This document shows positions 1 to 64,000 of a DNA stretch of 64,000 nucleotides, piece after piece. The notes beneath the pieces are model-generated. The model searched no databases, was not told where the DNA came from, and was given only the letters and a program-made list of their open reading frames with translations. This stretch comes from Wenzhouxiangella sp. XN201 (GTDB lineage: Bacteria > Pseudomonadota > Gammaproteobacteria > Xanthomonadales > Wenzhouxiangellaceae), in contig NZ_JAAIVI010000020.1 in the NCBI RefSeq assembly GCF_011008905.1, forward strand, positions 1 through 64,000, written 5' to 3'. Each line of letters starts with the position of its first letter. Within the stretch, counting starts at the first letter, position 1. A program made the translations under genes and the position numbers.

Positions 1-354
1 CAGGCCAACCCTTCTGATACGGGCGACTCTTTCGGCTTCAGCGGTGATCTGGGCAACTTCAGCCTGATGCACGGCGAGTTCGTCGTGGAGACACGGACAC
101 CCGGCGTTTACGCGGTAAGCGAAATCGTACCGGACGGCTGGCAGCTCGACAGCGCGACTTGCGACGATGGCTCGCCGGTCAATGCCATCGATCTTGGGGC
201 TGGCGAGAGCGTTACCTGCACGTTTATCAATTCGCAGCAGGTGGAGTCGCGGAGTGTGCCGATCTTTTCACAGGGCGGGATTGCACTGTTTGTCTTGATG
301 ATGATGGTCATCGCCGCAGTATTCCTGCGGTATTTCGATCTGAATCGAAGATAG
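1..354 (+). CDS. C-terminal end of an exosortase-type surface protein (partial)
   Basis: The frame is open from the first base, so the start lies outside the window. The visible 117 residues hold the end of a prealbumin-like/SdrD B-like beta domain (pattern TPGVYAVSEIVPDGWQL, then CDDGS and VTCTFIN), as found repeated in large secreted adhesin-like proteins. It ends with VPIFSQGG, a hydrophobic stretch of about 20 residues and a basic tail (LRYFDLNRR). This tripartite tail resembles IPTL-CTERM/PEP-CTERM sorting signals processed by an exosortase, so the protein is probably exported and anchored or released at the envelope. The motif is VPIF rather than canonical IPTL, so the exact sorting class is uncertain. 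No exosortase gene is in the window. A hairpin follows the stop. Confidence 0.75.
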   Translation, partial: QANPSDTGDSFGFSGDLGNFSLMHGEFVVETRTPGVYAVSEIVPDGWQLDSATCDDGSPVNAIDLGAGESVTCTFINSQQVESRSVPIFSQGGIALFVLMMMVIAAVFLRYFDLNRR

Positions 355-381
355 TTGTTCAGAGGTTCCCTAGAGAGACGA

Positions 382-415
382 CCCTGGCCGCTCGCGCGGT
401 CAGGGACTCTTCTTG
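382..415. terminator. Hairpin between convergent genes
   Basis: CCCTG/CAGGG plus CCG/CGG arms (382-390 and 397-405) with one G-U pair and loop CTCGCG, followed by a T/C-rich run (ACTCTTCTTGT). It lies after the surface-protein stop and overlaps the last codons of the opposing Crp/Fnr gene, so it may stop transcription from the left. The T tract is imperfect. Confidence 0.5.
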
Positions 416-1116
416 TCTGTGATCTCGAGACCGAACTGGCGCTGATAGGCGGCCAGGGTCGCCGGGTAACAATCGCAGGCGACCGACTCCAGACCGGAGC
501 GCGACAGTACCTGGATACGACCGCGAGCATAGCAGATAAACTGCTTTTTCTGCAGTTTGCCGGCCGCGATCGTGACCGCGCTTCGGCGCACGCCCAGCAT
601 GTTCGCCAGGAACAAGTGGGTCAGCATCAAGGGCTGGCCATGGGCCCGGTCGTCCATCGTCAACAGCCAGCGAGCCAGGCGGGCGGAAACTTCGTGGAAG
701 GCATTGCAGGCAGCGTTCTGGGCCAGTTGCTCGGCCCGCACGAACAGGTAGCGATCGACGATGCTTTTCAGTGCCGGGCTGTTGGTGAGCAGGCGCCGGA
801 ACCGGGTGGCCGAAACCTGGAGGGCGGCACCGGAACTCTGGACGACGGCCTGCATGGGATGGCGGTCGACGCCCAGGGCCAGCGAGGCGCCTAGCATGCC
901 CTCGTGGCCGATCATGCTCATCTCCAGGGGTTTGTGGCCATGAACCTCGGCCATGACCGATATGATCGCCGTCGTCGGAAACAGTACCTGGAAAATCGGC
1001 GCACCCGCTTCGGCAATAACCTGATTGAATTCGAGGTCAATCTGGAGAGACGCGGCCAGTAGTGACTGGGCGGCGTCAGCGGGTAGTCGATCGATGAGTT
1101 GATTGGTGTCAGGCAT
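400..1116 (-). CDS. Crp/Fnr-family transcriptional regulator (divergent copy)
   Basis: 238 residues: an N-terminal cyclic-nucleotide-binding-type beta-barrel (about 20-120), a dimer helix, and a C-terminal winged HTH (ANMLGVRRSAVTIAAGKL as recognition region). The start ATG at 1116 is preceded by AAGGA at good spacing; a TTG further upstream lacks this support. The second half shares the family pattern of the next two genes (ARWLL, ANMLGVRR, YARGRIQVL versus YQRGRITVL) but is clearly divergent from them. No N-terminal Cys cluster for an Fnr-type Fe-S site is visible. DNA-binding role in the cytoplasm is secure; effector and targets are unknown. It lies downstream of two close paralogues on the same strand. 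Confidence 0.85.
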   Translation of the reverse strand: MPDTNQLIDRLPADAAQSLLAASLQIDLEFNQVIAEAGAPIFQVLFPTTAIISVMAEVHGHKPLEMSMIGHEGMLGASLALGVDRHPMQAVVQSSGAALQVSATRFRRLLTNSPALKSIVDRYLFVRAEQLAQNAACNAFHEVSARLARWLLTMDDRAHGQPLMLTHLFLANMLGVRRSAVTIAAGKLQKKQFICYARGRIQVLSRSGLESVACDCYPATLAAYQRQFGLEITDKKSP

Positions 1117-1231
1117 TGCGGCATCCTTGGCTCGGCCCAATACTCGCCGTCAGGCATGCCATGGTCTGTGCGCTACGGCACATTTCCAGAATGCTTAAGC
1201 GAGGCGCATTACCTGTTCAATGCGTCGCGCA

Positions 1232-1244
1232 TCCTGAATCAGGA
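1232..1244. repeat. Short perfect palindrome in the inter-regulator gap
   Basis: TCCTGAATCAGGA (6-nt arms around one central base) lies between two Crp/Fnr genes, 117 nt upstream of the start of the divergent copy. A looser repeat CGCATT/AATGCG (1205-1224) sits beside it. It could be an operator for one of these regulators or a small terminator; nothing in the sequence decides this. Confidence 0.3.
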
Positions 1245-1249
1245 ATTGC

Positions 1250-1963
1250 CTAAAGATGCTTCGCGTAATCCATCAGGCGGTCGGTTTCTTGCTTGACCAC
1301 GGCGTAGCACTCGCAGCAGCGCGCCTCCAGGCGCGGGCGGTCCAGCACGGTGATGCGCCCGCGTTGGTAGTGGATGATACCCAGATCCTGCAACTTGTGA
1401 GCCGCCTCGGTCACCCCTTCGCGGCGCACGCCCAGCATGTTGGCGATCAGTTCCTGGGTCATGGTCAGTTCGTTGCCTGGCAGCCGGTCCAGGGACAGCA
1501 GCAGCCAGCGGGCCAGCTGCTGGTCGATGTGATGGTGCCGGTTGCACACCGCGGTCTGGCCCATCTGGGTGATCAGGGCCTGGGTGTAGCGCAGCAACAG
1601 CATGCGCATGGTGGCATCGTTGTGGAATTCGTGCTTGAGGTCGGTCGCCCTCATCCGGTAAGCCGTGCCGGCGCTCTGGACAACCGCCCGGCTGGGTGTG
1701 CTGTCCCCGCCCATGAACACCGCGATGCCGACGATGCCCTCGTGGCCCACAATCGAGATCTCGGCCGAGTGGCCGTCGAGCATGACGTAGAGCAAAGAGA
1801 CGATGCAGTCGGCCGGGAAATAGACGTACTTCACTTTCTGGCCGGAGGCATCGATTTCCTGGCCCAGCGGCAGCTCGATCTCGCGCAGCATTGGAAACAC
1901 CCGATCCTTTACTGGATCAGGCAAGAGGGCGAGCAAGTCGTTGCGTTCCGGTCCGGTTTTCAC
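1250..1963 (-). CDS. Crp/Fnr-family transcriptional regulator (tandem copy A)
   Basis: About 237 residues: cyclic-nucleotide-binding-like domain (KYVYFPADCIVSLLYVML onward), then a C-terminal HTH with TMTQELIANMLGVRREGVTE. It is very similar along its whole length to the next gene (2114-2899), about 80% identical by eye, so the two are a tandem duplication. The start is one of three in-frame GTG codons (1972, 1969, 1963); I prefer 1963 because AGGTGG sits 5 nt before it. A conserved C-terminal Cys-rich patch (RCCECYAVVK) is shared with copy B and partly with the divergent copy (ACDCYPA). The signal sensed is unknown. Confidence 0.85.
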   Translation of the reverse strand: MKTGPERNDLLALLPDPVKDRVFPMLREIELPLGQEIDASGQKVKYVYFPADCIVSLLYVMLDGHSAEISIVGHEGIVGIAVFMGGDSTPSRAVVQSAGTAYRMRATDLKHEFHNDATMRMLLLRYTQALITQMGQTAVCNRHHHIDQQLARWLLLSLDRLPGNELTMTQELIANMLGVRREGVTEAAHKLQDLGIIHYQRGRITVLDRPRLEARCCECYAVVKQETDRLMDYAKHL

Positions 1964-2113
1964 AGCCACCACCTGATGCCGGCAACTCAGATGGATAGAA
2001 TAACCACTTGCCTCGGCCTGGTCTATTCCAGGTAGCCGTCGAAAGGCACTTGCGGTTCCCGGCAGCTGGTGGCTCGAGGCAGGCTGGTCGCGTCCCCAAT
2101 GTCCAGAGGCTGC

Positions 2114-2899
2114 TTACAGGAACTTCGAGTAGGATGCCAGGCGGTCGGTTTCTTCCTTGACCACGGCGTAGCACTCGCAGCTTTGTTCTTCCAGCTTTTC
2201 ACGGTCGAGCACGGTGATCCGCCCGCGCTGGTAGCTGATGACTTCCATCTTTGCCAACTTGCGGGCCGCCTCGGTTACCCCTTCCCGGCGCACGCCCAGC
2301 ATGTTGGCGATCAGCTCCTGGGTCATGGTCAGTTCGTTGGTCGGCAGCCGGTCCAGGGACAGCAACAGCCAGCGAGCCAGTTGCTTGTCGATGGAGTGAT
2401 GCCGGTTGCACACCGCGGTCTGGGCCATCTGGGTGATCAGGGACTGGGTGTAGCGCAGCATCAGCATGCGCATGGCCGCATCGTTGTGGAATTCGTGCTT
2501 GAGGTCGGAGGCCGGCATCCGGTAGGCCGTGCCGGCGCTCTGGACAACCGCCCGGCTGGGCGTGCTGTCCCCGCCCATGAATACCGCGATGCCGACGATG
2601 CCCTCGCGACCCACGACCGAAATCTCGGCCGAGTGGCCGTCGAGCATGACGTAGAGCAAAGAGATGATGCAGTCGGCCGGGAAATAGACGTAGCGCACAT
2701 CCTGGCCGGCGGCATAGATCTCCTTGCCCAGCGGCAGGTCGACTTCGCGCAACTGTGGAAATACCCGATCCTTTATCTTCTGAGGTAAAAGAGCGAGCAG
2801 TTCATTGCGCTCCGGACCGGTGTTCGCACCTGATTTCCAGTCCTTTTCCTGCTGGGCGATGTCAGCGCCCATTTCCTTTCGTTCCGATCCGGTCGTCAT
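2114..2899 (-). CDS. Crp/Fnr-family transcriptional regulator (tandem copy B)
   Basis: 261 residues starting at MTTGSERKEMG. The ATG at 2899 has GGAG at proper distance; in-frame codons further upstream (to 3085) lie in sequence that looks non-coding. It has about 25 extra N-terminal residues compared with copy A, then the same effector-binding domain (DVRYVYFPADCIISLLYV) and HTH (TMTQELIANMLGVRREGV). The C-terminal SCECYAVVKEETDRL matches copy A. Near identity of the recognition helices suggests both copies bind the same or very similar sites, while differences in the barrel could split signal response. It is transcribed away from the RND efflux operon across a 356-bp intergenic region. Confidence 0.88.
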   Translation of the reverse strand: MTTGSERKEMGADIAQQEKDWKSGANTGPERNELLALLPQKIKDRVFPQLREVDLPLGKEIYAAGQDVRYVYFPADCIISLLYVMLDGHSAEISVVGREGIVGIAVFMGGDSTPSRAVVQSAGTAYRMPASDLKHEFHNDAAMRMLMLRYTQSLITQMAQTAVCNRHHSIDKQLARWLLLSLDRLPTNELTMTQELIANMLGVRREGVTEAARKLAKMEVISYQRGRITVLDREKLEEQSCECYAVVKEETDRLASYSKFL

Positions 2900-3255
2900 G
2901 GCCGAATTCTCCGTCTCCGCTTCAAGTCCGCTCCCCATTATGATGCAGTGGGCGCCGTCGCTTATGTGCGGTACCGAACAGTCCGGCCCGGGAGGGGAGG
3001 TTATGGCCCGAGGCCTTCGCCCGCGGCGTGCTTGACTGAGTGTCGTCGATGCGATCGGTACGCCAAGTCGCAGCGGCGTCATCATTCGTATAGTGGCAGA
3101 CTATGAGAATAGCGCTGACATGGCCCCGTTGACAACGCTTTCGCGACGGATTTGTTAGTTTCCAGTGAAACCATCCGGGCGGGTCGTTGTCGGCTCCCTA
3201 GTACGCTGGTCCGGTGGCCGGCACCGATCAACGGATTCGAGAGGGCGGATACCCC
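2900..3255. promoter_or_regulatory. Divergent intergenic region between crp copy B and the RND operon
   Basis: A 356-bp stretch without a supported gene. On the plus strand a perfect TTGACA is seen at 3129-3134, with a weak -10 candidate about 18 nt later (TGTTAG, 3153-3158), which would drive the RND operon. No clear Crp-type TGTGA-N6-TCACA or Fnr-type TTGAT-N4-ATCAA site is visible by eye. Other small open frames here have no start signal or similarity. Confidence 0.4.
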
Positions 3256-4485
3256 GTGAGCACTGAAACACCTGCAGTCAGAAAAGACGATGACAATCGA
3301 CGCCTCAGGATCACCCTGCTGATCTGCGCCGCCCTGGTGCTAGGGGCCGCGATTCTGCTCTATCTCATCTTCAGTACGGAACCGACCGCGCGCCGCGACG
3401 GCGCCGTGCGCCAGACCGCCTCACTGGTCGATGTGGTGCAGGGTGAGTACGGCACGTTCAGGCCCACCATCGAGGCCATGGGCACGGTGCGACCGGCGCG
3501 GGAGATTTCACTGAGCGCGCGGGTCGAGGGCGAAGTGGTCTCCCTGGGAGATGGCTTCGAGCCCGGCGGTTTCGTCGATGCCGGTGAGTTGCTGGTGGCG
3601 ATCGACGAGGCCGACTATCGGATCGCCGTCGAGCAGCGCGGCAGCGCGCTCGAGCAGGCGATTGCCGAACTCGAGATCGAACGCGGCCAGCAACAAGCTG
3701 CACGTGCCGACTACGAATCCTTCAATCGCGAACTGCCGCCGGAGCGCCGCGCGCTGGTGCTGCGCGAGCCGCAGTTGCGCTCGGCCGAGGCGAACGTCGA
3801 ATCGGCCCGTGCCGATCTGCGGCAGGCCGAACTCGACCTGGAACGCGCCACCGTCGAGGCACCGTTTGCGGCCCATGTTCTCGACCGGGCGGTCAATGTC
3901 GGTTCGCAGGTCTCCCCGGGTAGCGAATTGGCCCGCCTGGTCGGCCGGGACACCTACTGGATCGAGGCGACTGTTCCGGTCACACGCCTGGCCTGGCTGA
4001 CGATTCCCGATGGCGAATCGCCGGGATCGCGCGTGGCCGTCCGCAATCGCAGTGCCTGGCCCGAGGGCGTGAGCCGCCAGGGCGAGGTGTTTCGCATGAT
4101 CGGCGAGCTCGAGGGCGATACCCGCCTGGCGCGGATTCTGGTTGCCGTCGACGATCCCCTGGCGCGCGCGGCCGATGCGGGAACGCCCCGCCTGATGCTG
4201 GGCGAATACGTTCAGTGCCTGATCGAGGGCCGCGAAATCACCGACGTCGTGCGCATCGAACGCGAATACATCCGCGCCGACCAGACCATCTGGCTGATGG
4301 CCGACGGGCGGCTGGTGATCCAGCCGGTATCGATCGTCTTCCAGGATGCGACTTATGCCTACATCGACGAGGGCTTAAGCGAAAACGACCGCGTCGTGAC
4401 CACGCGCCTGGCAACTGTGCGCGAGGGCCTGAGGCTGCGGGTCGAGGGCGATGAGGACGCCACCGGCGGAGATGTCGGCCCATGA
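3256..4485 (+). CDS. RND efflux periplasmic adaptor (HlyD/MFP family)
   Basis: 409 residues. One N-terminal membrane anchor ([20 protein letters not shown]) is followed by the barrel-sandwich half motif ([19 protein letters not shown]), a coiled-coil hairpin rich in E, A, Q and R (about 115-200), the second lipoyl half ([19 protein letters not shown]) and a beta-barrel. It links an inner-membrane RND pump to an outer-membrane channel in the periplasm. The GTG at 3256 has GAGAGG upstream and fits the family; another GTG at 3214 is possible. The stop overlaps the pump start (ATGA), so the two are translationally coupled. No outer-membrane factor gene is nearby, so a TolC-like protein encoded elsewhere is presumed. 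Substrate unknown. Confidence 0.9.
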
Positions 4486-7400
4486 GTTCGACGCCACCCG
4501 GTCCCGGCCCGAATCCCGGCGGGGCGATCGCATGGATGGCCACCCATCCGATCGCGGCCAACCTGGCGATGATCATCCTGCTTGCCGGCGGGGTGTACAC
4601 CGCCATCACCATGCAGAAGGAAGTCCAGCCGCGCTACGAGCTGGATTACGTCGACGTCAACGTGTCCTACCCGGGCGCGGCGCCGGAAGAGGTCGAGCAG
4701 GGCATCCTGCTGCCGGTCGAGGAAGCCGTTCGTGGCGTGCAGGGGATCAAGGAACTGACGTCGACGGCGCGCGAGGGGTCGGGATCGATCAATCTCGAGC
4801 TGGTTGCCGGCGTCAACCGCATGCGCGTCTACCAGGACGTCGACCAGGCGGTGGCCCAGATCCGTACCTTCCCGATTGATGCCGAAGAGCCGCGGGTGCG
4901 CCTGCGCTCGTGGCAGCGTGACGTCATGGAAATCGGCCTGTTCGGCGATATCGACATCTGGTCGCTGCGCCAGCTTGGCGAGCGGGTGCGTGACCGCCTG
5001 CTCAACAAGCCCAACATCACGCAGGTCGAGCTCGGCAATGTTCCGGCCTATGTCACGCATGTCGAGATCCCTCAGCAGACCTTGCGCGAGTACGGTCTGA
5101 CGCTCAGCGAGGTGGCCGACATCATCGAGCAGTCCAGCCGCGATGTGCCGGCCGGTGCCATCGACACCAGCCGGGGCGAGATCCTGCTGCGTCTGAACGA
5201 GCGCAAGGTGTGGGCGCGCGACATTGCCGACATTGTCATCGCCAGTTCCGAAAGCGGCGCAGCGCTGACACTGGGAGATATTGCCGAGGTGCGCGACGGC
5301 TTCGAGGAAGCCGGCTTTCACTCGCAATTCAATCGCCAGCCCTCGATCGAGATCGAGATCTTTCGCGTCGGCACGCAGTCGCCGCTGGATGTGGCCGAGT
5401 CGGTGGAGGAAGTGCTCGAGGAGCTCGATCACACCCTGCCGGAGGGCGTGAGCTGGCGCATCGATTCCAACCGGGCCGAGGAGTTCGGTGACCGACTTAA
5501 CCTGCTGCTCAAGAACGGGGCGCTGGCAATCGTCATCATCGTGCTGATCCTGGCGCTGTTCCTGGAGGCGCGCCTGGCCTTCTGGATCATGATGGGCATG
5601 ACCATTTCCTTCGTCGGCGCGATCAACTTCCTGCCGAGCCTGGGGATCAGCATCAACATGATCTCGATGTTCGGGTTCCTGGTGGCGCTCGGCATCGTCG
5701 TCGATGACGCCATCGTGGTCGGCGAGAATGTCTACGAGCAGCGCGAGCGCGGACTGAGCATGACCGATGCGGCCGTTGTCGGCGCCCGTGAGATGGCCTG
5801 GCCGGTGACCTTCAGCATCCTGACCAATATCGTCGCCTTCCTGCCGGTGATGTTCATCCCCGGCATCATGGGGCAGTACTGGTGGCCAATGCCGGTGGTG
5901 GTGGTGACGGTGCTGGCGCTTTCCCTGCTGGAGGCCCTGTTCATCCTGCCATCGCACCTGGCGAATATCCGCGAGCGCTCGCATGCGGCGGTGGGCGAGC
6001 GCCTGCACAACATTCAGCGCAGTTTCGCGCGCGGTGTGAGCAACTGGATCGAGACCCGCTACAAGCCGTTTCTGGAACTGAGCGTGCGCCACCGCTATGT
6101 CACGCTGACCGGAGCACTCGCGCTGCTTGCGGTCACCGGTGGGTACGCGCTCAGCGACCACCTGGGCATGATCATGATGCCCGAGCAGCCGGCCGACGAA
6201 ATCGAGGCCGGCGTTCGCCTGCCGGTGGGCACGACGCGCGATGTGGCCGCCGACATGGCCGCCCAGATCACCGAGGCCACGCACCGGATGTTCGAGGAGA
6301 ACGATCTGTACGAAGCAGCCGAGGGCATCAAGACCAACGTCCGCGGCCGAACCTTTATCGACGTCGAGATCGTGATGCTGCCGCCGGCCGAGCGCGACAT
6401 CAGTACGCAGGAAGTGATCGAGCTGTGGCGCGAACAGATTGGTGACATCAAGGGCGTCGATCAGATCACCTTCGAGGCCGAGCGCGGCCCGGGAAGCTGG
6501 CGCGACGATATCAGTATCGATCTCAGTCACAACGACATCGAGGTGATCGAGCGCGCCTCGGCGGAGCTGGTCGAACGCCTGGAAGCCTTCGGCAATACCC
6601 GTGACGTCAACGACAACTACGAGGCCGGCAAGGCGCAGCTCGATTTCACGCTATTGCCCGAAGGCAGGGCGCTCGGGCTAACGCCGGTGGCGGTCGGGCG
6701 GCAGTTGCGCGGCGCGTTCTACGGCGATATCGCGCTGCGCTACCTGCGCGGCACCAACGAAATCGAAGTGCGCGTCAAGCTGCCGGAAGAAGAACGTGAG
6801 GATATCCGCACGCTCGAAAACTTCATGCTCAGGACGCCCAACGGCGTCGAGGTGGCGCTGGCCGACGTCGCGCGGATCGAGGAAGGTCAGTCGTTCACCT
6901 CGATCAACCGCCGTGACGGGCGTCGCATCATCAATGTCGGTACCGACGTCGAGCCCAAGAGCGCGATCAGCCGGGTTCAGGCGGCTATGGATTCAGAGGT
7001 GATGCCGCAACTCCAGGCCGATTTTCCCGGCCTGACCTGGACTTATGAAGGCAGTAACCAGGAACTGCGTGAATCCACGGCTGCACTGTGGGGTGGCTTC
7101 GGCCTGGCCCTGTTCGCCGTCTACGCGCTACTGGCGATCGCCTTCAGCAGCTACATCCAGCCACTGATCGTGATGCTGGCCATTCCCTTCGGCATTGTCG
7201 GCGGCATCATCGGGCACATACTGCTGGGCTACGACCTGTCGCTGGTGAGTATGCTCGGGGTCGTCGCCGTGTCCGGCGTGGTCGTCAACGGTGCACTGAT
7301 CATGGTGCATTTTGCCAATCGCAAGCGGGGTGAGCTGTCGGCGCATGACGCCATTGTCGCCGCCGGCACGCGCCGCTTCCGGCCGATCGTGCTGACTACC

Positions 7401-7601
7401 GTGACCACTTTCGGCGGGCTGTCTCCGATCATCTTCGAGACTTCCCTGCAGGCCGTTCACCTGGTGCCGATGGCGATCTCGCTCGGCTTCGGCATCGTCT
7501 TCGCGACCTCGATCATGCTGGTGGTCGTGCCGTGCTTTTACATGATGCTCGAGGATATTCATGAAAGCATGCAGCGACGTCGCGCGCGCGGGTCGGCCTG
7601 A
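4482..7601 (+). CDS. RND efflux permease (AcrB/HAE-type)
   Basis: 1039 residues, full length for the family. It shows TM1, a large periplasmic loop, then TM2-TM6. TM4 carries the proton-relay acidic pair ([17 protein letters not shown]). A second periplasmic loop and TM7-12 follow ([28 protein letters not shown]). It is an inner-membrane, proton-driven drug/metabolite exporter working with the adaptor encoded just before it. The ATG overlaps the adaptor stop by 4 nt. The loop sequences are closer to uncharacterised HAE-like pumps than to E. coli AcrB, so the substrate cannot be read from sequence. A very long reverse-strand open frame across it (4359-6530) is a GC-rich shadow. Confidence 0.93.
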
Positions 7602-7650
7602 AGCCTGGTGGTGCCGGGGTCGGACGTTCGTTACTGCGGTTTGGTGCTGG

Positions 7651-7764
7651 AAAATGTCGGCATTTTTCGTGATTGATCGCTAAAATACGCCATTTTTCAA
7701 AAAACTTACGTGCGTGTGTTAGATTTGATTGTGAAAGGGGTCACAACAATCCTTCCACAGGAGG
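7651..7764 (+). promoter_or_regulatory. AT-rich leader, candidate promoter and ribosome-binding site of the ATP-grasp operon
   Basis: This gap is markedly AT-richer than its surroundings. AAAATG-TCGG-CATTTTT (7651-7667) could form a weak hairpin followed by T's, possibly ending the RND transcript. A candidate promoter is TCGGCA (7657-7662), 18 nt, TAAAAT (7681-7686). The strong site AGGAGG at 7759-7764 is only 1 nt from the ATG at 7766 but 7 nt from the ATG at 7772, so it selects the second ATG as the start. Confidence 0.4.
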
Positions 7765-7771
7765 CATGAGC

Positions 7772-9058
7772 ATGGTTCAGCAGAATCAGTCCGCACCAAC
7801 CGAGACCGGCGCCACACTGGGCGATTCCGGGAAAAAGGACAAGAACCCCGACAAGGGCTATATCGCCCTGCTTGGCTGGAGCCTCAATGCCATCGACGCC
7901 ATGGCGCGATTCGACCGTCGCTATGTTGTCGTCGCGCCGTCGTGGGCGGCGGACTATGCCCGCGAGAACGACATCCCGTTCATCGAATGGGATTTCGAGC
8001 GGCTCAACGAGCGTTCGCTCGAGATCGCCGAGACCCTCAAGAAGGAGGGCGTGGATGTCTCGATCCCCTTGTTCGAGGAGGTGGTCGAATGGGCCGGCGC
8101 CATCAACTCGGTCCTGATGGACCAGCCGCGCCTGCACGGCCAGTCCGTGCTGTTTCGCGACAAGGCCCTGATGAAGCGTCGTGCGCACCTCGGCGGCATT
8201 CGTGTCGGGGTCTTCGAGGAAGCGCATGATCGCGACGATGTCTACCGCTTTTTGCGCCGCGTCAACCAGACCTTGCTCAAGCTCGACGGTGATCCCAACG
8301 ATCCGATTCACCTCAAGGCTTTCGACCAGGCCGGCTGTCTGGGCCATCGGGTGATTCGAAGGCCGCAGGAAATCGACACCATTCCGGACACGGATTTCCC
8401 GTTGCTGATGGAGTCCCACCTCGACGGCTGGGAGTTCGCCGTCGAAGCCTGGATTCACGACGGCGAGATCAAGTTCCTCAACATCTCCGAATACGTCACG
8501 CTCGGCTACTCGGTGTTCGTGCCGGCCACACCCGAACTTGAGAGCTGGCGGGACGCCATCACCAAGGAAGTCGAGAAACTGATCAAGGCCTTCGACATCA
8601 AGTTCGGGTTGATCCATCCCGAGTACTTCGTGACCGCCGACGGCACCATGTACTTTGGCGAGGTCGCTTATCGTCCGCCGGGTTTCAAGGCCTTCGAGCT
8701 GATCGAGCGCGCCTACGGATTCAACGCCTACCAGGCCACGGCGCTGGTGTTCGACCCCAAGTCGACGAAGGAAGAAGTCGACGCCTTCTTCCCCGAGCCG
8801 GTCAAGGGCGCCAAGGGCCATGCCGGTTGCTTCGGCGTGTTCCCGCGTCGGCGCGTGGTCAGCCAGCTGGCGTTCCCGGAAGAGACGGCCGAGCATCCGT
8901 ACTTCGAAAGCCACGAGCTCTATCCCCTGGAAGAAGAGGTGGTGGCCGAACGCGAAGCCTTCGGTACCCACTGGGGCCTGGTCTACTTCTTTGGCGATGA
9001 TCCGCACAAGATGCGGGATCTGCTCAAGCACCAGGAAGAGCTGGACTTTTATATCTAG
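7772..9058 (+). CDS. ATP-grasp superfamily ligase
   Basis: 428 residues. After a short polar N-terminus comes a Rossmann-like pre-ATP-grasp domain (KGYIALLGWSLNAIDAM, RYVVVAP), then the ATP-grasp fold: FRDKALMKRR (about 128-137), LLMESHLDGWEFAVEAWI, and the Mg/ATP-site strand with GEVAYRPPGFK (Glu297, Arg301), which corresponds to the E-x-N-x-R-x-G motif of carboxylate-amine ligases of the carbamoyl-phosphate/BL00235 type. Such enzymes make an acyl-phosphate with ATP and join it to an amine or amino acid. The substrate is unknown. AGGAGG 7 nt before ATG 7772 fixes the start. It is first in an operon with a Cys-His-Asn protein and a deacetylase, which suggests amide-bond chemistry on a polyamine-like or peptide substrate (inference). 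Confidence 0.85.
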   Translation: MVQQNQSAPTETGATLGDSGKKDKNPDKGYIALLGWSLNAIDAMARFDRRYVVVAPSWAADYARENDIPFIEWDFERLNERSLEIAETLKKEGVDVSIPLFEEVVEWAGAINSVLMDQPRLHGQSVLFRDKALMKRRAHLGGIRVGVFEEAHDRDDVYRFLRRVNQTLLKLDGDPNDPIHLKAFDQAGCLGHRVIRRPQEIDTIPDTDFPLLMESHLDGWEFAVEAWIHDGEIKFLNISEYVTLGYSVFVPATPELESWRDAITKEVEKLIKAFDIKFGLIHPEYFVTADGTMYFGEVAYRPPGFKAFELIERAYGFNAYQATALVFDPKSTKEEVDAFFPEPVKGAKGHAGCFGVFPRRRVVSQLAFPEETAEHPYFESHELYPLEEEVVAEREAFGTHWGLVYFFGDDPHKMRDLLKHQEELDFYI

Positions 9059-9074
9059 GAAACAGGGCTTCCCC

Positions 9075-9109
9075 GGGCCATAATCGCGGCATAAGGCCGC
9101 GATTGGCCC
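9075..9109 (+). promoter_or_regulatory. Strong intercistronic hairpin
   Basis: GGGCC (9075-9079), a 2-nt bulge, AATCGCGGC (9082-9090), loop ATAAG, GCCGCGATT (9096-9104), GGCCC (9105-9109): 14 paired bases around a 5-nt loop. It lies in the 69-bp gap between the ATP-grasp and papain-like genes. There is no T tract, so it may attenuate, protect the 3' end of the first cistron, or mark an RNase processing site rather than end transcription. Confidence 0.5.
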
Positions 9110-9127
9110 CGGCCCGAGAGCTCGCCA

Positions 9128-11140
9128 ATGGAGTACCAACGCTTGCAGGATTCATCCGGCAACGACAACCCGGACCTGGCCCGGGCCCAGGAACAATTCG
9201 AACATGCCCTCGAAAGCATCGCCCGGGTGACGGCGATTGCTCGGCCGGGGCATCTCCCGCGTCTGTTCAATGCCACGCTCAGGTTGCTCAAGCTGCCCGG
9301 TGGCGCTGAGCGGTTGCACGGCTATGCCGGGCGCTTCGATGAAGCCGGTGTATTCGAGGGCAGTGACTGGAATCATCCCGAACGGTTGCAGCCCGAGCTT
9401 TCTCGCGGCTCGCTGACCGGTGCGGTCGAGAGCGTGGCCGTGGAAGCCCTGAGCCGATTGCGCATGCTCGCCATCGCCGAAGGAACGTACGAACACCCCG
9501 AAGTGAGCGCCGACGACGCCCGCGACTTTCTGCAGCGCAGCCTGGTCTTCAACCTCGACTTGCTGCAGGCCGATCTTTCCGAGGCCGGGCGGACCGGCGC
9601 GGGTCAGCGCGAGGCTGTCCGGCAGCTGTTGTCGTTCGAGCTCGATCGGCTCGGCGGCACCAGCGTGATCGAAGCCCTGGTCGCCGAGGCCGATCGTGTA
9701 CTCGAGCAACGGCCGATCGACGTGGCAGTCCCGCGTCGCCTGCTCGGCCATGTCGAGCGCCTGCTCGAGCGGGAAAGCCTGCCCGACAGTGACGCGCTGC
9801 AGCGTGGTCGCAAGCTGCTGGCCGCCTACCGCGGGCCGACCGAGCTGACCCGCTCGGCGGTAGTGGATTGCGTGGCCGGTTTCGAGGCGATGTCGGAGGC
9901 CGAGCGTGACGAGGAACTGGCAGCCCTCGGGCAGTCCATGACCGAGACCGGCCTGGTCTGCCCGGCACACGGCGCCATCCTGACCCTGCTGGCCGAGTCC
10001 GGCAGTGACCGCCAGCTGAGCCTGGCCATGGACCTGGATTCGGTTGGCAGCGACAGTCTCGACGCATTCAATGCGCTGATCCGGACCCTGATCCGCGAAG
10101 CGGTCGGACCGGCGACTGCCCAGTGCATCCTGGGTTTAAGCAACCTGCTCGATCGGGGCATGCTGTTTTTTCCGCCGGTTCCGGGCGCGCTGTGGCGCCT
10201 GACCCGGCTCGAACCGTTGCCGGAGGTCTCGGCCCTCCTGCGCGAGGAATTCGCGCATGCCGATCCGCCGTCGGGTCACAGCCTGCTGCTGGCCGGCGTG
10301 ATCAGCGTGCTCGGACTGCCGCTGGGCGTGAGCCAGGGCAACAACCCTACCTGCCAGTCCGCCCGGGCCATCAGTCTTTGGGCGCAGGTGGATCCCGGCT
10401 TTCTGCTTGAGCTGGTGATGTGGGCCGCACGCGATGACGAGATCGACCTGCATTTCGAGGGCGACCTGATTCGCTCGAGTGAGCTGACCGAGGGCCTGAT
10501 CGAGAGCCTGCACACCGACCTCGACACGGTTTCGCTGGTGCTGGTGCCGCACCTCGACAAGATCTACTGGGAGATGGGACGGCGCATCGTTGGCCGCGGC
10601 GAGGACGGGCACCGCTGGATCAATCCCGAGTTCCATGGCTGGTGGGTGCACCGGAGTTTCGCCACCACCATCGACTACGCCACCGGCGCAGTCGTCGATT
10701 TCGCCGGTTTCATTCGACAGTTCTACGCCGCCTATCATCCCGACTACAACGGCGATGCCGAGCTGATCTACCCCCAGCCGGCCGGGATCGTCGCGACCGA
10801 TCCCTTCGGCGTCTACGTAGGCCTGCATGCCATCGCCATTCAGCGTGTCGCGCTCGACCCCGAAGGCGTCATGCGGGTCTACTTCTATAACCCCAACAAC
10901 GAGGGCCGACAGGACTGGGGGCAGGATATCGTCACCTCGACCAGCGGCCACGGCGAGATTCCCGGCGAGTCCTCGCTGCCGTTCGAGCAGTTCTGTGCGC
11001 GTCTCTACGTGTTCCACTACAACGAACGCGAACTCGGCGACCCGCAGACGGTACCCGACGAGGCGGTCGAGGCCATCGCCGAGAGCGTGCGCGAAAGCTG
11101 GGCCTGGGAGCGGGCCTGGCAGGAGGTGGTTCTGACCTGA
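9128..11140 (+). CDS. Uncharacterised protein with a predicted papain-like Cys-His-Asn triad
   Basis: 670 residues with no family I can name. The first ~330 residues are helical and rich in Leu, Glu and Arg. The C-terminal half holds, in order, GNNPTCQSARAISLW (Cys409), VGLHAIAIQRV (His567) and RVYFYNPNNEG (Asn588). A Cys at the head of a helix, then GxHAxxI on a strand, then a NPN turn about 21 residues later is the order and spacing of papain-like/transglutaminase-fold hydrolases. Hydrolysis or transfer on an amide bond is inferred, not shown. No signal peptide. A hairpin precedes it, and its TGA overlaps the ATG of the HDAC-like gene (TGATG), so the two are translationally coupled. The start has only a weak purine-rich site (GAGAG). 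Confidence 0.7.
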   Translation: MEYQRLQDSSGNDNPDLARAQEQFEHALESIARVTAIARPGHLPRLFNATLRLLKLPGGAERLHGYAGRFDEAGVFEGSDWNHPERLQPELSRGSLTGAVESVAVEALSRLRMLAIAEGTYEHPEVSADDARDFLQRSLVFNLDLLQADLSEAGRTGAGQREAVRQLLSFELDRLGGTSVIEALVAEADRVLEQRPIDVAVPRRLLGHVERLLERESLPDSDALQRGRKLLAAYRGPTELTRSAVVDCVAGFEAMSEAERDEELAALGQSMTETGLVCPAHGAILTLLAESGSDRQLSLAMDLDSVGSDSLDAFNALIRTLIREAVGPATAQCILGLSNLLDRGMLFFPPVPGALWRLTRLEPLPEVSALLREEFAHADPPSGHSLLLAGVISVLGLPLGVSQGNNPTCQSARAISLWAQVDPGFLLELVMWAARDDEIDLHFEGDLIRSSELTEGLIESLHTDLDTVSLVLVPHLDKIYWEMGRRIVGRGEDGHRWINPEFHGWWVHRSFATTIDYATGAVVDFAGFIRQFYAAYHPDYNGDAELIYPQPAGIVATDPFGVYVGLHAIAIQRVALDPEGVMRVYFYNPNNEGRQDWGQDIVTSTSGHGEIPGESSLPFEQFCARLYVFHYNERELGDPQTVPDEAVEAIAESVRESWAWERAWQEVVLT

Positions 11141-12255
11141 TGGCAGCACCGCTGGCGGTGGTTTATCACGACGAGATGCTCGAGCACCAGCCTCCGGGGC
11201 TGCAACCGGAGATGCGCGACTATCACTCGCGCCAGCTGCGTGCCCGGCTCGGTGAACTGGTTGCCAGCCAGATCTGGCTCCATCCCGAACGGCCCGAGCG
11301 CTTGTCATCGCTGGTCGAACACGTGCATGAAATCGATGACGGCAGCTTGCTGTGGCTGACGCCCGAGCGGGCCGATGAAACGACCGTCCGTCGCGCCCAC
11401 ACCGGCGGTCACATGCAGCGCCTCGACAAGCTCAGGGGGCGAAAGCGCATGCTTTCGATCGACTCCACGGCGGTATCACCGGGCAGTGTCGATGCCGCCT
11501 TTCGTGCCGCTGGTGCGGTCTGTACGGCGGTCGATGCGGTGTTCGATGGCCGGGCGGCCACTGCCTTCGCCCTGGTGCGTCCTCCGGGCCACCACGCCAA
11601 CGCGGCGCATTACCAGGGCTTCTGCCTGATCAACAACGTCGCTGTTGCGGCCCGGCATGCGATGGCCGTGCACGGCGTCGAGCGCGTGCTGATCGTCGAC
11701 TGGGACGTTCACCACGGCAACGGTACGGCCTCGATCTTCGAGGACGATCCGGATGTGCTTTTCTTCGATGTCCACCGCGGCGCACCCTGCTATCCCGGCA
11801 GCGGCGCGCTGGAGGATGTCGGACGGGGACGCGCGCGCGGCACGAATTTGAACGTGCCCCTGCCGGCCCAAACCGGCGACCTGGCGGTCCTGGAAGCATT
11901 CGATCGCATCCTGATTCCGGCGGCACGTCGATTCCAGCCCGGCTTGATCCTGGTCTCTGCGGGTTTCGACGGAACGCGCGAACACCTCGCCTGCAAGTTC
12001 AGCACGGAGCTCTTCGCGCATCTGACCGACCGCGTGCAGCGCCTGGCCGCTGAACTGTGCGACGGTCGCCTGGCCATGGCCCTGGAGGGTGGTTATCACC
12101 TCGAACCGATGCGCGAAGGGCTGGCCCACGGCCTGCGCATGCTCGGCAACCCCGGTTGTGAACTGCCGCCGCTGCAGCGCAGCCGCATCGGTCTCCCGGC
12201 CGTACGCGAAGCGGCCGATGCGCTGGCCGAGCGGTCTCCCCTGCTTCGGGACTGA
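11140..12255 (+). CDS. Class II histone-deacetylase-like / acetylpolyamine amidohydrolase
   Basis: 371 residues with the full deacetylase core: RPPGHH (catalytic His151/His152), GFCLINNVAVAA, DWDVHHGNGT (zinc ligands Asp189 and His191), SAGFDG (third ligand Asp277) and LEGGYHL (transition-state Tyr319). The family removes acetyl groups from lysine or polyamines in a zinc-dependent way; bacterial members are mostly acetylpolyamine or small-molecule amidohydrolases in the cytoplasm. All key residues are present, so it should be active. The start overlaps the stop of the preceding papain-like gene, indicating coupled translation and probably a shared pathway with the ATP-grasp ligase. The substrate is not known. 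Confidence 0.93.
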   Translation: MAAPLAVVYHDEMLEHQPPGLQPEMRDYHSRQLRARLGELVASQIWLHPERPERLSSLVEHVHEIDDGSLLWLTPERADETTVRRAHTGGHMQRLDKLRGRKRMLSIDSTAVSPGSVDAAFRAAGAVCTAVDAVFDGRAATAFALVRPPGHHANAAHYQGFCLINNVAVAARHAMAVHGVERVLIVDWDVHHGNGTASIFEDDPDVLFFDVHRGAPCYPGSGALEDVGRGRARGTNLNVPLPAQTGDLAVLEAFDRILIPAARRFQPGLILVSAGFDGTREHLACKFSTELFAHLTDRVQRLAAELCDGRLAMALEGGYHLEPMREGLAHGLRMLGNPGCELPPLQRSRIGLPAVREAADALAERSPLLRD

Positions 12256-12282
12256 AGCGACGACCCGGGGCCGCCAGATTCA

Positions 12283-12308
12283 CCGCAGAGGGTCTTCTCC
12301 CTGTGCGG
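12283..12308. terminator. Hairpin between convergent genes
   Basis: CCGCA-g-AGGG, loop TCTTCT, CCCT-g-TGCGG (12283-12292 and 12299-12308): nine pairs around one G/G mismatch, in the gap between the HDAC-like gene and the cytochrome gene, which face each other. There is no T tract on either side, so function as a two-way terminator is only likely. Confidence 0.4.
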
Positions 12309-12317
12309 GGCCCGCAA

Positions 12318-12998
12318 TCAAGCCGGGCCGTCGCTCTCGGAATCGGGCTCGTTGTCCTGCTCTTCTTCCGATTCTTCGTTGTCGGTGTTGCCCTCGTCGG
12401 CCCCGGTGTCTTCTTCCTCTCCTTCGCCTTCGGCCTCGTCGGCTTCTTGTTCGGTCGCCGCATCCTCTTCCGGTGCGGGTTCGGGCTCAGGCTCCTCTTC
12501 GGGTTCGATCATCTCGCGGTATTCGCCCTCGGTCAGACTCGATGCGGTCTGCAGGAAGGCGGCGATGGTCCAGATCTCGTCGTCGCTCATGCGATCCTCG
12601 CCGCGTGCGGGCATGGCCGACATCTTGATGCCGTTGCGGGTGACCCAGAAGACGCCGGCCGGATCGGGCTGCCCCCGAGTGAGGGCCGGTGGCCGCGGTT
12701 CGAAGCTGTCGCTCGGATCCCGGCCGGGTCGGCCGTGACAGCCGGAACAGGAACCGTCGTAGGCAACCGCACCGGCCTCGATCATGCCGGTATCGTCGAG
12801 GTCGGGGACCTCGAGTTCGGCGGCCCGACGCTCGATCGAGCGATCGCGCAAGGTTTCCAGGTACCAATTGGTTACGGCCGTGTGACCTGATCCGACCGAC
12901 ACGTCGTAATGGCCGCTGAATGCATAAGCAATGGCGCCGCCGATGACGATGACGGCGAGAATGAGCACGGTTCGGATAAAGCGTCCGATCGCCTTCAT
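12318..12998 (-). CDS. Membrane-anchored monohaem cytochrome c with long acidic tail
   Basis: 226 residues. An N-terminal membrane anchor (VLILAVIVIGGAIAYAF) is followed by a periplasmic class I cytochrome c domain: CSGCHG (Cys84, Cys87, His88) and probable axial Met129 in KMSAMPA. The last ~65 residues are almost only E, D, P, A, G and S. GGAGG 7 nt before ATG 12998 sets the start; the in-frame extension to 13028 is unlikely. It probably shuttles electrons at the membrane, partner unknown. The acidic tail is unusual for this domain and might dock a basic partner or reflect adaptation to salt. It is transcribed divergently from the P1 peptidase. Confidence 0.88.
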   Translation of the reverse strand: MKAIGRFIRTVLILAVIVIGGAIAYAFSGHYDVSVGSGHTAVTNWYLETLRDRSIERRAAELEVPDLDDTGMIEAGAVAYDGSCSGCHGRPGRDPSDSFEPRPPALTRGQPDPAGVFWVTRNGIKMSAMPARGEDRMSDDEIWTIAAFLQTASSLTEGEYREMIEPEEEPEPEPAPEEDAATEQEADEAEGEGEEEDTGADEGNTDNEESEEEQDNEPDSESDGPA

Positions 12999-13146
12999 GG
13001 TTGTTCCTCCCTCGTATTGGACCACCATCTTAGCAACCCGTCAGGGCTTCCGCGAATGGGCGACACCGAGGGTAGACTGGTTGCCGGAACGGTCAACCCG
13101 TGACGCGTGCCGATTTTCGCATCCACACAATCCCTGGTGATCCGCG

Positions 13147-14367
13147 ATGTTGAGAGTGTTCTGCCTTCCGCTGTTTCTCGCTTGCCTGCTGATCCCGTCG
13201 CAGGCCAATGCCAGTGCGCCCCATGACGACAAGGGGCGCGCCCGTGACCTCGGGCTCTCGCCCGGCATTCTTACGCCCGGGCGCTGGAACGCCATCACCG
13301 ATGTGGCGGGCGTGGCGGTCGGTCACCACACCCTGATCGAGGGTGAGAGCATCCGTACCGGTGTCACGGCCGTGTTGCCACATGGTGCCAATCCCTACCG
13401 CGAGCGCGTGCCGGCGGCAGTGTATGTCGGCAACGGTTTCGGCAAGGCGGTCGGCTTCACCCAGATTCGCGAACTCGGCGAGATCGAGACCCCGATCGCC
13501 CTGAGCAATACGCTCAGCGTCTATCAGGTCGCGCATGGAGTGGCCGATTACGTACTCGAGCTGCCCGGCAACGAGGACGTGCGTTCGGTCAATGCCGTGG
13601 CTGGCGAGACCAACGACGGCTGGCTCAATGACATCCGTGCGCGGGTCATCGACGGCGACGCGGTCGCCAGGGCCATCGAGGCGGCCTCGTCCGGACCGGT
13701 GGCCGAAGGCAACGTCGGTGCCGGCACCGGCACGCGGGCGCTCGGCTTCAAGGCCGGTATCGGAACGTCGTCGCGGGTACTGCCGGCCGAACGCGGCGGC
13801 CACACCGTCGGGGTGCTGGTGCAGTCGAATTTTGGCGGAGTGCTGAGTATCGACGGCGTGCCGGTCGGCGAGCGCCTGGGTCAGCATTTCATGGTCGGGG
13901 AGGTGCCGTACGAACGACCTGCCAGCGATTCCGAGCCGGCCGATGAGCGCACGACCGGCTACGATCCGGATGTCGACGGTTCAATCATGATCGTCGTCGC
14001 CACCGACGCACCGCTGACCTCGCGCAACCTCGAACGTCTGGCCCGGCGCGCCATGCTCGGTCTGGCCCGCACCGGCGGATTTTCTTCCAACGGCAGCGGC
14101 GACTATGTGATCGCCTTTTCCACCCACGAAGCGGTGCGCATCCATGTCGATGATGCCGACGTTCGGACCGTCAGCGAGCTTTCGAACGCGGCCATGTCTC
14201 CGCTGTTCCTGGCCGTGGTCGAGGCCACCGAAGAAGCCATTCTCAACTCCCTGTTCATGGCCGAGACCATGACCGGTCACGAGGGGCGAACCATGCCGGC
14301 GATTCCGCTCGAAAAAGTGGTGCCGCTACTCGAAGCGCACGGTGCGATCGAGACCTCTGAACACTAA
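13147..14367 (+). CDS. P1-family peptidase (DmpA/BapA-like aminopeptidase), secreted
   Basis: 406 residues with a clear signal peptide (LPLFLACLLIPSQANASA). Family motifs follow: GILTPGRWNAITDVAGVAVG at the N-terminus, GNVGAGTGTRALGFKAGIG, and VDGSIMIVVATDAPL. Members are N-terminal-nucleophile enzymes that cut themselves between Gly and Ser; here that is Gly278-Ser279, and the new N-terminal Ser is the nucleophile. They release N-terminal D-, L- or beta-amino acids from peptides or amides. The export signal places it in the periplasm. It stands alone, divergent from the cytochrome gene and convergent with the two-component operon. Confidence 0.9.
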   Translation: MLRVFCLPLFLACLLIPSQANASAPHDDKGRARDLGLSPGILTPGRWNAITDVAGVAVGHHTLIEGESIRTGVTAVLPHGANPYRERVPAAVYVGNGFGKAVGFTQIRELGEIETPIALSNTLSVYQVAHGVADYVLELPGNEDVRSVNAVAGETNDGWLNDIRARVIDGDAVARAIEAASSGPVAEGNVGAGTGTRALGFKAGIGTSSRVLPAERGGHTVGVLVQSNFGGVLSIDGVPVGERLGQHFMVGEVPYERPASDSEPADERTTGYDPDVDGSIMIVVATDAPLTSRNLERLARRAMLGLARTGGFSSNGSGDYVIAFSTHEAVRIHVDDADVRTVSELSNAAMSPLFLAVVEATEEAILNSLFMAETMTGHEGRTMPAIPLEKVVPLLEAHGAIETSEH

Positions 14368-14388
14368 GGGCGGAGCCATGCCTCGCGG

Positions 14389-14991
14389 CTAGAGCCAACC
14401 CTGGTCACGGGCGATACGGTAGGCCTCGATGCGGTTGTCAGCCTGCAACTTGCCGATCGCCTCGGATAGGTAGTTGCGGACGGTGCCTTCGGCCAGGTGC
14501 AGACGCCGGCTGATTTCGGCATTGCCCAGACCCTCGCCGGCCAGCTTGAGGACCTGGCGTTCGCGGTCGGTCAGGGGGTCCTGGCTGTCGAAGGCGGTCA
14601 GGGCCAGTTCCGGGTCGATCACCCGCTGGCCTGCATGAATGCGTCGGATTGAATCGGCCAGTTGCTCGGCCGGCGTCTCCTTGAGCAGGTAGCCGCGAAC
14701 GCCGGCTTCCAGCGCGCGCCGCAAATAGCCGGGCCGCGCGAAAGTCGTAAGAATTGCCACGGCCGTGTGCGGGGCTTTGCTGCGAACCCATTCGGCCAGG
14801 TCCAGCCCGGTGGACCCGGGCATCTCGATGTCGGTCAGCAGCAGGTCGGGCCGTTCGACTTCGATCAGGCGTCGGGCCTCGTCGCCGTTGGCAGCACGCC
14901 CGGCAACTTCAATGTCATCTTCCAGCTCGAGCAGCGAGGCAAGCGCGCCCAGCAGCAGGGTCTGGTCTTCTGCCAGCACGATCCGGATCAT
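14389..14991 (-). CDS. NarL/LuxR-type response regulator
   Basis: 200 residues: receiver domain with phospho-acceptor Asp54 (LLLTDIEMPG), acidic pocket AEDQ and Lys in LLKET, then a LuxR-type HTH (LTDRERQVLKLAGEGLGNAE, then EGTVRNYLSEAIGKL). It is the last gene of the minus-strand ABC/kinase operon, and its ATG overlaps the kinase stop. It is expected to be phosphorylated by that kinase and most likely controls this operon; TTGTC/GACAA repeats upstream of the first gene are candidate sites. Confidence 0.93.
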   Translation of the reverse strand: MIRIVLAEDQTLLLGALASLLELEDDIEVAGRAANGDEARRLIEVERPDLLLTDIEMPGSTGLDLAEWVRSKAPHTAVAILTTFARPGYLRRALEAGVRGYLLKETPAEQLADSIRRIHAGQRVIDPELALTAFDSQDPLTDRERQVLKLAGEGLGNAEISRRLHLAEGTVRNYLSEAIGKLQADNRIEAYRIARDQGWL

Positions 14992-16094
14992 GCAGCCTCC
15001 CGGGGAACGTTGGCCACCAGGCTGGAAGGACCGTGTGAACCGATGCTCAAGGTGCCGCCCAGGGATTCGATGCGCGCGCGCATGCCCTGGATGCCGTTGC
15101 CGTCCATGCGGATGCGGCCGCCGCCATCGTCGCTGATGGCCAGTCGCACATCATTGCCCACCGGCGCTAGCGTGAGCTGACAGCGACGCGCGCCGGAGTG
15201 ACGGATGATATTGGTCACGGCTTCGCGAATCACCAGTGACAGCATGCCCTGTGTGCGGGTGGGGAGTTCGAGATTCGCATCAACGTCGATCTGGGGGTCG
15301 ATGTCGGCAGCGCGCAGGCTCAGGCACATGTGCTCGAGCGTCTCGTCCAGGGTCTGCTGCTGGTAACCGCTGATTGCCTTGCGCACGTCGGCCAGCGCCT
15401 CGCGGGCACTTTCGCCCATGGCGCGGATTTCCTCGCGTGAGCGGTCCGGATCGCGATCGACCAGTCGCTCGGCCAGTTCGCTCTTGACGGCGATCACCGA
15501 CAGGGTGTGGCCGAGCACATCGTGCAGGTCGCGGGCAATACGCTCACGTTCGGCGACCCGGGCCAGGCGCTTGATCTCGGCCTGGCCGAGTTTGAGTTCG
15601 GCGTTCTTGCGACCCTGCTCGGAAAAGAAGATGTTGGCCATGCCGATCATGATGCTGATGAACACGCCCGGCATCCAGTAGAAGGGTTCGGGTCGGGCCA
15701 GTGGTGCGATCACCGCGGCGGTCGCGGCGATGCCGAGCACGACCCAGACGGCGCGCCGGGGCGGGCCGACCAGGTGGGCGAAGGCCGCAGCATAGATGAA
15801 CAGCACGCTGGCGCCGGCATTGGTGAAACTCCATGCAGCGGCCAGGGCCGCCATCGCCAGGATGTGCAAGAGGGCGGCGCCCCCGACGCGGCGAAAAGCG
15901 CTGAAGTAGAGCACCAGAAAGACCGCGACGGTTGCCAGGCCGAGGCCCAGCTCGAGCGGGCCGACGGGCCGGAAATACCACTCGACGAAAAAGAATACGA
16001 AATACACCAGCCACAGGTACGCGGTCCAGCCCTGGGCGGATTCCGGCGGAACCAGTCGTTCGTGAACCTGCTGCAGGTGCCGGCGCAGGGTCAT
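14988..16094 (-). CDS. DesK-like sensor histidine kinase
   Basis: 368 residues: about five to six membrane segments in the first 155 residues, a linker helix, then HisKA_3 (ERIARDLHDVLGHTLSVI, phospho-His191) and an HATPase domain (REAVTNIIRHS; SDDGGG; GNGIQGMRARIE). This is the architecture of membrane-state sensors such as DesK/LiaS. The ATG overlaps the stop of the DUF1579-like gene, and its stop overlaps the start of the response regulator. The sensor has no large periplasmic domain, so it likely senses the membrane itself or the companion ABC exporter. Confidence 0.92.
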   Translation of the reverse strand: MTLRRHLQQVHERLVPPESAQGWTAYLWLVYFVFFFVEWYFRPVGPLELGLGLATVAVFLVLYFSAFRRVGGAALLHILAMAALAAAWSFTNAGASVLFIYAAAFAHLVGPPRRAVWVVLGIAATAAVIAPLARPEPFYWMPGVFISIMIGMANIFFSEQGRKNAELKLGQAEIKRLARVAERERIARDLHDVLGHTLSVIAVKSELAERLVDRDPDRSREEIRAMGESAREALADVRKAISGYQQQTLDETLEHMCLSLRAADIDPQIDVDANLELPTRTQGMLSLVIREAVTNIIRHSGARRCQLTLAPVGNDVRLAISDDGGGRIRMDGNGIQGMRARIESLGGTLSIGSHGPSSLVANVPREAA

Positions 16095-16675
16095 TTTTCC
16101 TCGTCCGGTACGGATTGTCGCTTCAGTGTCATGTCCAGCATGGGGTACCAGTGGTGGCCGCCGTCGGGCGAAACGCGGCCGGTTTCGTGCCAGGTATCGT
16201 CATCGATGCGGATCTCGAATTGCAGCAGCGACCCCGAATCTTCGTCCTGGAAGGACCAGCGCATGACGCCGCCATCTTCCACTTCGAGCTCGACCTCGTT
16301 GGACCGGCCGCGAAGATCATGCGTCTGGAAATTGTAGCGCCGTGCCGCGCTGTCGTAGTAGACCACGCCGAGCGCCTCGTGCGTGACGTACTCGAGTCCG
16401 TCCTCGCCGGTGCTCGTGCCCCGTCCCTCGACCAGCAAAACCGATCCGTCGAGTTTCCGGCTGACCTGCTCGGTGATCTCGAACGATTCGCGCTGGTCCG
16501 GGCCGGTCATGGCCCATCCGCTGCCCTGCCACAGCCCGACCCAGTCGTGCAGGCGGCTCATGGCGTGCAGCTTCTGTTCCGGTGCACCGGCAGGGTTTCC
16601 ATTGGCAAGGGATGCCAGGGATACGACGATCAGCAGGACAGCGATGGCGATATTGAGTGATGGTTGGGATTTCAT
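16091..16675 (-). CDS. Secreted DUF1579-like protein
   Basis: 194 residues: an N-terminal hydrophobic signal (NIAIAVLLIVVSLASLA, then NGNPAGA), then a lipocalin-like beta-rich domain with HDWVGLWQGSGWAM, EITEQVSRKLDGSVLLVEGR, and HETGRVSPDGGHHWYPMLDM. The pattern fits DUF1579-type proteins; biochemical role unknown. ATG 16675 is preceded by GGAGGA. Upstream in-frame codons lie within the ABC permease gene in another frame. It sits inside the ABC-exporter/two-component operon and overlaps the kinase start, so it may help sense or handle what the transporter moves. Confidence 0.75.
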   Translation of the reverse strand: MKSQPSLNIAIAVLLIVVSLASLANGNPAGAPEQKLHAMSRLHDWVGLWQGSGWAMTGPDQRESFEITEQVSRKLDGSVLLVEGRGTSTGEDGLEYVTHEALGVVYYDSAARRYNFQTHDLRGRSNEVELEVEDGGVMRWSFQDEDSGSLLQFEIRIDDDTWHETGRVSPDGGHHWYPMLDMTLKRQSVPDEEK

Positions 16676-16707
16676 TGGGGGTCCTCCGGAGTAATCGGTG
16701 TGTAGGG

Positions 16708-17442
16708 TCAGGACACGCCGTCCAGGCGTTGCCAGCCCCGGGCGGTAAGCAGCGCGAAGACCAGTCCGAAGAGGCCGAGTACGCCCAGCGAATGTCCCCA
16801 GTCCGCGGCTTTGACACCGGTGATGTCGAGCGCCAGCGCGGCCAGGTGGTAGGGCGGCAGCCACTCGGCCACGGCCTGCAGCCAGCCCGGGAACATCGTG
16901 GACGGAATCCACAGGCCGGACAGGAAGCCCATCGGCAGGTACACGATATTGAGAACCGCGGGGGCGGCGTTGGGGCCGAGCCACAAGCCGAGCGCCAGTC
17001 CCATCAGGCAGAAAGGCAGGGCGCCGACGGTGAGGATTGCGGCCAGGCCCAGCCACTGCCAGCTTTCCAGGCGCACATCGGCGAAGCCGGCAGCCAGCGT
17101 GCTCAGGGTGACCACAATGATGATCGCGAAGACAATGGCGCCAAAGGCCTTGCCGGCGATAACAGCCGACACCGGCGCAGGCGAGGCCCGCAGCAGCAGC
17201 AGCCAGCCCTGGGCGCGTTCGGTGGCAATGCTGACACCGAAGGAGAAAAGGGCCGCACCCATGATGCCGAACGTGGCAAAGGTGCACAGCAGCCACAGCG
17301 ACTGGCCGCGCAGCATGAGCAGGCCGAAGAAGACGTAGAACATCACCGGGAAAAGCAGGGTCGGCAGGGTGTAGGCCGGGGTGCGCAGCAGGTTGAGCCA
17401 TTGTGCGCGGATAAGCTGGGCGGAAGGGTTGGCGGCGATCAT
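16708..17442 (-). CDS. ABC-2 type transporter permease
   Basis: 244 residues with six hydrophobic segments typical of ABC-2 exporters (LPTLLFPVMFYVFFGLLML; FGIMGAALFSFGVSI; ILTVGALPFCLMGLALGLWL; GLWIPSTMFPGWLQAV). The family exports drugs, lipids or peptides from the inner membrane together with a separate ATPase. Its ATG overlaps the ATPase stop (ATGA), so both are made together. The adjacent DesK/NarL pair suggests stress- or antibiotic-responsive expression. Confidence 0.92.
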   Translation of the reverse strand: MIAANPSAQLIRAQWLNLLRTPAYTLPTLLFPVMFYVFFGLLMLRGQSLWLLCTFATFGIMGAALFSFGVSIATERAQGWLLLLRASPAPVSAVIAGKAFGAIVFAIIIVVTLSTLAAGFADVRLESWQWLGLAAILTVGALPFCLMGLALGLWLGPNAAPAVLNIVYLPMGFLSGLWIPSTMFPGWLQAVAEWLPPYHLAALALDITGVKAADWGHSLGVLGLFGLVFALLTARGWQRLDGVS

Positions 17443-18350
17443 GCGGCCTCCTGCTCATCGGCGTCGATACAGGTCAGGGCGAGGAAGGCGGCTTCCAGGT
17501 CGGCACCGGCGACTTCCAGCTCGTCGAGGGACGCGTCAGCGGCCAGTAGTGCGCGAACGGTTTCGGTGCCGTTCCGACTCAGGATTTCGGTCCGTTCGTC
17601 GCTGGTGGTCACGTTCTGCACGGCCGGCATGGTCCGAATCCGTTCAGGCTTCAGCGCCGTGCGCACCCGGATGCGGTCGCTGGGTACGCGCCGACGTACT
17701 TCGTCGGGCGTGCCCTGATCGAGAATGCGTCCGTGGTCGAGCACGATTACGTAGTCGGCGAGCTTCTGCGCCTCGTCCATGAAGTGCGTGCAAAGCAGAA
17801 TGGAGACGCCGGCTCGTCGTCGCGATTCGATGGCGCGCCACAGGATGCGACGCGCACCCGGATCGAGGCCGGTGGTCGGTTCATCGAGGATCAGCCAGTC
17901 CGGCCGGCCGATGACGGCCAGGGCGAACAGCACGCGCTGCTTCTGGCCGCCCGACAGGCGGTCGAAACGCCGGTCAGCCAGGTCGGCCAGGCCGAGTTCA
18001 TCAAGCAAGCCGATCTGCGAGTCCGGCTCGGGATAAAAGCTGGCGAACAGGGCCAATAACTCCGCCACGGTCAGGTTGCCCTGCACACCCTTGGATTGCA
18101 GCATGACGCCGATGCGCTGTTGCGCCCCGCGTTGTCCCGGCACCAGTGATCCGAACAGTTCGATCCGTCCTTGCTGAATCGGTAGTACGCCCAGCAGCAG
18201 GTGAATCAGCGTGGTCTTGCCGGCACCGTTGGGGCCGAGCAGGGCGGTGACCCGGCCGCCGCGGAGCGCCAGGTCGATGCCGGCCAGCGCCGGCGTCGTT
18301 CCGTATTGATGATGCAGCGCCGAGCATTCGGCAACCACTGGCTTGTCCAT
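17439..18350 (-). CDS. ABC transporter ATP-binding protein
   Basis: 303 residues with Walker A (GPNGAGKTT), Q-loop region (VMLQSKG), signature (LSGGQKQRV), Walker B (WLILDEPTTGLDP) and H-loop (LLCTHFMDEA). The ~75-residue C-terminal extension is common in DrrA/CcmA-type exporters. ATG 18350 has GGAGAG 6 nt upstream. It is the first gene of a five-gene minus-strand operon: ATPase, permease, DUF1579-like, kinase, regulator. Confidence 0.95.
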   Translation of the reverse strand: MDKPVVAECSALHHQYGTTPALAGIDLALRGGRVTALLGPNGAGKTTLIHLLLGVLPIQQGRIELFGSLVPGQRGAQQRIGVMLQSKGVQGNLTVAELLALFASFYPEPDSQIGLLDELGLADLADRRFDRLSGGQKQRVLFALAVIGRPDWLILDEPTTGLDPGARRILWRAIESRRRAGVSILLCTHFMDEAQKLADYVIVLDHGRILDQGTPDEVRRRVPSDRIRVRTALKPERIRTMPAVQNVTTSDERTEILSRNGTETVRALLAADASLDELEVAGADLEAAFLALTCIDADEQEAA

Positions 18351-18368
18351 ATTGGTCTCTCCGATCCA

Positions 18369-18390
18369 TTGTCAGAGACAGTGTGGACAA
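18369..18390. promoter_or_regulatory. TTGTC-N12-GACAA inverted repeat upstream of the ABC operon
   Basis: Half sites TTGTC (18369-18373) and GACAA (18386-18390) lie about 20-40 nt upstream of the ABC ATPase start. The same half sites recur as a perfect palindrome at 18433-18444. Spacing and position are right for an operator of the operon's own NarL-type regulator, but this is inference. Confidence 0.35.
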
Positions 18391-18432
18391 GCCGACGCCC
18401 TCGGCCCAGTGACGGCCCTCAGGAATCGCTTA

Positions 18433-18444
18433 TGACAATTGTCA
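18433..18444. promoter_or_regulatory. Perfect 12-bp palindrome TGACAATTGTCA
   Basis: TGACAATTGTCA spans the stop codon of the GST gene and lies about 85 bp upstream of the ABC operon start. It repeats the TTGTC/GACAA half sites of 18369-18390. A candidate operator for the NarL/LuxR-type regulator. Confidence 0.4.
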
Positions 18445-19068
18445 CGTCATGCCGGCTTTCTGCATGGCTTCCTGCATGAAGCGCTCGGCCACGAGTCGGC
18501 CGGGACGGTCCTTGAGGCCGGTCCAGTAAGCCACGAACTCCGGGCGTTCGTCGATCGTCCCGAACTGCATGCCCCAGCCGATCTGCGAGCCCACGTAGAC
18601 GTCGGCGGCGCTGAAGTGTTCACCGGCGATGTAGCGACGATCGCGAACCGCGCCGGCCAGTGTGTCGAGCGTTCTGTCCAGTGAGCCGAACCCCAGCATG
18701 GCCTGCTGCTTCTCGGTCGGCTCGAGCCCGCAGGCCTTGGCGCCCACGGCGGCCTCCAGCGGCCCGGCGGCGAAGAACAGCCAGCGGTAATAGTCGGCCC
18801 GCTCGGCTCGCGGCGGGGCCAGGTTGGCGTCGGGAAAGGCGTCGGCCAGATAGGCGCATATGGCGGCGACCTCGGTGACGATTCTTCCGTCATGCACGAT
18901 TGCCGGCACTTTGCCCATGGGGTTGATACGCAGGTAGTCGTCGGACTTCATGGCCGGTCCGTACTCGATGACCTGCATGTCGTAGGGCTCGCCGATTTCC
19001 TCGAGCATCCAGTGGACGATGCCGCCGCGCGACATCGGGTTGGTGTAGAAGGTGATTGCCGGGCTCAT
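18442..19068 (-). CDS. Glutathione S-transferase family protein
   Basis: 208 residues: an N-terminal thioredoxin-like domain (ITFYTNPMSRGGIVHWMLEE; NPMGKVPAIVHDG; VTEVAAICAYLADAF) and a C-terminal helical domain (ERADYYRWLFFAAGPLE; IAGEHFSAADVYVGSQ). Ser13 in the NPMSRG turn is the likely glutathione-activating residue. ATG 19068 has AGGATC at good spacing; longer in-frame starts have none. It is cytosolic and probably acts in conjugation or detoxification. Standing alone, its substrate cannot be told. Confidence 0.92.
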   Translation of the reverse strand: MSPAITFYTNPMSRGGIVHWMLEEIGEPYDMQVIEYGPAMKSDDYLRINPMGKVPAIVHDGRIVTEVAAICAYLADAFPDANLAPPRAERADYYRWLFFAAGPLEAAVGAKACGLEPTEKQQAMLGFGSLDRTLDTLAGAVRDRRYIAGEHFSAADVYVGSQIGWGMQFGTIDERPEFVAYWTGLKDRPGRLVAERFMQEAMQKAGMT

Positions 19069-19098
19069 GGCGGATCCTGTCATTGGGCTCGGTTTTGA

Positions 19099-19104
19099 AC
19101 TATA
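19099..19104 (-). promoter_or_regulatory. Candidate -10 of the GST gene
   Basis: TATAGT on the minus strand, about 30 nt upstream of the GST start; a -35 is poor (TTGCGC only 15 nt away). Confidence 0.3.
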
Positions 19105-19143
19105 CCGATTACCGCATTCGCGCAACAGTGACCATGGGCATGC

Positions 19144-19172
19144 TTGGCGTTACTGGCGCCCGTCGCTATAGT
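19144..19172 (+). promoter_or_regulatory. Candidate promoter of the TraB/GumN-like gene
   Basis: TTGGCG (19144-19149), 17 nt, TATAGT (19167-19172): 4/6 and 5/6 matches to the sigma-70 consensus with ideal spacing, ending 29 nt before the ATG. Confidence 0.5.
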
Positions 19173-19201
19173 GGAGTGCTACTCCGCTTGGGTTGTTCTC
19201 G

Positions 19202-20056
19202 ATGAAGCGCACGATTCGACATTCACGTTACTGGCCAGTGCCGTTCTTCTTGCTGCTGATCTGGCCTGCGCTTGCGTTGGGTGAAGTTCCCGACAGTTTC
19301 ATGCGCCTGACCGAAGGTGACGGCGCCAAGCCCCGGGCCCTGCAGGTGGCGTTGGCACACTATCGGGATGGTCGGGGGCGCACGCTTGATCTCGTCGGTG
19401 CCGTCCATGTGGCTGATCGCGGGTATTTCGAGGGTCTGCAGGATCGATTCGACAACTACGACGTGGTGCTCTACGAGATGGTGGGCGATCCAGGCGGCAC
19501 GGGCGGGCCTCCGGCCAGTATCGGGCTGAATCTGGTCGGCCTGCTCCAGGGCGGCATGAAGGACGCCCTGGGCCTGGCCTTCCAACTCGAGGAAATCGAT
19601 TACGATCGCCGCAACTTCGTGCACGCCGACATGACGCCGGCGGAGTTCAGCGACAGCATGAAGCGCCGGGAGGAATCCTGGATGGGCACGTTCTTGCAGT
19701 TATGGGCAGTTTCTTCGGTAACCCAGGACCCCGCCGCGCAGCAAGCGCAGCTTCTGAAAGTAATGTTTGCCAGGGATCGACAGATGGCGCTCAAGCGCAT
19801 GATGGCCGAGTCCCTGGTCGACCAGGCTCATGTTCTCGAGGTACTGGCCGATGAGGACGGGTCGGTGCTGATTACCGAGCGTAATCGCAAGGCCCTGTCG
19901 GTGCTCAAGCGAGAACTGGACAAAGGCGCCCGAGATCTGGCGCTCTTCTACGGCGCCGGTCATTTGCCCGACTTTCACCGGCGCCTGACCGCCGAGTACG
20001 GCTTCGAACTCGAGCGCGTAGAGTGGCTGGACGCCTGGAGTCTGAGCGGGAAGTAA
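19202..20056 (+). CDS. TraB/GumN (TIKI)-family protein, exported
   Basis: 284 residues with a signal peptide (WPVPFFLLLIWPALALG). Key patterns of the TraB/PrgY/GumN/TIKI superfamily are the N-terminal LVGAVHVADRGYFEGL with VVLYEMVG and the C-terminal LALFYGAGHLPDFHRRL, which provide the conserved His/Glu and GxxH of a proposed metalloprotease-like site. Function is poorly known in bacteria; a periplasmic hydrolase or peptide-binding role is plausible. A candidate promoter lies 29 nt upstream. Its TAA overlaps the ATG of the following membrane protein (TAATG), so the two are coupled. Confidence 0.8.
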   Translation: MKRTIRHSRYWPVPFFLLLIWPALALGEVPDSFMRLTEGDGAKPRALQVALAHYRDGRGRTLDLVGAVHVADRGYFEGLQDRFDNYDVVLYEMVGDPGGTGGPPASIGLNLVGLLQGGMKDALGLAFQLEEIDYDRRNFVHADMTPAEFSDSMKRREESWMGTFLQLWAVSSVTQDPAAQQAQLLKVMFARDRQMALKRMMAESLVDQAHVLEVLADEDGSVLITERNRKALSVLKRELDKGARDLALFYGAGHLPDFHRRLTAEYGFELERVEWLDAWSLSGK

Positions 20057-21261
20057 TGGCTGTCTCGAGTGGTGTGCTGCCAACCCGGTTTCGCTATCGG
20101 CTCAGCCCGGTCAACACGCGTCGCGGCTTGTGGGTCGTAGCGGCTTCTCTGGTGTCCCTGTTGATTCTGGCCACGTTGGCCTCCGACGCCAGCCTGGCCG
20201 AAACCATCCTCGAGGACCTTCGGGCACAACCGCCCTGGGCCGTGGCGCTGGTGGTGATCGGAATCGTTTTGCTGGCGCTCATGATGGTCCGGATCGCGTC
20301 GATGGCGCGCGACGCCTGGCTGGTGACTGATTCCGATGGAATTCGCTGTTCACCGCACCGCCAACATGGTCCGGGATGGCTGCGCCACGATTGGCAATTG
20401 TCCTGGTCGGGCATCGACAAGGCCATCGTTCAGCGTCCCGGTCCCAGGTCTCACCGGCTGCAAAGCTGGTTCTTCACAACCCTGACCCTCGAAAGCGAGG
20501 GCGGGCGCTACGACCTGGCGCTGCTGAACTGGGAGCCGCTCGACGAGCCGCTGGAACGACCCGACATCATGGCTCTGCGTCCGGGCAAGCGCCTGCATCG
20601 ACTAACCGAGACCCACCCGCTCATCCGGCATCTCGAGCAGCGCGACATTCCGGTCGAGTATCGCCCGCTCGGCTTTCGTAGGCGCTGGGGCCTGAACAGG
20701 CCCAAGGCCGACCAGACCGAAACGGAAGGCGAGGTGCCGGTCGATCTTTTGTCCTTTCCATCGCTGGCCATCATGTTGGCGTTGATGTGCGTGCTTGGGG
20801 TGGCCGTGGCCCTGCATTTCACCGTTCTGCCGCCGATTCGCGCGCTGTGGTCGCCGAACTACGGCGTGCTGGCGTTCGGTGGCTGCACGGTTTTCGCGCT
20901 TGCCGCAATGCTGTCCAGAGCGGCGCCTGCCCGGGAAAGAACCGTGGTCGCGCTGCTGCTGGGCATCACCGTTGCCCTGTTGGCCCATCCGCTTACCGCG
21001 CGCTTTCTTGCCTTGACCGGCGAGGATCCGGTACTGGTCGAATACCTTGTCGATGCCCCCGGCCGATTCCAGCCGCTCGACGCACGCCACCCGGCCCTCG
21101 ACCTGAGCGATCTGGATATTCCGGAATATTGGAACAGTCTTTCCGAGGACGCCGTTCATCCATTTGAGCTGCACGCAGTGGGGGAGGGTCGCTATATCCT
21201 GCGGCTGGACCATTTGTTCGAGCGCACCCGGTCGTTCTACTCGAACATGGCGGCCGATTGA
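20056..21261 (+). CDS. Uncharacterised membrane protein
   Basis: 401 residues I do not recognise. Two hydrophobic segments near the N-terminus (LWVVAASLVSLLILATLA; WAVALVVIGIVLLALMMV) are followed by a ~130-residue soluble region, then three to four more segments (LAIMLALMCVLGVAVAL; VLAFGGCTVFALAAML; VVALLLGITVALLAH) and a C-terminal domain with EYLVDAPGRFQPLD and FERTRSFYSNMAAD. The soluble loop between pairs resembles PH-like YdbT/YcxB-type domains only in general layout (VTDSDGIRC...SWSGIDKAIV). It begins inside the stop of the TraB-like gene, so it is translationally coupled and may share its function. Confidence 0.65.
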   Translation: MAVSSGVLPTRFRYRLSPVNTRRGLWVVAASLVSLLILATLASDASLAETILEDLRAQPPWAVALVVIGIVLLALMMVRIASMARDAWLVTDSDGIRCSPHRQHGPGWLRHDWQLSWSGIDKAIVQRPGPRSHRLQSWFFTTLTLESEGGRYDLALLNWEPLDEPLERPDIMALRPGKRLHRLTETHPLIRHLEQRDIPVEYRPLGFRRRWGLNRPKADQTETEGEVPVDLLSFPSLAIMLALMCVLGVAVALHFTVLPPIRALWSPNYGVLAFGGCTVFALAAMLSRAAPARERTVVALLLGITVALLAHPLTARFLALTGEDPVLVEYLVDAPGRFQPLDARHPALDLSDLDIPEYWNSLSEDAVHPFELHAVGEGRYILRLDHLFERTRSFYSNMAAD

Positions 21262-21265
21262 ACGA

Positions 21266-21544
21266 TTATCCGCACTCGCGTCTTGAAGGCGCTGCATCCG
21301 GGTGACTGTCGGCAATGAACCGGGCTGTCGAGGGCGCCCGGGGAGCTTTTGGTATACGGCTGGTTCCTTGTTGTTCGAGAACCAGCTCTCTCAGCAGTGC
21401 CAGGGCAATCAGGCCGGGTGAACCCGCCTGCCGTGCAACCTGCTCGGCCTCGTGATAGATCGATGCCGGAGGCCAGACGCCATCGATACGAACGCTGGCA
21501 GCGGTGAAAAGCACCACGAGAACGACGACGAGAATGATGCGCAT
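21266..21544 (-). CDS. Small secreted or membrane-tethered hypothetical protein
   Basis: 92 residues from ATG 21544, which has AGGAG 9 nt upstream. A hydrophobic N-terminus (IILVVVLVVLFTAASV) suggests export, followed by a short region with IYHEAEQVARQAGSPGLIAL and a Pro/Arg/Ala-rich tail. No family recognised. It converges with the membrane-protein gene, ending 4 bp from its stop. It is supported mainly by the ribosome-binding site and signal-like start, so it may be wrong. Confidence 0.45.
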   Translation of the reverse strand: MRIILVVVLVVLFTAASVRIDGVWPPASIYHEAEQVARQAGSPGLIALALLRELVLEQQGTSRIPKAPRAPSTARFIADSHPDAAPSRRECG

Positions 21545-21684
21545 GATTCGGCTCCTTGCCGATTTTGATCTTAAGACGTCCACGGAGCGCAAAAGGTTGC
21601 ACCGTGTCGGCAATTCGCTCACATGACGACGGCGGTCGCTTCACCATGCGCCGTAGTATGGTGATTTCGTTCAAGTTCCCAGTT

Positions 21685-21713
21685 CGGACAGGGCTGTAGG
21701 CAGTCGGTACAAT
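21685..21713 (+). promoter_or_regulatory. Candidate promoter of the pyruvate dehydrogenase operon
   Basis: CGGACA (21685-21690), 17 nt, TACAAT (21708-21713), ending 41 nt before the aceE ATG, which itself has GGAGAG upstream. The -10 is 5/6 and the -35 is 4/6. No PdhR-like operator is obvious. Confidence 0.4.
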
Positions 21714-21754
21714 AGCCGGTCCGAATTCTGAATCTGGTCCTGGAGAGAACCGGC

Positions 21755-24439
21755 ATGGTGCAACAGTATCCGCATCCCGACGACATCGATTCGCACGAGA
21801 CCCAGGAGTGGCTGGAGTCACTGGCGGCGGTCGTCGATCGCGACGGCCCGGAGCGGGCGCACTTCATCCTCGAGCGCCTGGTCGAGCTGGCCCGTCGGTC
21901 AGGGGCGCACCTGCCGTTTGACCTGACCACCGCTTACATCAATACGATTCCGCCGCATCGCGAGCCGAACATGCCCGGCGACGGAGCGATGGAACGGCGT
22001 ATCCGTTCGATCATCCGCTGGAACGCCATGGCCATGGTCGTGCGCGCCGCGCGCCGCGGCGGCGAGCTGGGCGGTCATATCGCCAGTTTTGCGTCGGCCG
22101 CGACGCTTTATGACGTCGGATTCAACCACTTCTTCAAGGGGCCCGATCACGAGGACGGCGGCGACCTGGTCTACATTCAGGGCCATTCCTCGCCAGGCAT
22201 CTATGCACGCGCCTTCCTCGAGGGCCGGATGACCGAGGAACAACTCGACGGTTTCCGCCAGGAGGTCGATGGTGAGGGCATCAGTTCCTATCCGCATCCC
22301 TGGCTGATGCCGGACTTCTGGCAGTTCCCGACCGTGTCGATGGGCTTGGGTCCCATCATGTCGATCTACCAGGCACGTTTTCTCAAGTACCTGACCAACC
22401 GCGGCATCACCGACGCCGGCAAGCGCAAGGTCTGGAGCTTTCTCGGCGACGGCGAGATGGACGAGCCGGAATCGCTCGGTGCGCTTTCGCTGGCTGGCCG
22501 AGAGAAACTCGACAACCTGGTGTTCGTGGTCAACTGCAACCTGCAGCGTCTCGATGGGCCGGTGCGGGGTAACGGCAAGATCATCCAGGAACTGGAGGGC
22601 TATTTCCGGGGCGCGGGCTGGAACGTGGTCAAGGTGATCTGGGGATCCTACTGGGACCCGTTGCTGGCACGCGACACCAAGGGCCTGTTGAGAAGGCGCA
22701 TGGAAGAGGCCGTTGACGGCGACTATCAGAAGTACAAGGCCAACGACGGCGCTTACGTGCGCGAGCACTTCTTCGGCGCCTATGACGAATTGAAGGAGAT
22801 GGTCGCCGACCTGTCCGACGAGGACATCTGGCGGCTCAACCGCGGCGGTCACGATCCGCACAAGATTTACTCGGCCTACCATGCCGCCACCAACCATGAG
22901 GGCCGTCCCACGGTCATCCTGGCCAAGACCATCAAGGGCTACGGTCTGGGCCAGTCGGGCGAGGGCCAGAATATTTCGCACCAGCAGAAAAAGCTCGACG
23001 ACGAGGGCGTGAAGTACTTCCGCGACCGTTTCAATGTTCCGGTGGCTGACGAAAAGCTCTCGGACGTGCCCTACTACCATCCGGGCGAGGACTCCGAAGA
23101 AGTCCGTTACATGAAAAAGCGCCGGGAAGAACTGGGCGGATTCCTGCCACAGCGCAAGATTGAATACGAAGCACTGGCGGTGCCCGAACTCGATGCATTT
23201 TCCAAGATGCTCGAGTCGACCGGCGAGCGCGAGATTTCGACCACCATGGCTTTCGTGCGCTGCCTGGCCGTATTGCTGCGCGACAAGAAGATCAAGGACC
23301 ACGTGGTACCGATCATCTGCGATGAAGCGCGCACCTTCGGCATGGAGGGCCTGTTCCGCCAGATCGGTATCTACGCGCCCTTCGGCCAGCTCTACGAACC
23401 GGTCGACTCCGACCAGCTGGCCTACTACAAGGAAGCGAAGGAGGGCCAGGTGTTGCAGGAAGGCATCACCGAGGCCGGTTCGATGAGCTCCTGGATCGCC
23501 GCGGCGACCAGTTATGCCTCGTCCGGTGTGCCGATGATTCCGTTCTACGCGTTCTACTCGATGTTTGGTTTCCAGCGCATCGGCGACCTGGCCTGGGCGG
23601 CCGGCGACATGCGTGCGCGCGGTTTCCTGATTGGCGGCACCTCGGGTCGGACCACGCTCAACGGCGAGGGTCTGCAGCACGAAGACGGCCACAGCCAGGT
23701 CCAGGCGGGCCTGATTCCCAACTGCGTGTCGTACGACCCGACTTTCGCCTACGAGCTTGCGGTGATCCTGCAAGATGGCCTCAGGCGGATGTACGCCGAC
23801 GGCGAGGATGTCTATTACTACATCACCGTGCTCAACGAAAACTACCAGCACCCGGAGATGCCCGAAGGCGCCGAGGACGGTATCCGCAAGGGGATGTATC
23901 TGTTGCGGGACTCGGGACTCGGGAATCGGGACTGGGAAAAGCCGGTGGTTCAGCTGATGGGTTCGGGTTCCATCCTGCGCGAAGTGATTGCCGCGGCCGA
24001 TATCCTGAAGGACGACTACGGCGTCGCGTCCGATATCTGGTCGGTAACCAGCTTCAACGAGGTGCGCCGCGAAGGCCAGGCAGTCAGCCGGCGCAACCGG
24101 CTCAAACCCGACGAGTCGCCGAAAACACCCTATATTACCGGCCTGCTCAAGGACCGAAACGGGCCGGCGGTGGCGGCTACTGATTACGTGCGCGCCTTCG
24201 CCGACCAGGTGCGCGAGTTCGTGCCCCAGGACGACTACATCGTGCTCGGTACCGACGGCTACGGCCGTTCGGACACGCGCGAGAACCTGCGCCGCTTTTT
24301 TGAAGTCGACCGCTACCAGGTCGCCTGGGCTGCGCTGGTCGGTCTCAATCGGCAGGGCCGGTTCGATGACGACAAGCTGGTCAAGGCCCGGAGTGCGCTC
24401 AGTATCGATCCCGAAAAGCCGCTGCCCACTTCAGTGTAG
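21755..24439 (+). CDS. aceE: Pyruvate dehydrogenase E1 component (homodimeric type)
   Basis: 894 residues, matching the usual ~887 of the homodimeric E1. It decarboxylates pyruvate with thiamine diphosphate and passes the acetyl group to the lipoyl arm of E2. The ThDP motif is GDGEMDEPESLGALSLAGRE; other landmarks are SFLGDGEMDEPES, FVVNCNLQRLDGPVRGNGKI, NENYQHPEMPEGAEDGI and VLGTDGYGRSDTR. ATG 21755 has GGAGAG upstream. A loop at about residue 718-727 (RDSGLGNRDW) is encoded by an imperfect GGGACTC heptad array, a repeat also seen in non-coding DNA at 41070-41097. It begins the operon aceE-aceF-retropepsin-lpd. Confidence 0.97.
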   Translation: MVQQYPHPDDIDSHETQEWLESLAAVVDRDGPERAHFILERLVELARRSGAHLPFDLTTAYINTIPPHREPNMPGDGAMERRIRSIIRWNAMAMVVRAARRGGELGGHIASFASAATLYDVGFNHFFKGPDHEDGGDLVYIQGHSSPGIYARAFLEGRMTEEQLDGFRQEVDGEGISSYPHPWLMPDFWQFPTVSMGLGPIMSIYQARFLKYLTNRGITDAGKRKVWSFLGDGEMDEPESLGALSLAGREKLDNLVFVVNCNLQRLDGPVRGNGKIIQELEGYFRGAGWNVVKVIWGSYWDPLLARDTKGLLRRRMEEAVDGDYQKYKANDGAYVREHFFGAYDELKEMVADLSDEDIWRLNRGGHDPHKIYSAYHAATNHEGRPTVILAKTIKGYGLGQSGEGQNISHQQKKLDDEGVKYFRDRFNVPVADEKLSDVPYYHPGEDSEEVRYMKKRREELGGFLPQRKIEYEALAVPELDAFSKMLESTGEREISTTMAFVRCLAVLLRDKKIKDHVVPIICDEARTFGMEGLFRQIGIYAPFGQLYEPVDSDQLAYYKEAKEGQVLQEGITEAGSMSSWIAAATSYASSGVPMIPFYAFYSMFGFQRIGDLAWAAGDMRARGFLIGGTSGRTTLNGEGLQHEDGHSQVQAGLIPNCVSYDPTFAYELAVILQDGLRRMYADGEDVYYYITVLNENYQHPEMPEGAEDGIRKGMYLLRDSGLGNRDWEKPVVQLMGSGSILREVIAAADILKDDYGVASDIWSVTSFNEVRREGQAVSRRNRLKPDESPKTPYITGLLKDRNGPAVAATDYVRAFADQVREFVPQDDYIVLGTDGYGRSDTRENLRRFFEVDRYQVAWAALVGLNRQGRFDDDKLVKARSALSIDPEKPLPTSV
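23907..23936 (+). repeat. Heptad array inside aceE
   Basis: Four consecutive 7-nt units GGGACTC, GGGACTC, GGGAATC, GGGACTG, in frame, coding a surface-loop segment. The same unit occurs four times, perfectly, on the other strand at 41070-41097 next to the btuF-like gene. Confidence 0.7.
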
Positions 24440-24457
24440 GGTGCAAAGCGTTTATGA

Positions 24458-24606
24458 AACCGCAGATTACGCAGATTTGCGCAGATTCGATGAACGAGAG
24501 AGTCGGAATGCGTCATCGGCTGTCCGGCTGCCGTAACGAGTCGCGAGCGGCGAGCATCCAGTCGATTCGCAATTCCAATCTGCGTCAATCTGCGAAATCT
24601 GCGGTT
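24458..24606. repeat. Inverted array of CGCAGATT units between aceE and aceF
   Basis: Two 30-nt arms (24458-24487 and 24577-24606) are reverse complements at 27 of 30 positions. Each arm holds three CGCAGATT units spaced 9-10 nt apart. An 89-nt spacer separates them. The plan matches the element at 49999-50139, whose unit is CACAGAT. A folded RNA would put a long stem between the aceE stop and the aceF start, which could affect the relative amounts of E1 and E2. The right arm overlaps the segment duplicated in front of lpd. Confidence 0.8.
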
Positions 24607-24876
24607 CCACAGGCTTTGAATCACTTAGCGAGTACGCCATGAGCAAGAAGCAGGAAATCAAGGTCCCCGATATCGGTGACTTCGACAAGGTGCCGGTTAT
24701 CGAGGTGCTGGTGTCGGAAGGCGACGAGATCGAGAAGGAGCAGTCGCTGGTCACGCTCGAATCGGACAAGGCGACCATGGAAGTGCCGTCGTCGGCGGCC
24801 GGCAAGCTGATCGAGTTGAAGGTCTCCGAGGGCGATGAAGTCGGGGAAGGCGATGTCATTGGCGTGGTCGAGGTGG
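24599..24876 (+). repeat. Duplicated segment, copy 1 (aceF leader and lipoyl domain)
   Basis: Aligns without any gap to 26513-26790 at a constant offset of 1914 bp. It covers 40 nt of leader (6 mismatches), the ATG and the first ~79 codons. Identity stays high at both DNA and protein level. Confidence 0.85.
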
Positions 24877-26012
24877 CGGCCGACGACGGTGAGGAGGCTG
24901 CTGACGATGGCGACTCCGGGGACGAGAAGGAAAAGGGTTCAGAGGGGTCGTCGGAAGACAACGGGAAGGCCGAGACGTCTGAGTCATCCGATGAGGCTGA
25001 GGAAGCCCGCCCTGAAACCGGAAACCGGAAACCCGAAACCTCGTCGCGCAGCGACGATCTCCCGGCACCGCCTGTGCCATTCGAAGGGATGGGCAAGGAT
25101 CCTTCGCAACTGCCACATGCCTCGCCGGCGGTGCGCAGGCTGGCGCGTGAGCTTGGTGTCGACTTGTCCGGCGTCGAGGGCTCAGGCCGCAAGGGGCGCA
25201 TTACCGAGGAAGACCTCAAGGGCCACGTCAAGCAGGCGATGGAATCCGGCGGTGGCACTGGGGCCGGTGCCGGGCTGAACATTGCAGCGCCGCCGAAGAT
25301 CGATTTTTCGAAGTTCGGCGAAATCGAGGAAGAAAAGCTTTCGCGCATCAAGCAGATATCCGGGCCCAACCTGCACCGCAACTGGGTCTCGATTCCGCAC
25401 GTCACCCAATTCGACGAAGCCGACATCACCGAGATGGAAGCCTTCCGCCAGGCCAGCAAGATGCAGGCCGAAGAAGCCGGCACCAAGATGACGCCGCTGG
25501 TGTTTCTGATCCAGGCCGTGGTGGCGGCACTCAAGGCGTTCCCGCAATTCAACGCTTCGCTGTCGAACGATGGCAAGACGCTGATCCGGAAGAACTATTT
25601 CCATATCGGCGTGGCGGTGGATACGCCCAACGGTCTGATGGTGCCGGTGATTCGCGACGCCGATCAGAAAGGCCTGATCGAACTGGCACAGGAGCTGACC
25701 GACCTGTCGACGCGAGCACGCGACGGCAAGCTCAAGGGTGACGAAATGAAGGGTGGCTGCTTTTCGATTTCGAGCCTGGGCGGTATCGGTGGCACGGCGT
25801 TCACGCCCATCATCAATGCCCCCGAGCTGGCCATCCTGGGCGTGTCGCGTTCAGAGATGAAACCGGTCTGGGACGGCGAGCAGTTCGAGCCCAGGCTGAT
25901 GCTGCCGCTGTCGCTGTCCTACGACCACCGTGTTATCGACGGTGCGGATGCAGCGCGATTCACGCGCTTTCTGGCCGAACAGCTCGAGGATTTGAGGCGG
26001 TTGCTGCTTTGA
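24639..26012 (+). CDS. aceF: Pyruvate dehydrogenase E2, dihydrolipoyllysine acetyltransferase
   Basis: 457 residues: a single N-terminal lipoyl domain (1-78, lipoyl-Lys44 in LESDKATMEVP), an acidic E/D/S/G linker (about 82-150), a peripheral-subunit-binding domain (HASPAVRRLARELGVDLSG, then GRKGRITEEDLKGHV) and the catalytic core ending in YDHRVIDGADAARF with the active-site His and Asp (HRVIDG). It moves acetyl from E1 to coenzyme A and forms the core of the complex. Having one lipoyl domain, versus three in E. coli, is common in this group; a second is on Lpd. The linker contains a GAAACC heptad array. The leader and first 80 codons are duplicated at lpd. Confidence 0.97.
   Translation: MSKKQEIKVPDIGDFDKVPVIEVLVSEGDEIEKEQSLVTLESDKATMEVPSSAAGKLIELKVSEGDEVGEGDVIGVVEVAADDGEEAADDGDSGDEKEKGSEGSSEDNGKAETSESSDEAEEARPETGNRKPETSSRSDDLPAPPVPFEGMGKDPSQLPHASPAVRRLARELGVDLSGVEGSGRKGRITEEDLKGHVKQAMESGGGTGAGAGLNIAAPPKIDFSKFGEIEEEKLSRIKQISGPNLHRNWVSIPHVTQFDEADITEMEAFRQASKMQAEEAGTKMTPLVFLIQAVVAALKAFPQFNASLSNDGKTLIRKNYFHIGVAVDTPNGLMVPVIRDADQKGLIELAQELTDLSTRARDGKLKGDEMKGGCFSISSLGGIGGTAFTPIINAPELAILGVSRSEMKPVWDGEQFEPRLMLPLSLSYDHRVIDGADAARFTRFLAEQLEDLRRLLL
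25014..25041 (+). repeat. GAAACC(N) heptad array inside the aceF linker
   Basis: Four perfect-length 7-nt units GAAACCG, GAAACCG, GAAACCC, GAAACCT in frame, coding PETGNRKPETS in the flexible linker. The lpd linker has the same unit in the same relative place. A short possible partner arm GGGTTCAGAGG lies at 24935-24945. Confidence 0.75.
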
Positions 26013-26509
26013 CCACCCGAAGCACCGGCTTCGGCATGATGCTGGTTGCGGCGCTCGGTACGCTGCTGTTGTTGACCTTTGTGTTCTCAGGCCTGCTCGA
26101 AGAGCGTGGCAACCCCAACCGGCAGGTGCAGAGCCAGCGCGTCGACGGAGGTATCGAGGTGGTACTCGAGGCCGATCGCCAGGGGCATTTCGTGGCCACC
26201 GGTGCGATCAATGGCCGCGAAGTCACCTTTCTGGTCGATACGGGTGCCACATTGGTGTCGGTGCCCGAAGGTCTTGCCGACCGTCTCGGCCTGGAACGAC
26301 TGGCGCCGATTGGACTGGAAACGGCGGCCGGCGCTGTCCAGGGCTGGCTGACCCGGCTCGACGAGGTGCGCCTGGGCGAGATTGTCCAGCGTGACGTGCG
26401 CGCCGCCATCAACCCGGGCCGCCACGAGACGGTGCTCCTGGGCATGAGTTTCCTGCGTGGCCTGGAATTGAACCAGTCGGATGGGCAATTGCGTCTGGTG
26501 GCTAATTAA
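26009..26509 (+). CDS. Retropepsin-like aspartic protease, membrane-anchored (TIGR02281-type)
   Basis: 166 residues: an N-terminal hydrophobic anchor (MMLVAALGTLLLLTFVFSG), then a single retropepsin-like domain with the catalytic motif FLVDTGATLVSVPE (Asp77) and the second conserved region ETVLLGMSFLRGLEL. Such clan AA proteins work as dimers in the periplasm; their substrates are mostly unknown. The TTG at 26009 overlaps the aceF stop and is preceded by GAGGCGG at 7 nt; ATG 26036 is the alternative. Its place between aceF and lpd is unexpected for a PDH operon, and nothing links it to pyruvate metabolism. Confidence 0.85.
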   Translation: MTTRSTGFGMMLVAALGTLLLLTFVFSGLLEERGNPNRQVQSQRVDGGIEVVLEADRQGHFVATGAINGREVTFLVDTGATLVSVPEGLADRLGLERLAPIGLETAAGAVQGWLTRLDEVRLGEIVQRDVRAAINPGRHETVLLGMSFLRGLELNQSDGQLRLVAN

Positions 26510-26512
26510 GAC

Positions 26513-26790
26513 CTGCGGTTTCACAGACTTTGAATCAGGAAGCGAGTAAGCCATGAGCAAGAAGCAGGAAATCAAGGTCCCCGACATCGGCGATTTCGAC
26601 AAGGTGCCGATCATCGAGGTGTTGGTATCGGAAGGCGACGAGCTCGAGAAGGAGCAGTCGCTGGTCACGCTCGAATCGGACAAGGCGACCATGGAAGTGC
26701 CTTCGCCGGCAGCCGGCAAGCTGGTCGAGCTGAAGGTCTCCGAGGGGGACGAGGTCGGAGAAGGTGATGTTATCGGCGTGGTCGAGGTGG
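26513..26790 (+). repeat. Duplicated segment, copy 2 (lpd leader and lipoyl domain)
   Basis: Second copy of the segment at 24599-24876, in the same orientation and without gaps. The left border falls inside what is, in copy 1, the last 8 nt of an inverted-repeat arm (CTGCGGTT). Confidence 0.85.
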
Positions 26791-28403
26791 AATCCGAGGA
26801 CGGAAACGGCGAGTCTGATGAAGGCGGCTCCGGGGAGGAGGAAGAAAAGGGTTCAGGTTTCAGCGGTCAGGGTTCAGGAGAGCCTTCGGACGACTCGGAG
26901 AAGGCTGAAGCATCTGAGTCCTCCGATGGAGCTGACGAAGCCCGCCCTGAAACCCGAAACCTGAAACCTGAAACCGATCGTGATCCCACGGATCACGATT
27001 ACGACTTCGACCTTGCCGTACTAGGGTCCGGCCCGGCCGGTTATACGGCCGCCTTTCGTGCGGCCGATCTGGGTTTGAAGGTCGCCCTGATCGAGCGTTA
27101 CGACTCGATTGGCGGCGTGTGCCTCAATGTCGGCTGCATTCCCTCCAAGGCCTTGCTGCACGTTGGCCAGGTCATCGACGCGGCCGAGCACCTGGGCGAA
27201 CACGGGGTGAAATTCGGCCAGCCGGAGCTCGATATCGACAAGCTGCGCGAGTTCAAGAACGACGTGGTCGGTAAGCTCACCGGCGGCCTGGCCGGTATGG
27301 CAAAGAAGCGCAAGGTCGAAGTGATCCAGGGTATGGGTCAGTTCAGCGGCGAACACGAGTTGGCCGTCGAACATGAAGGCAAGGATCGGACCATCAGCTT
27401 CAATCAGTGCATCATCGCTGCCGGCTCGCGCGTGATCGAGATTCCCAATGTGCCCTGGGACGATGATCGGGTGATCGACTCGACCGGTGCACTGGAACTG
27501 GCCGACGTGCCCGAGCGCCTGCTGGTCATCGGCGGCGGCATCATCGGCCTGGAAATGGCCTGTGTCTACCGCGCGCTCGGTTCGGACGTCACCGTGGTCG
27601 AAATGATGAAGCAACTCATGCCCGGCGCGGATGCCGACCTGGTCAAGCCGCTCCATCAGCACCTGAAAAAGCAGGGCGTGACATTCCACCTGGAAACGAA
27701 GGTGGAAAAGGTCGAGGCCGGCGACAAGGCGCTGACCGCGCAGTTCGACGGCAAGGATGCACCGGATTCGGCCGATTTCGATCGCGTGCTGGTCTGCGTC
27801 GGGCGGCGGCCCAACGGCGATCAGCTCAATGCCGAGGCCGCCGGGGTGGAGGTCGATGACAAGGGCTTCATCGCCGTCGACGGGCAGATGCGCACCAATG
27901 TCGACCACATCTATGCCATCGGCGACATCGTCGGCCAGCCGATGCTGGCACACAAGGGCTCCTACGAAGGCAAGGTGGCCGCGGAAGTAGCCGCTGGCGA
28001 GAAGCGCGCGGCCGATGCACGTGTGATCCCCTCGGTGGCCTACACCGATCCGGAAGTTGCCTGGGTCGGCTTGACCGAAGCGCAGGCGAAAGACAAAGGC
28101 ATCGACTACGGTGTCGGCAAGTTCCCCTGGGCCGCCTCGGGTCGGGCGCTGGGTATGGACCGAAGCGAAGGCTTCACCAAGTTGATCTTCGATACCGAAA
28201 ACGGCCGCCTGATCGGCGCCGGCGTGGTCGGTTTGCATGCCGGCGACCTGATTGCCGAACTCACCCTGGCCATCGAGATGGGCTGCGACGTTGCCGATAT
28301 CGGCCTGACCATCCACCCGCATCCGACCCTGTCGGAGTCGGTAATGATGGCCGCCGAGGCTTACGAGGGCACGATTACCGACCTCTACATGCCGAAGAAA
28401 TAG
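26553..28403 (+). CDS. lpdA: Dihydrolipoamide dehydrogenase (E3) with N-terminal lipoyl domain
   Basis: 616 residues: a lipoyl domain (1-79, Lys44 in LESDKATMEVP), an acidic linker (80-145), then a full flavoprotein disulfide reductase. FAD motif GSGPAGYTAAFRAADLG, redox disulfide CLNVGC (Cys190/Cys195), NAD motif VIGGGIIGLEMACVYRALG, FAD motif AIGDIV, and the C-terminal HPHPTLSE with active-site His/Glu. It reoxidises the lipoyl groups of E2 and makes NADH. Lipoyl-bearing E3s are known in Neisseria and Xanthomonas-type organisms. The lipoyl part is nearly identical to that of AceF, showing recent duplication or gene conversion. The linker carries an inverted heptad element. Confidence 0.97.
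   Translation: MSKKQEIKVPDIGDFDKVPIIEVLVSEGDELEKEQSLVTLESDKATMEVPSPAAGKLVELKVSEGDEVGEGDVIGVVEVESEDGNGESDEGGSGEEEEKGSGFSGQGSGEPSDDSEKAEASESSDGADEARPETRNLKPETDRDPTDHDYDFDLAVLGSGPAGYTAAFRAADLGLKVALIERYDSIGGVCLNVGCIPSKALLHVGQVIDAAEHLGEHGVKFGQPELDIDKLREFKNDVVGKLTGGLAGMAKKRKVEVIQGMGQFSGEHELAVEHEGKDRTISFNQCIIAAGSRVIEIPNVPWDDDRVIDSTGALELADVPERLLVIGGGIIGLEMACVYRALGSDVTVVEMMKQLMPGADADLVKPLHQHLKKQGVTFHLETKVEKVEAGDKALTAQFDGKDAPDSADFDRVLVCVGRRPNGDQLNAEAAGVEVDDKGFIAVDGQMRTNVDHIYAIGDIVGQPMLAHKGSYEGKVAAEVAAGEKRAADARVIPSVAYTDPEVAWVGLTEAQAKDKGIDYGVGKFPWAASGRALGMDRSEGFTKLIFDTENGRLIGAGVVGLHAGDLIAELTLAIEMGCDVADIGLTIHPHPTLSESVMMAAEAYEGTITDLYMPKK
26849..26975 (+). repeat. Inverted heptad element inside the lpd linker
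   Basis: Left arm 26849-26878 (GGTTCAGGTTTCAG-type) and right arm 26946-26975 (GAAACCC, GAAACCT, GAAACCT, GAAACC-type units) are reverse complements at 24 of 30 positions with a 67-nt spacer. The whole element is translated in frame within the flexible linker. Confidence 0.75.
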
Positions 28404-28428
28404 CTCGCGTTCTTCGCTCGGGTCGGTC

Positions 28429-29739
28429 CTATAGCAGCCGCCAGCCGAGCCAGATCAGGCAAAAGACGACGAGAAATACGAAGCCGGTCCAGGCCAGTCC
28501 AAGGAGCAGTCCGCGGGGCCGGTATTCGACCGGCGTGTGCTCGCTGGTCAACAGCTTCAGGTTGATCCAGGCCAGGATCGGCGCGGCCAGGAACGAGACC
28601 GTGGTGGCGAAGTCGATCAGCGCGGTGAAGCGGTGGCCGAAGAAGTGGATGACCACCAGCGCACCGATCGTCACCAGCAGCAGTGCGCCGACGTAGCGGG
28701 TGCGGTGCCGGCCTGCATCGGCCACCGCGTCTTCCGACGCTTCGACCTTTCCCGTGACTTCGATCAGGGCGCGCAAAACCCGTGGGAAGCCATCGGTCAC
28801 CGCCAGCGTGGTGGAAAACATGGTGGTCAGTGCGGCCACGGCGATAACCGGCCGCGACCATTCTCCCAGGGTGAGAGCATAGAGATCGACCAGGCGCCCG
28901 GAAAAGGCCACGGCCGAGGCGGGCAGGGGTTCGCCGCTGCCGTGCAGCAGAAGGGCGCCGAGCAGCAGGAACAGGATCGCCAGGACGGTGGCACCGACGT
29001 AGCCAAGATGAAAGTCGAATACGGCATGGCGAACGCTGGGACGCTGGCCGGTCTGCTCCGCCCGCTCGAGGGTCCACAGCGAATGCCAGGCCGCCACGTC
29101 CAGCGGTATGGGCATCCAGCCGAGCAGGGCCAGGGTGAAGGCGATGCCACCCGCCGTCCAGACGCGGTCGATATTGGCCAGCGGGTCGAGTGCCCGCCAT
29201 TCAGGGCCCGAGCCGAGCGCGAGCAACACGGCCAGCAGCGTCGAGATCGCCAGCACGGTCATGATGATCTTCATGAGCAAGTCGAGCCCGCGATAGCGAC
29301 CAATGGCCAGCACCAGCAGGCAACTGATCAGTACGCCGGCGGAAAGCTGGGTGATCGATGCCTCCAGCCCGAACACCACTCCGGCCAGTCCGGCCGCGAC
29401 CACCGTGACACCGGCTTCGACGATGAACATGGTGCCGAGCGTGATCAGTGCAAACAACGCCAGGGCCCATCGACCGAGCCGACGGTAGCCCCGGATCAGG
29501 CTCTCGCCGGTGGCGGCCGCGTAGCGTGGGCCGAATTCCAGGAATGGGAACTTGAGAATACAAGCGAGTATGACCAGCGCCAGCAAGCTGGTACCGTAGT
29601 CGGCACCAGCGCGAGTCGACTGCACCAGATGAGAAACGCCGACAGCGGCGCCGGCCATCAACAGGCCCGGCCCGAGCGCTGCGAGCAGCCGCGCATGGCG
29701 TTTGCTTGCAAAAGTAAAGAACATGTTCATATCATACAA
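28429..29739 (-). CDS. Divergent Nramp-family divalent-metal transporter-like protein
   Basis: 436 residues with about 11 membrane segments and the Nramp-type opening GPGLLMAGAAVGVSHLVQ. In classical Nramp proteins the first segment has DPGN and the sixth has MPH, both binding the metal. Here these are replaced by GVSH and by MPIPLD. It therefore belongs to a variant clade; the ion, or whether it moves metal at all, is open. It converges with lpd, ending 25 bp from its stop, and is divergent from the lipase-like gene. The start at 29739 lacks a good ribosome-binding site; in-frame ATGs at 29730 and 29724 are equally possible. Confidence 0.8.
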   Translation of the reverse strand: MYDMNMFFTFASKRHARLLAALGPGLLMAGAAVGVSHLVQSTRAGADYGTSLLALVILACILKFPFLEFGPRYAAATGESLIRGYRRLGRWALALFALITLGTMFIVEAGVTVVAAGLAGVVFGLEASITQLSAGVLISCLLVLAIGRYRGLDLLMKIIMTVLAISTLLAVLLALGSGPEWRALDPLANIDRVWTAGGIAFTLALLGWMPIPLDVAAWHSLWTLERAEQTGQRPSVRHAVFDFHLGYVGATVLAILFLLLGALLLHGSGEPLPASAVAFSGRLVDLYALTLGEWSRPVIAVAALTTMFSTTLAVTDGFPRVLRALIEVTGKVEASEDAVADAGRHRTRYVGALLLVTIGALVVIHFFGHRFTALIDFATTVSFLAAPILAWINLKLLTSEHTPVEYRPRGLLLGLAWTGFVFLVVFCLIWLGWRLL

Positions 29740-29817
29740 TCTGGATCAGTCGAACCAGCACCATACTCGACGGTATTGATCGATGAATAAACCACCTCTG
29801 CCTTGGGGAGAAATCTG

Positions 29818-31971
29818 ATGAAGTCATGCCGATACCTGGCGCCCGCACTCGCACTACTGTTGCTGGCCGGTTGCGGCGGCAGTTCCAGTGTGGACCGCAC
29901 CGTACCGCAAGAACCCGCCACCAATCCTGATGGGGAGCCCGTTGACGGCGTGATCACCGCCGTGTTCGACCCGGGCAACGGCAATATTCCATTGCCGAAC
30001 AGCCTGTTGCTGTCCGGCACGACCGACCTGACACTCAACCCACCAGTCGCGGACCCGGAAGACTTCAGTGACCCGCTGGCGGCACTGGGCACGCTGGATG
30101 GGTTCAGCACCGTGGCCCCCTGGACCTTCAGCTTCACCGCCTCGGTCGATCCCGATACGGTGGTGCCGGGCAGCACCGTGCGTTTTTACGAAGTTCAGTT
30201 CCAGCAGGGGACGGCTGCGGTCACCGGTGTCAATCGTGAGCTGGTTCCGGGGCAGGATTACGTGGCCGCGGTTGCGTCATCCGACCCCAATGGACAGACC
30301 GTGGCGATCGTTCCGCTGCGCCCGCTGCAGGAGATGACCGGCTACATGGCGGTTGTGACCAACGGAATCCGCGACCTCGACGGCAATCCGGCCACGCCTT
30401 CGCAGACCTACTTCCTGGCCAAGCGCCCCGACCCCCTGGTCGACGCGGAGGGCAACAGCACCGATCCGCTGCTCGACGACGAGACCGCGCAGGCGCTCGA
30501 GCCGCTGCGTCAGCTCATCAATACCCATCTGGCGGCCGCCGGCTCACAGGGCGTGGCCCGCGACAGCGTCGTGCTCTCGTCGACCGCCACCACGCAGTCG
30601 ATTACGCCCGTTCTCAACACCGTGCGTTCGCTGATCGGGCCGACCTCGAGCCAGATTGCGCAGGCCTGCCTGGCACCAGGCAGCTGCCTGACCACGGCCG
30701 ACGTCCTGCCGCCGGGTGCATCGCCGGGCATTGCCGATCTTTACATGGGTGTGGTTGAACTGCCGTACTTCCTCGGCGTCCCAACGCCCCAGGATCCGAC
30801 TGCACCTCTGGATGATTTTTGGCGCGCCGCACCGGGCAACTACGTGCCGCCTTTCGACCAGTTCGGCCTGGACCCGACCTCGACCAATATCACGGTCGCC
30901 AACCCGATTCCGGTCGAGACCGATCGCCAGGTTGTACCGGTGCTGATTACGGTACCCAACTCGATGTCGGGCCAGACGCGCCCGGCCGCCGGCTGGCCAG
31001 TGGTGATCTTCCAGCACGGCATCACCGGCAACCGTTCGCAGATGCTTGCCCTGGCTGACACCATGGCCTCTCAGGGCTTTGCGGTGGTCTCCATCGACAT
31101 GCCGCTGCACGGCATTACCGATCAGTCCAGTCCGCTCTACATCGACAACACGCCGTTCGCCCCGCTGGCCAATGAGCGCACCTTCGATCTCGATCTGCAG
31201 GACAACGAAACGTCTGCTCCGGGACCCGACGGCATGATCGACGGCTCCGGCGCCTGGTTCATCAATCTGCAGAGCCTGCTGACCTCACGCGACAACCTGC
31301 GCCAGGCTCAGGTCGACCTGTCGACTCTGGCGCTGAACATCCCCGAGATGGACATCGACGGTGATGGGATCTCCGACCTTGACGGTTCGAACATCAATTT
31401 CGTCGGCATCTCGCTCGGTGCGATGGCGGGTGTGCCCTTCCTGGCGGTCGAGCCGACCGTTGGCAACGGGGTCCTGTCGGTGCCGGGCGGCGGCATTGCC
31501 AACCTGCTGTCCGGCTCCGAAACTTTCGGGCCGCGCATCCGGGCCGGACTCCAGCAAGCCGGCGTGGAACCCTTCTCACCCGAATACTTCCAGTTTCTTT
31601 TCGCTGCGCAGACGGTGATCGATGCCGCCGACCCGATCAACTGGGGCGCGGTGGCAGCCGCTCAGAATACGGTGTTGCTGCAGCAGGTTGCCGGTGATGC
31701 AGTCGTTCCAAATGCCGTCGCCGGTGCACCGCTTTCGGGTACCGAGCCACTCATCCGGATCATGGGTCTGGACGCGATCGTCGAGACCACGCAGGATCCG
31801 ATGGGAATTCGCGGTGCCGTGCGCATGATCGAGGGAGATCACGGCTCGTTGTTGAGCCCGGCGGCATCACCCGCGGCCACGGCCGAAATGCAGGGACAGG
31901 CGGCCAGCATGGTTGCATCCGGTGGCGCATTGGTCGTCATCGGCGATCCGTCACTCATCCAGACCGACTGA
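29818..31971 (+). CDS. Lipase-like alpha/beta-hydrolase lipoprotein
   Basis: 717 residues from ATG 29818, preceded by GGGAGA. A lipobox (LLLLAGCGG, Cys19) makes it a lipoprotein. The first ~260 residues are a beta-rich domain as in bacterial virulence-factor lipase N-terminal domains (FDPGNGNIPLPNSLLL). An alpha/beta-hydrolase follows: VIFQHGITGNRSQMLALAD, nucleophile elbow GISLG (Ser532), and likely His675 in EGDHGSLL. It should hydrolyse esters at the outer membrane or periplasm. It is the first gene of the cluster with the DUF1302, DUF1329, YCF48 and MMPL genes, so a lipid or ester substrate for that system is a reasonable guess. Confidence 0.85.
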   Translation: MKSCRYLAPALALLLLAGCGGSSSVDRTVPQEPATNPDGEPVDGVITAVFDPGNGNIPLPNSLLLSGTTDLTLNPPVADPEDFSDPLAALGTLDGFSTVAPWTFSFTASVDPDTVVPGSTVRFYEVQFQQGTAAVTGVNRELVPGQDYVAAVASSDPNGQTVAIVPLRPLQEMTGYMAVVTNGIRDLDGNPATPSQTYFLAKRPDPLVDAEGNSTDPLLDDETAQALEPLRQLINTHLAAAGSQGVARDSVVLSSTATTQSITPVLNTVRSLIGPTSSQIAQACLAPGSCLTTADVLPPGASPGIADLYMGVVELPYFLGVPTPQDPTAPLDDFWRAAPGNYVPPFDQFGLDPTSTNITVANPIPVETDRQVVPVLITVPNSMSGQTRPAAGWPVVIFQHGITGNRSQMLALADTMASQGFAVVSIDMPLHGITDQSSPLYIDNTPFAPLANERTFDLDLQDNETSAPGPDGMIDGSGAWFINLQSLLTSRDNLRQAQVDLSTLALNIPEMDIDGDGISDLDGSNINFVGISLGAMAGVPFLAVEPTVGNGVLSVPGGGIANLLSGSETFGPRIRAGLQQAGVEPFSPEYFQFLFAAQTVIDAADPINWGAVAAAQNTVLLQQVAGDAVVPNAVAGAPLSGTEPLIRIMGLDAIVETTQDPMGIRGAVRMIEGDHGSLLSPAASPAATAEMQGQAASMVASGGALVVIGDPSLIQTD

Positions 31972-31987
31972 CAGGGAGAATTCGAAC

Positions 31988-33874
31988 ATGAAACGCCAAG
32001 CACTTTACGCACGTCGGCGCGGTCTCGGCCTCCGGCCCGGCATTCTGGCCGGCGCCATCGGTCTTGCCCTGGCGGCCCAGCATGCCCAGGCCATCGACTT
32101 CAGTACCGATGAAGTCGAGATCCGACTCGATTCCACCATCAGTTACGGCGTCGGGATGCGCGTCTCCGATCGCGACGACGACCTCATCGCCAAGTCACAG
32201 TTCGATCCCCTGGTCTCGCAGCGCTCGCTAGAGCAGCAGATCGCCACGCCGGGCCGTTTTTCGGCCAACTCGGATGATGGCAATCTCAACTTCGATCAGT
32301 GGGACCCGATCTTCAACCAGGCCCGCATCACGTCTGAACTGGCGATCAACTTCGACAACTTCGGGGCGTTCGTCCGCGGCAACTATTTCTACGACGTCAC
32401 CCTCAGTGACATGGATGAGTTGCCCGATGGTGCCAAGGATCAGGCCGCCGAGCGGGCCCGATTGCTCGACGCTTACATCTATGGCGACTTTGACGTGGGC
32501 GAGAGGATGCTGTCGCTGCGCCTGGGTCGCCAGGTCGTCAGCTGGGGTGAGAGCACCTTCCTGGCCGGCGGCATCAACACGATCAATCCGGTCGACGTCA
32601 CCGCCTTGCGGACGGCGGGTGCCGAACTCAGGGATGCCTTCCTGCCGCAGAACATGCTCTGGGCCAACATCGACTTGACGCCCAAACTGTCGGTCGAAGC
32701 GGTCGTGCTGGGCGAATGGGGCGAAGTCGAGGCGGAGCCCTCGGGTACATTCTTCGCCACCAACGATTTCGCGACCGCCGGCGGTCGCTACGCCATGCTC
32801 AATTTCGGCATGGTGCCGCAGCCGGTCAACAATCCGGACCTTTACGAAACGGTCTGCCGCAACGGTAACTTCCATGTCAGCGACCGGGATCTGCCCTTGC
32901 CGCTCATTGCCGCTGGGTGTGGCGCCTCGTTCCCGAGGGCGGCTGACAACAAGCCGGACGATGATGGCCAGTACGGGGTGGCGTTTCGCTACTACGCGCC
33001 GGCGCTGAATGAAACCGAGTTCGGGTTCTACTATCTGCGCTACCACAGCCGACTGCCGGTACTCTCAGGACGGGCAGTGTCTACAACGGCGCCATCTTCG
33101 GGGGCGGTGATCGTTGAGTATCCGGAAGACATCGACCTGTGGGGCGTGAGCTTCAACACCACGGTGGGTGGCTGGTCGCTGGGCGGTGAAGTCAGCTATC
33201 GAGAGAACTTGCCGCTTCAGATCGACGATGTCGAGCTGCTCTACGCAGGTCTTTCGCCGCTCAATACCTTCATTCCGGAGCCCTACAATCGCTTCATCAG
33301 CCAGCTCGGTGATTACGCACCCGGTGAGTATGTTCGAGGCTACGAACGTCGCGAAGTTTCGCAGGCACAGTTCACCCTGACCAAGCTGTTCGGTCCGGGC
33401 AATCCCCTGCGCGCCGATCAGGTAGCGGTCGTCGGTGAGTTCGGTGTCACCCACGTCTGGGACCTGCCGCCCGAGAGCGAATTGCGCTTCGAGGGGCCGG
33501 GGACGGACACCTTCGGCGGCCCGTCGCGCCAGACCGGTGGCAACTCGCGTAGCCCCATCACCACGACCAGCGGCTACGCGACGGACACCAGCTGGGGTTA
33601 TCGCCTGCTGATCGCGCCGACTTACAACAATGTGTTCGGCACGCCCTGGAATGCGACCCCCCGCATTGCTTTCAATCATGACGTCGACGGCGTAACACCG
33701 GGGCCGGGCGGCAACTTCATCGAAGGTCGTAAGCAGGTAACGCTGGGTGTGACCTTCAGCTATCTGTCGCGCTGGCAGGCGGGTATTTCCTATACCAACT
33801 TCTTTGGCGCGGGCACCAACAACCTGCTGGGAGACCGCGATTTCGTTGCGGCGTCCCTGAGCTACTCATTCTGA
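31988..33874 (+). CDS. DUF1302 outer-membrane beta-barrel protein
   Basis: 628 residues from ATG 31988 (GGGAG upstream). A long basic signal region (ARRRGLGLRPGILAGAIGLA, cut after AQA) precedes DUF1302: IDFSTDEVEIRLDSTISYG, RLGRQVVSWGESTF, GGINTINPVDVTALR and, at the very end, strands finishing in LSYSF with terminal Phe, the classic outer-membrane assembly signal. DUF1302 proteins are predicted barrels often encoded beside DUF1329 and MMPL-type RND genes in clusters for steroid, aromatic or lipid metabolism. It follows the lipase-like gene by 16 bp and precedes DUF1329 by 13 bp, clearly one operon. Confidence 0.9.
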   Translation: MKRQALYARRRGLGLRPGILAGAIGLALAAQHAQAIDFSTDEVEIRLDSTISYGVGMRVSDRDDDLIAKSQFDPLVSQRSLEQQIATPGRFSANSDDGNLNFDQWDPIFNQARITSELAINFDNFGAFVRGNYFYDVTLSDMDELPDGAKDQAAERARLLDAYIYGDFDVGERMLSLRLGRQVVSWGESTFLAGGINTINPVDVTALRTAGAELRDAFLPQNMLWANIDLTPKLSVEAVVLGEWGEVEAEPSGTFFATNDFATAGGRYAMLNFGMVPQPVNNPDLYETVCRNGNFHVSDRDLPLPLIAAGCGASFPRAADNKPDDDGQYGVAFRYYAPALNETEFGFYYLRYHSRLPVLSGRAVSTTAPSSGAVIVEYPEDIDLWGVSFNTTVGGWSLGGEVSYRENLPLQIDDVELLYAGLSPLNTFIPEPYNRFISQLGDYAPGEYVRGYERREVSQAQFTLTKLFGPGNPLRADQVAVVGEFGVTHVWDLPPESELRFEGPGTDTFGGPSRQTGGNSRSPITTTSGYATDTSWGYRLLIAPTYNNVFGTPWNATPRIAFNHDVDGVTPGPGGNFIEGRKQVTLGVTFSYLSRWQAGISYTNFFGAGTNNLLGDRDFVAASLSYSF

Positions 33875-33887
33875 GCGGAGGTCCTCC

Positions 33888-35843
33888 ATGACAGACAAAG
33901 ACATCACCTACCGATTGAAGATCTTCGCCGCAGTACTGGCTCTTGCCGTACTGGTCGGCTGCGGTACCTCACCGGTTGCCGACGAGGAAGCGGCAGCCGA
34001 CGAAGAGGCCTCCATGTCGGACAGCTTCGAGTCCGAGCGGGCCGAGGCAGAAGCCGAGCGCCAGGCGGCCGAGGAAGAGGCGGCCCGGCGGGAAGCCGAA
34101 GCTGAACGTGAGGCGGCTGAGCGGGCGGCTGCTGAGGAAGCGGCCCGGCGGGAAGCCGAAGCTGAACGTGAGGCGGCCGAGGAAGCGGCAGCCCGTCGGG
34201 CGGCGGAGGAAGAGGCTGCGCGCCAGGCGGCCGAGGAAGAAGCGGCCCGGCGAGAAGCCGAAGCCGAACGTGAAGCTGCCGGACAGGCGGCTGCGGAGGA
34301 AGCGGCCCGGCAAGAAGCCGAAGCGCAAGCCGCTGCGGAAGAAGCCGAGCGCCAGGCGGCCGAAGAGGAAGCGGCGCGGCAGGAAGCTGAACGTGAAGCC
34401 GCCGAGCAGGCGGCGGCCGAGGAAGCTGAGCGTCGGGCAGCCGAAGAACAGGCTGCTGCAGAACAAGCCGAGGCCGAGCAGGCATCGGACTCAGCGGACG
34501 AATCGGCTGCATTCGTCAACCTGGAGGACGCGCCCGATATCATTCCGCGCACGCCTGAGAACATCGAACGCCTGGGCCAGGACCTGACCCCGATGGGATC
34601 GATTCGCGCCGGCAACGAAGACGGCACGATCCCGGCCTGGGATGGCGGACTTACACGTGAGGATTGGCCGGCCGGCTATCAGCCCGGCGATCGTCATCCC
34701 GATCCTTACCCGGATGACGAGCCACTGTTCACCATCACCGGCGACAACTATCAGGAATACGCCGACCGACTGTCGGCCGGACAGATCGCCGTGTTCGAGC
34801 GCTATCCGGAAACCTACTACATGAAGGTCTACCCGACGCGCCGCAGCGCATCGTTCCCGGAGCGCATCTACCAGAAGACGCGTGAGAACGCCGAAACCGG
34901 GCGCCTGGTGGCCAATGGCGAAGGTGTTGCCGACGTCGCCGAAGGTTTCCCCTTCGCGCTGCCACAGAATGCCTACGAGCTGATCTGGAACCACAAGCTC
35001 AAGTACAAGGGAATCGGCGGTGCGCGCTACAACAACCAGGTGGTGCCGACTTCAAGCGGCAACTTCCAGCTCATTCGCCTGCGCGAGGAACTGCTCGGCC
35101 TTTATTACAAGGAAGGCATGACGCTTGAGGAAACCAACAACATCCTGCTCTATTTCTTCCAGGAAGTGGAGTCGCCGGCGCGCCTGGCCGGCAACATCCT
35201 GCTGGTCCACGAAACCCTCAACCAGATCGAGCAGCCGCGCCAGGCCTGGATCTACAACCCGGGTCAGCGGCGCGTGCGGCGCGCACCCAACGTGGCCTAC
35301 GACAATCCGGGCACGGCTTCCGACGGCCTGCGTACCAATGACATGACCGACATGTTCAACGGTGCGATGGATCGCTACGACTGGGAAATCGTCGGCAAGA
35401 AGGAAATGTACATTCCGTACAATTCCTACGACGTTCACAGCGGTGACTTGACGGCCGATGACATCGTGCGTCCGGGCCATCTCAATCCCGAATACATGCG
35501 TTACGAGCTGCATCGTGTCTGGATCGTCGAGGCGAACCTGAAGGAAGGTACACGCCATATCCATCCGCGGCGCACCTTCTACCTCGACGAGGACAGCTAC
35601 CAGATCGCGCTGACCGACCACTACGATCAGCGCGGCAACCTGTGGCGCGTGTCCGAGGCACACACCATCAACTATTACGAACTGCCCACCTACTGGTCGA
35701 GCATGCTGTCGCATATGGACCTGCAGTCGGGCCGCTACGTGGCAACGGGTCTGGACAACCAGGATCCGGTGCCGAGCTTCAACGTCGAGCTCAGCCCGAG
35801 CAATTACACGCCGCAGGCGCTGCGGACGCGGGGCCGGCGCTAA
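33888..35843 (+). CDS. DUF1329 lipoprotein with long EA-rich helical stalk
   Basis: 651 residues. Lipobox VLVGCG (Cys25) predicts a lipoprotein. Residues ~48-205 are an almost uninterrupted E/A/R/Q repeat (units like AAEEAARREAEAER) expected to form a long charged helix or coiled coil, like TolA domain II. DUF1329 occupies ~215-651 (DIIPRTPENIERLGQDLTPM; PERIYQKTRENAETGRL; RRAPNVAYDNPG; HVHSGD-like region; YELHRVWIVEANL). DUF1329 proteins resemble LolA/LolB-type lipid-binding folds as I recall. Typical members are ~450 residues, so the stalk is an extra element. GGAGG precedes the ATG. It is co-transcribed with DUF1302; a strong hairpin follows. Confidence 0.88.
   Translation: MTDKDITYRLKIFAAVLALAVLVGCGTSPVADEEAAADEEASMSDSFESERAEAEAERQAAEEEAARREAEAEREAAERAAAEEAARREAEAEREAAEEAAARRAAEEEAARQAAEEEAARREAEAEREAAGQAAAEEAARQEAEAQAAAEEAERQAAEEEAARQEAEREAAEQAAAEEAERRAAEEQAAAEQAEAEQASDSADESAAFVNLEDAPDIIPRTPENIERLGQDLTPMGSIRAGNEDGTIPAWDGGLTREDWPAGYQPGDRHPDPYPDDEPLFTITGDNYQEYADRLSAGQIAVFERYPETYYMKVYPTRRSASFPERIYQKTRENAETGRLVANGEGVADVAEGFPFALPQNAYELIWNHKLKYKGIGGARYNNQVVPTSSGNFQLIRLREELLGLYYKEGMTLEETNNILLYFFQEVESPARLAGNILLVHETLNQIEQPRQAWIYNPGQRRVRRAPNVAYDNPGTASDGLRTNDMTDMFNGAMDRYDWEIVGKKEMYIPYNSYDVHSGDLTADDIVRPGHLNPEYMRYELHRVWIVEANLKEGTRHIHPRRTFYLDEDSYQIALTDHYDQRGNLWRVSEAHTINYYELPTYWSSMLSHMDLQSGRYVATGLDNQDPVPSFNVELSPSNYTPQALRTRGRR
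34081..34490 (+). repeat. Degenerate tandem repeat coding the EA-rich stalk
   Basis: Short repeats rich in GCGGCCGAGGAAGC and GAAGCCGAAGC. One 37-nt stretch starting CGGCCCGGCG at 34081 recurs exactly at 34141, and related copies follow around 34244 and 34303. Such DNA is prone to length change, so stalk length probably varies between strains. Confidence 0.7.
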
Positions 35844-35862
35844 GCCGTAGACAAGCCAGCAA

Positions 35863-35890
35863 CCAGGGCCGGCCGTAAGGTCGGCCCTGG
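35863..35890 (+). terminator. Strong hairpin between the DUF1329 and YCF48-like genes
   Basis: CCAGGGCCG-GCC, loop GTAA, GG-T-CGGCCCTGG (35863-35890): 12 pairs including one G-U. No T tract follows, so it may attenuate rather than stop transcription into the YCF48-like and RND genes 20 nt downstream. Confidence 0.45.
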
Positions 35891-35909
35891 CGTCTCGGAG
35901 TATCCATCC

Positions 35910-36974
35910 ATGTCTCTTTTCAGATCGTTGGTGCTGGTTCTGTTTGCCGTTCCGGCACCGCTTTTGGCCCAGGATATCGAGCCGCAGCCGGCCGAACAGG
36001 TGCCGCTGGCCGATGAGTCGCTGATTCTCGACATTACCCGCGCGGGCGAGCGTTATGTCGCCGTTGGTGAGCGCGGCCATGTGCTGATTTCCCGGGACGG
36101 TATCGAATGGGAACAGGCCGAGCAGGTGCCGGTTCAGGCTGCGCTGACGCGCGTCGACTTCGCTGGCGGTCGCTTGTGGGCTGTTGGTCATGACACGACC
36201 ATCATCCACAGCAGCGACCTCGGGCGGACCTGGAACCTGCAGCATTTCGAACCCGCCTGGGAGCGGCCGCTGCTTGACGTGCATTTCTTCAATTCCAGCG
36301 AAGGCCTGGCGGTGGGTGCATACGGTCTGATCATGAAAACCGGCGATGGCGGGCAGAGTTGGGAGTCGATGGACATGGTCGATGTCATGACCTCCGAGGC
36401 CATCGACTGGAGTGATGCGGCAGCGGCAGCCTACGAGCTCGCCGACACGCCGGAAGACGAGACGGACCCGAGCGACGAGTTCTACGACGCCTCGCAGGAT
36501 TTCGATCGCGGCTGTTACGAATTCATCGAGTGTCACCTCAATGCCATTCTGGTGAACGACGACGGACGTATCATGCTGGCCGGCGAGCGTGGCTACGGCT
36601 TTCGTAGCAGCGACCGCGGCGAAAGCTGGGAGAGTTTCCGTTTTCCGTACCCGGGATCGATGTTCGGGTTGCTGCCGGTACGGGACAGCGTACTGGCCTT
36701 CGGGCTGCGAGGAAACGTTCAGCTCAGCAGCGACTTTGGTGATAGCTGGGAGGTGCTGGATAGCGGAGTCGATTCAACCCTGCTCGGTGGCGCGCTCGAT
36801 CCGGATGGCAAACCCGTCATGGTGGGCTCGGGCGCAACGATTCTGACTTTTCACCCGCCGACAGGTGACTTTCGCGTCAGCGAGGATCGCCTTGGCAGCG
36901 ACTATGCAGCCGTCCTGTTCACTGTGGACGGCGGCATGATTCTGGCCGGAGAAGAAGGGCTCAAGCATGAGTGA
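35910..36974 (+). CDS. YCF48/BNR-repeat periplasmic beta-propeller protein
   Basis: 354 residues with a signal peptide (LVLVLFAVPAPLLAQ) and repeated Asp-box/BNR motifs: SRDGIEWEQ, SSDLGRTWNLQH, TGDGGQSWESM, SSDRGESWESF and SSDFGDSWEVL, alternating with strands such as GRLWAVGHD and LAVGAYG. This is the YCF48/Hcf136-like propeller fold, often found next to MMPL-type RND permeases in proteobacteria. It likely acts as a periplasmic scaffold or adaptor for the permease. Its stop overlaps the permease ATG by 8 nt, so they are translated together. One segment (about 160-210, acidic, with CYEFIECH) interrupts the repeat pattern. Confidence 0.87.
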   Translation: MSLFRSLVLVLFAVPAPLLAQDIEPQPAEQVPLADESLILDITRAGERYVAVGERGHVLISRDGIEWEQAEQVPVQAALTRVDFAGGRLWAVGHDTTIIHSSDLGRTWNLQHFEPAWERPLLDVHFFNSSEGLAVGAYGLIMKTGDGGQSWESMDMVDVMTSEAIDWSDAAAAAYELADTPEDETDPSDEFYDASQDFDRGCYEFIECHLNAILVNDDGRIMLAGERGYGFRSSDRGESWESFRFPYPGSMFGLLPVRDSVLAFGLRGNVQLSSDFGDSWEVLDSGVDSTLLGGALDPDGKPVMVGSGATILTFHPPTGDFRVSEDRLGSDYAAVLFTVDGGMILAGEEGLKHE

Positions 36975-39432
36975 ATCCAGAACAGTGCCCCGCCGGATTG
37001 CTGATTTCGTCTTCAGCGTTCGCCCGCTCATTCTCCTGCTGTTCCTGCTGGGTACGGCGGCGATGGTGTATTACTCGATGCAGCTTCGTGTCGACGCCGG
37101 ATTCAAAAAGCAGCTGCCGCTCGAACACGAGTACATGCAGACCTTCCTCGATTACGAGCGTGAATTCGGCGGCGCCAACCGCATCATGGTCGCGCTCATG
37201 GCCGAAGACGGTGAGATGTTCGACGCCGACTTCTTCGGGGCGTTCGAACAGGTCAGTAACCGTGTGTTCTTCGTGCCGGGCGTCGACCGCGCGAGTGTCC
37301 GGTCCATCTTTACGCCCAACGTACGTTTCGTTGAGGTGGTGGAAGACGGGTTTGCTGGTGGCAACGTCATTCCGGCTGACTTCTCGCCCTCGCCGGAAAT
37401 GTTCGAAACAGTCCGATCGAACATCATCAAGTCCGGTGAAGTCGGGCGCCTGGTGGCCGAGGACTTTTCAGGCGCCATGGTCTGGGCCAACCTGCTCGAG
37501 GAAGATCCTTCGACCGGCGAGACGCTCGATTACCAGGACGTCGCCGAGCGGCTTGAAGCCATTCGCGGCGAGTTCGAGAACGAGAATCACAGCGTCCACA
37601 TCATCGGGTTTGCCAAGATCGTAGGTGACGTTGCCGATGGTGCCCGCGGCGTGGTCATGTATTTCGGTGTCGCCTTTCTGATCACGGCCATCCTGCTGTT
37701 CCTCTATTCCCACTCTGTCTGGCTGACGATCCTGCCGCTCGTCTGTTCGGTCACGGCCGTGGTCTGGCAGCTTGGTCTGCTCAGCCTGCTGGGCTTCGGC
37801 ATCGATCCGATGAATATCCTGACGCCGTTCCTGGTCTTTGCCATCGGTGTCAGTCACGGCGTGCAGATGATCAGCGGCTGGAACGCCGAGAAGCTCTTTG
37901 GCGGGCATTCGCCCATCGGGCTGGTTCAGGAAGGCATTCCCCTTGAAGAGGTCAAGCCGGTTTCCAGCCTGGAAGCGTCAAAGGCCGTTTTCTCGCGCCT
38001 TCTCGCGCCGGGCGCTATCGCCCTGCTCAGCGATACCATTGGCTTCTTGACCATCCTGCTGATCAATATCCAGATCATCCAGGAACTGGCGATTACCGCC
38101 AGTATCGGTGTTGCGGTCATCATCTTCACCAATCTGCTGCTGCTGCCGGTCTTGCTGTCCTACATCAAGCTCAGAAACGAGGACAAGAAGCGTCGGAAGC
38201 AGTACGAACATAGCCAGAAGCCGAGCATGATCTGGGATTTCATGGCGCGCTTCACCCGTCGGGGCGTTGCCGTCTCGGCAGTGTTGGTGGGCGTGTTGGT
38301 GTTTGCGCTGGCCTGGGTCAAGGCGCAAGACATGAAGATTGGCGATTCCGAACCCGGTGTGCCCGAGTTGCGTGAAGATGCCCGCTACAACCAGGACGCC
38401 CGGCTGATCGCCGATCGCTTCTCGCTCGGCACCGACGTGATCAGCATCATCGCCCAGACCGAGTCCGGCGCCTGTGCCGGCTCATTCGAGGTCATGAACG
38501 CAATCGACGACTTTGCCTGGCATATGCGCAATGTCGAGGGTGTGCAACAGGTCATTGCGCTGCCGATGGTCGCCAAGATCGTCAATGCCGGTTGGAACGA
38601 AGGCAATCTGCGCTGGCAGGTATTGCCGCGCAATCCCTCGACCCTGGCCCTGACCACGCAGGGTATCGAGACCTCCTCCGGTCTGCTGAACCGGGATTGC
38701 AGCGCCATGCCGGTGATGGTGTTTACCGAGGACCACCGTGCCGAGACCATTGATCGAGTGGTCGGCCGGGCGCACGAACTCCAGGATGAGATCACGGTCG
38801 AGGAACTCGATTATGAGGTTGTCGGCGAGCCGGCGCATGGCCACTGGTCCGAGGATGGCGATCATCCGCCGCTGGTCTTCCGCCTGGCGACCGGTAACGT
38901 CGGTGTGATGGCTGCCACCAACCAGGAAGTGGCCAAGGCACAGACGCCGATGCTGATCTATGTCTATGCCGCCATCGTGGTGCTGTGTCTGATTACCTTC
39001 CGTACCGTGCTCGGCACCCTGTGCATCGTGCTGCCGTTGGTGCTGGTCAGCTATCTGGCCTATTCGCTGATGGCTTTCATGGGCATCGGCCTCAAGGTCA
39101 ACACCCTGCCCGTGGTGGCGCTTGGCGTCGGTATCGGTGTCGACTACGGTATCTACATCTTCAGCCGGATGAAGGGTTTCCTGGATGCCGGGGTCGGCCT
39201 GGACGATGCCTACTACCGCACGCTTCGGCTGACCGGCCGGGCGGTGTTCTACACTGCCGTGACTCTGGCGGTTGGCGTGGGAACCTGGCTGTTCTCCGAC
39301 CTCCAGTTCCAGGCCGATATGGGTATTCTCCTTGGCTTCATGTTCATCTTCAACATGATCGGCGCCGTGTTGCTTCTGCCGGCCCTGGCGCGCGTGTTGC
39401 TGGCCTGGCGCGAGGGCCGCAAGGCGGCCTGA
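36967..39432 (+). CDS. MMPL/RND-superfamily permease
   Basis: 821 residues with two similar halves, each with a periplasmic domain and about six membrane segments. Landmarks are VFAIGVSHGVQMISGW (TM4 region of half 1) and VVALGVGIGVDYGIYIFSRM (half 2, with the conserved Asp of the proton path). The hydrophobic shape and GVDYGIYIFSR match MMPL/HpnN-type RND proteins, which export lipids, hopanoids or other hydrophobic molecules rather than the HAE1 drug class. In half 1 the equivalent position is His (GVSHG), so the two halves are not equal in acid residues. The gene is coupled to the YCF48-like gene and ends the cluster that began with the lipase-like lipoprotein. Confidence 0.9.
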   Translation: MSESRTVPRRIADFVFSVRPLILLLFLLGTAAMVYYSMQLRVDAGFKKQLPLEHEYMQTFLDYEREFGGANRIMVALMAEDGEMFDADFFGAFEQVSNRVFFVPGVDRASVRSIFTPNVRFVEVVEDGFAGGNVIPADFSPSPEMFETVRSNIIKSGEVGRLVAEDFSGAMVWANLLEEDPSTGETLDYQDVAERLEAIRGEFENENHSVHIIGFAKIVGDVADGARGVVMYFGVAFLITAILLFLYSHSVWLTILPLVCSVTAVVWQLGLLSLLGFGIDPMNILTPFLVFAIGVSHGVQMISGWNAEKLFGGHSPIGLVQEGIPLEEVKPVSSLEASKAVFSRLLAPGAIALLSDTIGFLTILLINIQIIQELAITASIGVAVIIFTNLLLLPVLLSYIKLRNEDKKRRKQYEHSQKPSMIWDFMARFTRRGVAVSAVLVGVLVFALAWVKAQDMKIGDSEPGVPELREDARYNQDARLIADRFSLGTDVISIIAQTESGACAGSFEVMNAIDDFAWHMRNVEGVQQVIALPMVAKIVNAGWNEGNLRWQVLPRNPSTLALTTQGIETSSGLLNRDCSAMPVMVFTEDHRAETIDRVVGRAHELQDEITVEELDYEVVGEPAHGHWSEDGDHPPLVFRLATGNVGVMAATNQEVAKAQTPMLIYVYAAIVVLCLITFRTVLGTLCIVLPLVLVSYLAYSLMAFMGIGLKVNTLPVVALGVGIGVDYGIYIFSRMKGFLDAGVGLDDAYYRTLRLTGRAVFYTAVTLAVGVGTWLFSDLQFQADMGILLGFMFIFNMIGAVLLLPALARVLLAWREGRKAA

Positions 39433-39433
39433 T

Positions 39434-39528
39434 GGTTTTAAGTTGTCGGTTGTAAGTTGTAAGTCCAGTCGGATGGCGTTGTGCCTTTATCGAAGGGACT
39501 TGCAACTTGCAACTGAGAACTGACAACC
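39434..39528. repeat. Inverted heptad array (AGTTGTA units)
   Basis: Arms 39434-39466 and 39496-39528 are reverse complements at 27 of 33 positions, with a 29-nt spacer. Each arm is built from 7-nt units (AGTTGTC, GGTTGTA, AGTTGTA; partner TGCAACT-type). It fills almost the whole gap between the MMPL and Dph6-like genes. It could end transcription of the MMPL operon as a long hairpin, though there is no T tract. Confidence 0.8.
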
Positions 39529-39541
39529 AGGTCTCGTACCA

Positions 39542-40216
39542 ATGACCGAAGCAGCATCCGTCGTCGTTCTGTCCTCCGGCGGCAAGGACAGCATGTTCAT
39601 GCTCGACACGCTCATGCACGACCCGGCCTGGCGGGTCGAAGCGCTGGTGACGACCGTCAACGAGACCAATCGCCGCGTGGCCATGCACGGCACTTCCGAG
39701 GCGTTGCTGCGCAGCCAGGCCGAGTCGCTTGGCCTGCCGCTGACGGTAATCGGCTTGCCGGAGACTTGTGACAACGCCGAATATGAACGACGCCTGGCGG
39801 CGGGGCTGGAGCCATTTCGCCAGGCCGGCATCGACCGAGTTGCCTGCGGCGATCTCTTTCTGACTGATATCCGACGCTGGCGGGAGCGCAGTTTCGAAAG
39901 CATGGGCTGGCAATCCATCTTCCCGATCTGGGGCACGCCTACACAAGACCTGGCGCGGCGGCTCGTCGAGGCGCCGTGGCGGATCATGATCACCTGCATC
40001 GACACGCATCGCCTGCCCGAGTCGCTACTTGGGCAGAGCATCGATGAGAACTTCCTCAAGGCATTGCCGGACGGGGTTGATCCCTGTGGCGAGAACGGAG
40101 AGTTTCACAGTTTCGTTTGTGATGGTCCGGGATTCGCCCAGCCGATCGACGTGGTGCCGGGCGAACGCGTCCTCGTGCACGAACGCTACCTGATGATCGA
40201 TCTGAAACCGGCCTGA
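39542..40216 (+). CDS. Dph6/MJ0570-like ATP-pyrophosphatase (diphthine-ammonia-ligase family)
   Basis: 224 residues of the adenine-nucleotide alpha-hydrolase fold: PP-loop VVLSSGGKDSMFML, then NETNRRVAMHGTSEALLRSQ, GDLFLTDIRRWRE and HSFVCDGPGF, all typical of TIGR00290/Dph6 proteins. In eukaryotes and archaea this family makes the last amide of diphthamide on elongation factor 2. Bacteria lack that modification, so the real substrate here must differ; an ATP-dependent amidation is likely. It stands alone between a repeat element and the convergent BtuF-like gene. Confidence 0.88.
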   Translation: MTEAASVVVLSSGGKDSMFMLDTLMHDPAWRVEALVTTVNETNRRVAMHGTSEALLRSQAESLGLPLTVIGLPETCDNAEYERRLAAGLEPFRQAGIDRVACGDLFLTDIRRWRERSFESMGWQSIFPIWGTPTQDLARRLVEAPWRIMITCIDTHRLPESLLGQSIDENFLKALPDGVDPCGENGEFHSFVCDGPGFAQPIDVVPGERVLVHERYLMIDLKPA

Positions 40217-40231
40217 GCCGCCAGAGGTTCC

Positions 40232-41044
40232 CTAGGTTCCGGCGTCCACATCCCGGACCAGATCGCAGACGTACTCGATGCCTTCCAGGATGCGGGGGGT
40301 GGGGCGCACCAGGCGCTCGGGGTCGACCGCTTCCAGCCGGGTATGACCCTGTTCGACCATGCCAGTATCGCGCCAGATGGCAAGCGGATCGTTGCTGCCT
40401 TCATTGATGCCGGCAATGATCAGTTCCGGTGTCCGGGCAAGCACGGCTTCACGGTCGATGGCGGCCGCCTCGACATCGAGGTCGGCAAAAACATTGCGGG
40501 CGCCGCATGCTTCGAACACTTGCGTGATCACGTGCCGCCCACCCAGGGTGAACAGCGGATGTGCAGAAACCTGGTAAAAGATCGAAATGCCTTCCTGCTC
40601 GTCGTTCTGCTGGCGCAGCGCGGCTAACTGCTGTTCGTACTTCCTGGCCGCCTCACGAGCGGTCTCCAGGCTTCCCAATCTCGACCCGATCCGTTCGAGG
40701 GCCGATGCGATCTCGGCGAGACTGCGCGTTTCAATCCACAACACGTCGATACCCAAGTCTTCAAGCTGGCGCACCACGCCAGCCGGCGTACCGCCACGCC
40801 ACGCCAGGGCCAGGTCGGCATCCAGCCCCAGAATGGTCTCCATGTCAAACCGGTAGGCATCACCGATGCGCGGCAACTCCCGCGCCGCTTCCGGCCAGTC
40901 GCTATAGGCCACGACTCCGACCAGCGATTCACCCGCACCCGCAGCAAACGCCAGCTCCGTCAGATGCGGCGCCAGGCTGACGACTCGTAGTCGTTCCTCT
41001 GCGACCGACTGCACAGAACATGCCAGCAGCACCAATGCTGACAT
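40232..41044 (-). CDS. BtuF-like cobalamin/siderophore-type substrate-binding protein
   Basis: 270 residues from ATG 41044 with a signal peptide (MSALVLLACSVQSVAEE). Class III periplasmic binding fold: LRVVSLAPHLTELAFAAGAG, VVAYSDWPEAARELPRIGD, DADLALAWRGGTPAGVV, FQVSAHPLFTLGGRHVITQV and LVRPTPRILEGIEYVCDLV, all close to BtuF, which hands vitamin B12 to BtuCD. No BtuC/BtuD genes are nearby. An in-frame extension to 41119 would read through a GAGTCCC heptad array and the end of the SLC13 gene, so I reject it. The short gap suggests co-transcription with the SLC13 gene upstream. Confidence 0.85.
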   Translation of the reverse strand: MSALVLLACSVQSVAEERLRVVSLAPHLTELAFAAGAGESLVGVVAYSDWPEAARELPRIGDAYRFDMETILGLDADLALAWRGGTPAGVVRQLEDLGIDVLWIETRSLAEIASALERIGSRLGSLETAREAARKYEQQLAALRQQNDEQEGISIFYQVSAHPLFTLGGRHVITQVFEACGARNVFADLDVEAAAIDREAVLARTPELIIAGINEGSNDPLAIWRDTGMVEQGHTRLEAVDPERLVRPTPRILEGIEYVCDLVRDVDAGT

Positions 41045-41069
41045 TGCCCGCGTAGCCCACGGGAGCCAC

Positions 41070-41097
41070 GAGTCCCGAGTCCCGAGTCCCGAGTCCC
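41070..41097. repeat. Perfect GAGTCCC heptad array
   Basis: Four exact, contiguous 7-nt units between the SLC13 stop and the BtuF-like ATG. On the minus strand it reads GGGACTC, the same unit that is translated inside aceE at 23907-23936. Confidence 0.85.
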
Positions 41098-41102
41098 GCC
41101 CT

Positions 41103-42932
41103 CTAAATCTGATACGCATACGCCAGCGTTACCGTCAGCACAACCCACAACAGCAACATCAGCGGCAGCCCCACACGCACGAAGTCGTTGAACTTGTAGC
41201 CGCCGGCATTCATCACCAGCAGGTTGGTCTGGTAGGCCATGGGCGTGGCAAAGCTCAGGTTGGAGCCGAACAGCACGGCCAGCACGAAGGGTTCGGCCGG
41301 CAGCATCAATTGCTGAGCCAGGCTGATGGCAATCGGCGTGCCGATCACCGCGGCGGCATTGTTCGAGACCACGTTGGTCAATGCCGCCATGGCCAGCATC
41401 AGCAGACCGAGGATGGCCCAGGATGGAATGCCGAAGCTGGCCACCAGGAAGGCCTGCGCCAGCCAGTCGGCACCGCCGGTGCGCATCAAGGCCGCCCCCA
41501 GGGCGAGCGAGGCAACGATGATCATCACGACCTGGATGGACAGGGCCTGCATCGCCTCCTTCCAATTGAGGCAGCGCGTCAGGATCATTGCCAGCACGCC
41601 GGCGACGGCGCTGATGGCGATCGGCAGAATACTGAAAGCGGCGATCAGGACGACCAGCACCATGATGCCCAGTGCGACGGGCGCCTTGGAGGTCTTGGGC
41701 AGGTTGACCGAACCGTCGAGCACCAGCAGGTCGCCGCCGTCCTTGAGCTGGCCCAGACGGGGGCCGGACGACTGCACCAGCAGCACGTCGCCGGAGCGCA
41801 GCACGGTGTTGTCCAGGCCAGTGCTGCGGGTCTGGTCCTCACGGTTGAAGCGGTGCAGGGCCAGCAGTCGAAGCCCGTAGCGCGACAGCAGCCGGGCCTC
41901 GCTGATGCGTGAGCCGAGCAGCCGTGACTGGGGCGTGACTGCAACTTCCGCAATCTTCTGGTCGCCCGGGCCGAGGGGGTGGGCATCGTCGACCTCGACA
42001 TCGCCGGAGAACAGGCGGCCGCCGAGCAGGTGGGCGAACTCGCGCAGGTTGTCCTGCGTGTCGGTGGTTGTAATGCGGTCGCCGGCCTTGAGCACCACAT
42101 CCGGCAGGGGCGTGACGAATACGCCCGGACCACGCTGAATTTTTTCGACCTTGAGATTGCCGTTGCAGCGTTCGATCGCTTCGGCCAGCGTCATGCCCAC
42201 TACGCCGCTGGACTTGCCCAGGCGGATCTGCGCGGTGTAGAGGCGTTTGACGCTGGATTGCATGGGCACCTGCCGGATCGGAATCAGGCGCGGTGCCACC
42301 AGCCACAGATAGAGCGTGGCCACGGCGCCGGCGATGGCGGCCGGCACGAGGAAGTCGAACATGCGAAACGGGGCCACGCCCATGTCGGCGGCCACCGTGA
42401 CCACCAGCAGGTTGGTCGAGGTGCCGATGGTCGTCGCCATGCCGCCAACGATGCTGATCAGGCCCACCGGCAGGAGCATGCTCGAAGGCGAGTGACCGGT
42501 ACGCAACGCCACGCCAATGAGAATCGGCAGCAGCATGACCACGATCGGGGTGTTATTGATGAAGGCGCTCAGCACCGCGCAGACCAGCAGGGTGGCCAGC
42601 ATGGACAGGGCCGGGGCCTTGCGCCAGGAAATGGACAGCATGCGGCCCACGGGTTCGAGCGCACCGGATCGGATCAGCCCGTGGCCGAGGATCATCAGCG
42701 AACACACGGCAATCAGGGCCTGGTGGCCGAATCCGGCATAGAAGTCGGTCGGGCTCAGTTCCCGCCCGTCCGGACCGACGTAGGGAAAGACCTGGAAGGC
42801 CACGGTCAGGATCGCCAGCACGACCAGTGAACTGGTCTCCAGCGGAATCCGGTCGCGCGAAAACAGCACCAGTGCCAGAAACACCAGTAGCAGCACGCCC
42901 AGGGCATGGTAATTCGGCAGGGCCAGAGTCAT
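41103..42932 (-). CDS. SLC13/DASS-type transporter with two TrkA-C domains
   Basis: 609 residues. Membrane segments 1-5 (FINNTPIVVMLLPILIG; GGMATTIGTSTNLLVV) are followed by two cytosolic TrkA-C/RCK-C domains (about 205-375; AEAIERCNGNLKVEKIQRG and EARLLSRYGLRLLALHRFN) and a second membrane half (LTNVVSNNAAAVIGTPIAI; VLFGSNLSFATPMAYQTNLL). The paired SNT/NTP-type motifs are the sodium and anion sites of the DASS family. Members with TrkA-C domains transport sulfate or other anions. Substrate here is not fixed; nearby genes give no hint. Confidence 0.9.
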   Translation of the reverse strand: MTLALPNYHALGVLLLVFLALVLFSRDRIPLETSSLVVLAILTVAFQVFPYVGPDGRELSPTDFYAGFGHQALIAVCSLMILGHGLIRSGALEPVGRMLSISWRKAPALSMLATLLVCAVLSAFINNTPIVVMLLPILIGVALRTGHSPSSMLLPVGLISIVGGMATTIGTSTNLLVVTVAADMGVAPFRMFDFLVPAAIAGAVATLYLWLVAPRLIPIRQVPMQSSVKRLYTAQIRLGKSSGVVGMTLAEAIERCNGNLKVEKIQRGPGVFVTPLPDVVLKAGDRITTTDTQDNLREFAHLLGGRLFSGDVEVDDAHPLGPGDQKIAEVAVTPQSRLLGSRISEARLLSRYGLRLLALHRFNREDQTRSTGLDNTVLRSGDVLLVQSSGPRLGQLKDGGDLLVLDGSVNLPKTSKAPVALGIMVLVVLIAAFSILPIAISAVAGVLAMILTRCLNWKEAMQALSIQVVMIIVASLALGAALMRTGGADWLAQAFLVASFGIPSWAILGLLMLAMAALTNVVSNNAAAVIGTPIAISLAQQLMLPAEPFVLAVLFGSNLSFATPMAYQTNLLVMNAGGYKFNDFVRVGLPLMLLLWVVLTVTLAYAYQI

Positions 42933-42969
42933 AGGTCGCCGATTTTACGCGGAAATGCGCCCTGGCACC

Positions 42970-45024
42970 TCAAGCCGGAGGCGAAGCCAATTCGGCTTCC
43001 AGTGCCACCAGATCGTGAATGGGTGCCAGGCACTCGCGCCCACGGCAGATAATGGCAGTCGGCCGGGTTGCCGCCTGCAGGGGCGCCAGTAGATCCGGCA
43101 GTTCTTCGACGGGCGATGCCTCGGGAATGCGAAACACGTTCAGTTCGGGCCGGTTCAGCAGGCGGGCGTGCCAGCCGCCGACCGGGTCTTCCGGCCCGGC
43201 CAGCAGGACCTGCGGCACCGGAACTTCCAGTTGCCGCCAGGCACGAACCAGGGTGGCGTGGGCGCTGGCCGAGCGGCGGATTTCGCCCCCGGCGGCGCTC
43301 ACGGCATTGAAAGCGGCATCGAGCAGCTTGGCGTCCCCGGTCAGGTGTCCCAGGGCGATGAGTCCCAGCGCCGCGTGGCCGGCACCGCCCGGCGTGGCAT
43401 CGTCGGCATGCGCCAGCGGGCGGGTGAGCAGCGGTTCGTGCTCGCTCGGGGTGAGATACAGGCCGCCGCCGACCGGGTCGGCGAACTGTTCGACGATCCG
43501 CCGCCCGACGCGGCGGGCCAGGTTGAACCAGCGCGGTTCAAAGCGCCACTGCAGCAGTTGCAGGCAGGCTGACAGTACCGCGGCATGATCGTCGAGCAGA
43601 GCGTTGGCAGTGCTCCGGCCCTCGCGCCAGACCGCGCGCGGCGGATCCTGCCCGAACAGGCGCACGGCCAGGGCATCCAGGGTCTCGCCGGCGCGTTCGA
43701 GCCAGTCCTCGCGCTCCAGTAACCGTCCCGCGCGGGCCAGGTTCTCGGCCAGCATTCCGTTCCAGGCGCCGAGCAGTTTGTCGTCGCGGCCCGGTGCGGA
43801 TCGTTGCCGGCGCTCGTCCAGCAGCTTTTGCCGGGCCGATTCCAGCAGTCGGTCGACCTGATCGGCCGGGCGCTCTGGCCGGACCAGTTCTCCCATCGAG
43901 CGCGCCACTACCAGGTGCCAGTGGCGGCGCTCGAAATTGGGCGGGCCATCGAGCCCGAAGCGCTCGGCGAACAGCTCGCGCTCGTCCGGCGCCAGGACCG
44001 CCTCGACCTGCCTGCGCTGCCAGACGTAATAAGCGCCTTCGCCGTCTTCATTGTCGGCGTCGAGACTGGCGGCGAAGCCGCCGCCGTCGAGTGTCATTTC
44101 GGCATCAAGCCAGTCGACCAGGCGCTCGCAGACGATTCGGAAATCGCTGCGGTCCCAGCGCTCGGCCGCCCGCGCATACAGCCCGAGCAGCAGGGCGTTG
44201 TCGGAGAGCATCTTCTCGAAGTGGGGGACTTCCCAGGCGGCATCGACGCAGTAGCGGAAGAAACCTCCGGCCAGGTGGTCGTGCAGGCCATGGCGGGCCA
44301 TGACCGTGAGCGAATCGCCCACCATCTGGCCCGCCTGCTCGTCGTCTTCGGCGTCCATCAGGGCAGCCAGCAGAGGCGCCTGGGGAAACTTCGGGCCGCT
44401 GCCAAAGCCGCCGTTGTCCGCGTCGAAGCGGGCGGCTGCCTCGGCCGTCAGTGCCTCGGTTGCCGCCTCGAAGGAGCCGGGTCCATCACTCCCCTGGGGT
44501 GACGAGATGGCCTGCAGGGCTTCCTGTACCTGCAAGTGCTGGGCACGCAGTTCTTCGCGACGCGTGGTCCAGACCTGGTGAATGCGCTCGAGCAGGTCGC
44601 CGAATGCAATCATGCCGTGACGCGGCTCGGGTGGAAAATAGGTACCGGCAAAGAACGGCGCCTGACTGGCCGGGTCGAGAAAGACGGTCAGCGGCCAGCC
44701 GCCGCCGCGCCCGGTCAGGAGTTGGTGGGCGAGCTGGTAGATGCGATCCAGGTCCGGGCGCTCCTCGCGATCAACCTTGATATTGACGAAGTACGCGTTC
44801 ATGCGCTCGGCGATCGCATCGTTCTCGAAGCTTTCGTGCGCCATCACGTGACACCAGTGGCAGGCGCTGTAGCCGATCGACAGCAGAATCGGACGATCCA
44901 GCGTGCGCGCCATCGCCAGGGCCTCGCGATCCCACGGCTGCCAGGCCACCGGATTGTCCGCGTGCTGGAGCAGATAGGGGCTGAGGGCGTCGCCCAGGCG
45001 GTTTTCGGTCGGGGTGTCGGTCAT
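42970..45024 (-). CDS. DUF255/YyaL thioredoxin-domain protein
   Basis: 684 residues. The N-terminal thioredoxin-like domain ([39 protein letters not shown]) has CHWC at the active-site position, typical of the YyaL/spermatogenesis-associated 20 family. The rest is an (alpha/alpha)6-barrel like glycoside-processing or epimerase enzymes ([35 protein letters not shown]). Biochemical role is unknown across the family. The start at 45024 ([11 protein letters not shown]) is by family fit; there is no clear ribosome-binding site. Confidence 0.9.
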
Positions 45025-45128
45025 GGCTTCATGGTAAGGGATGGGAACGAGGGTCAAGTGTGAAGTGTTCAGCGTGCAGTGTGAAGACGCGGACGCCCGG
45101 CGGGGTTGATCTGCGATAATCGGTGACC

Positions 45129-45983
45129 ATGAACCAGTCGGATTTCTACTTTCACCGCATCGATCCGGTGGCGATCGATATCGGCGGCTTCGCCATTTAC
45201 TGGTACAGCGTCATGTACCTGGTGGCCTTTGGCGCCTTCTGGTTGCTGGGCCGAATTCGCGCCCAGCGCGAGGATACTCCGCTCGAGCCGCCCCAGGTTG
45301 GCGACTTGCTGTTCTGGGGCGTGATCGGGGTGATCGTCGGGGGGCGGCTCGGGTACGTCCTGTTCTACGGCTTCGATCAGCTGATGGGCGATCCGCTGTT
45401 CCTGTTCCGGATCCGCGACGGCGGCATGAGCTTCCATGGCGGTCTGATCGGTGTGTTGGTCGCCCTCTGGGCATACGGCCGTCATCTCGGCTGCGGTTTT
45501 CTCAGGCTGTGCGATTTTGGCGCGCCGCTGGTGCCGTTGGGCCTGGCAGCCGGTCGGGTGGGCAATTTCATCGGCGGTGAGCTGTGGGGCCGCAAGACCG
45601 ATGTGCCGTGGGCGATGATCTTTCCTGATTCCATCCCGGGCGGTGAGCGCACATCCGAGGCGCTTTACCAGCAGTATCTGACGGGTGCGCTGGACGAATT
45701 CGCGCGGCATCCCTCGCAGTTCTACCAGGCCGCACTCGAAGGCCTGGCCCTGTTTATCGTGCTGTGGCTGTATTCGGCCCGGCCGCGTCCGACCGGTGCG
45801 GTGGGCGGGGCCTTCCTGGTCGGTTATGGCCTGTTTCGTTTCATCGCCGAGTTTTTCCGCGAGCCCGACGCGCATCTCGGTTTCGTGGCGCTCGACTGGA
45901 TGACCATGGGACAGATTCTCTCGCTGCCGATGTTCATCATCGGTATCGTCCTCATGACCTGGGCCTACCGGAGCCGGACATGA
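45129..45983 (+). CDS. lgt: Prolipoprotein diacylglyceryl transferase
   Basis: 284 residues with seven membrane segments. Signature [17 protein letters not shown] holds the catalytic His, and [20 protein letters not shown] holds the conserved Arg, Asn and Glu. It adds diacylglyceryl from phosphatidylglycerol to the lipobox Cys of prolipoproteins, which in this window includes the lipase-like and DUF1329 lipoproteins. ATG 45129 is chosen over a GTG six bases earlier. Its stop overlaps the thyA ATG (ATGA), a common lgt-thyA arrangement in proteobacteria. Confidence 0.96.
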
Positions 45984-46813
45984 AGAATTATCTCGATTTT
46001 CTGCGCCACGTTCGCGAAAACGGCACCCGCAAGGATGATCGCACCGGCACCGGCACACTCAGCGTGTTCGGCCACCAGCTTCGATTCGATCTGTCCGAAT
46101 CCTTTCCATTGGTGACCACCAAGAAGCTGCACCTGAAGTCGATCATCCACGAACTGCTGTGGTTTTTGCGCGGCGATACCAACATCGGCTACCTCAATGA
46201 GCACGGCGTGAGCATCTGGAACGAGTGGGCCGACGAGCGGGGCAGCCTCGGCCCCGTCTACGGCGTTCAGTGGCGCGCCTGGCCGACGCCGGACGGTCGC
46301 CAGATAGACCAGCTGACTGAGGTCATCGATCAGATCCGGCGCCGCCCGGATTCGCGCCGGCATGTCGTGTCGGCCTGGAATCCGGTCGACCTGCCCGACG
46401 AGTCGATGTCGCCACAGGACAATGCTCGCGCCGGCCGCATGGCGCTGGCGCCGTGCCACTGCCTGTTCCAGTTTTACGTTGCCGACGGCCGACTCAGTTG
46501 CCAGCTCTACCAGCGCTCGGCCGACTGCTTTCTGGGGGTGCCCTTCAACATCGCCAGTTACGCCCTGTTGACGCTGATGGTCGCCCAGGTGACCGACCTG
46601 CAGCCGGGCGAGTTCATCCACACTTTCGGCGATGCGCACATCTATCTCAATCATCTCGAGCAGGTCGACGAGCAACTCTCGCGCAAGCCGCTGGAGCCGC
46701 CACAAATGCAACTCAACCCGGCCCGCCGCAGCCTCGAAGACTTCGGCTATGAAGATTTCGAGCTCAGGGGTTATCGGTCGCACCCGGGTATCCGGGCGCC
46801 GATCGCGGTTTGA
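45980..46813 (+). CDS. thyA: Thymidylate synthase
   Basis: 277 residues (E. coli 264). Features: [19 protein letters not shown], the phosphate-binding Arg pair ([12 protein letters not shown]), active-site Cys in [31 protein letters not shown] and [20 protein letters not shown]. It methylates dUMP to dTMP with methylene-tetrahydrofolate, making dihydrofolate that the next gene (folA) reduces. The start overlaps the lgt stop. A small insertion (around [20 protein letters not shown]) is normal for the family. Confidence 0.97.
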
Positions 46814-46867
46814 TTGGCGCGCGCCGCTTGAGATGAGACTCAAGAGCAGCCATCGGAAGGGCTCGAG

Positions 46868-47356
46868 ATGACCCGGGTCGTGCTTGTGGCCGCGATGGCG
46901 CGCAATCGTGTCATCGGTCATGAAGGCGGCATGCCCTGGCATCTGCCGGCCGACCTTAAGCACTTCAAGGCGCTGACGCTGGGTCACCCGGTGATCATGG
47001 GCCGGCGAACCTTCGAGTCGATCGGCAGGCCATTGCCGGAGCGCAGCAACATCGTCATCAGCCGCGGTCATCCGGATTTGCCTGAAGGCGTGGCATTGGC
47101 GGGCAGTTTCGAGGAGGCGCTGCAACAGGTCGCGAGCGAGACCGCCATGGTCATCGGCGGCGGCGAGATTTACCAGCAGGCGCTGCCGCATGCTGATTGC
47201 CTCGAGTTGACCTTGATTGATGCGGTCATCAGCGGTGATACGCGTTTCCCCGAGTGGCGCTCGGCCGAATGGCGACTGACCGCCATGACGTCGCGTCCGC
47301 CCGACGAACGCAATACCCACGGCCTGGTGTTCTGCAGTTTCGAGCGACGGAACTGA
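46868..47356 (+). CDS. folA: Dihydrofolate reductase
   Basis: 162 residues, normal length. VAAMARNRVIGHEGGMPWHL, DLKHFKALTLGHPVIMGRRT, ESIGRPLPERSNIVISR and VIGGGEIYQQALPHADCLEL are classic. The catalytic acidic residue is in PADLKHF (Asp). It recycles the dihydrofolate made by ThyA just upstream; the 54-bp gap suggests one transcript. Confidence 0.97.
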   Translation: MTRVVLVAAMARNRVIGHEGGMPWHLPADLKHFKALTLGHPVIMGRRTFESIGRPLPERSNIVISRGHPDLPEGVALAGSFEEALQQVASETAMVIGGGEIYQQALPHADCLELTLIDAVISGDTRFPEWRSAEWRLTAMTSRPPDERNTHGLVFCSFERRN

Positions 47357-47414
47357 GCCACGCCCGCACAGTCTGGCGTGCGAAAATGTACGCGGAGGAT
47401 GTGAATCCCGCGCC

Positions 47415-48338
47415 ATGAACACGAAGCCTGCTTCCACAGACAATGACAACAACCACTGGCCGGCCAAGCGGCGGGTTACCGTGGTCGGTGCGTTGTGGAA
47501 TTTGCTGCTGTCCGTGGGCAAGATTGCTGCGGGAATCGTCGGCCAGTCGCAGGCCCTGGTCGTCGACGGCGTGCATTCTTTCTCGGACCTGATCAGCGAT
47601 GCCGTGGTGCTGATCGCCGCGCGCTGGAGTTCGATCGACCCCGACCATAATCATCCTTACGGTCACGGCCGCATAGAGACACTGGCCACGGCTGTGGTCG
47701 GCCTGTTGCTGGTGGGGGTGGCGCTGGCCTTCGTCTGGGACGCGATCACGCGCCTGCTCAACCCCGAACGGCTGCTGCGGCCGGGCTGGCTGGCGCTCGC
47801 AGCGGCAGTGGCCTCGGTGGTCATCAAGGAAGGGTTGTACCACTACACCCGCGCGGTCGCGCTCAGGACCAATTCCAGACTGATTGCTGCCAACGCCTGG
47901 CACCATCGTTCAGATGCGTTCTCATCGCTGGTCGTGATCGTCGGCATTGTCGGCGTGATCTCGGGCCTGGCCTGGTTCGACGCTCTGGCCGCCATCGTGG
48001 TTGCCGGAATGGTCGGCTGGATGGGTGGCCAGTTCGTGCTGCAGGCGATGGCCGAACTGGTCGATACCGGAGTGCCGGTGCGCGAACAGAAGGAACTCGG
48101 CGGCATCATCCAGTCGGTCGACGGTGTCCGCAGCTACCGCAACCTGCGCACCCGCCGCATGGCCGGCCGCATCGTCATGGACGTGTGCGTGCTGCTCGAT
48201 CCGCAGATACCGCTGGCCGAAGCCGACCGTGTTGCTGCCAGCGTACGCCGTCGCTTGCTCGACGAATCCACCGAGGTGACCGACGTGGTCGTCAGTATTG
48301 CCCCGCACTGTGACTCGGGTACGAGCGCTCGGTCATGA
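47415..48338 (+). CDS. Cation diffusion facilitator (FieF/MMT1-type)
   Basis: 307 residues, six membrane segments and a C-terminal cytosolic ferredoxin-like domain. Metal-site motifs are DGVHSFSDLISD in TM2 and HHRSDAFSSLV in TM5, with DPDHNHPYGHGRIETLA in the TM2-3 loop. The family exports Zn, Fe or Mn from the cytoplasm using the proton gradient. The replacement of one Asp by His/Ser-containing context leaves the ion choice open. Its stop overlaps the apaH ATG. Confidence 0.92.
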   Translation: MNTKPASTDNDNNHWPAKRRVTVVGALWNLLLSVGKIAAGIVGQSQALVVDGVHSFSDLISDAVVLIAARWSSIDPDHNHPYGHGRIETLATAVVGLLLVGVALAFVWDAITRLLNPERLLRPGWLALAAAVASVVIKEGLYHYTRAVALRTNSRLIAANAWHHRSDAFSSLVVIVGIVGVISGLAWFDALAAIVVAGMVGWMGGQFVLQAMAELVDTGVPVREQKELGGIIQSVDGVRSYRNLRTRRMAGRIVMDVCVLLDPQIPLAEADRVAASVRRRLLDESTEVTDVVVSIAPHCDSGTSARS

Positions 48339-49153
48339 GTCGCGATATCTTTATCGGCGATCTGCAGGGTTGCTGCGAGCCACTCGCGCGGCTGCTGGAG
48401 AACCTGAATTTCGATTCCAGCCGCGATCGCCTGCGCCTGGCCGGCGACCTGGTCAATCGTGGCGGTCAGTCCCTGGCCGCGCTCCGCCTGGTGTATTCCC
48501 TGCGCGAAGCGGTGACCTGCGTACTCGGCAACCACGATCTTCACCTGCTGGCCTACGCTTTCGGGAATCGACGCAAGGCCAACGCCGAGTTCGAAGCCAT
48601 TCTGGCGGCCGAAGACGCCCAGGTGATGCTTGACTGGCTGCGCGCCTGCCCGCTGCTGTGGCTTGATGAATCGCGCCGACTCGGGCTGGTACATGCCGGG
48701 GTTGATCCGCGCTGGGCCCCCGACCGTGCGCGCGCCGTGGCCGGGGAAATCGAGCAGGCTCTGCAGCGCGAACCGCACGAGTTCTTCGAGCACATGTACG
48801 GCGATGAGCCCGATCGCTGGCAACCCGACCTGCCGCGTCGGGAGCGTTTACGCACAATTACCAACGTGTTCACCCGGATGCGTTTTTGCCGGGCCGACGG
48901 CGCACTGGACCTGGCCACCAAGGGAGGACCTGACAATGCGCCGTTTGGCTTTGCACCCTGGTACGATCATTTGCATCCCGACTGGAAAGGCTGGCACTTG
49001 GTGTTCGGTCACTGGTCGCAATTGGGCCTGTTCGACAACGAGCGGGTGACCTGTCTGGACAGCGGCTGCGTGTGGGGCGGGAAGCTGACGGCACTGGTGT
49101 TCGAAAATGGCGAGCGACGATTCGAAGTCGTCGACTGTTCAGAGCTTCCTTAG
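48335..49153 (+). CDS. apaH: Symmetrical bis(5'-nucleosyl)-tetraphosphatase
   Basis: 272 residues of the calcineurin-like phosphoesterase fold: FIGDLQGCCEPLARLL, LAGDLVNRGGQSLAALRLV, CVLGNHDLHLLAYAFG, RLGLVHAGVDPRW and LVFGHWSQLGLF provide the metal-binding GDxxG, GDxxNRG, GNHD and GH sites. It cleaves Ap4A to two ADP, in stress response and RNA de-capping. It converges with aroE, overlapping its 3' end by 4 bp. Confidence 0.95.
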   Translation: MSRDIFIGDLQGCCEPLARLLENLNFDSSRDRLRLAGDLVNRGGQSLAALRLVYSLREAVTCVLGNHDLHLLAYAFGNRRKANAEFEAILAAEDAQVMLDWLRACPLLWLDESRRLGLVHAGVDPRWAPDRARAVAGEIEQALQREPHEFFEHMYGDEPDRWQPDLPRRERLRTITNVFTRMRFCRADGALDLATKGGPDNAPFGFAPWYDHLHPDWKGWHLVFGHWSQLGLFDNERVTCLDSGCVWGGKLTALVFENGERRFEVVDCSELP

Positions 49154-49968
49154 CCTGATCGAAGCTGTTCGACCACTGCATCGGTCGCGGGTGTCTGCCC
49201 GGTCCAGATCTCGAAGGCCAGGGCCGCCTGGCCGACCAGCATGCCCAGGCCGTCGTGACAGGTCAGTCGGTGTTCGCGGCACCAGCGGGCGAAGTCCTGG
49301 TGGGCGGCGCCATAGTTGAGGTCGTAGGCGTCAACGTCATTGTCGAGCCAGTCGCGCCGGATGGCCGGCAACATGCCGGCATGGCCGGCGCTGGTGGACT
49401 GGATCAGGAGATCAAATTGGCTCCCCGGGTCGGATTCGAACCCGTCGCCGTGAATACAGCCGAGATGCGCGAACTTGTCGGCCAGGCGATGGGCCCGTTC
49501 GGCCGTACGGTTGATCAGGTGAACCCGTTCGGGCCGGCGTTCCAGCAGTGGCCCGAGTATGCCGGCGACCGCGCCGCCAGCGCCGACGATCAGCACCCGA
49601 CGGCCGGCCGGGTCGATGCCGAGGCGGTCGAAGTCGCGTATCAGCCCTGCGCCGTCGGTATTGAAGCCGTGCCAGCCGTCGGTCTCGCGCTTGAGCGTGT
49701 TGACAGCGTGCGCCCGTCGGGCGGCGCGATCGACGCGCGTGCAGAGCTTGAGCCCGGCCGACTTCAGGGGCACGGTCAGATTGGCGCCGGTGCCGCCGCC
49801 GGTGCGAAACGCCTCGAGCCGATCGGGCAGTTCGTCGACGCCGGCCTCGATCGCGCTGAAGTCGACGTCGATACCAAGCTGCTCGCCAAAGAGCCGATGA
49901 ATCCGCGGCGACAGACTGTGTGCCACCGGCTGTCCGAATACCGCCAGCTTGAATCTTGGAGTGCTCAT
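49150..49968 (-). CDS. aroE: Shikimate dehydrogenase
   Basis: 272 residues. AVFGQPVAHSLSPRIHRLF (shikimate-binding Ser pair), GANLTVPLKSAG with catalytic Lys, GFNTDGAGLIRDF, GAGGAVAGILGPLLE (NADP motif) and INRTAERAHRLA. It reduces 3-dehydroshikimate to shikimate in aromatic amino-acid synthesis. ATG 49968 is preferred; an in-frame start at 50013 would add residues encoded by the A-rich edge of a repeat element. Confidence 0.95.
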   Translation of the reverse strand: MSTPRFKLAVFGQPVAHSLSPRIHRLFGEQLGIDVDFSAIEAGVDELPDRLEAFRTGGGTGANLTVPLKSAGLKLCTRVDRAARRAHAVNTLKRETDGWHGFNTDGAGLIRDFDRLGIDPAGRRVLIVGAGGAVAGILGPLLERRPERVHLINRTAERAHRLADKFAHLGCIHGDGFESDPGSQFDLLIQSTSAGHAGMLPAIRRDWLDNDVDAYDLNYGAAHQDFARWCREHRLTCHDGLGMLVGQAALAFEIWTGQTPATDAVVEQLRSG

Positions 49969-49998
49969 CGAGCTTTGTGAAAAGAAAAGAAAAAATTG

Positions 49999-50139
49999 TC
50001 CACAGATGAACACAGATGAACACAGATGAAAGAAGGAAAAGCAAGAAATGACAACTCAATTCTTTGAGTGAGATCCTGCATCTCGATTGCCGGACTTGTT
50101 GTTTTCAAAATCTGTGTTTATCTGTGTTCATCTGTGGAC
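49999..50139. repeat. Inverted array of CACAGATGAA units between aroE and hemB
   Basis: Arms 49999-50027 and 50111-50139 are reverse complements at 28 of 29 positions, spacer 83 nt. Each arm has three CACAGAT units 10 nt apart. Layout, arm length and unit core (C-R-CAGAT) match the aceE-aceF element at 24458-24606. It lies 31 nt upstream of aroE and 21 nt downstream of hemB. Purine-rich tracts (AAAAGAAAAG) flank it. Confidence 0.85.
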
Positions 50140-50160
50140 CGTATTTCTTGTTTTTTGCTT

Positions 50161-51761
<1,601 letters not shown>

Positions 51762-51820
51762 ACCACGGCGACCCGTGGCAACAGCCAATCTAGCGCCTGC
51801 GAAGCAGGCCATCCCCACCA

Positions 51821-51857
51821 CCGATGAAAGCATCATCGGGGAGATGCTAATCTCCCC
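51821..51857 (+). promoter_or_regulatory. Two adjacent hairpins just before the sirtuin start
   Basis: CCGATG-N7-CATCGG (51821-51839) and GGGGAGAT-GCTA-ATCTCCCC (51838-51857) compete for shared bases. The second ends 3 nt before the ATG at 51861 and would hold the leader in a stem, leaving no free ribosome-binding site. Possible translational control, or a start further downstream. Confidence 0.4.
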
Positions 51858-51860
51858 GGC

Positions 51861-52742
51861 ATGGTCACCACCATCCGCATTCCTGAAATGCGCCTCGACG
51901 ATGCCGTCGACGTACCGATCGGGGATGTCGGACGCCTGGTCAAGTTCATTGCCGGGCACGAGCGTCTGCTCGTTCTGACCGGGGCGGGCGTTTCGACGCA
52001 GTCGGGTATTCCGGCTTACCGCGATGGGAGCGGGCGCTGGCTGCAACGGCGTCCCATCCTCTACCAGGATTTTGTCCGCTGCCGGGACACGCGCCGGCGC
52101 TACTGGGCGCGCAGCTATTTTGGCTGGCCGGTCATGGCGCAGGCCTCGGTCAATGCTGCGCACCAGGCGCTGGCCGCCCTCGAGCGGTCGGGCCGGCTTG
52201 CCGGCCTGATCACGCAGAACGTGGACGGCCTTCACCGGCGCGCTGGTCAGCAGCACTTGATCGAGCTGCATGGCCGGCTCGATCGTGTCGGCTGTCTCGA
52301 TTGCGGGACCCGCGGTTGCCGCGCCGAGCTTCAGGACCGCCTCTTGGAATTCAATCGTGGCTGGACGGCCCAGGTGCGCGGCATCAACGCCGACGGCGAT
52401 GCGCGGCTCGATGATCAGCACTGGCCGGGGTTTCGGGTGGCCGACTGCCTGTCCTGCGGCGGTACGCTCAAGCCACAGGTCGTGTTTTTTGGCGAGTCGG
52501 TGCCGGCGGCCACCCGTCAGGCCGTGGCTGAAGCACTCGAGTCAGCCTCCGCCTTGCTGGTGGTGGGGAGCTCGCTGGTGGTGGGATCGGCGTACCGCCT
52601 GGTGCGCGATGCTGCCCGTCGCGGCCTGCCGGTGGCGGCGGTCAACCAGGGGCGTACGCGAGCTGATGCCTTGCTGAGCTTCAAGGTGGATACCGGGTGC
52701 GAGCGCGCGCTGTCCGAAGCGGTTCGGGCCCTGTCAGGCTGA
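51861..52742 (+). CDS. Sir2-family NAD-dependent protein deacylase (class II/SIRT4-like)
   Basis: 293 residues. [20 protein letters not shown] (NAD motif), [15 protein letters not shown], catalytic His in [13 protein letters not shown], zinc Cys pairs in CLDCGTRGC and [21 protein letters not shown] and [17 protein letters not shown]. The extra linker between the Cys pairs ([20 protein letters not shown]) is typical of SIRT4-like/class II bacterial sirtuins. It removes acyl groups from lysine using NAD. It is preceded by repeat DNA and two hairpins and is convergent with dusB. Confidence 0.93.
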
Positions 52743-52750
52743 AGGCTTGC

Positions 52751-53761
52751 TCAGGCGGCGGCCGACAGTGTCGGATTGATGCCGGCGGCCAGCGCGTCGA
52801 AGTAGTCGCGGGTCAGCGCCAGTTGCTCGCGGGTCGACTCGGCGCGATTGACGATCTGTCGGAATCCGGCATTCTCGGGCCGGTCCTTGGCGTACCAGCC
52901 CAGATGCTTGCGTGCGATCCTTACGCCCCGAGGCTCGCCGTAAAATGCGTAAAGCGCTTCCAGATGTCCCAGCAAAATGTCGCGGACGGCCGCCGGGTCC
53001 GGTTCCGGCAGGGTTTCGCCAGTCGCGAGATGGTGCGCGATTTCAGCAAAGATCCAGGGGCGCCCTTGGGCAGCGCGACCGACCAGCAGCCCGGCGGCGT
53101 CCGTGTAGGCGAGTACCTTCCGCGCTTGTTCCGGCGAATCGATGTCGCCGTTGGCCCAGACCGGGATGCGCCGTTCGGCAACGATGCGCGCGATGGTGTC
53201 GTACTCGGCCTGGCCCTGGTATTTCTGGTCGCGCGTGCGGCCATGGACGGCCAGGGCGGCGATGCCGCATTCCTCGGCGATGCGGGCGATGGCCGGTCCG
53301 TTGCGATGCGCGCCATCCCAGCCGGTGCGGATCTTGAGCGTGACCGGCACTTCGACGGCGGCGACCACCGCTTCGAGGATTTGAGCGACCAGCGGCTCGT
53401 CGCGCATCAGGGCCGAGCCGGCCCAGGCCTTGCAGACCTTCTTGGCCGGGCAACCCATGTTGATGTCGATGATCTCGGCGCCGTGGTCGACATTGAAGCG
53501 GGCCGCCTCGGCCATGCGCGCGGGCACTGTACCGGCGATCTGCACGCTGACCGGGCCCGGCTCGCCGGCGTGATCCATGCGCTCGCGTGACTTGCGGGTG
53601 TGCCACAGCGAAGGATCGGAGCTGGTCATCTCCGAGGTTGCCATGCCGGCCCCGAGCCGGCGACACAGCAGGCGGAATGGCTTGTCGGTCACGCCGGCCA
53701 TCGGCGCCAGGCCAAGTCCTGGCGCGATCCGGTGGCGGCCGATTTGAAAATCAAGAGTCAT
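52751..53761 (-). CDS. dusB: tRNA-dihydrouridine synthase (DusB-like)
   Basis: 336 residues, FMN TIM barrel. LAPMAGVTDKPFRLLCRRLG, VQIAGTVPARMAEAARF, INMGCPAKKVCKAWAGSALM with catalytic Cys in the GCPA/KVCK region, VTLKIRTGWDG, VHGRTRDQKYQGQAEYD, WANGDIDSPEQA and LLVGRAAQGRPWIF. It reduces uridine to dihydrouridine in tRNA. In many proteobacteria dusB precedes fis, but none is present here; on its left side it converges with the sirtuin. Confidence 0.95.
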   Translation of the reverse strand: MTLDFQIGRHRIAPGLGLAPMAGVTDKPFRLLCRRLGAGMATSEMTSSDPSLWHTRKSRERMDHAGEPGPVSVQIAGTVPARMAEAARFNVDHGAEIIDINMGCPAKKVCKAWAGSALMRDEPLVAQILEAVVAAVEVPVTLKIRTGWDGAHRNGPAIARIAEECGIAALAVHGRTRDQKYQGQAEYDTIARIVAERRIPVWANGDIDSPEQARKVLAYTDAAGLLVGRAAQGRPWIFAEIAHHLATGETLPEPDPAAVRDILLGHLEALYAFYGEPRGVRIARKHLGWYAKDRPENAGFRQIVNRAESTREQLALTRDYFDALAAGINPTLSAAA

Positions 53762-53853
53762 TCAAGTGCCCGCGAAGTCCCGAGCATTTCATTGTACGAT
53801 GAGCGTCAGGGAGACTCCACGCGGGCGCCAAGTGAAGGGAGCAAGTCGCCATC

Positions 53854-54267
53854 ATGAACAACGAATCCGAACGTCGCCGCTTCCACCGGTTTCCCTTCGA
53901 AGCCGAATGCGAACTTGTTCTGCCAGACAATAGCCGGCATGACTGCGAGTTGCTGGACCTGTCGATCAACGGCGCGCTGGTGTCCCTGCAACACCCCGAG
54001 CTCTTCGACGAAGCCCGCGAAAGCGATCTGCAACTGCACCTGACCGGGTTGGTGCGCGGAGACCGGGTCGACATATCTTCCCTGGTCCGCGCCGTGCGCG
54101 TGCAGGGCGATCGTATTGCCTGCCGGTTCTCGGGAATGGATGCCGACAGTTTCGACCATCTCAAAACCCTGGTGGCCGACAACCTCGGCGACATCTCGCT
54201 GCTCGACCGGGAGTTGACCCAGCTCGACTACTGGCCGCTGGTCTCTCCCGACGACGACTCGCCGTGA
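53854..54267 (+). CDS. PilZ-domain protein
   Basis: 137 residues, a stand-alone PilZ domain. The cyclic-di-GMP signature is present: RRRFHRF (RxxxR) near the N-terminus and DLSINGALV (D-x-S-x-x-G) at about residue 37. It should bind c-di-GMP and change partner activity, in motility, attachment or polymer export. A purine-rich site (GAAGGGAGC) precedes the ATG. Its 3' end overlaps the convergent engB gene by 40 bp. Confidence 0.9.
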   Translation: MNNESERRRFHRFPFEAECELVLPDNSRHDCELLDLSINGALVSLQHPELFDEARESDLQLHLTGLVRGDRVDISSLVRAVRVQGDRIACRFSGMDADSFDHLKTLVADNLGDISLLDRELTQLDYWPLVSPDDDSP

Positions 54268-54869
54268 TGGTCGACCCACGCCAGCCAGTTGCTCATCACA
54301 GCCTCGAGTTCTTCCAGTCCCTGGCCGGTGGTGGCCGAAAACAGCTGAACGCCCACCGAAGCGTCGACTGAACGGCGCACCGTCATCAAGGCTTCCTTCT
54401 GCTTGCCGTGGCCGAGCTTGTCGGCCTTGGTCAGCACCAGGTGCAGCGGCAGACCCTGGGCGCCTGCCCAGTTGGCCAGGTCGACATCGCCGGGCTTCAA
54501 CGGGTGGCGCACATCCATGACGATCACCAGGCCGGCCAGCGCCTGGCGCTTTTCGAGATAGCCCTGGATCAATCCCTTCCAGTGACGCTTGAGCTCGCCG
54601 CCGACGCGGGCGAAGCCGTAGCCGGGCAGGTCGACCAGGTGGTGGTCCTCGTCGAGCTGGAAGAACACCAACTGGCGGGTGCGACCCGGCGTACGGCTGG
54701 TGCGCGCCAGCGATTTCTGCCGACACAGGCGGTTGATCAGGCTCGACTTGCCCGCATTGGATCGCCCGGCGATCGCCACTTCCACGCCGCGATCGGCCGG
54801 CAATTGCGACGGGTTGTGGACGCTGATCAGGTATTCGGCACGCTGGAGCAGCGTCTGGATGGCTTGCAT
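54228..54869 (-). CDS. engB: Ribosome-biogenesis GTP-binding protein EngB (YihA/YsxC)
   Basis: 213 residues. G1 GRSNAGKSSLINRL, G2 region TSRTPGRTRQL, G3 DLPGYGFA, G4 LTKADK. Essential GTPase for large ribosomal subunit assembly in most bacteria. Divergent from the cytochrome c4 gene across 77 bp, an arrangement common in gammaproteobacteria, and overlapping the PilZ gene tail in convergent orientation. Confidence 0.96.
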   Translation of the reverse strand: MQAIQTLLQRAEYLISVHNPSQLPADRGVEVAIAGRSNAGKSSLINRLCRQKSLARTSRTPGRTRQLVFFQLDEDHHLVDLPGYGFARVGGELKRHWKGLIQGYLEKRQALAGLVIVMDVRHPLKPGDVDLANWAGAQGLPLHLVLTKADKLGHGKQKEALMTVRRSVDASVGVQLFSATTGQGLEELEAVMSNWLAWVDHHGESSSGETSGQ

Positions 54870-54880
54870 CGGGATTCAGG

Positions 54881-54910
54881 CTGGCACGGCAGAAGCGTAG
54901 AGGCGATAAT
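54881..54910 (+). promoter_or_regulatory. Candidate promoter of the cytochrome c4 gene
   Basis: CTGGCA (54881-54886), 18 nt, GATAAT (54905-54910): 4/6 and 5/6 matches, 36 nt before the ATG. Confidence 0.4.
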
Positions 54911-54946
54911 ATCAGGTTCAGACTTTGACTCAGGAGTAGTAGTGAA

Positions 54947-55570
54947 ATGGCTCGATTCTTGGTGATGCTATTGGCATCGGTGCCGCTTCTGGCCCAGGCG
55001 CAGCTGGTCGGCGATCCGGAGGCCGGTGAGGAGAACGCCGCCGTGTGTGCGTCCTGCCACGGCATGGACGGCAATTCCCAGGTTCCGATCTGGCCGAAGC
55101 TGGCGGGGCAGCACGAGGACTATGCCACGCGCCAGTCGATTCTGATCCGCGAGCAGCAACGGGAGGTGCCGGAAATGTATCCGATCGTGGCCGATATGAG
55201 CGATCAGGAACTGGCCGACATCGCCGCCTACTACGAGCAACAGTCCCTGAAACCGGGTGTCGCCGACGAGGCCCTGGTCGATGCCGGCGAAGCCGTTTAC
55301 AACGCCGGCAATGACGAGACCGGCGTACCGGCCTGTACGGCCTGTCACGGACCGGCGGGGATGGGGATTCCCGGCGCGTACTATCCGCGCGTGGCCGGTC
55401 AGCATGCCGACTACACGGCCAAGCGTCTGAACCAATACCGCGACGGTGTCAACAGCGGCGACGACGATGCCTACAGCAACATCATGGTGGCGGTGGCCAA
55501 GAACCTCAGCGACGAGGAAATCGAAGCCGTCAGCTCCTATATCGAGGGGCTCCACCAGGCTCGGTGGTAA
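54947..55570 (+). CDS. Dihaem cytochrome c4
   Basis: 207 residues with a signal peptide (FLVMLLASVPLLAQAQ). Two cytochrome c domains, each with CxxCH: CASCHG (Cys34, Cys37, His38) and CTACHG (Cys130, Cys133, His134), and Met ligands in PEMYPIVADMS and SNIMVAVAKNL. LAGQHEDYATRQ and VAGQHADYTAKRL are the typical c4 repeats. It carries electrons in the periplasm to terminal oxidases. It is followed by a DsbA-like gene, a conserved pairing in gammaproteobacteria. Confidence 0.95.
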   Translation: MARFLVMLLASVPLLAQAQLVGDPEAGEENAAVCASCHGMDGNSQVPIWPKLAGQHEDYATRQSILIREQQREVPEMYPIVADMSDQELADIAAYYEQQSLKPGVADEALVDAGEAVYNAGNDETGVPACTACHGPAGMGIPGAYYPRVAGQHADYTAKRLNQYRDGVNSGDDDAYSNIMVAVAKNLSDEEIEAVSSYIEGLHQARW

Positions 55571-55666
55571 GGTAGGAAACCGTTTCAGTCAGGGTGCCGT
55601 GCTGGAACTCGCACGAATCCTGTGGGTCTGACAGGCTCGACTAATGACATTATCTCGGAGATCACT

Positions 55667-56368
55667 ATGCGCAACCTGGTGAACATCGTCTCGGGCCTGG
55701 CCCTGCTGGCCAGCGGCTCGGTACTCGCCCAGCCTTTCGAGGAGGGGCAGCATTACGAGAAGATCGGCAGCCCGGTTTCCATGCCCGAGGACCGGGTCGT
55801 CGTCACCGACGGCTTCGGTTATCCCTGCCCGGCCTGCCGGCGCTTCCTGCCCTTCATGGATTCCTGGAAGGAAGGCCAGCCCGACTATGTCGAGGTGGAG
55901 CATCTGCCGATCGCACTGCAGCCGGGATGGGACCTGTTCGCGCGGGCCTATTACACCGCCGAAGTCATGGGCATTGCCGACGAGACGCATGAAGCGATGT
56001 TCAAGGCGCTGCACGACGAACGCCGCCAGTTCCGGAGCTTCGAAGATATTTCCGGTTTCTATGCCGATTACGGGGTCGAAGCCTCGAGCTTCCGCAACAC
56101 CTCCGAGTCGTTTGCGGTCGACGCCAAGCTGCGACAGAACCGCAACGACGTGCGCACCTACGGTATTCGCAGTACACCCACGGTGATCGTGCAGGGCAAG
56201 TGGCGTGTCAGCCCCAACGGCTTCGGCAGCTACGAGGAAATGCTCGAAGTCATTGAATTCCTGGTCGAGCGTGAAGCCGAGGCGCTCGGGCTCACCGATG
56301 CCGGTAATGAGACTGCCGACGCGCACAAGGAGGTCGTCGAGCCGGAACAGGCTGACGACAACGCCTGA
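55667..56368 (+). CDS. dsbA: DsbA-family thiol:disulfide interchange protein
   Basis: 233 residues with a signal peptide (IVSGLALLASGSVLAQ). A thioredoxin fold with active site CPAC (Cys54, Cys57) rather than CPHC, and the cis-Pro loop GIRSTPTVIVQGKWRV. The helical insert (YYTAEVMGIADETHEAMFKAL) is typical of DsbA. It forms disulfides in exported proteins. CGGAG precedes ATG 55667. The CPAC dipeptide should change redox potential compared with classical DsbA. Downstream of cytochrome c4 and 5 bp from the EEP-family gene. Confidence 0.93.
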   Translation: MRNLVNIVSGLALLASGSVLAQPFEEGQHYEKIGSPVSMPEDRVVVTDGFGYPCPACRRFLPFMDSWKEGQPDYVEVEHLPIALQPGWDLFARAYYTAEVMGIADETHEAMFKALHDERRQFRSFEDISGFYADYGVEASSFRNTSESFAVDAKLRQNRNDVRTYGIRSTPTVIVQGKWRVSPNGFGSYEEMLEVIEFLVEREAEALGLTDAGNETADAHKEVVEPEQADDNA

Positions 56369-56373
56369 AGCTC

Positions 56374-57189
56374 GTGGGCGGGCCGCGCCGGCAGCTGAAG
56401 CTGCTGAGCTACAACATCCAGGCCGGGACTTCCACCGGACGTTATCGCGAGTACGTAACGCGTAGCTGGCGCCAGGTCCTGCCCAACAACCAGCGTGTCG
56501 TCAATCTCGACGCCATTGCCGACCTGGTCGAGGACTACGACATCGTCGCGCTGCAGGAAGTCGATTGTGGCAGCCTGCGTTCGGGGTTCCTGAACCAGGC
56601 GAAGTACCTGGCCACCCACGCCCGCTTTCCCCACTGGAATCACCAGGGCAACCGCAAGGTCGGCATCGTTGCCCATGCCGGCAACGGCCTGCTCAGTCGG
56701 ATCGAGCCGAGCTGGATCGACGAGCACCGCCTGCCCGGAGCCATTCCGGGCAGAGGCGCCATGGTGGTGCGTTTCGGTGAAGGCGATCGTGCGTTATGGC
56801 TGGTGGTGCTGCACCTGGCGCTGGGACGCCGGGCGCGCTGGCAACAGCTCGACTACGTGGCCTCGCTGGTCCGGACCTATCCGCACGTGGTCGTCATGGG
56901 CGACTTCAACAGCGGGCCCGGCTCGCGTGAGGTGCGCGCCTTCTGCGATCGCGCCGGACTGGTCCTGCCGGGTGAACCGGTTCTGACGTTTCCCTCCTGG
57001 CAGCCGCAGCGCGCCATCGACCACATTCTGGTCTCGCCGAACATGCATGTCAGTGAACTGCGTGCTCTGCCGGTGACCTACTCCGATCACCAGCCCCTGT
57101 CCATGATTGTAGACCTGGGTGATGAGGTCGAACTACCAGGCCATGCGCAGCGCAACGAGTACCAGCACGACGCCGAACAGACGTCGTAG
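56374..57189 (+). CDS. Endonuclease/exonuclease/phosphatase-family protein
   Basis: 271 residues with the EEP fold: LLSYNIQAGTS (Asn), ALQEVDCGS (Glu), LHLALG, VVMGDFNSGPGS (Asp-Asn), AIDHILVSP (Asp-His) and TYSDHQPLSM (catalytic His). It is a metal-dependent phosphodiesterase, acting on nucleic acid, phospholipid headgroups or other substrates. The start is a GTG at 56374, 5 bp after the dsbA stop. The same order (c4, DsbA, EEP) is seen in other gammaproteobacteria as I recall. The 3' end overlaps the convergent TauE gene by 57 bp. Confidence 0.88.
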   Translation: MGGPRRQLKLLSYNIQAGTSTGRYREYVTRSWRQVLPNNQRVVNLDAIADLVEDYDIVALQEVDCGSLRSGFLNQAKYLATHARFPHWNHQGNRKVGIVAHAGNGLLSRIEPSWIDEHRLPGAIPGRGAMVVRFGEGDRALWLVVLHLALGRRARWQQLDYVASLVRTYPHVVVMGDFNSGPGSREVRAFCDRAGLVLPGEPVLTFPSWQPQRAIDHILVSPNMHVSELRALPVTYSDHQPLSMIVDLGDEVELPGHAQRNEYQHDAEQTS

Positions 57190-57918
57190 CCCGGCGGCCG
57201 GCAGCCTGTGAGCCAGGGCTACGCCGGCCGGCGCCGCCAGCATCCCCCCCAGCCCGACCAGCAAGGCGCCGGTCAACCAGACGTGCCCCATGCTCGCGCT
57301 CGGCGGCGCGCCCGCCGGCGCGACCAGCGCAAAGGTTGCGGTTCCGGCCAGCGCGATCGGCCAGCCGCAGGCCGAGGCATTGGCCACTGCGCGGACCATG
57401 CTGTAGCCGTTGTAGACCAGGTAGGGCACATTGAAAGTACCGCCGCCGATCCCGACCAACGCCGAGGCCGCGCCGATGACGGGCCCGATCAGCCACCAGC
57501 CCCGTGGGCGGGCCTGCTGGTGGCGCGGACGGGGCGTCTTGCTGAGCATCATGCGCAGACCGATCAGCGCCGCGATCACGGCGAACACCCGCGCCAGGTC
57601 CTGGCCCGACATGATCGTTGCCAGGGCCGCCCCGGCGACAGCGCCGACGGCGACGCCCAGGCCGAGGCGAAGCAGTGTCGCCATATCGACCGCACCGCGC
57701 CGATAATGGAACCAGACGGCGCTCGCGGCAGTCAGCAACATGGTAGCTAGTGAGGTTGCGACCGCGACGGGCACGGCCAGGTCCGCGGCAAAACCGCGGT
57801 GGATGAGCAAGGCGGTCAGGGCCGGTACGATAACCAGGCCGCCGCCGATACCGAATAATCCGGCCAGGGTGCCGGCAACCAGGCCGATCAGAACGAGGAT
57901 GGCAATGGAGATCAGCAC
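57133..57918 (-). CDS. Sulfite/organosulfonate exporter TauE/SafE-family protein
   Basis: 261 residues with about eight membrane segments in two repeats. Each repeat has the conserved GIGGG: AGLFGIGGGLVIVPAL and LVGIGGGTFNVPYLVYNG. The family exports small sulfur-containing anions. The best start is GTG 57918 (VLISIAILVLIGLVAG); an open frame continues upstream to 58359 but only as antisense of slt. Divergent from slt by 54 bp. Confidence 0.88.
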   Translation of the reverse strand: MLISIAILVLIGLVAGTLAGLFGIGGGLVIVPALTALLIHRGFAADLAVPVAVATSLATMLLTAASAVWFHYRRGAVDMATLLRLGLGVAVGAVAGAALATIMSGQDLARVFAVIAALIGLRMMLSKTPRPRHQQARPRGWWLIGPVIGAASALVGIGGGTFNVPYLVYNGYSMVRAVANASACGWPIALAGTATFALVAPAGAPPSASMGHVWLTGALLVGLGGMLAAPAGVALAHRLPAAGLRRLFGVVLVLVALRMAW

Positions 57919-57972
57919 ATTCAGGCCAGCCGTGACAGGGGCGCGTGCTGGGCATGTTGGCGGGCCGGCGCG

Positions 57973-59916
57973 ATGAAAGCAAGCGTGAAGCAGGCCCTGG
58001 CCGCGATCCTGGTCGTCCTGGCATGGAGCGCGACAGCCATGGCCGATCGCCCGAGCGAGCGCGAAACCTTCCGTTCGGGTTGGGCCGCGGCCGAACGCGG
58101 CGACCAGGCCGGTATCGTCCGGGCCATTTCGCAACTGCCCGATTACCCGCTCACGCCCTATCTGCAGTTCGAGCTGTTCCGGCAACGGATCGACCGCGTT
58201 CCCACCGCGGTTGTTACGCAGTTCCTGGCCCGCCATCGTGACTGGTCTTTTTCGCCCGCGCTTGAGCGCGCCTGGCTGCGCAGCCTGGGCGAGAACGATC
58301 GTTTCGACTTGCTGATCGAGCACGGCGGCGAGAGTCGTGATGTTGAAGTCCGCTGCCACCTGGCGCGCGCTCGCATCGAACGCGGACAGACCGAGGGTCT
58401 GGCCGAGGACGTTCTCGAGCTCTGGCTTGCCGGCAGGTCACAACCCGACGCCTGCGATCCGGTCTTTGCCTGGTGGCGTCGCCAGGGGCACCTGGATGCC
58501 GAGGCGGCCTGGCAGCGGTTTCGCCTTACCATCGATGCTGGCGAGCTGCGCCTGGCCCGCTATCTGAAACGCTATCTGCCCGAGTCGGCGCAGCCCTGGG
58601 CCGATCGCTGGCTGTCGATGGCCAGCGGTATACCGACAACATTGCGCGATGCGCGGCGCTGGAGCGACCTGGAGGAGGCGCGCAACCTGGTGAGCTGGGG
58701 CTTGATGCGCCTGGCGCGCCGTGATTGGGCCATGGCGCAGGATCACTGGGAAGCCCTGTCAGGAAGTTTCGATTGGAGCGAGTCCGAACGGACTCCGATC
58801 GAGCGCGAGATCGCGTTGTTCCGGGCCGTGGCACTCGATGGGGATGCCCTGTCGGCCATCGATGCGCTATCCGAGTCCGGCCGCGACGAGCAGATGCTGG
58901 CCTGGCGTGCGCGCGCTGCCATGGCCGAGGGCGAGTGGCGGGAAGTGCTGGCCAGCATCGAAGCCATGCCCCTGCGCGAGCAGGGTCGCTCACGCTGGCG
59001 CTACTGGCGCGGTCGTGCGCTGGCCGAACTCGGCCGTCCGGATGCCCTGATCGCCTTCAGCTCGCTCAGTGCCGAGGCCGACTATTACGGTTTTCTCGCC
59101 GCAAGCCTGATGGGGCAGTCGCTGGTGATTTGTCCCGAAACCATCCAGCCGGACGCCGCCATCCAGCGTCGCCTGTTGCGCGATGCCGAGTTCGAGCGGG
59201 TCCTCGAATTGTTCCATGTCGGGCTGCCCTGGCATGGGCGCAGTACCTGGCGCCACCTGTCGCAGCGCCTGATCGCGCGCGAGTTCGAACAGGCAGCCCT
59301 GATCGCGGCTGGCCAGGGCTGGCACCACCTGGCCATCACCGCGCTCAACCAGACCGGTCGCCGACAGGCCTATTCCTGGCGCTTTCCGATGGCGGCCAAG
59401 GGTACGGTGCTGGCCGAGGCGCGCCGCCATGGCGTCGATCCGGCCCTGGTCTATGGTCTGATGCGGGCCGAGTCTGCGATGCAGGCCGATGCCCGCTCCT
59501 CGGCGGGGGCGATGGGCTTGTTGCAGCTGATGCCGACCACGGCACAGGCTGTGGCCCGGCGGCAAGGACTGCAATGGCGCGGCGCCGGTTCCCTGCATGA
59601 TCCCGAGACCAACGTGCCCCTCGGGGTCGCTCATCTGGCCGAACTGCAGGAAGAATTCGATGGCGACTGGGTGCGCGTGGCCGCCGCCTACAATGCCGGG
59701 CGCAACGCCGTCCGGCGCTGGCTCGATGAGCGTCCGGCACTGGCTCCCGACGTCTGGATCGAGACCCTGCCTTACTACGAGACACGTGACTACGTACCGC
59801 GGGTACTGGCCTTCGCCACCATCTATGAGTGGCAGCTCGAGCGTCAGCCCGGGCTTCTGCCTGGCCAGGTCCTGCCCGGCCAGCCGGCGCCCTCGGGCTT
59901 TGCCTGCCCGCCGTAA
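57973..59916 (+). CDS. slt: Soluble lytic murein transglycosylase
   Basis: 647 residues. A signal peptide (AILVVLAWSATAMA) is followed by the U-shaped helical superhelix (about 30-460) and a C-terminal lysozyme-like domain: LMRAESAM with catalytic Glu500, SSAGAMGLLQLMPTTAQ and VAAAYNAGRNAVRRWL. It cuts peptidoglycan glycan strands, leaving 1,6-anhydro ends, in the periplasm. Length and layout match E. coli Slt70. Confidence 0.95.
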   Translation: MKASVKQALAAILVVLAWSATAMADRPSERETFRSGWAAAERGDQAGIVRAISQLPDYPLTPYLQFELFRQRIDRVPTAVVTQFLARHRDWSFSPALERAWLRSLGENDRFDLLIEHGGESRDVEVRCHLARARIERGQTEGLAEDVLELWLAGRSQPDACDPVFAWWRRQGHLDAEAAWQRFRLTIDAGELRLARYLKRYLPESAQPWADRWLSMASGIPTTLRDARRWSDLEEARNLVSWGLMRLARRDWAMAQDHWEALSGSFDWSESERTPIEREIALFRAVALDGDALSAIDALSESGRDEQMLAWRARAAMAEGEWREVLASIEAMPLREQGRSRWRYWRGRALAELGRPDALIAFSSLSAEADYYGFLAASLMGQSLVICPETIQPDAAIQRRLLRDAEFERVLELFHVGLPWHGRSTWRHLSQRLIAREFEQAALIAAGQGWHHLAITALNQTGRRQAYSWRFPMAAKGTVLAEARRHGVDPALVYGLMRAESAMQADARSSAGAMGLLQLMPTTAQAVARRQGLQWRGAGSLHDPETNVPLGVAHLAELQEEFDGDWVRVAAAYNAGRNAVRRWLDERPALAPDVWIETLPYYETRDYVPRVLAFATIYEWQLERQPGLLPGQVLPGQPAPSGFACPP

Positions 59917-59961
59917 GGCCGGGACCAGTAGAATGAGTCCAGGTCTCTGCTGGACTGACTG

Positions 59962-60915
59962 ATGAAGGTATTGATTCTGGGTGGCTCGGGTTTCGTCGGC
60001 TCGCATCTGACGCGCCGTCTTTCCCGGGACGGGCACGCCGTCACCGTGGTTACCCGTTACGCGCCGGGCTGCAAGCATCTGAGCGTGGTCCCGCAGACCA
60101 CCATCCGCCAGTTCGATCCCTACGACGAGGGTCGCCTGGCCAAGGAATTGGCCGGTCACGATGCCGCCGTCAACCTGGTGGGCATCCTCAACGAGCGCGG
60201 ATTCGGCGGCAAGGGCTTCGAGCGGGCGCATGTCACGCTCATCGATTGCCTGCTTCGCGCCTGTCGCGAGGCCGGCGTGGAGCGACTGGTCCAGATGAGT
60301 TCGCTCAACGCCGGGCGCGGTGAGAGCCATTACCTGCGAACTCGGGGTGAGGGCGAAGCGCGGGTTCGCGCGGCCGCCAAGGAGGGTTGGATAACGGGCA
60401 CCATCTTCAGGCCCTCGACCATCTTCGGGCCCGACGACAGTTTTCTCAATCGCTTCGCCACCTTGCTCAAGCTCTCGCCGGTACTGCCGCTGGCGCGGCC
60501 GCAGGCGAAGTTCGCACCGGTCTATGTCGATGACGTGGTCGAGGCTTTCGCGCGCGTGCTCGAGGGTCGCCATGCCGGCAAGACGCTTGAGTTGTGCGGT
60601 TCGGAGACCTGGGCCCTTGTCGACCTGGTGCGCTGGCTGCGTGATCAGCTTTCGCTCAGACGGGCGGTGATCGGCCTGCCGGACATCCTTGGGCGAGCCC
60701 AGGGCCTGGCCTTCGATTTCGTCCCCGGCAAGCCGTTCTCGAGCGACAATTTCCGCTCGCTCAAGCTCGACAGTGTCTGTTCATCCAACGGTTTCTCGGC
60801 CCTGGGCATCGAACCGTGGGGGCTGTCCGAACGGGCGCCGAGCTGGCTGGAAGGGCGTGGCAAGCAGGCCCGTTACCAGCACTACCGGCGCCAGGCCCGG
60901 CGTGAGCGGTCCTGA
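59962..60915 (+). CDS. NDUFA9-like NAD(P)-binding short-chain dehydrogenase/epimerase
   Basis: 317 residues. The nucleotide-binding motif ILGGSGFVGSHLTRRL, then NLVGILNERGFGGKGFERAH, LVQMSSLNAG, IFRPSTIFGPDDSFLNRFA and FAPVYVDDVVEAFARVLEG match the complex I NDUFA9/atypical SDR group. The catalytic Tyr-x-x-x-Lys is degenerate (YLRTR), as in many of these, so it may bind NAD(P) without being a standard epimerase. It overlaps the cca start by 14 bp, so both are co-translated. Confidence 0.87.
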   Translation: MKVLILGGSGFVGSHLTRRLSRDGHAVTVVTRYAPGCKHLSVVPQTTIRQFDPYDEGRLAKELAGHDAAVNLVGILNERGFGGKGFERAHVTLIDCLLRACREAGVERLVQMSSLNAGRGESHYLRTRGEGEARVRAAAKEGWITGTIFRPSTIFGPDDSFLNRFATLLKLSPVLPLARPQAKFAPVYVDDVVEAFARVLEGRHAGKTLELCGSETWALVDLVRWLRDQLSLRRAVIGLPDILGRAQGLAFDFVPGKPFSSDNFRSLKLDSVCSSNGFSALGIEPWGLSERAPSWLEGRGKQARYQHYRRQARRERS

Positions 60916-62155
60916 CCGCGACCAGGATCCGGCTGCCGGCCTGACCGTCTACCGGGTCGGCGGGGTCGTCCGCGACCGCCTGCTGGGGCGCGATTCGCAG
61001 GATGCCGACCATGTCGTCGTCGGTGCCACGCCCGAGGACATGCGCGCGCGCGGCTTTCGGCCGGTCGGCAAGGACTTCCCGGTGTTCCTGCATCCCGACA
61101 GCGGCGAGGAATACGCCCTGGCGCGCACCGAGCGCAAGTCCGGGCGCGGCTACCACGGATTTGTCTTTCACACCGGTCCCGACGTCTCGCTGGAAGACGA
61201 TCTGGCGCGCCGGGATCTCACCGTCAATGCCATGGCCGAGACCGAAGACGGGCAGATCATCGATCCGCATGGCGGTCGCCGTGATCTGGAAGCCCGCGTA
61301 CTGCGCCATGTCTCGCCGGCGTTTCGCGAGGATCCCGTGCGCATCCTGCGCCTGGGCCGCTTCCACGCGCGATTGCCGGATTTTCGCATCGCCGACGAAA
61401 CACGCGAACTGTGCCGGGCCATGGTGGCCGATGGCGAAGTCGAGCACCTGGTGCCCGAACGTGTCTGGCAGGAACTGTCCGGGGCGCTGATGGCCACACG
61501 GCCGTCGCGCTTTTTTGAACTGCTGCGTGAATGCGGCGCCCTGGCCGTGCTGCTGCCCGAACTCGACCGGCTCTTCGGTGTGCCGCAGGTGGCCGAGCAC
61601 CATCCCGAGATCGATACCGGCATTCACACCCTGATGGTGGTCGATCAGGCTGCGCGGATGAATGGTTCCCTGCCGGCCCGGTTCGCCGCGCTGGTGCACG
61701 ATCTCGGCAAGGGTCTGACCCCGGCCGACCAGTTGCCCCGGCACGTCGGCCACGAAAAGGCCGGATTGGCGCCGATTCGCGCCGTGTGCGAGCGCTTGCG
61801 GGTGAGCGTCGAGTGCCGCGACCTGGCATTGCAGGTCGGTGAACATCATCTCGTCGCCCATCGGGCGGCCGAGCTGCGGCCGGAGACGGTGGTGCGGTTG
61901 TTCGAGCGCCTCGATGCCTTTCGTCGTCCCGAACGCCTCGAACCCTTCCTGCTGGCCTGCGAGGCCGATCGCCGCGGCCGCACGGGCCGCGAAGACGAAG
62001 CCTATCCGCAGGCCGATTTCCTGCGTCGTGCCCACGCCGAGGCTGCCGCGGTCGAGGCCCGGCCCTTCGTCGAGCAAGGGTTGGAAGGCCCCGCCATCGC
62101 GCAGGCGGTCCACACCGAACGTGTTCGGCGTATAGCCGCCCTCTCACGAGCGTGA
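60902..62155 (+). CDS. cca: CCA-adding tRNA nucleotidyltransferase with HD domain
   Basis: 417 residues from GTG 60902. Class II polymerase-beta-like head: [15 protein letters not shown], then DADHVVVG (metal-binding Asp pair), [28 protein letters not shown] and [16 protein letters not shown]-terminal HD phosphohydrolase domain follows ([27 protein letters not shown]), as in E. coli. It repairs or completes the 3' CCA end of tRNA. The start overlaps the NDUFA9-like gene; a longer in-frame extension to 60689 runs inside that gene and is rejected. Confidence 0.95.
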
Positions 62156-62265
62156 AAATCTCATCAATCCGCCGGCACCATTTGTTCTGTTCGTTGTCAA
62201 TTTACTGATCGCGAGTGCGGCATGATGCCCGCCCTCGTTACAAGAACAACATCGGAGAACCCGCC

Positions 62266-64000
62266 TTGCCTCTCACTCGACTCGGATTGAGCAACCCGGT
62301 AGCCGTGGCCGTGGGCTGCATCCTGCTGGTGATCTTCGGGCTTTTGAGCCTGTCGCGCCTGCCGGTGCAGATGACGCCCAATATCGACCGGCCGACGATC
62401 TCGATTTCCACCGGCTGGCGGGCGGCCGCGCCGTCTGAGGTCGAGTCGGAGATCATCGAACCGCAGGAGAACCAGCTGCGCGACGTCCCGGGTCTGCAAC
62501 GCATGACCGCGTCGGCCGGACAGGGTAACGGCTCGATCAACCTCGAGTTCGACGTCGGCGCCGATCTCAATCGCGCCCTGATCGAAGTCATCAACCGGCT
62601 CAACCAGGTGCCACGCTACCCGGCCGACGTCACCGAGCCGACGGTGCGGGTGGGTTCCGATCAGTTCGGCGACACGGTCGCCTGGTTCGCCATCCGGCCG
62701 ATGCCGGACAACAACCGGTCGATCATCGAGTACCAGGACTTTATCGATGAAGTCGTCAAGGAGCGCCTGGAGCGGATTTCGGGCGTGTCCTCGGCCAATC
62801 CGCGTGGCGGCCGGCCCTTCGAAGTCCGCATCACCTTCGACCCCTACCAGGCGGCCGCCATTGGTGTTGACCTGACCCGCATCGGCCAGCGCCTGGGTCA
62901 GAACAACGATGTTTCCGGTGGCTTCCAGGAAGTCGGGCGGCGACAGTACACCCTGCGCTTTGCCGGGCAGTACGAAATTGCCGATCTCGAGAATCTCGTA
63001 CTCGATTGGCGCGAGGGACGGCCGGTCTACCTGCGTGACGTCGCCCGCGTGGAGCGTGTCATGCGCGACTCCTCGGGCGTGATGACCCAGAATGGCGGCC
63101 CGTCGATCGCCATGAACGTGACCGCCGAACCGGGCGTGAACGTCCTCGATGTCATGGGCGAGATTCAGTCGGCCGTCGAGGAATTGCGACGCAGCCATCT
63201 CACCCCGGCCGGGCTGGAGATCGAGCAGGTCAGTGACGACACGGTCTACATCCGTCAGTCCGTGAGCATGGTGGCCACCAACCTGATCGTGGGCATGAGT
63301 CTGGCGGTCCTCGTGCTGTGGTGGTTCTTCCGCAAGCTGCGCGCCACGCTGATGGTCGCGCTGGCCATTCCGCTGTGTCTTTGCTTCGCGTTCCTGGTCC
63401 TCAGCGGGGTCGGGCGCACGCTCAACGTGATCTCGCTCGCCGGGTTGGCGTTTGCCACCGGCATGGTGCTCGATGCCGCCATCGTCGTGCTCGAGAACAT
63501 CGTGCGCCAGCGCGAACAGGGCCGCGCGCCGATGGAAGCCGCGGATCGCGGCACCGGCCAGGTCTGGGGTGCCTTGCTGGCCTCCACCGCCACGACCGTG
63601 GCCATCTTCCTGCCGGTGATGTTCCTGCAGGACGAGGCCGGCCAGTTGTTCGCCGACCTGGCGGTGGTCATTTCCGCCGCCATCGTCTGTTCCCTGCTGG
63701 TGGCTATCGTGGTTCTCCCTACAGCCAGCTATCGCCTGCTGGGCAAGGCTTCGCTGGCGGACCGGCACGCGTCCTGGTGGCAGAGCGGCTCGGACTTCAT
63801 CATGTCGCTGACCGATACACCGCGGCGGCGCTGGGGCTGGATCGCCGGCCTGACCATCGTGCCGATCCTGGTTGGGGCGCTGCTGATTCCGCCGGCCGAC
63901 TACCTGCCCGAGGGCAAGCGCAATTTCATCTTCGGATTCCTGCAGACGCCCTCGGGGATGGGGCCGGATACCGCCGAGGAAGAGCTGATCAAACCGATCA
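62266..64000 (+). CDS. RND efflux permease (partial, cut by window end)
   Basis: 578 residues visible. The start is a TTG at 62266 (reading as MPLTRLGLSNPVAVAVGCIL) with GGAG upstream. TM1 is followed by PNIDRPTISISTGWRAAAPS, the docking/porter loop, and TM2-TM6 (SMVATNLIVGMSLAVLVLWW; GLAFATGMVLDAAIVVLENI). In TM4 the usual Asp-Asp pair is Asp-Ala (LDAAIVV), a variant seen in a subgroup of RND pumps. It is an inner-membrane exporter of unknown substrate; no adaptor precedes it. It is unrelated at sequence level to the close partner of the pump at 4482-7601. Confidence 0.9.
   Translation, partial: MPLTRLGLSNPVAVAVGCILLVIFGLLSLSRLPVQMTPNIDRPTISISTGWRAAAPSEVESEIIEPQENQLRDVPGLQRMTASAGQGNGSINLEFDVGADLNRALIEVINRLNQVPRYPADVTEPTVRVGSDQFGDTVAWFAIRPMPDNNRSIIEYQDFIDEVVKERLERISGVSSANPRGGRPFEVRITFDPYQAAAIGVDLTRIGQRLGQNNDVSGGFQEVGRRQYTLRFAGQYEIADLENLVLDWREGRPVYLRDVARVERVMRDSSGVMTQNGGPSIAMNVTAEPGVNVLDVMGEIQSAVEELRRSHLTPAGLEIEQVSDDTVYIRQSVSMVATNLIVGMSLAVLVLWWFFRKLRATLMVALAIPLCLCFAFLVLSGVGRTLNVISLAGLAFATGMVLDAAIVVLENIVRQREQGRAPMEAADRGTGQVWGALLASTATTVAIFLPVMFLQDEAGQLFADLAVVISAAIVCSLLVAIVVLPTASYRLLGKASLADRHASWWQSGSDFIMSLTDTPRRRWGWIAGLTIVPILVGALLIPPADYLPEGKRNFIFGFLQTPSGMGPDTAEEELIKPI

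What the first reader, a model, noticed from the sequence alone, without database searches (positions are those of the whole stretch)
7772..12255. Operon of ATP-grasp ligase, papain-like protein and HDAC-like amidohydrolase
Seen: three same-strand genes, the last two joined by TGATG, with amide-bond-forming (ATP-grasp), possible amide-cleaving/transferring (Cys-His-Asn) and deacetylating (complete HDAC core) capacities. Known: ATP-grasp plus a Cys amidase is the logic of glutathionylspermidine synthetase/amidase, and bacterial class II HDAC-like enzymes act on acetylpolyamines. Inference: this could be an unrecognised pathway that makes and removes a conjugate of a polyamine or similar amine. 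The middle protein has no family I recognise.
Basis: partly seen in the sequence, partly recalled or inferred. Interest (0 to 1): 0.75.

Follow-up and report, generated by a model that had tools for sequence, protein, structure and literature searches.

The report
Three-gene amide module in salt-loving bacteria
Three neighbouring genes, for an ATP-driven ligase, a new family of probable cysteine enzyme and a deacetylase, turn up together in many unrelated bacteria, and those tested also carry genes for a salt protectant, which points to an undescribed pathway that makes or trims a small amide.

Summary
The operon is real: ATP-grasp ligase (lig, 7772-9058), a 670-residue protein (mid, 9128-11140) and an HDAC-fold amidohydrolase (dac, 11140-12255).

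It is not lineage-specific. In 369 Gammaproteobacteria genomes mid occurs in 13, and full-length lig in the same 13 and no others. Dac hits at E<=3e-78 lie in 12 of these 13 and in none of the other 356; they form one clade. Over all whole-genome searches, 38 of 38 mid genomes have lig and 27 of 36 have this dac. All three sit side by side in four families outside Wenzhouxiangella. "One pathway" is well supported.

Mid has no significant Pfam, NCBIfam or PDB match. Its C-terminal domain keeps Gln-x5-Cys...His...Asn in 38 of 38 aligned copies, the papain order, but the fold is unconfirmed.

The polyamine idea found no support. Salt did: ectoine synthase is in 22 of 22 module genomes tested against 7 of 42 others, and in one genome ectC lies 104 bp behind lig.

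Best reading: a ligase / cysteine acyltransferase-or-amidase / deacetylase module of salt-adapted proteobacteria, perhaps handling an N-acetylated diamino acid. Linkage is near certain; chemistry is inferred.

The parts
7772..9058 (+). lig: 428-aa ATP-grasp ligase, the best conserved member of the lig-mid pair
   Evidence: ORF; RBS; ATP-grasp_4 sub-threshold in the window protein, 21 of 22 members at E<=0.001; profile hits L-amino acid ligases 4wd3/3vot and 4dim; E284, E297, R301 invariant in 22
9059..9127 (+). lig-mid spacer with a strong hairpin (possible attenuator; conservation not tested)
   Evidence: strand folding on 9056-9127: -35.4 kcal/mol, z -2.6, 3 of 200 shuffles as stable
9128..11140 (+). 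mid: 670-aa protein of a family not in the libraries searched; helical N-terminal part (about 15-395) and conserved C-terminal domain (about 398-670) with Q403, C409, H567, N588
   Evidence: no significant family or PDB sequence match (only scattered weak hits in 46); invariants; models
11140..12255 (+). dac: 371-aa Zn-dependent HDAC-fold amidohydrolase of a module-associated subfamily; start codon overlaps the stop of mid (TGATG), so probably coupled in translation
   Evidence: PF00850 E 9.5e-86; PDB class II HDACs; one clade 100/97; TGATG

Best explanation
The three genes are one conserved metabolic module of salt-adapted Proteobacteria. Shown: they co-occur and cluster. Inferred: lig activates a carboxylate with ATP and joins it to an amine, as L-amino acid ligases do; mid is a cysteine acyltransferase or amidase of a new family, working like a papain-type enzyme, that acts on the same amide; dac removes an acetyl (or similar acyl) group from the amine partner, either supplying the free amine or recycling the product. 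The likeliest substrate class is a small N-acetylated (di)amino acid or peptide used in osmoadaptation, by analogy with the NAGGN osmolyte operon, which also combines an amide-forming enzyme, an asparagine-synthase-like enzyme and a peptidase. Separate confidences: one module 0.93; lig an amide ligase 0.8; dac an active deacylase 0.8; mid a Cys enzyme 0.7; a salt-related role 0.6; an acetyl-diamino-acid or peptide osmolyte 0.2.
For: Co-occurrence: mid 13 of 369, full-length lig in the same 13, dac at E<=3e-78 in 12 of those 13 and 0 of 356 others; relatives: mid 15 of 61, lig in all 15 plus one fragment in G022; nine further genomes from the phylum sample have lig, 9 of 9; two more in another class have lig beside mid. 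Dac subfamily is one clade in a 61-row tree (100/97). Lig and mid adjacent in 38 of 47 mid-bearing loci (36 by script, plus L060/G002 and L112/G600). Dac touches the pair in G239, G404, G318 and G600, all outside Wenzhouxiangella. Invariant Q-C-H-N in 38 of 38. Ectoine synthase in 22 of 22 module genomes tested against 7 of 42 others (Fisher 2e-11, not corrected for kinship; the 42 were picked by me from the class sample, not at random); ectC 104 bp behind the lig stop in G318. GNAT acetyltransferase next to dac in G229, G336 (by clustering with G229's) and G581 and next to mid in G033; Sir2 deacetylase beside lig in G336 and two genes from lig in G229.
Against: Dac is missing in 9 of the 36 mid genomes tested for it (G219, G799, G436 and six relatives, some of them incomplete), so it is accessory. 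In 15 of the 27 genomes that have it, it is not next to the pair, and its neighbours share nothing between families except some GNATs. One genome without the module, G271, has a weaker HDAC hit (36%, E 1.7e-49) that also starts in the N-terminal extension and was not put in the tree, so the subfamily boundary may not be perfect. Seven of 42 module-free genomes have ectC, so ectoine and module are separable; ectoine may only mark a salty habitat. Only 22 of 38 module genomes were tested for ectC. The ectC linkage is a single case on a 5.6-kb contig. The catalytic domain of mid did not fold with confidence (mean pLDDT 47), and its best structural matches are not significant (E 0.25 or more). No substrate is known.
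Confidence: 0.42

Rival explanations
1. Protein modification system: lig attaches an amino acid or peptide to one conserved cellular protein, mid (helical N-terminal part plus cysteine peptidase-like domain) binds and trims it, dac deacylates lysines on the same target.
For: Lig is far better conserved than mid: median pairwise identity 77% against 44% over 35 loci, and higher in every pair compared, as expected if lig must fit a conserved target. The N-terminal part of mid is all-helical and several of its weak structural matches are ARM/HEAT proteins. HDAC and Sir2 neighbours are classical lysine deacylases.
Against: Closest lig relatives of known structure include small-molecule L-amino acid ligases. 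The structural matches of the helical part are not significant (E 0.07 or worse). No target gene was recognised in the neighbourhoods.
Confidence: 0.25
2. Polyamine-conjugate pathway: lig makes an amide of a polyamine, mid hydrolyses or transfers it, dac deacetylates acetylpolyamine.
For: Same logic as glutathionylspermidine synthetase/amidase; dac is related to class II HDACs that include the polyamine deacetylase HDAC10; sub-clusters annotated ApaH exist in gammaproteobacteria (PMC11532494, passages), and whether dac belongs to one was not tested.
Against: No family match of lig or mid to the Gsp enzymes. The dac loop that carries HDAC10's gatekeeper (recalled) has a two-residue gap. No polyamine gene recognised among the 30 neighbours scanned.
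Confidence: 0.1
3. Ecological passengers: the genes are exchanged together among halophiles for unrelated reasons, and no joint pathway exists.
For: Patchy distribution with multiple copies in G483, G546 and G581 suggests transfer; the module genomes tested share a salty-habitat marker.
Against: The co-occurrence holds when lig and mid are 57 kb apart (G345) and when dac is unlinked; the seven ectC-positive genomes without mid also lack full-length lig and the dac subfamily.
Confidence: 0.06

Closest known systems
[quoted passage not shown] 4wd3)
   Same: Shared ATP-grasp region with the two acidic residues and Arg (HPE...GEVAxRPPG against HTE...IEVGARIGG)
   Different: Profile alignments cover only 114 and 149 residues at E 1e-5 and 2e-6; lig forms a sharply bounded family (next-best in the class sample E 9e-18, partial)
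NAGGN osmolyte operon (asnO-ngg-peptidase, PA3459-PA3461; PMC8070244, passages read)
   Same: Small operon that makes an amide osmolyte: a GNAT-family protein that also forms the peptide bond, an asparagine-synthase-like enzyme, a peptidase; osmotically controlled
   Different: No homology found: lig has no NAGGN synthetase model among its NCBIfam hits at E<=1; here dac and a different Cys enzyme take the partners' places. That Ngg carries an ATP-grasp domain and AsnO a catalytic Cys is recalled
Glutathionylspermidine synthetase/amidase (PDB 2IO7, CHAP amidase; PMC10318531, passages)
   Same: Amide-forming ligase paired with a papain-fold Cys enzyme
   Different: No family match on either side; separate genes; an added HDAC
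BtrH acyltransferase (papain-like, PF14399; PMC10318531 passages; PMC2922099 passages)
   Same: A papain-like acyltransferase; its partner BtrJ, an ATP-grasp ligase, is recalled
   Different: Mid does not match PF14399; the trio holds no carrier protein
Bacterial class II HDAC-like amidohydrolases (HdaH, ApaH, DmhA, PrpH; PMC11532494 passages)
   Same: Same fold and full catalytic motif
   Different: A clade of its own among the 61 rows compared, with an N-terminal extension of about 45 residues and a two-residue gap after GFD; the enzymes of that paper were not in the tree
DoeB, N-alpha-acetyl-diaminobutyrate deacetylase (PMC3187862 passages)
   Same: Deacetylase acting in ectoine turnover of a halophile
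   Different: Aspartoacylase/M14-related family, not HDAC; acts on the alpha and not the gamma isomer

Membership tests
ATP-grasp carboxylate-amine ligases | Sequence match to ATP-grasp models | tested here: met
   PF13535 in 21 of 22 members at E<=0.001, window copy 25 bits against cut-off 27; PDB profile hits
ATP-grasp carboxylate-amine ligases | Acidic residues and Arg of the ATP/Mg site conserved (roles recalled) | tested here: met
   E284, E297, R301 invariant in 22 of 22, aligned with 3vot
ATP-grasp carboxylate-amine ligases | Forms an amide with ATP | not testable with these tools
   needs purified enzyme
Papain-like Cys superfamily (mid) | Cys at the N-terminus of the core helix, His on the next strand, third polar residue on the following strand (criteria in PMC10318531, section 6 read) | tested here: inconclusive
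   Q403/C409/H567/N588 invariant in 38 of 38; the low-confidence model has Cys at the start of a helix, His in a strand and Asn just after the next strand
Papain-like Cys superfamily (mid) | Significant fold or sequence match to a known member | tested here: not met
   13 of the top 14 Foldseek hits are named cathepsin B or staphopain, but E is 0.25 or more and TM 0.08-0.20; no sequence match. Hence not filed as a member
HDAC/arginase-fold Zn amidohydrolases (dac) | PF00850 domain with the HH, DxH, D and Y motif | tested here: met
Polyamine deacetylase (HDAC10 type) | Glu gatekeeper in the loop after GFD (recalled) | tested here: not met
   two-residue gap in that loop in all 22 subfamily rows aligned with 4 outgroup rows; HDAC10 itself was not in the alignment
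Glutathionylspermidine synthetase/amidase | Gsp synthetase and CHAP amidase domains | tested here: not met
   no match of lig or mid
NAGGN synthesis operon | Ngg and AsnO homologues | tested here: not met
   none of lig's NCBIfam hits at E<=1 is that model, and mid has none
Anti-phage defence systems | Match to PADLOC models | tested here: not met
   0 matches at E<=0.1 for the three proteins

The most novel reading that the evidence does not exclude
A hitherto unseen branch of osmolyte metabolism in salt-adapted Proteobacteria: dac is the missing deacetylase of N-gamma-acetyl-diaminobutyrate (the EctC substrate, which DoeB does not accept) or a similar N-acetyl diamino acid; lig couples the diamino acid to a second amino acid; and mid, founder of a new cysteine-enzyme family, transfers or hydrolyses the resulting amide, so that cells switch between ectoine and a peptide-type solute.
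Probability: 0.15. Interest if true: 0.85.

Novelty: new variant of a known kind. Interest (0 to 1): 0.62.

Why it matters
A ligase and a partner protein outside all families searched are found together in each of the 38 mid-bearing genomes that could be searched whole, and a matching deacetylase is present in 27 of the 36 tested for it. A Halomonas strain carries the pair, and that genus includes industrial ectoine producers. The module would add a new cysteine-enzyme family, give a function to a bacterial HDAC clade, and make a new salt-related metabolite directly findable by knock-out metabolomics in easily grown, harmless bacteria.

Tried and rejected
Two AlphaFold2 jobs (full length, 49/56 C-terminal domain), each with the ten sequences that the tool admits: the helical part is confident, the catalytic domain is not. 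Foldseek of both models gave nothing significant. PDB sequence searches with mid alone and with a 38-row profile: no hit. Viral contigs: no relative of mid. Common neighbours: of 20 genes scanned near the pair (Mqo, TPP enzyme, ammonium transporter, mechanosensitive channel, ROK kinase, GST, MFS and others) and 10 scanned near the 17 fetched unlinked dac loci, none recurs between families except acetylation enzymes; the GNATs next to dac and mid did not cluster together except G229 with G336 (same genus), so this is a weak hint. Upstream RND pump genes (3214-7601) recur directly upstream in L020, L021 and L023, with a contig-edge piece in L019, all near relatives, so I do not count them to the module. 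Defence-system reading: no PADLOC match. Literature: none of ten search listings showed a description of the module; subscription papers are not covered, and Iyer et al. 2009 on amidoligases was seen only in a reference list.

Dac was not searched in G851 and G923. The genomes behind L026 and L027, whose fetched stretches show mid but no lig, were not searched. Kinship was not corrected for in the Fisher tests.

Full report
What is there. The window's genus is that of Wenzhouxiangella sediminis: genome G003, placed in the same genus, has its match at the same coordinates on a 72,684-base contig as the record that names so. Lig has a good ribosome-binding site before ATG 7772. The lig-mid spacer is about 70 bases and folds into a strong hairpin (z -2.6). 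Mid and dac overlap in TGATG.

Families. Lig is an ATP-grasp protein: PF13535 is under its cut-off in the window copy but is found in 21 of 22 members at E<=0.001. A profile of 22 ligs finds 4dim_A and the L-amino acid ligases 4wd3 and 3vot. Dac is a complete HDAC domain. Mid matches nothing in Pfam, NCBIfam or PDB at useful significance.

Is mid an enzyme? In 38 C-terminal domains from many families, Q403, C409, H567 and N588 are invariant. The Gln-to-Cys spacing of six residues and the order Cys-His-Asn are those of papain (recalled). Many other polar residues are invariant too (H475, D477, D493, H495, H537, N590, E610, E614), so the choice of a triad is not forced. The full-length model gives a confident helical N-terminal part; its structural matches, several of them ARM/HEAT proteins, are not significant. 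The C-terminal model is poor (mean pLDDT 47) but puts Cys at the start of a helix, His in a strand and Asn just after the next strand. Of Foldseek's first 14 hits 13 are named cathepsin B or staphopain, all with E of 0.25 or more. I take this as a hint only, and do not file mid as a papain-family member.

Does the trio belong together? The class sample of 369 Gammaproteobacteria genomes was searched with each gene. Mid: 13 genomes. Lig: 17 genomes at E<=1e-10, of which 13 have the full-length family (E 9e-213 or better) and four have weak partial matches (E 9e-18 to 4e-13); the 13 are exactly the mid genomes. Dac: 115 genomes have some HDAC at E<=1e-40. Hits at E<=3e-78, which all start at query residue 1-7, lie in 12 of the 13 mid genomes and in none of the other 356; the next hit is E 4e-69 and starts at residue 48. 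G219 is the mid genome without one. Against a clean boundary, one genome without the module (G271) has a weaker hit (36%, E 1.7e-49) that starts at residue 4; it was not placed in the tree. A tree of 61 HDAC rows (two rows and identical copies dropped) puts the 28 subfamily rows on one side of one branch with support 100/97. The 13 mid genomes fall in ten families, and at least three of these (f1, f14, f182) also hold genomes without mid.

Further samples. Relatives: mid in 15 of 61; lig in the same 15 plus a 207-residue piece in the 65%-complete genome G022; subfamily dac in 9 of the 15 (two other genomes pass E<=1e-60 with hits that start at residue 48). Phylum sample: mid in 11 of 398, nine of them new, all nine with lig, seven with subfamily dac (not G799, G436). 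Class of G436: mid in 3 of 190, the two new ones with lig next to mid. In all, 38 of 38 searched mid genomes have lig (13 + 14 further relatives + 9 + 2), and 27 of the 36 tested have subfamily dac (12 + 8 + 7). The Halomonas sp. PA16-9 replicon also has lig directly before mid. Two named contigs, L026 (Natronospira MAG) and L027, show mid without lig on the stretch fetched; their genomes were not searched.

Arrangement. Of 47 mid-bearing loci, 36 have lig within 1.1 kb by script and two more by coordinates (L060/G002; L112/G600). Nine do not: L026, L027, G345 (57 kb apart), and extra mid copies in five genomes that have an adjacent pair elsewhere (one copy listed twice, L052 and L120). Orders seen: lig-mid-dac (Wenzhouxiangella, G239), mid-lig-dac (G404), mid-dac-lig-ectC (G318), dac convergent with mid and lig divergent from it (G600). 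The same genes in different orders fit functional linkage better than one inherited block. In 15 of the 27 genomes with subfamily dac it is not next to the pair. Lig is strikingly better conserved than mid: median 77% against 44% identity over 35 loci, and lig is higher in every pair.

Salt. Ectoine synthase (PF06339 over cut-off) is in 22 of 22 module genomes tested (of 38 known) and in 7 of 42 other genomes of the class that I picked for the same search (an eighth, G125, is below cut-off). Eighteen of the 22 have ectA, ectB and ectC together on the stretch fetched. G483, G546 and G581 show ectC without ectAB nearby, and G318 has its only ectC match 104 bases behind the lig stop codon, on a 5.6-kb contig. 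The window's own genome has ectABC about 78 kb from the module. Kinship and habitat were not controlled, so this may mean only that the module lives in halophiles.

Acetyl theme. A GNAT gene abuts dac in G229 and G336 (same genus; the G336 gene named by clustering with G229's) and in G581, and follows mid in G033, which has no clear subfamily dac; a Sir2 protein deacetylase lies beside lig in G336 and two genes from it in G229. GNATs are common genes, so this is suggestive only.

Mechanism. Shown: gene linkage, conserved catalytic residues in lig and dac. Inferred: lig makes an amide; dac deacylates its amine partner or product; mid cleaves or transfers the amide through Cys409. The best functional analogue is the NAGGN osmolyte operon, under osmotic control (PMC8070244, passages), without homology. 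In Halomonas elongata N-gamma-acetyl-diaminobutyrate is not a DoeB substrate (PMC3187862, passage); an HDAC-type enzyme on that compound is an easily tested idea. The high conservation of lig also fits a rival, modification of a conserved protein.

The polyamine reading finds no support here. No description of the module showed in the ten literature listings.

Noticed in passing
window 12318-13028 (-) and 13147-14367 (+): A cytochrome c and a family S58 peptidase (DmpA-like by family, recalled; possible signal peptide by eye) lie behind dac; the S58 gene recurs near the module in four other Wenzhouxiangella loci (L022, L023, L025, L062).
   Followed up: partly
window 3214-7601 (+): An RND efflux adaptor and permease directly upstream of lig, conserved upstream of the module in L020, L021 and L023.
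   Followed up: partly
window 9059-9127: Strong inverted repeat between lig and mid (-35.4 kcal/mol, z -2.6); might set a lower level of mid than lig.
   Followed up: partly
G000:C17:570185-571210 (L225): The window's genome has a second, unlinked copy of the module-type dac that groups with copies of another family (G546, G581) and not with its own module copy.
   Followed up: partly
G483, G546, G581 (L101-L111): One genus carries three mid copies and two or three lig copies per genome, some of them unpaired, suggesting diversification within the module.
   Followed up: no
L019:3702-3776: In one Wenzhouxiangella MAG the similarity to dac stops after 25 residues behind an intact mid; decayed or misassembled gene.
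   Followed up: no
L182 (G000:C20:82392-98772): The window's Wenzhouxiangella genome has ectABC, although PMC7691419 (one passage seen) calls ectoine genes unique to strain AB-CW3 among the Wenzhouxiangella it compared.
   Followed up: partly
L053:3717-5425 (G318): An ectoine synthase gene without ectAB on the contig lies 104 bp behind lig on the same strand; the role of solitary ectC genes is called unresolved (PMC5924519, passages).
   Followed up: partly
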